Source: Acidobacteriota bacterium (GTDB lineage: Bacteria; Acidobacteriota; Terriglobia; Acidoferrales; UBA7541). Taken from it: a stretch of DNA of 5,757 bases. Of this stretch, positions 1-5,757 are shown in pieces. Under the pieces are notes generated by a model, which saw nothing but the letters and a program-made list of their open reading frames with translations, was not told where the DNA came from and made no database searches. The position numbers were made by a program, and so were the translations under genes. The stretch lies in the NCBI GenBank assembly GCA_019239815.1, contig JAFAZL010000435.1, positions 1 through 5,757 on the forward strand. The letters are read 5' to 3'. Position 1 is the stretch's first letter; every line of letters begins with the position of its first letter.

Positions 1-104
1 CCGTCGAAGTCGAATCGCTTCACGAGCACTGGCGAAACACTCACCGATTTTCGGACTACAAGCGTTTCTCAGTCGACACGAAGGAGCAAGCCCAAAAGCA
101 ATGA
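1..104 (+). CDS. C-terminal end of an unidentified upstream gene (partial)
   Basis: The third forward frame is open from the window edge and ends in TGA at 102-104, giving about 33 residues that finish in FSDYKRFSVDTKEQAQKQ. The stop overlaps the ATG of the next gene (101-103), the ATGA arrangement typical of translationally coupled genes, which is the main support for calling this coding. The tail is charged and has no membrane segment or CxxCH heme motif. The 'sdYkrFsV' ending faintly recalls the last strand of LolA-like outer-membrane lipoprotein-sorting proteins, but this is too weak to name a product. The rest of the gene lies outside the window. As first member of the visible operon it could be a partner of the redox genes that follow. 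Confidence 0.55.
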   Translation, partial: VEVESLHEHWRNTHRFSDYKRFSVDTKEQAQKQ

Positions 105-1045
105 GCGCAAACGTCAGCTTTCCACGGGTAGTTGCAGCCGAAGCGAACGGCGAGCGAGTGCACAGGATCACTCTTACTGTCGGCTATGTCGTAACTGGCC
201 TGCTCTTACTCGCCTTACTGATTTACGGCGCGGATTATTACTGGGTTTCCGCTGCACACCGCGCACTCTCTCCCAAGCACGCCCTGTTAAAGCCTAGCGG
301 GACGATTGGACTGCGTCTCGGCATGATTGGCTTTTTGATGTTTCTGCTGATCTACATTTATCCATTGCGGAAACGCTGGGCTTGGCTCGGCCGGCAGGGC
401 AGCTCACGTCATTGGCTCGATTTTCACGTATTGCTCGGCCTCACGGCGCCTGTCGTCGTAACTTTTCATTCTTCCTTCAAGTTCAGCGGAATCGCCGGGG
501 TGGCGTACTGGATCATGATCATTGTTTCTCTAAGCGGCGTGGTGGGGCGCTACATCTACGCGCAGATTCCGCGCAGCCTGAATTCGGCGGAACTTTCTCT
601 CCGAGAAGCGCAAGACCAGAGCGCGTCTTTCGCCGCGCAACTCCGCACTCTTGGAATCCTGAGCGAGCGCGACGTCCTGAAACTTGTCAGCCTGCCGGAC
701 ATAAAGCAGGCGGAACAGATGTCTGTCCTGGTGGCGCTCTTCAAGATGATGGCGTTCGATCTTATGTTTCCGCTTCGCGCCTGGCGCTTGCGTCAGAGGA
801 TGATCTGGTCTCACAGCCGCAGCGTTTTTGCGCTAGTGGGATTCCGGCGCAGCGAGAATATGGCTCTGGAACGCGCGATCGAACTGGCAAAGCAGCAAAG
901 CGTTATCTCGAAGAAGATTTTGTTTTTGTCGAAATCGCACCGGATGTTTCAGCTCTGGCACGTCATTCATCGGCCGTTTAGTTACTCTTTTGCGTTGCTT
1001 GCGTCGATTCACGTGATTTTGATGCTGCTGCTCGGCTACTACTAA
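101..1045 (+). CDS. Bis-heme b membrane protein, ferric reductase/NOX-like transmembrane core without flavin domain
   Basis: A 314-residue inner-membrane protein that probably carries electrons across the membrane through two b hemes. Five hydrophobic segments are visible, at about 25-43, 69-87, 107-124, 131-149 and 291-312. The third contains H109 and H123, the fifth H290 and H304; both pairs are H-x13-H, the spacing used by ferric reductases and NADPH oxidases in the same two helices. Arg/Lys-rich stretches at 88-103 and 226-250 put those loops in the cytoplasm, so H109/H290 would hold the inner heme and H123/H304 the outer one. Oddities are a cytoplasmic loop of about 140 residues between helices 4 and 5 (short in NOX/FRE proteins) and no FAD/NAD domain after helix 5. 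That role would fall to the flavoprotein encoded 46 nt downstream. The ATG overlaps the upstream stop; an AAGGAG at 81-86 is rather far away (14 nt), so coupling may matter. Heme ligation is inferred from spacing only; other b-type cytochrome folds are possible. Confidence 0.85.
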   Translation: MSANVSFPRVVAAEANGERVHRITLTVGYVVTGLLLLALLIYGADYYWVSAAHRALSPKHALLKPSGTIGLRLGMIGFLMFLLIYIYPLRKRWAWLGRQGSSRHWLDFHVLLGLTAPVVVTFHSSFKFSGIAGVAYWIMIIVSLSGVVGRYIYAQIPRSLNSAELSLREAQDQSASFAAQLRTLGILSERDVLKLVSLPDIKQAEQMSVLVALFKMMAFDLMFPLRAWRLRQRMIWSHSRSVFALVGFRRSENMALERAIELAKQQSVISKKILFLSKSHRMFQLWHVIHRPFSYSFALLASIHVILMLLLGYY

Positions 1046-1091
1046 ATCCACTGACTTGGGGAGCGATGTGCGATTGAGCGGAGAAAACTGA

Positions 1092-2480
1092 ATGTCCGAA
1101 ACGCTCCAAAACATTTTGTTCTACGCTTTCTGTGCGATCGTTATCGCCGTGCCGATGTGGCTGTATCAACGGCGCCTAAAAAAAAGAGAAGCGCGCGCGA
1201 GAGAGTCTGAAGCCAAAGGCAAGCTGTACTCTGAAGGACCCAGGGCACAGCACCCGCACATTGACGTGAGCAACTGCATCGGTTGCGCAATTTGCACGCA
1301 TGTCTGTCCCGAAGGCGACGTGCTCGCCATGATCGGAGGCAAGGCGGCTATCGTCAACGGTTACAAATGCATCGGCCACAGCCTTTGCGCTGAAGCCTGC
1401 CCGGTCGGTGCGATCACTATGACGATGGCGAGCGCCAGCATCGGGGCCGACATGCCTACCCTGACGCCAGAGTATGAAACGAACATACCGAACTTGTTTA
1501 TCGTCGGCGAACTCGGCGGCTTGGCTTTGATCAAGAATGCTGTGACTCAAGGTCGTGATTGTATCGACGTCATTACGCGAAGGCTGGCGTCTCTCGATCC
1601 TGCAAGGCGAGAGCCGAATACTTACGACGTGATGGTCGTCGGAGCAGGGCCAGCCGGGATCAGCGCATCACTGCGGGCGATCGAAAACAAGCTCAACTAT
1701 GTGACGGTAGAGCAGGAGTCGGTCGGTGGAACAGTCTCGAAATATCCGCGGCAAAAGCTGGTCATGACGAGCCCGGTCGATTTTCCAATGCACGGAAAGT
1801 TTAAGAAACTGGAATTGAGCAAAGAAGACCTGCTGAATTTCTGGAATAGTCTGATGCACAGTGCAGATTTCAAGGTTCGTCTCGGAGAAAAGTTGGAGGA
1901 TCTCCGCAGAGATGAAGGCGGGATCTTCACGATTGTGACTTCCAAGGGACAATATCGATCGCATGCAGTTGTGCTTGGATTAGGTCGGAGCGGCACCCCG
2001 AGAAAGCTTGGCGTCAAGGGCGAAGAACTGCCCAAGGTTATGTATCGCTTGATTGAAGCGGATCATTACATCAATAAAAAAATTCTCGTGGTCGGCGGTG
2101 GCGACAGCGCCGTCGAAGCGGCTCTTGGTCTAGCTCAGCAGAAGGGCAACGCGGTAACGCTTTCCTATCGACAGGACCGGTTCAGCCGAATCAAAGAGCG
2201 AAACGCGCAGCGCATCGAAGCCGACCTGCGAAAAGGAAAATTGACGGTGTTGTTCAATTCCAATCCACTGGAATTCAAAGAGAAGAGCGTGGTCCTCGAA
2301 GTTTGCGGTCAAACTCGCGAGATCCCGAATGATTTCGTCTGGGTTTTCGCGGGAGGAACGCCGCCAAGCGCCTTCTTGCAGAAAATCGGAGTCGGACTTG
2401 GAGCACGGGACATGACTGTCGACGCAGCCAACGCAGCCCGGGAAGCGAACTCAGACCGAAAACAATTGGTGGAAGTATAG
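1092..2480 (+). CDS. Membrane-anchored NAD(P)H:FAD oxidoreductase with two ferredoxin-type Fe-S clusters
   Basis: A 462-residue protein predicted to pass electrons from NAD(P)H through FAD to iron-sulphur clusters. Residues 6-25 form one membrane helix, followed by a basic patch (RRLKKREARAR) that keeps the rest in the cytoplasm. The ferredoxin part has C62-C65-C68-C72-Pro and then C93-H96-C99-C103-Pro, with His in place of the usual second Cys. Residues 131-143 (NIPNLFIVGELGG) resemble the FAD-binding segment that normally ends thioredoxin-reductase-like proteins. Next come the FAD Rossmann motif GAGPAG (184-189), GGTVSKYPR (212-220) and the NAD(P) motif GGGDSA (335-340). The chain ends soon after a VFAGGTPPSAFL segment (418-429). 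No CxxC lies in the NAD(P) domain, so it is unlikely to be a disulphide reductase. GGAG at 1080-1083 lies 8 nt before the ATG. The neighbouring bis-heme membrane protein is the obvious electron acceptor. Family assignment (pyridine nucleotide oxidoreductase plus 4Fe-4S dicluster) is firm; acceptor and NADH/NADPH preference are inferred. Confidence 0.92.
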   Translation: MSETLQNILFYAFCAIVIAVPMWLYQRRLKKREARARESEAKGKLYSEGPRAQHPHIDVSNCIGCAICTHVCPEGDVLAMIGGKAAIVNGYKCIGHSLCAEACPVGAITMTMASASIGADMPTLTPEYETNIPNLFIVGELGGLALIKNAVTQGRDCIDVITRRLASLDPARREPNTYDVMVVGAGPAGISASLRAIENKLNYVTVEQESVGGTVSKYPRQKLVMTSPVDFPMHGKFKKLELSKEDLLNFWNSLMHSADFKVRLGEKLEDLRRDEGGIFTIVTSKGQYRSHAVVLGLGRSGTPRKLGVKGEELPKVMYRLIEADHYINKKILVVGGGDSAVEAALGLAQQKGNAVTLSYRQDRFSRIKERNAQRIEADLRKGKLTVLFNSNPLEFKEKSVVLEVCGQTREIPNDFVWVFAGGTPPSAFLQKIGVGLGARDMTVDAANAAREANSDRKQLVEV

Positions 2481-2525
2481 ACGGAGCTGGACGGGACTTG
2501 TCAGACAAATTGACACCGAAGAGAA

Positions 2526-2530
2526 AGAGG
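2526..2530 (+). promoter_or_regulatory. Ribosome binding site for the lipoprotein gene
   Basis: AGAGG sits 9 nt before the ATG at 2540. This supports that ATG over the in-frame TTG at 2498, which would add 14 charged residues (SDKLTPKRKRQVE) in front of a signal peptide that is complete without them. Confidence 0.5.
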
Positions 2531-2539
2531 CAAGTGGAG

Positions 2540-3064
2540 ATGAAACTCATTGCTGGAATGGCCGGGTTCGCTTTCCTCATCGCATTCACGGCCGGGTGCA
2601 AGCAGCAGGTGGGCACGATAGGAGCAAACGCATCGACCCCGGCGAATGCTACGCCGTCCGACGCCATTCGCACCGCGATCGACGCGCACCTCGCGCACAA
2701 CGGAAATTTGCGGCGCGATTCCTTCAATACCGAAATCAAGCAATTGACTTTCGACGGTGACCACGCCCAGGCACAGGTCGAATTCCGCACAAAAAACGGA
2801 CCGGGCGCGATGCAACTGACCTACTCGCTCGAGAAGAGGAACGGTGCATGGGTCGTAGCCGAATCTACGCCGAACGGGAGTAACTTTTCCCATCCATCAG
2901 CTGGCATGCCTACTCAAAGTAGCGGCGCACCGTCCGCCGGGGACCCTTCGGTTTTCGACGCCCTGGACAGGCTGCACGATCACCCGAATGCCCGTGCTGC
3001 AAAGTTGCCACCCGGACACCCACCGATCAATCCGAATGGCAGCACACCTAGCCAACAACCGTGA
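2540..3064 (+). CDS. Small secreted lipoprotein with a C-terminal LPPGHPPI motif, function unknown
   Basis: A 174-residue predicted lipoprotein. The first 19 residues form a signal peptide with a hydrophobic core (AGMAGFAFLIAF) and the lipobox-like TAGC, so C20 would be acylated; K21 at +2 favours export to the outer membrane under the E. coli rule. Residues 41-110 look like one small alpha/beta domain: a helix (DAIRTAIDAHLAHNG), then strands ending in YSLEKRNGAWVVAES. This resembles NTF2-like or DUF4878-type lipoprotein domains, but only by general pattern. From 111 on the chain is rich in Pro, Ser and Gly, with a short helix-like piece at 138-148 and LPPGHPPI at 156-163 before a polar end. 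The gene starts 59 nt after the flavoprotein on the same strand and is probably cotranscribed, suggesting an extracytoplasmic accessory to the redox pair. The start is chosen by ribosome binding site and signal peptide; a longer product from TTG at 2498 is less likely. No cysteine other than C20 is present. Confidence 0.8.
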   Translation: MKLIAGMAGFAFLIAFTAGCKQQVGTIGANASTPANATPSDAIRTAIDAHLAHNGNLRRDSFNTEIKQLTFDGDHAQAQVEFRTKNGPGAMQLTYSLEKRNGAWVVAESTPNGSNFSHPSAGMPTQSSGAPSAGDPSVFDALDRLHDHPNARAAKLPPGHPPINPNGSTPSQQP

Positions 3065-3127
3065 GCGACAAAGCCTTATTCGGCGCTCTCTGTGTGCGCA
3101 TAAACCTCGCGACTTCTTAAACTTAAA

Positions 3128-3171
3128 TGGCGCGCCCGGATGGGTTCGAACTCCCGACCTATGGTTCGTAG
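3128..3171 (-). pseudogene. 3' half of a tRNA-Arg(ACG), remnant
   Basis: Read on the minus strand, this is an anticodon loop CTACGAA with anticodon ACG, then CCATA (3' side of the anticodon stem), a 4-nt variable region GGTC, a T-arm with loop TTCGAAC, a 7-nt acceptor strand CGGGCGC, discriminator G and an encoded CCA. The spacing from T-loop to CCA is exactly that of a tRNA (5+7+1+3). The T-stem has two mismatches (G-A and A-C). No D-arm or 5' acceptor strand (GCGCCCG expected) follows on the 5' side, and the sequence before the loop does not pair with CCATA. So this is a non-functional fragment starting at the anticodon loop, a usual breakpoint for tyrosine-recombinase attachment sites. Degenerate decay of a whole tRNA is the alternative. 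Confidence 0.65.
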
Positions 3172-3296
3172 ACCAGGGCATGGTTCTGTACGTTCTTGAA
3201 AAGCCGTTAGTTGCTTCTGTCGAATGAAACTCGTCCGGCCATCAGTACAGGATTTGGGCTAGGTGAAGTACCAGCCCCAACCTTGCCGGGACTGCT

Positions 3297-3317
3297 GGTT
3301 AAGGGCCGTCCTTAACC
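3297..3317. repeat. Perfect 8-bp inverted repeat (hairpin or operator)
   Basis: GGTTAAGG (3297-3304) and CCTTAACC (3310-3317) are exact reverse complements separated by GCCGT, and a G-T pair could extend the stem to 9 bp with a 3-nt loop. No T-run follows on either strand, so it is not a standard terminator. It lies 120 nt before the glycosidase start and could be a regulator site or a leader hairpin. Confidence 0.5.
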
Positions 3318-3436
3318 TGTTCCTGCCGCCAGTTGTTCCGATCTCGCGTCGACCAGTAGATTGAGACTTAGAAGCGTGCCCCCAGCGGCTCCTCTGACAG
3401 CGACTGCGGTCAAAAACTCGGGATTCAACCATTTCG

Positions 3437-5341
3437 ATGCCAATAACCTTACGCCCCAAGGTCAACGGTTCCGCGACACTATCTGTGGCCATTATCTTCG
3501 CCCTTTCGATTCTATGTGGATGTGCCGCAGTCGTGACGCAGGATCCTTTATCGAGTGGCGGCGCGGCGAAGTCAGCTGTAATTTCGGTGACGATATCTCC
3601 CAATCCGGCATCGACAACGACAGGCGGGAAGATTCAATTTGCCGCAAACGTGCAGGGCGCAACCACCAACAAATCGGTTCAGTGGAAGGCTTCCTCTGGA
3701 AGTGTCGACTCGTCCGGGCTATATACCGCGAGTGCCTCTGTGGGAAATGCAACTGTGATCGCAACGAGCGTCAGCGATTCGACCAAGTCTGCCTCGGTTT
3801 CAATTTTGGTCACCGCGACGACCACGGGATCGCAGCCGCCGCCAACGGGCACAACCGCAGGCCCACCGATTATTAGCAGCTTGATCGCAACGCCCGCTCA
3901 GATTCAGGCAGGGCAAACCTCCCTAGTTGGTTGGACTGTTACTGGGGCAACGTCGCTAAGCCTCAGCGGAGTGGGAAGTGTCACTGGCTCGTCTTTTGGT
4001 GTCGATCCTTTGAAGACGACGACGTATACATTAACGGCCACGAGCGCGGCCGGCACCACATCAAAAAGCGTAACCGTGTCCGTGACCGCTGCGCCCTCAG
4101 TTCCTGCACCACCTATAACGCCTCCGCCGCCCGTATCGTCATCTACCGCTCAACCGGTTGAGATGGGAGTCGTGACGCACTTCGGTCAGGACCATGGAAA
4201 CGTGGAAGCCAACTTGAATCTGATCCAGGAAATGGGGGCGACTACGATTCGTGACGAGGTTTACTGGAAGCAAGTCGAACACTCAAAGGGCAGCTATGCG
4301 ATCCCATCGGTCGATGAAACCTGGGTAAATGCCGCCGTGGCGAAGGGTTTGAAGCCCCTGATAACCCTGGATTACGGCAATCCGCTCTACGACAACGGGG
4401 ATAAACCGACTTCGCCAGCCGCAATCGAGGCGTACGCAAACTACGCTGAGTTTGTGGCGACTCAGTTCAAAGGGCGCGTGACGATGTACGAAATTTGGAA
4501 CGAATGGGATCTCACGACGGGCAACACCACCAAGGGGACGCCGCAGTCCTATGTAAATCTCTTAAAGGTGGTTTATCCGAAACTGAAGGCTGTCGATCCG
4601 AATATCGAGGTGATCGGCGGAGGCATCAGCGCCGGCGCAATTCTCTCAACGTGGTTCACGCAGATGCTGGACGCGGGAGCGTTGAAATCGGCCGATGCCA
4701 TTTCGATTCACGAGTACATCTTTCACTCGACTGGAGCCAATCGTTCTCCAGAAACTTTGGTCGGCAAGTTGGCCGGTGTCGAGGCGACATTGAAGAGCCG
4801 AAACTCGAATCAGGATTATCCGCTCTATTTAACGGAGACGGGTTGGCCCACAAATACGGGAACGGCGGGAACCACTGAGCAAGAGGCTGGAGACTTCAAC
4901 GCTGAGACGGCACTACTGAGCTCGAGCGTGCCGGGCCTGAAAGGGATTTGGTGGTACGACTTTCAGGACGACGGTTCGGTGGCGAGTTCTACAGAGGACA
5001 ATTTTGGCTTGGTGCATGTGAATCTCAGTCCCAAGCCCGGTTTTTACGCTCTCATGGACGGGAAAAATTGGATGGCCGGTGCAAAGTTTAGCGCTCGAAT
5101 CTCCACGTCCGATCCAGCAGTGGATGGAGTCAAGTTCTTACTTCCGGACGGAAGAGAAGGGATAGCACTCTGGAGGATGGGTGCCGGCTCCAGCAGTGTG
5201 GAGGTGAGCGGCGGCGAGACGATGGATTCGATCAACTCATCGTCGACAGGCACAATTACGTTTCAAGTGAAAAGCCCCGTGATACAGGACCTGACCGAAT
5301 CGCCTGTCTGGTTTGTGGGAGTCGACCTGAAGGTGCAGTGA
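3437..5341 (+). CDS. Secreted lipoprotein glycoside hydrolase, clan GH-A (GH39/PslG-like or GH5-like), with two Ig-like domains
   Basis: A 634-residue predicted polysaccharide-cleaving lipoprotein. Residues 1-28 are a signal peptide with lipobox LCGC, so C29 would be acylated. Two Ig-like beta domains follow, at about 47-127 (ending in the SSGLYTASA and SVSILVTA strands) and 143-218. A Pro/Thr/Ser linker (219-240) precedes a TIM-barrel domain at about 241-540. WNEWD puts the acid/base at E356 after N355; YLTETGW puts the nucleophile at E467; the 110-residue gap, the conserved-looking H425 and the W505/W506 pair fit retaining clan GH-A enzymes. The opening VTHFGQDHG and the layout recall PslG, the GH39-like endoglycosidase of Pseudomonas exopolysaccharide, but family and substrate cannot be settled by eye. 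Residues 541-634 look like a small beta-sandwich ending in SPVWFVGVDLKVQ. No in-frame ATG/GTG/TTG lies between the upstream stop at 3395-3397 and this ATG; the ribosome site is weak. It appears to be a single-gene unit, probably acting at the cell surface. Confidence 0.9.
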   Translation: MPITLRPKVNGSATLSVAIIFALSILCGCAAVVTQDPLSSGGAAKSAVISVTISPNPASTTTGGKIQFAANVQGATTNKSVQWKASSGSVDSSGLYTASASVGNATVIATSVSDSTKSASVSILVTATTTGSQPPPTGTTAGPPIISSLIATPAQIQAGQTSLVGWTVTGATSLSLSGVGSVTGSSFGVDPLKTTTYTLTATSAAGTTSKSVTVSVTAAPSVPAPPITPPPPVSSSTAQPVEMGVVTHFGQDHGNVEANLNLIQEMGATTIRDEVYWKQVEHSKGSYAIPSVDETWVNAAVAKGLKPLITLDYGNPLYDNGDKPTSPAAIEAYANYAEFVATQFKGRVTMYEIWNEWDLTTGNTTKGTPQSYVNLLKVVYPKLKAVDPNIEVIGGGISAGAILSTWFTQMLDAGALKSADAISIHEYIFHSTGANRSPETLVGKLAGVEATLKSRNSNQDYPLYLTETGWPTNTGTAGTTEQEAGDFNAETALLSSSVPGLKGIWWYDFQDDGSVASSTEDNFGLVHVNLSPKPGFYALMDGKNWMAGAKFSARISTSDPAVDGVKFLLPDGREGIALWRMGAGSSSVEVSGGETMDSINSSSTGTITFQVKSPVIQDLTESPVWFVGVDLKVQ

Positions 5342-5383
5342 TTTTCGCGAACGCTGAGCGCTGGGACCCTCGGAGACGAGAAT

Positions 5384-5757
5384 CTACATTTCCATCTTGC
5401 CGGTTGCAGGCATCAAATTCCATGCCGCCCAGAATGCATCCATTTCCGCGGGCGTGCCGAGTGAAACTCGAACATAGTTGGGCATCACGGTATTAAGTGG
5501 TCCAATCAAGATACTTTGTCCTTTGAGATGCTCTACAACTTCTTCAGCCGGTCGTCCCGGTTTGAGCATGATGAAGTTCGTGTGTGAGTCGAGTGCCCGA
5601 AGCATGTAGCCGTTGACGCGGTTGAGAAATTCCTGCCGGTCGTCCGCATTGCGTTTGATGACTAATTGCAGATATTCAGAATCGTCGAGCGCTGCCGAGG
5701 CAGCCCTTGCCGACACGATCGTAACGTCGGCATGTAGTCTCTCTCCTTCAAAACGCC
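5384..5757 (-). CDS. PLP-dependent aminotransferase class I/II, HisC-like, C-terminal part (cut by window end)
   Basis: The minus-strand frame is open from the window edge to TAG at 5384-5386, giving 124 C-terminal residues; the true start is outside. The visible part matches the small domain of fold-type I aminotransferases near histidinol-phosphate aminotransferase: a helix with VSARAASAALDD, then a helix with LVIKRNADDRQEFLNRV, the strand SHTNFIMLK, 'GQSILIGPL' and finally NYVRVSLGTPAEMDAF. The Arg in NYVRVSLGT is the position that binds the substrate carboxylate or phosphate group in this family. The PLP lysine is not in the window. A GTG at 5714-5716 should not be taken as the start, because the frame continues upstream with family-like sequence. 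The gene converges on the glycosidase gene with 42 nt between stops and no obvious terminator. Whether it serves histidine synthesis or another amino-group transfer cannot be told from this piece. Confidence 0.85.
   Translation of the reverse strand, partial: RFEGERLHADVTIVSARAASAALDDSEYLQLVIKRNADDRQEFLNRVNGYMLRALDSHTNFIMLKPGRPAEEVVEHLKGQSILIGPLNTVMPNYVRVSLGTPAEMDAFWAAWNLMPATGKMEM

Follow-up and report, generated by a model that had tools for sequence, protein, structure and literature searches.

A predicted diheme membrane protein and its Fe-S flavoprotein as a putative NAD(P)H-fed entry to multiheme cytochrome conduits in Acidobacteriota

Genes in the window

The window, that is the whole 5,757-nt stretch of Acidobacteriota contig JAFAZL010000435.1 that was analysed, was read on its forward strand. 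The genes considered here are the end of one gene, C3, and the two genes that follow it, B and F:

3..104, + strand: C3 tail, the last 33 residues of the upstream gene; its stop overlaps the start of B
101..1045, + strand: B, membrane protein of five helices and 314 aa, predicted to be a diheme cytochrome b
1092..2480, + strand: F, Fe-S flavoprotein of 462 aa with a membrane anchor, predicted to be an NAD(P)H dehydrogenase

The ATG of B overlaps the stop of C3 (ATGA, 101–104). The C3 tail is 69% identical to the end of C3 in one relative (locus L003) and the gene occupies the same place in most relatives, where it codes for a secreted protein of ~270 aa; the two C3 proteins searched gave no Pfam match over cut-off. 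No cytochrome or barrel gene lies within the window, which includes only the tail of C3, the gene situated between the barrel gene and B in relatives; the genome presumably also carries the cytochrome and barrel genes of its relatives. Scans for promoters and terminators (positions 1–3600) and for tRNA genes and Rfam RNAs in the window gave no more than chance expectation, or nothing.

The four histidines of B and the anatomy of F

The translation of B contains exactly two H-x13-H motifs (109/123 and 290/304):

425..427, + strand: H109 codon, predicted inner heme ligand, helix 3 (His in 82/84 homologues, 2 gaps)
467..469, + strand: H123 codon, predicted outer heme ligand, helix 3 (His in 83/84, 1 gap)
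968..970, + strand: H290 codon, predicted inner heme ligand, helix 5 (His in 81/84, 3 gaps)
1010..1012, + strand: H304 codon, predicted outer heme ligand, helix 5 (His in 81/84, 3 gaps)

As two or more such motifs were also found in 809 of 20,000 shuffled versions of B, their presence in a single sequence proves little and was rejected as proof; it is conservation that carries weight. The initial annotation had named, as one refutation, homologues that lack one of these histidines but keep the flavoprotein neighbour, and no homologue examined substitutes any of them: among 84 homologues that differ from one another in the last 150 residues (de-duplicated from 115 ORF matches; 9–67% identity to B, the lowest values being fragments and full-length sequences starting at 15%), the four positions hold only His or a gap. 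The four rows that do not display all four histidines are incomplete pieces (L027_4, L054_1, L054_2 and L076_52); L054_1 and L054_2 come from a single frame that a stop interrupts, whereas alignment trimming removed the end of L076_52, whose untrimmed sequence is intact. H287, H60, H104 and H21 were considered as additional ligands and rejected on account of their variability (His in 64, 51, 29 and 44 of the 84, respectively); H53, H238 and H280 are not fully conserved across the 71 rows of alignment A3.

The AlphaFold model of B (mean pLDDT 79.3) has long helices at residues 15–47, 68–89, 102–123, 130–154 and 254–310. A sixth helix at 207–225 was rejected: the hydropathy of this stretch is 1.76 in the window and its family mean only 0.55. 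Family mean net charges are +5.0 and +6.5 for the loops 87–104 and 226–285, versus +1.3 and +1.1 for 44–67 and 124–129; helices 3 and 5 are therefore both predicted to run from inside to outside. The arrangement initially proposed, with one histidine pair in each of these two parallel helices, thus agrees with the modelled helices, the loop charges and the conservation, and the protein ends at helix 5, in line with the claim that it lacks a C-terminal FAD/NAD(P)H domain. No Pfam or NCBIfam model matched window B over cut-off and no PDB sequence matched it. Fold searches by sequence, profile, Foldseek and VIA-align gave nothing or unrelated helical proteins, and a fold relative may still exist in the PDB; protein searches covered the best 120 of 7997–8000 scored candidates. 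Neither the translation of B nor the B ORFs listed from relatives contain CxxCH. B alone also occurs in Gemmatimonadales.

The features of F are as follows:

1110..1166, + strand: membrane anchor, residues 7–25 (by hydropathy, a single N-terminal helix)
1275..1307, + strand: first Fe-S motif, C62-x2-C65-x2-C68-x3-C72 (24/24 rows of alignment A5)
1368..1400, + strand: second Fe-S motif, C93-x2-H96-x2-C99-x3-C103-P (Cys in 24/24 rows of A5; residue 96 is His in 23 and Ile in 1)
1455..1604, + strand: FAD-binding tail segment, residues 122–171, ahead of the FAD Rossmann domain
2094..2111, + strand: NAD(P)H-binding motif GGGDSA, residues 335–340 (invariant in the 24 rows of A5)

Pfam places a Fer4 pair at about 55–110 and Pyr_redox_2 at 178–439. 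The membrane helix and the Fe-S, FAD and NAD(P)H sites attributed earlier to this gene are all found, with one correction: the second Fe-S motif is short of one cysteine, His96 standing in its place. Residues 122–171 align to 269–316 of a relative's protein (L069_1) and residues 176–434 to its residues 2–258, and it follows from this order that the FAD domain is circularly permuted. The FAD and NAD(P)H domains resemble those of YpdA and thioredoxin reductase, the closest PDB entry being YpdA 7a7b (E = 3.6e-26), but F differs from these enzymes in its membrane anchor, its two ferredoxin sites and its permuted FAD domain; its scores of 163.1 bits for TIGR04018 (YpdA; cut-off 339.9) and 68.9 bits for TIGR01292 (cut-off 343.45) are below those required.

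NOX/FRE enzymes have two His pairs spaced 12–13 residues apart in helices 3 and 5, and two stacked hemes take electrons from NAD(P)H to the outside. B is similar in having H-x13-H in parallel helices 3 and 5, so that two stacked hemes would be expected. It differs in having five predicted helices and scoring below the Pfam cut-off; its flavin module is encoded by a gene of its own, is of Pyr_redox type rather than FNR fold and has Fe-S sites; and cytochromes c appear to be its electron acceptors. The Ferric_reduct model PF01794 has no match at E ≤ 1 in window B and matches relatives weakly (18/21 of A2, best E 0.0021; 6/15 of A7, best E 0.0004); of 10 relatives scored, 6 match, the best with 18.4 bits against a gathering score of 28. 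An FNR-type protein is encoded by a separate gene in 11 relatives, and the C-terminus of B carries no FNR domain. The B–F system would work like NOX/FRE without scoring as a member; of the likeness drawn initially, the His pairs in helices 3 and 5 stood, whereas window B is unmatched by Ferric_reduct and the flavin module proved to be thioredoxin-reductase/YpdA-like and circularly permuted.

Cytochrome and barrel genes beside B in relatives

In close relatives the usual cluster comprises a 23-heme cytochrome c, a second cytochrome (18–51 CxxCH, in ORFs called mechanically, so that some totals join the frames of neighbouring genes and some are cut at the end of the stretch), an outer-membrane barrel, C3, B and F. 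A cytochrome ORF with at least 6 CxxCH is present in the stretch around B in 28/35 close (22/22 with full flanks), 25/29 middle (16/17) and 17/18 distant relatives (14/14), these tiers having been chosen after the score lists were viewed and the loci sharing ancestry. L110 has no cytochrome ORF despite full flanks. The barrel gene is found in 21 of the 22 close loci with full flanks; L020 is without it and has one cytochrome only. The AlphaFold model of the last 410 residues of the L001 outer-membrane protein (pLDDT 78.7) comprises 22 strands plus two short helices, and Foldseek ranks outer-membrane barrels highest, with E-values down to 9.6e-10 but TM-scores to the model of only 0.26–0.45; a barrel fold is therefore predicted. 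Other cytochromes are plentiful (12–28 PF14522 stretches per genome in 12 genomes), and a cytochrome neighbour is for this reason weaker evidence than it would be in a cytochrome-poor genome. The initial annotation had described a two-subunit system; in relatives the two genes are part of a larger cytochrome and barrel cluster. Its observations on the window are confirmed and its interpretation is partly supported.

Since the B and F genes of relatives adjoin genes for many-heme cytochromes and a barrel, electrons from NAD(P)H may leave the cell directly. We consider it probable that, through B and F, electrons enter an extracellular electron conduit at the inner membrane, in the order NAD(P)H, flavin, Fe-S, heme b, heme b, multiheme cytochrome c. 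F, held in the membrane by its single helix and with cytoplasmic domains, would oxidise NAD(P)H at FAD, and its Fe-S clusters would pass electrons singly to B, where they would reach first the inner heme b (H109/H290) and then the outer one (H123/H304) before moving on to the periplasmic and outer-membrane multiheme cytochromes c of the relatives' cluster; the barrel would be the passage to an extracellular acceptor, and no quinone would be needed. What is observed is the sequence anatomy, the histidine conservation, the co-occurrence and the order of the genes in relatives; heme binding, cofactor order, contact between F and B, outward direction, quinone bypass and the final acceptor are inferred.

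Outward flow from NAD(P)H would consume membrane potential and make none. This cost, together with the YpdA-like character of F, would suit an assimilatory or protective periplasmic reductase (for ferric iron uptake, or thiol or methionine repair) with the cytochromes as an electron store only, which we nevertheless regard as unlikely, as the barrel in 21/22 full-flank close loci and the cytochromes of 18–51 CxxCH point to the outer membrane. The resemblance of F to YpdA-type disulfide reductases was counted against the conduit.

The same parts would serve a chain running inwards, in which an external donor (Fe(II), humics or partner cells) supplies electrons through the cytochromes and B for NAD(P)H formation at F. 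The potential of NAD(P)+ is very low and the membrane potential opposes inward electron flow; no energy-coupling subunit was noticed among the neighbours inspected, which are annotated in part. Such a direction is thus highly improbable, even though multiheme conduits of iron oxidisers are held to be bidirectional in the sections available of PMC6295460 and PMC3669403.

Exchange of reductases and relation to known conduits

In profile searches of 396 genomes of the phylum, with cut-offs chosen after the score lists were viewed and an F profile built partly from genomes later counted, B was found at E ≤ 1e-46 in 41 genomes; the 30 genomes in which F reached E ≤ 1e-110 are all among these (Fisher P = 3e-36, kinship among the genomes being ignored). 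The survey of pairing suggested initially thus gives B in 30/30 genomes with a strong F. In the 11 of 41 B genomes without a strong F, a protein with FNR-type FAD/NAD domains and a plant-type [2Fe-2S] domain (Pfam was run on 3) is encoded beside B, on the same strand and 0–746 bases away in 11/11. A profile of ten of these members, built wholly from the genomes counted, retrieves exactly 11 genomes at E ≤ 1e-150, a cut-off likewise chosen afterwards (next best, 1.1e-83). Further inputs are met among the 18 distant loci: a NuoEF-like and a cNMP/Fe-S protein adjoin B in L073 (by Pfam) and L074 (by similarity), and cNMP-Fer4-B fusions lie beside a cytochrome-Fer4-FAD fusion in L061 and L062 (the latter by similarity). 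Two distant loci have a weaker FNR-like gene (L071 and L077), three only the cNMP/Fe-S protein (L072, L075 and L076) and two no recognised input (L065 and L078). Replacement of F by another flavin and Fe-S reductase in 11/41, and Fe-S domains fused to B in L061 and L062, favour the earlier proposal that Fe-S clusters would sit between flavin and heme.

F is not always adjacent: it is on the opposite strand from B in L001, L009–L011, L015 and L053, solely on a different contig in G009, G188, G234 and G322, and G021 and G242 have a cut piece of F near B but their best match on a different contig. This separation was counted against the conduit. It would fit a B that is a quinone-linked cytochrome b (a quinol oxidase or quinone reductase, compare CbcL and ImcH), with F feeding or draining the quinone pool or working elsewhere. 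A two-heme b protein encoded next to multiheme cytochromes matches the pattern of CymA, CbcL and ImcH, and the entry proteins CymA, CbcL/MtoC/MtrH and ImcH are quinol-linked in what is accessible of PMC6295460, PMC8805035 and PMC12307469. We hold this to be a minority possibility, the most serious of the alternatives, since unrelated flavin modules, all with Fe-S domains, swap beside B and Fe-S domains are fused straight onto it in L061 and L062.

On balance, and with some reservation, we favour the view that the B family, which no Pfam or NCBIfam model matches over cut-off, is a quinone-free gateway from NAD(P)H to giant multiheme conduits in Acidobacteriota, in which at least three unrelated flavin/Fe-S inputs (permuted TrxR-like, FNR-like and NuoEF-like) serve one four-His core. 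It appears to be a so far undescribed transmembrane wire in soil Acidobacteriota. In the accounts given in PMC6295460, PMC8805035 and PMC12307469, as far as these were available, extracellular electron transfer passes the inner membrane by way of quinol, and the accessible text of PMC8805035 reports no inner-membrane quinone oxidoreductase near the MtrCAB clusters of Acidobacteriia. If our reading is true, one of the common soil phyla would have a second kind of entry, fed by NAD(P)H, and would dispose of electrons at the cost of membrane potential rather than making any; one B core with swapped reductases would be a ready test set.

ImcH, CbcL and CymA, as B would, connect multiheme cytochromes of the periplasm with the inner membrane, and CbcL likewise has a helical membrane part, a half with six helices (PMC6295460, in part). 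They are quinol-linked and have c hemes, whereas B is without CxxCH and is paired with an NAD(P)H flavoprotein. No B-like protein is named in the available portions of PMC7399161, PMC6295460, PMC8805035, PMC3669403, PMC12307469 and PMC13264449 or among the matches listed in searches of mostly open-access journal papers. Porin-cytochrome conduits (MtrCAB, Geobacter PCC) share with the relatives' clusters an outer-membrane barrel of ~20 strands adjoining multiheme cytochromes, a combination seen for B in its relatives and not in the window itself; the B clusters differ in their 23-heme and 18–51-heme cytochromes and in NAD(P)H entry. Other PCC groups have ImcH or NapC/NirT-like proteins and bc1-type petB/petC, with no B-like partner for the reductase in the accessible part of PMC13264449. 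This same source, as far as available, contains the nearest described case: in PCC group 1 a flavin reductase gene is likewise near the conduit genes, a ferredoxin-NADP reductase being found nearby in 7/11.

The predicted diheme protein and its probable flavoprotein partner

Two adjacent genes, B and F, lie on the same strand with 46 bases between them. The genes considered here are:

101-1045 (+), B: ORF for a 314-aa membrane protein, a predicted diheme cytochrome b; its start ATG overlaps the stop of the upstream gene
1092-2480 (+), F: fusion of three parts (membrane anchor, ferredoxin domain with two Fe-S sites, FAD/NAD(P)H domain)
3437-5341: 634-aa lipoprotein-like protein with a glycoside hydrolase domain (GH5 Cellulase above cut-off, GH39 just under it)
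5384-5755 (-): C-terminal portion of an aminotransferase resembling HisC

A segment at 3120-3190, taken by eye for the end of a tRNA gene, was without match in ARAGORN and Rfam.

No Pfam or NCBIfam family matched B above cut-off, and a PDB sequence search returned no relative. The two histidine pairs noted in the initial annotation, candidate heme ligands, were confirmed in the sequence: B has two H-x13-H pairs (109/123 and 290/304), and among 84 distinct relatives the four positions hold His or a gap, with a substitution in none. All four fall in helices 102-123 and 254-310 of the predicted model, and family hydropathy together with loop charge predicts five helices, the third and fifth running parallel from inside to outside. 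H21, H60, H104 and H287 were rejected as further ligands, since they vary among the same 84 relatives; H53, H238 and H280 are not invariant in a 71-row alignment (A3).

Seven Cys residues are invariant in 24/24 aligned F proteins (alignment A5). In the second Fe-S motif, C-x2-H-x2-C-x3-CP (window 1368-1400), the position of the eighth Cys is His in 23/24 and Ile in 1/24; because of this replacement, the second site probably holds either a [4Fe-4S] cluster with a His ligand or a [3Fe-4S] cluster. F is also circularly permuted: residues 122-171 (window 1455-1604), the tail of the FAD domain, match the segment after the NAD(P)H domain of an unpermuted relative (L069_1) and are inserted between the ferredoxin and Rossmann domains, which sets the ferredoxin beside the FAD-binding tail. 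The domain order of the fusion protein L061_22 is identical. Homologues of ~610 aa (P0138, P0143, P0151, P0169 and P0218) appear by eye to end in a second NAD(P)H-binding domain, a copy that the window F does not have.

Pairing of B with a reductase

Pairing was surveyed in 396 genomes from the phylum of G001, the Terriglobia MAG that carries locus L003, with E cut-offs set after the score lists were known. B was matched in 56/396 genomes at E<=1e-3 and in 41/396 at E<=1e-46, F in 43/396 at E<=1e-70 and in 30/396 at E<=1e-110. All 30 genomes with F at the strict cut-off belong to the 41 with B. Four of them (G009, G188, G234 and G322) have F solely on a contig other than that of B; in G021 and G242 the top F match is on a different contig and a cut piece of F is near B. 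In the remaining 11 of the 41 genomes, the gene beside B encodes a reductase of FNR type that includes a plant-type [2Fe-2S] domain (Pfam check made on three); among ten aligned, three of the four cluster Cys are invariant and the fourth is nearly so. At E<=1e-150 the FNR-type profile finds exactly these 11 genomes, the next match being at 1.1e-83; since the profile was built from ten of the 11, the gap is informative and the membership is not. Thus, at these strict cut-offs (1e-46, 1e-110 and 1e-150), 41/41 B genomes carry F or the FNR-type reductase and 0/41 carry both.

Cytochromes, barrels and inputs at related loci

In close relatives the usual gene order is a 23-heme cytochrome c, a second cytochrome (18-51 CxxCH), a barrel, C3 (a secreted protein), B and F. 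The C3 tail, 69% identical to that of L003, is the sole part of the upstream cluster inside the window. Neighbours were counted at 82 B loci distinct over their last 90 residues and divided into tiers, a cytochrome ORF being one with at least 6 CxxCH in the same stretch. Such an ORF accompanies B at 28/35 close, 25/29 middle and 17/18 distant loci, or at 22/22, 16/17 and 14/14 of those with long enough flanks. As a control, 12 genomes were checked, each with 12-28 PF14522 stretches, i.e. many cytochromes. F-type ORFs (profile E<1e-15 plus the C-x2-C-x2-C-x3-C motif, which includes unpermuted relatives) are near B at 34/35, 14/29 and 9/18 loci, and barrel-profile matches at 32/35, 11/29 and 0/18, respectively. 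An ORF with exactly 23 CxxCH lies within the stretch at 16/35 close loci; many of the remaining loci sit in a stretch or on a contig that breaks off too early.

The 23-CxxCH cytochrome recurs in many genomes (L005, L007, L012, L019, L100-L103, L105, L106 and others), and the other cytochrome varies between 18 and 51 CxxCH, seemingly through repeats of one unit. In L003 the latter has Cytochrome_C7 and MtrC/MtrF-like domains by Pfam; L020 has a single cytochrome and no barrel. For the barrel domain of L001, structure prediction gave 22 strands plus a pair of short helices; the top PDB rows for this model are outer-membrane barrels, at modest TM-scores.

At distant loci three types of input were found: a TrxR-like protein bearing cNMP and Fe-S domains; a NuoEF-like protein with a cNMP/Fe-S protein (L073, L074); and Fe-S domains fused to B, with an adjacent cytochrome-Fer4-FAD protein (L061, L062). 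L065 and L078 have a cytochrome and no recognised input, and L072, L075 and L076 an Fe-S protein and no F by the profile and motif filter. L071 and L077 are exceptions too, with a weaker FNR-like gene whose product opens with a signal-like segment; their B relatives are short and are accompanied by a cytochrome with 7 hemes, so that these loci are possibly a different system. At L064, L066-L070, L061 and L062, cNMP-binding, Fe-S, FHA and decaheme/octaheme cytochrome domains are joined at the B locus, and this domain content suggests regulated versions; the FHA domain was recognised with Pfam at L061 and by eye at L069.

Proposed electron route, and distribution

With exchangeable NAD(P)H flavin/Fe-S modules on one side of B and cytochromes c on the other, B would act as a wire connecting the two. 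On general bioenergetic grounds, namely the potentials and the membrane potential, electrons would flow outward; kinship with YpdA makes NADPH, not NADH, the likely substrate of F. The core of what was first proposed, a pathway from NAD(P)H through flavin, Fe-S clusters and two hemes to an extracytoplasmic acceptor, is well supported by comparison; its assignment to the NOX/ferric reductase family is unsupported.

A quinone may take part in the electron path of B. Quinol-linked inner-membrane entry is described in PMC6295460, PMC8805035 and PMC12307469. Porin-cytochrome clusters of Acidobacteriota are already known (PMC7399161, PMC13264449). Section 18 of PMC13264449 describes 11 clusters with a 4-5 kb decaheme gene and a porin of ~20 strands; a ferredoxin-NADP reductase is nearby in 7/11, with no membrane partner named there, and for other groups bc1-type petB/petC and ImcH or NapC/NirT-like proteins are named. 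The reductase-bearing clusters may overlap the FNR variant of the B loci. No description of B was found in the literature searched, mostly open-access journal papers. There is a real chance that B and F are an entry gate of a new class for extracellular electron transfer.

The middle-tier B profile found 1207 proteins among 7997 candidates scored; nine of 120 listed matches are organism-named (6 Acidobacteriota, 3 Gemmatimonadales). Three of the 120 matches listed by a protein search are so named (two Candidatus Acidiferrum, one Acidoferrales), and the 27 B loci obtained by a single scan of genome contigs are all labelled Acidobacteriota.
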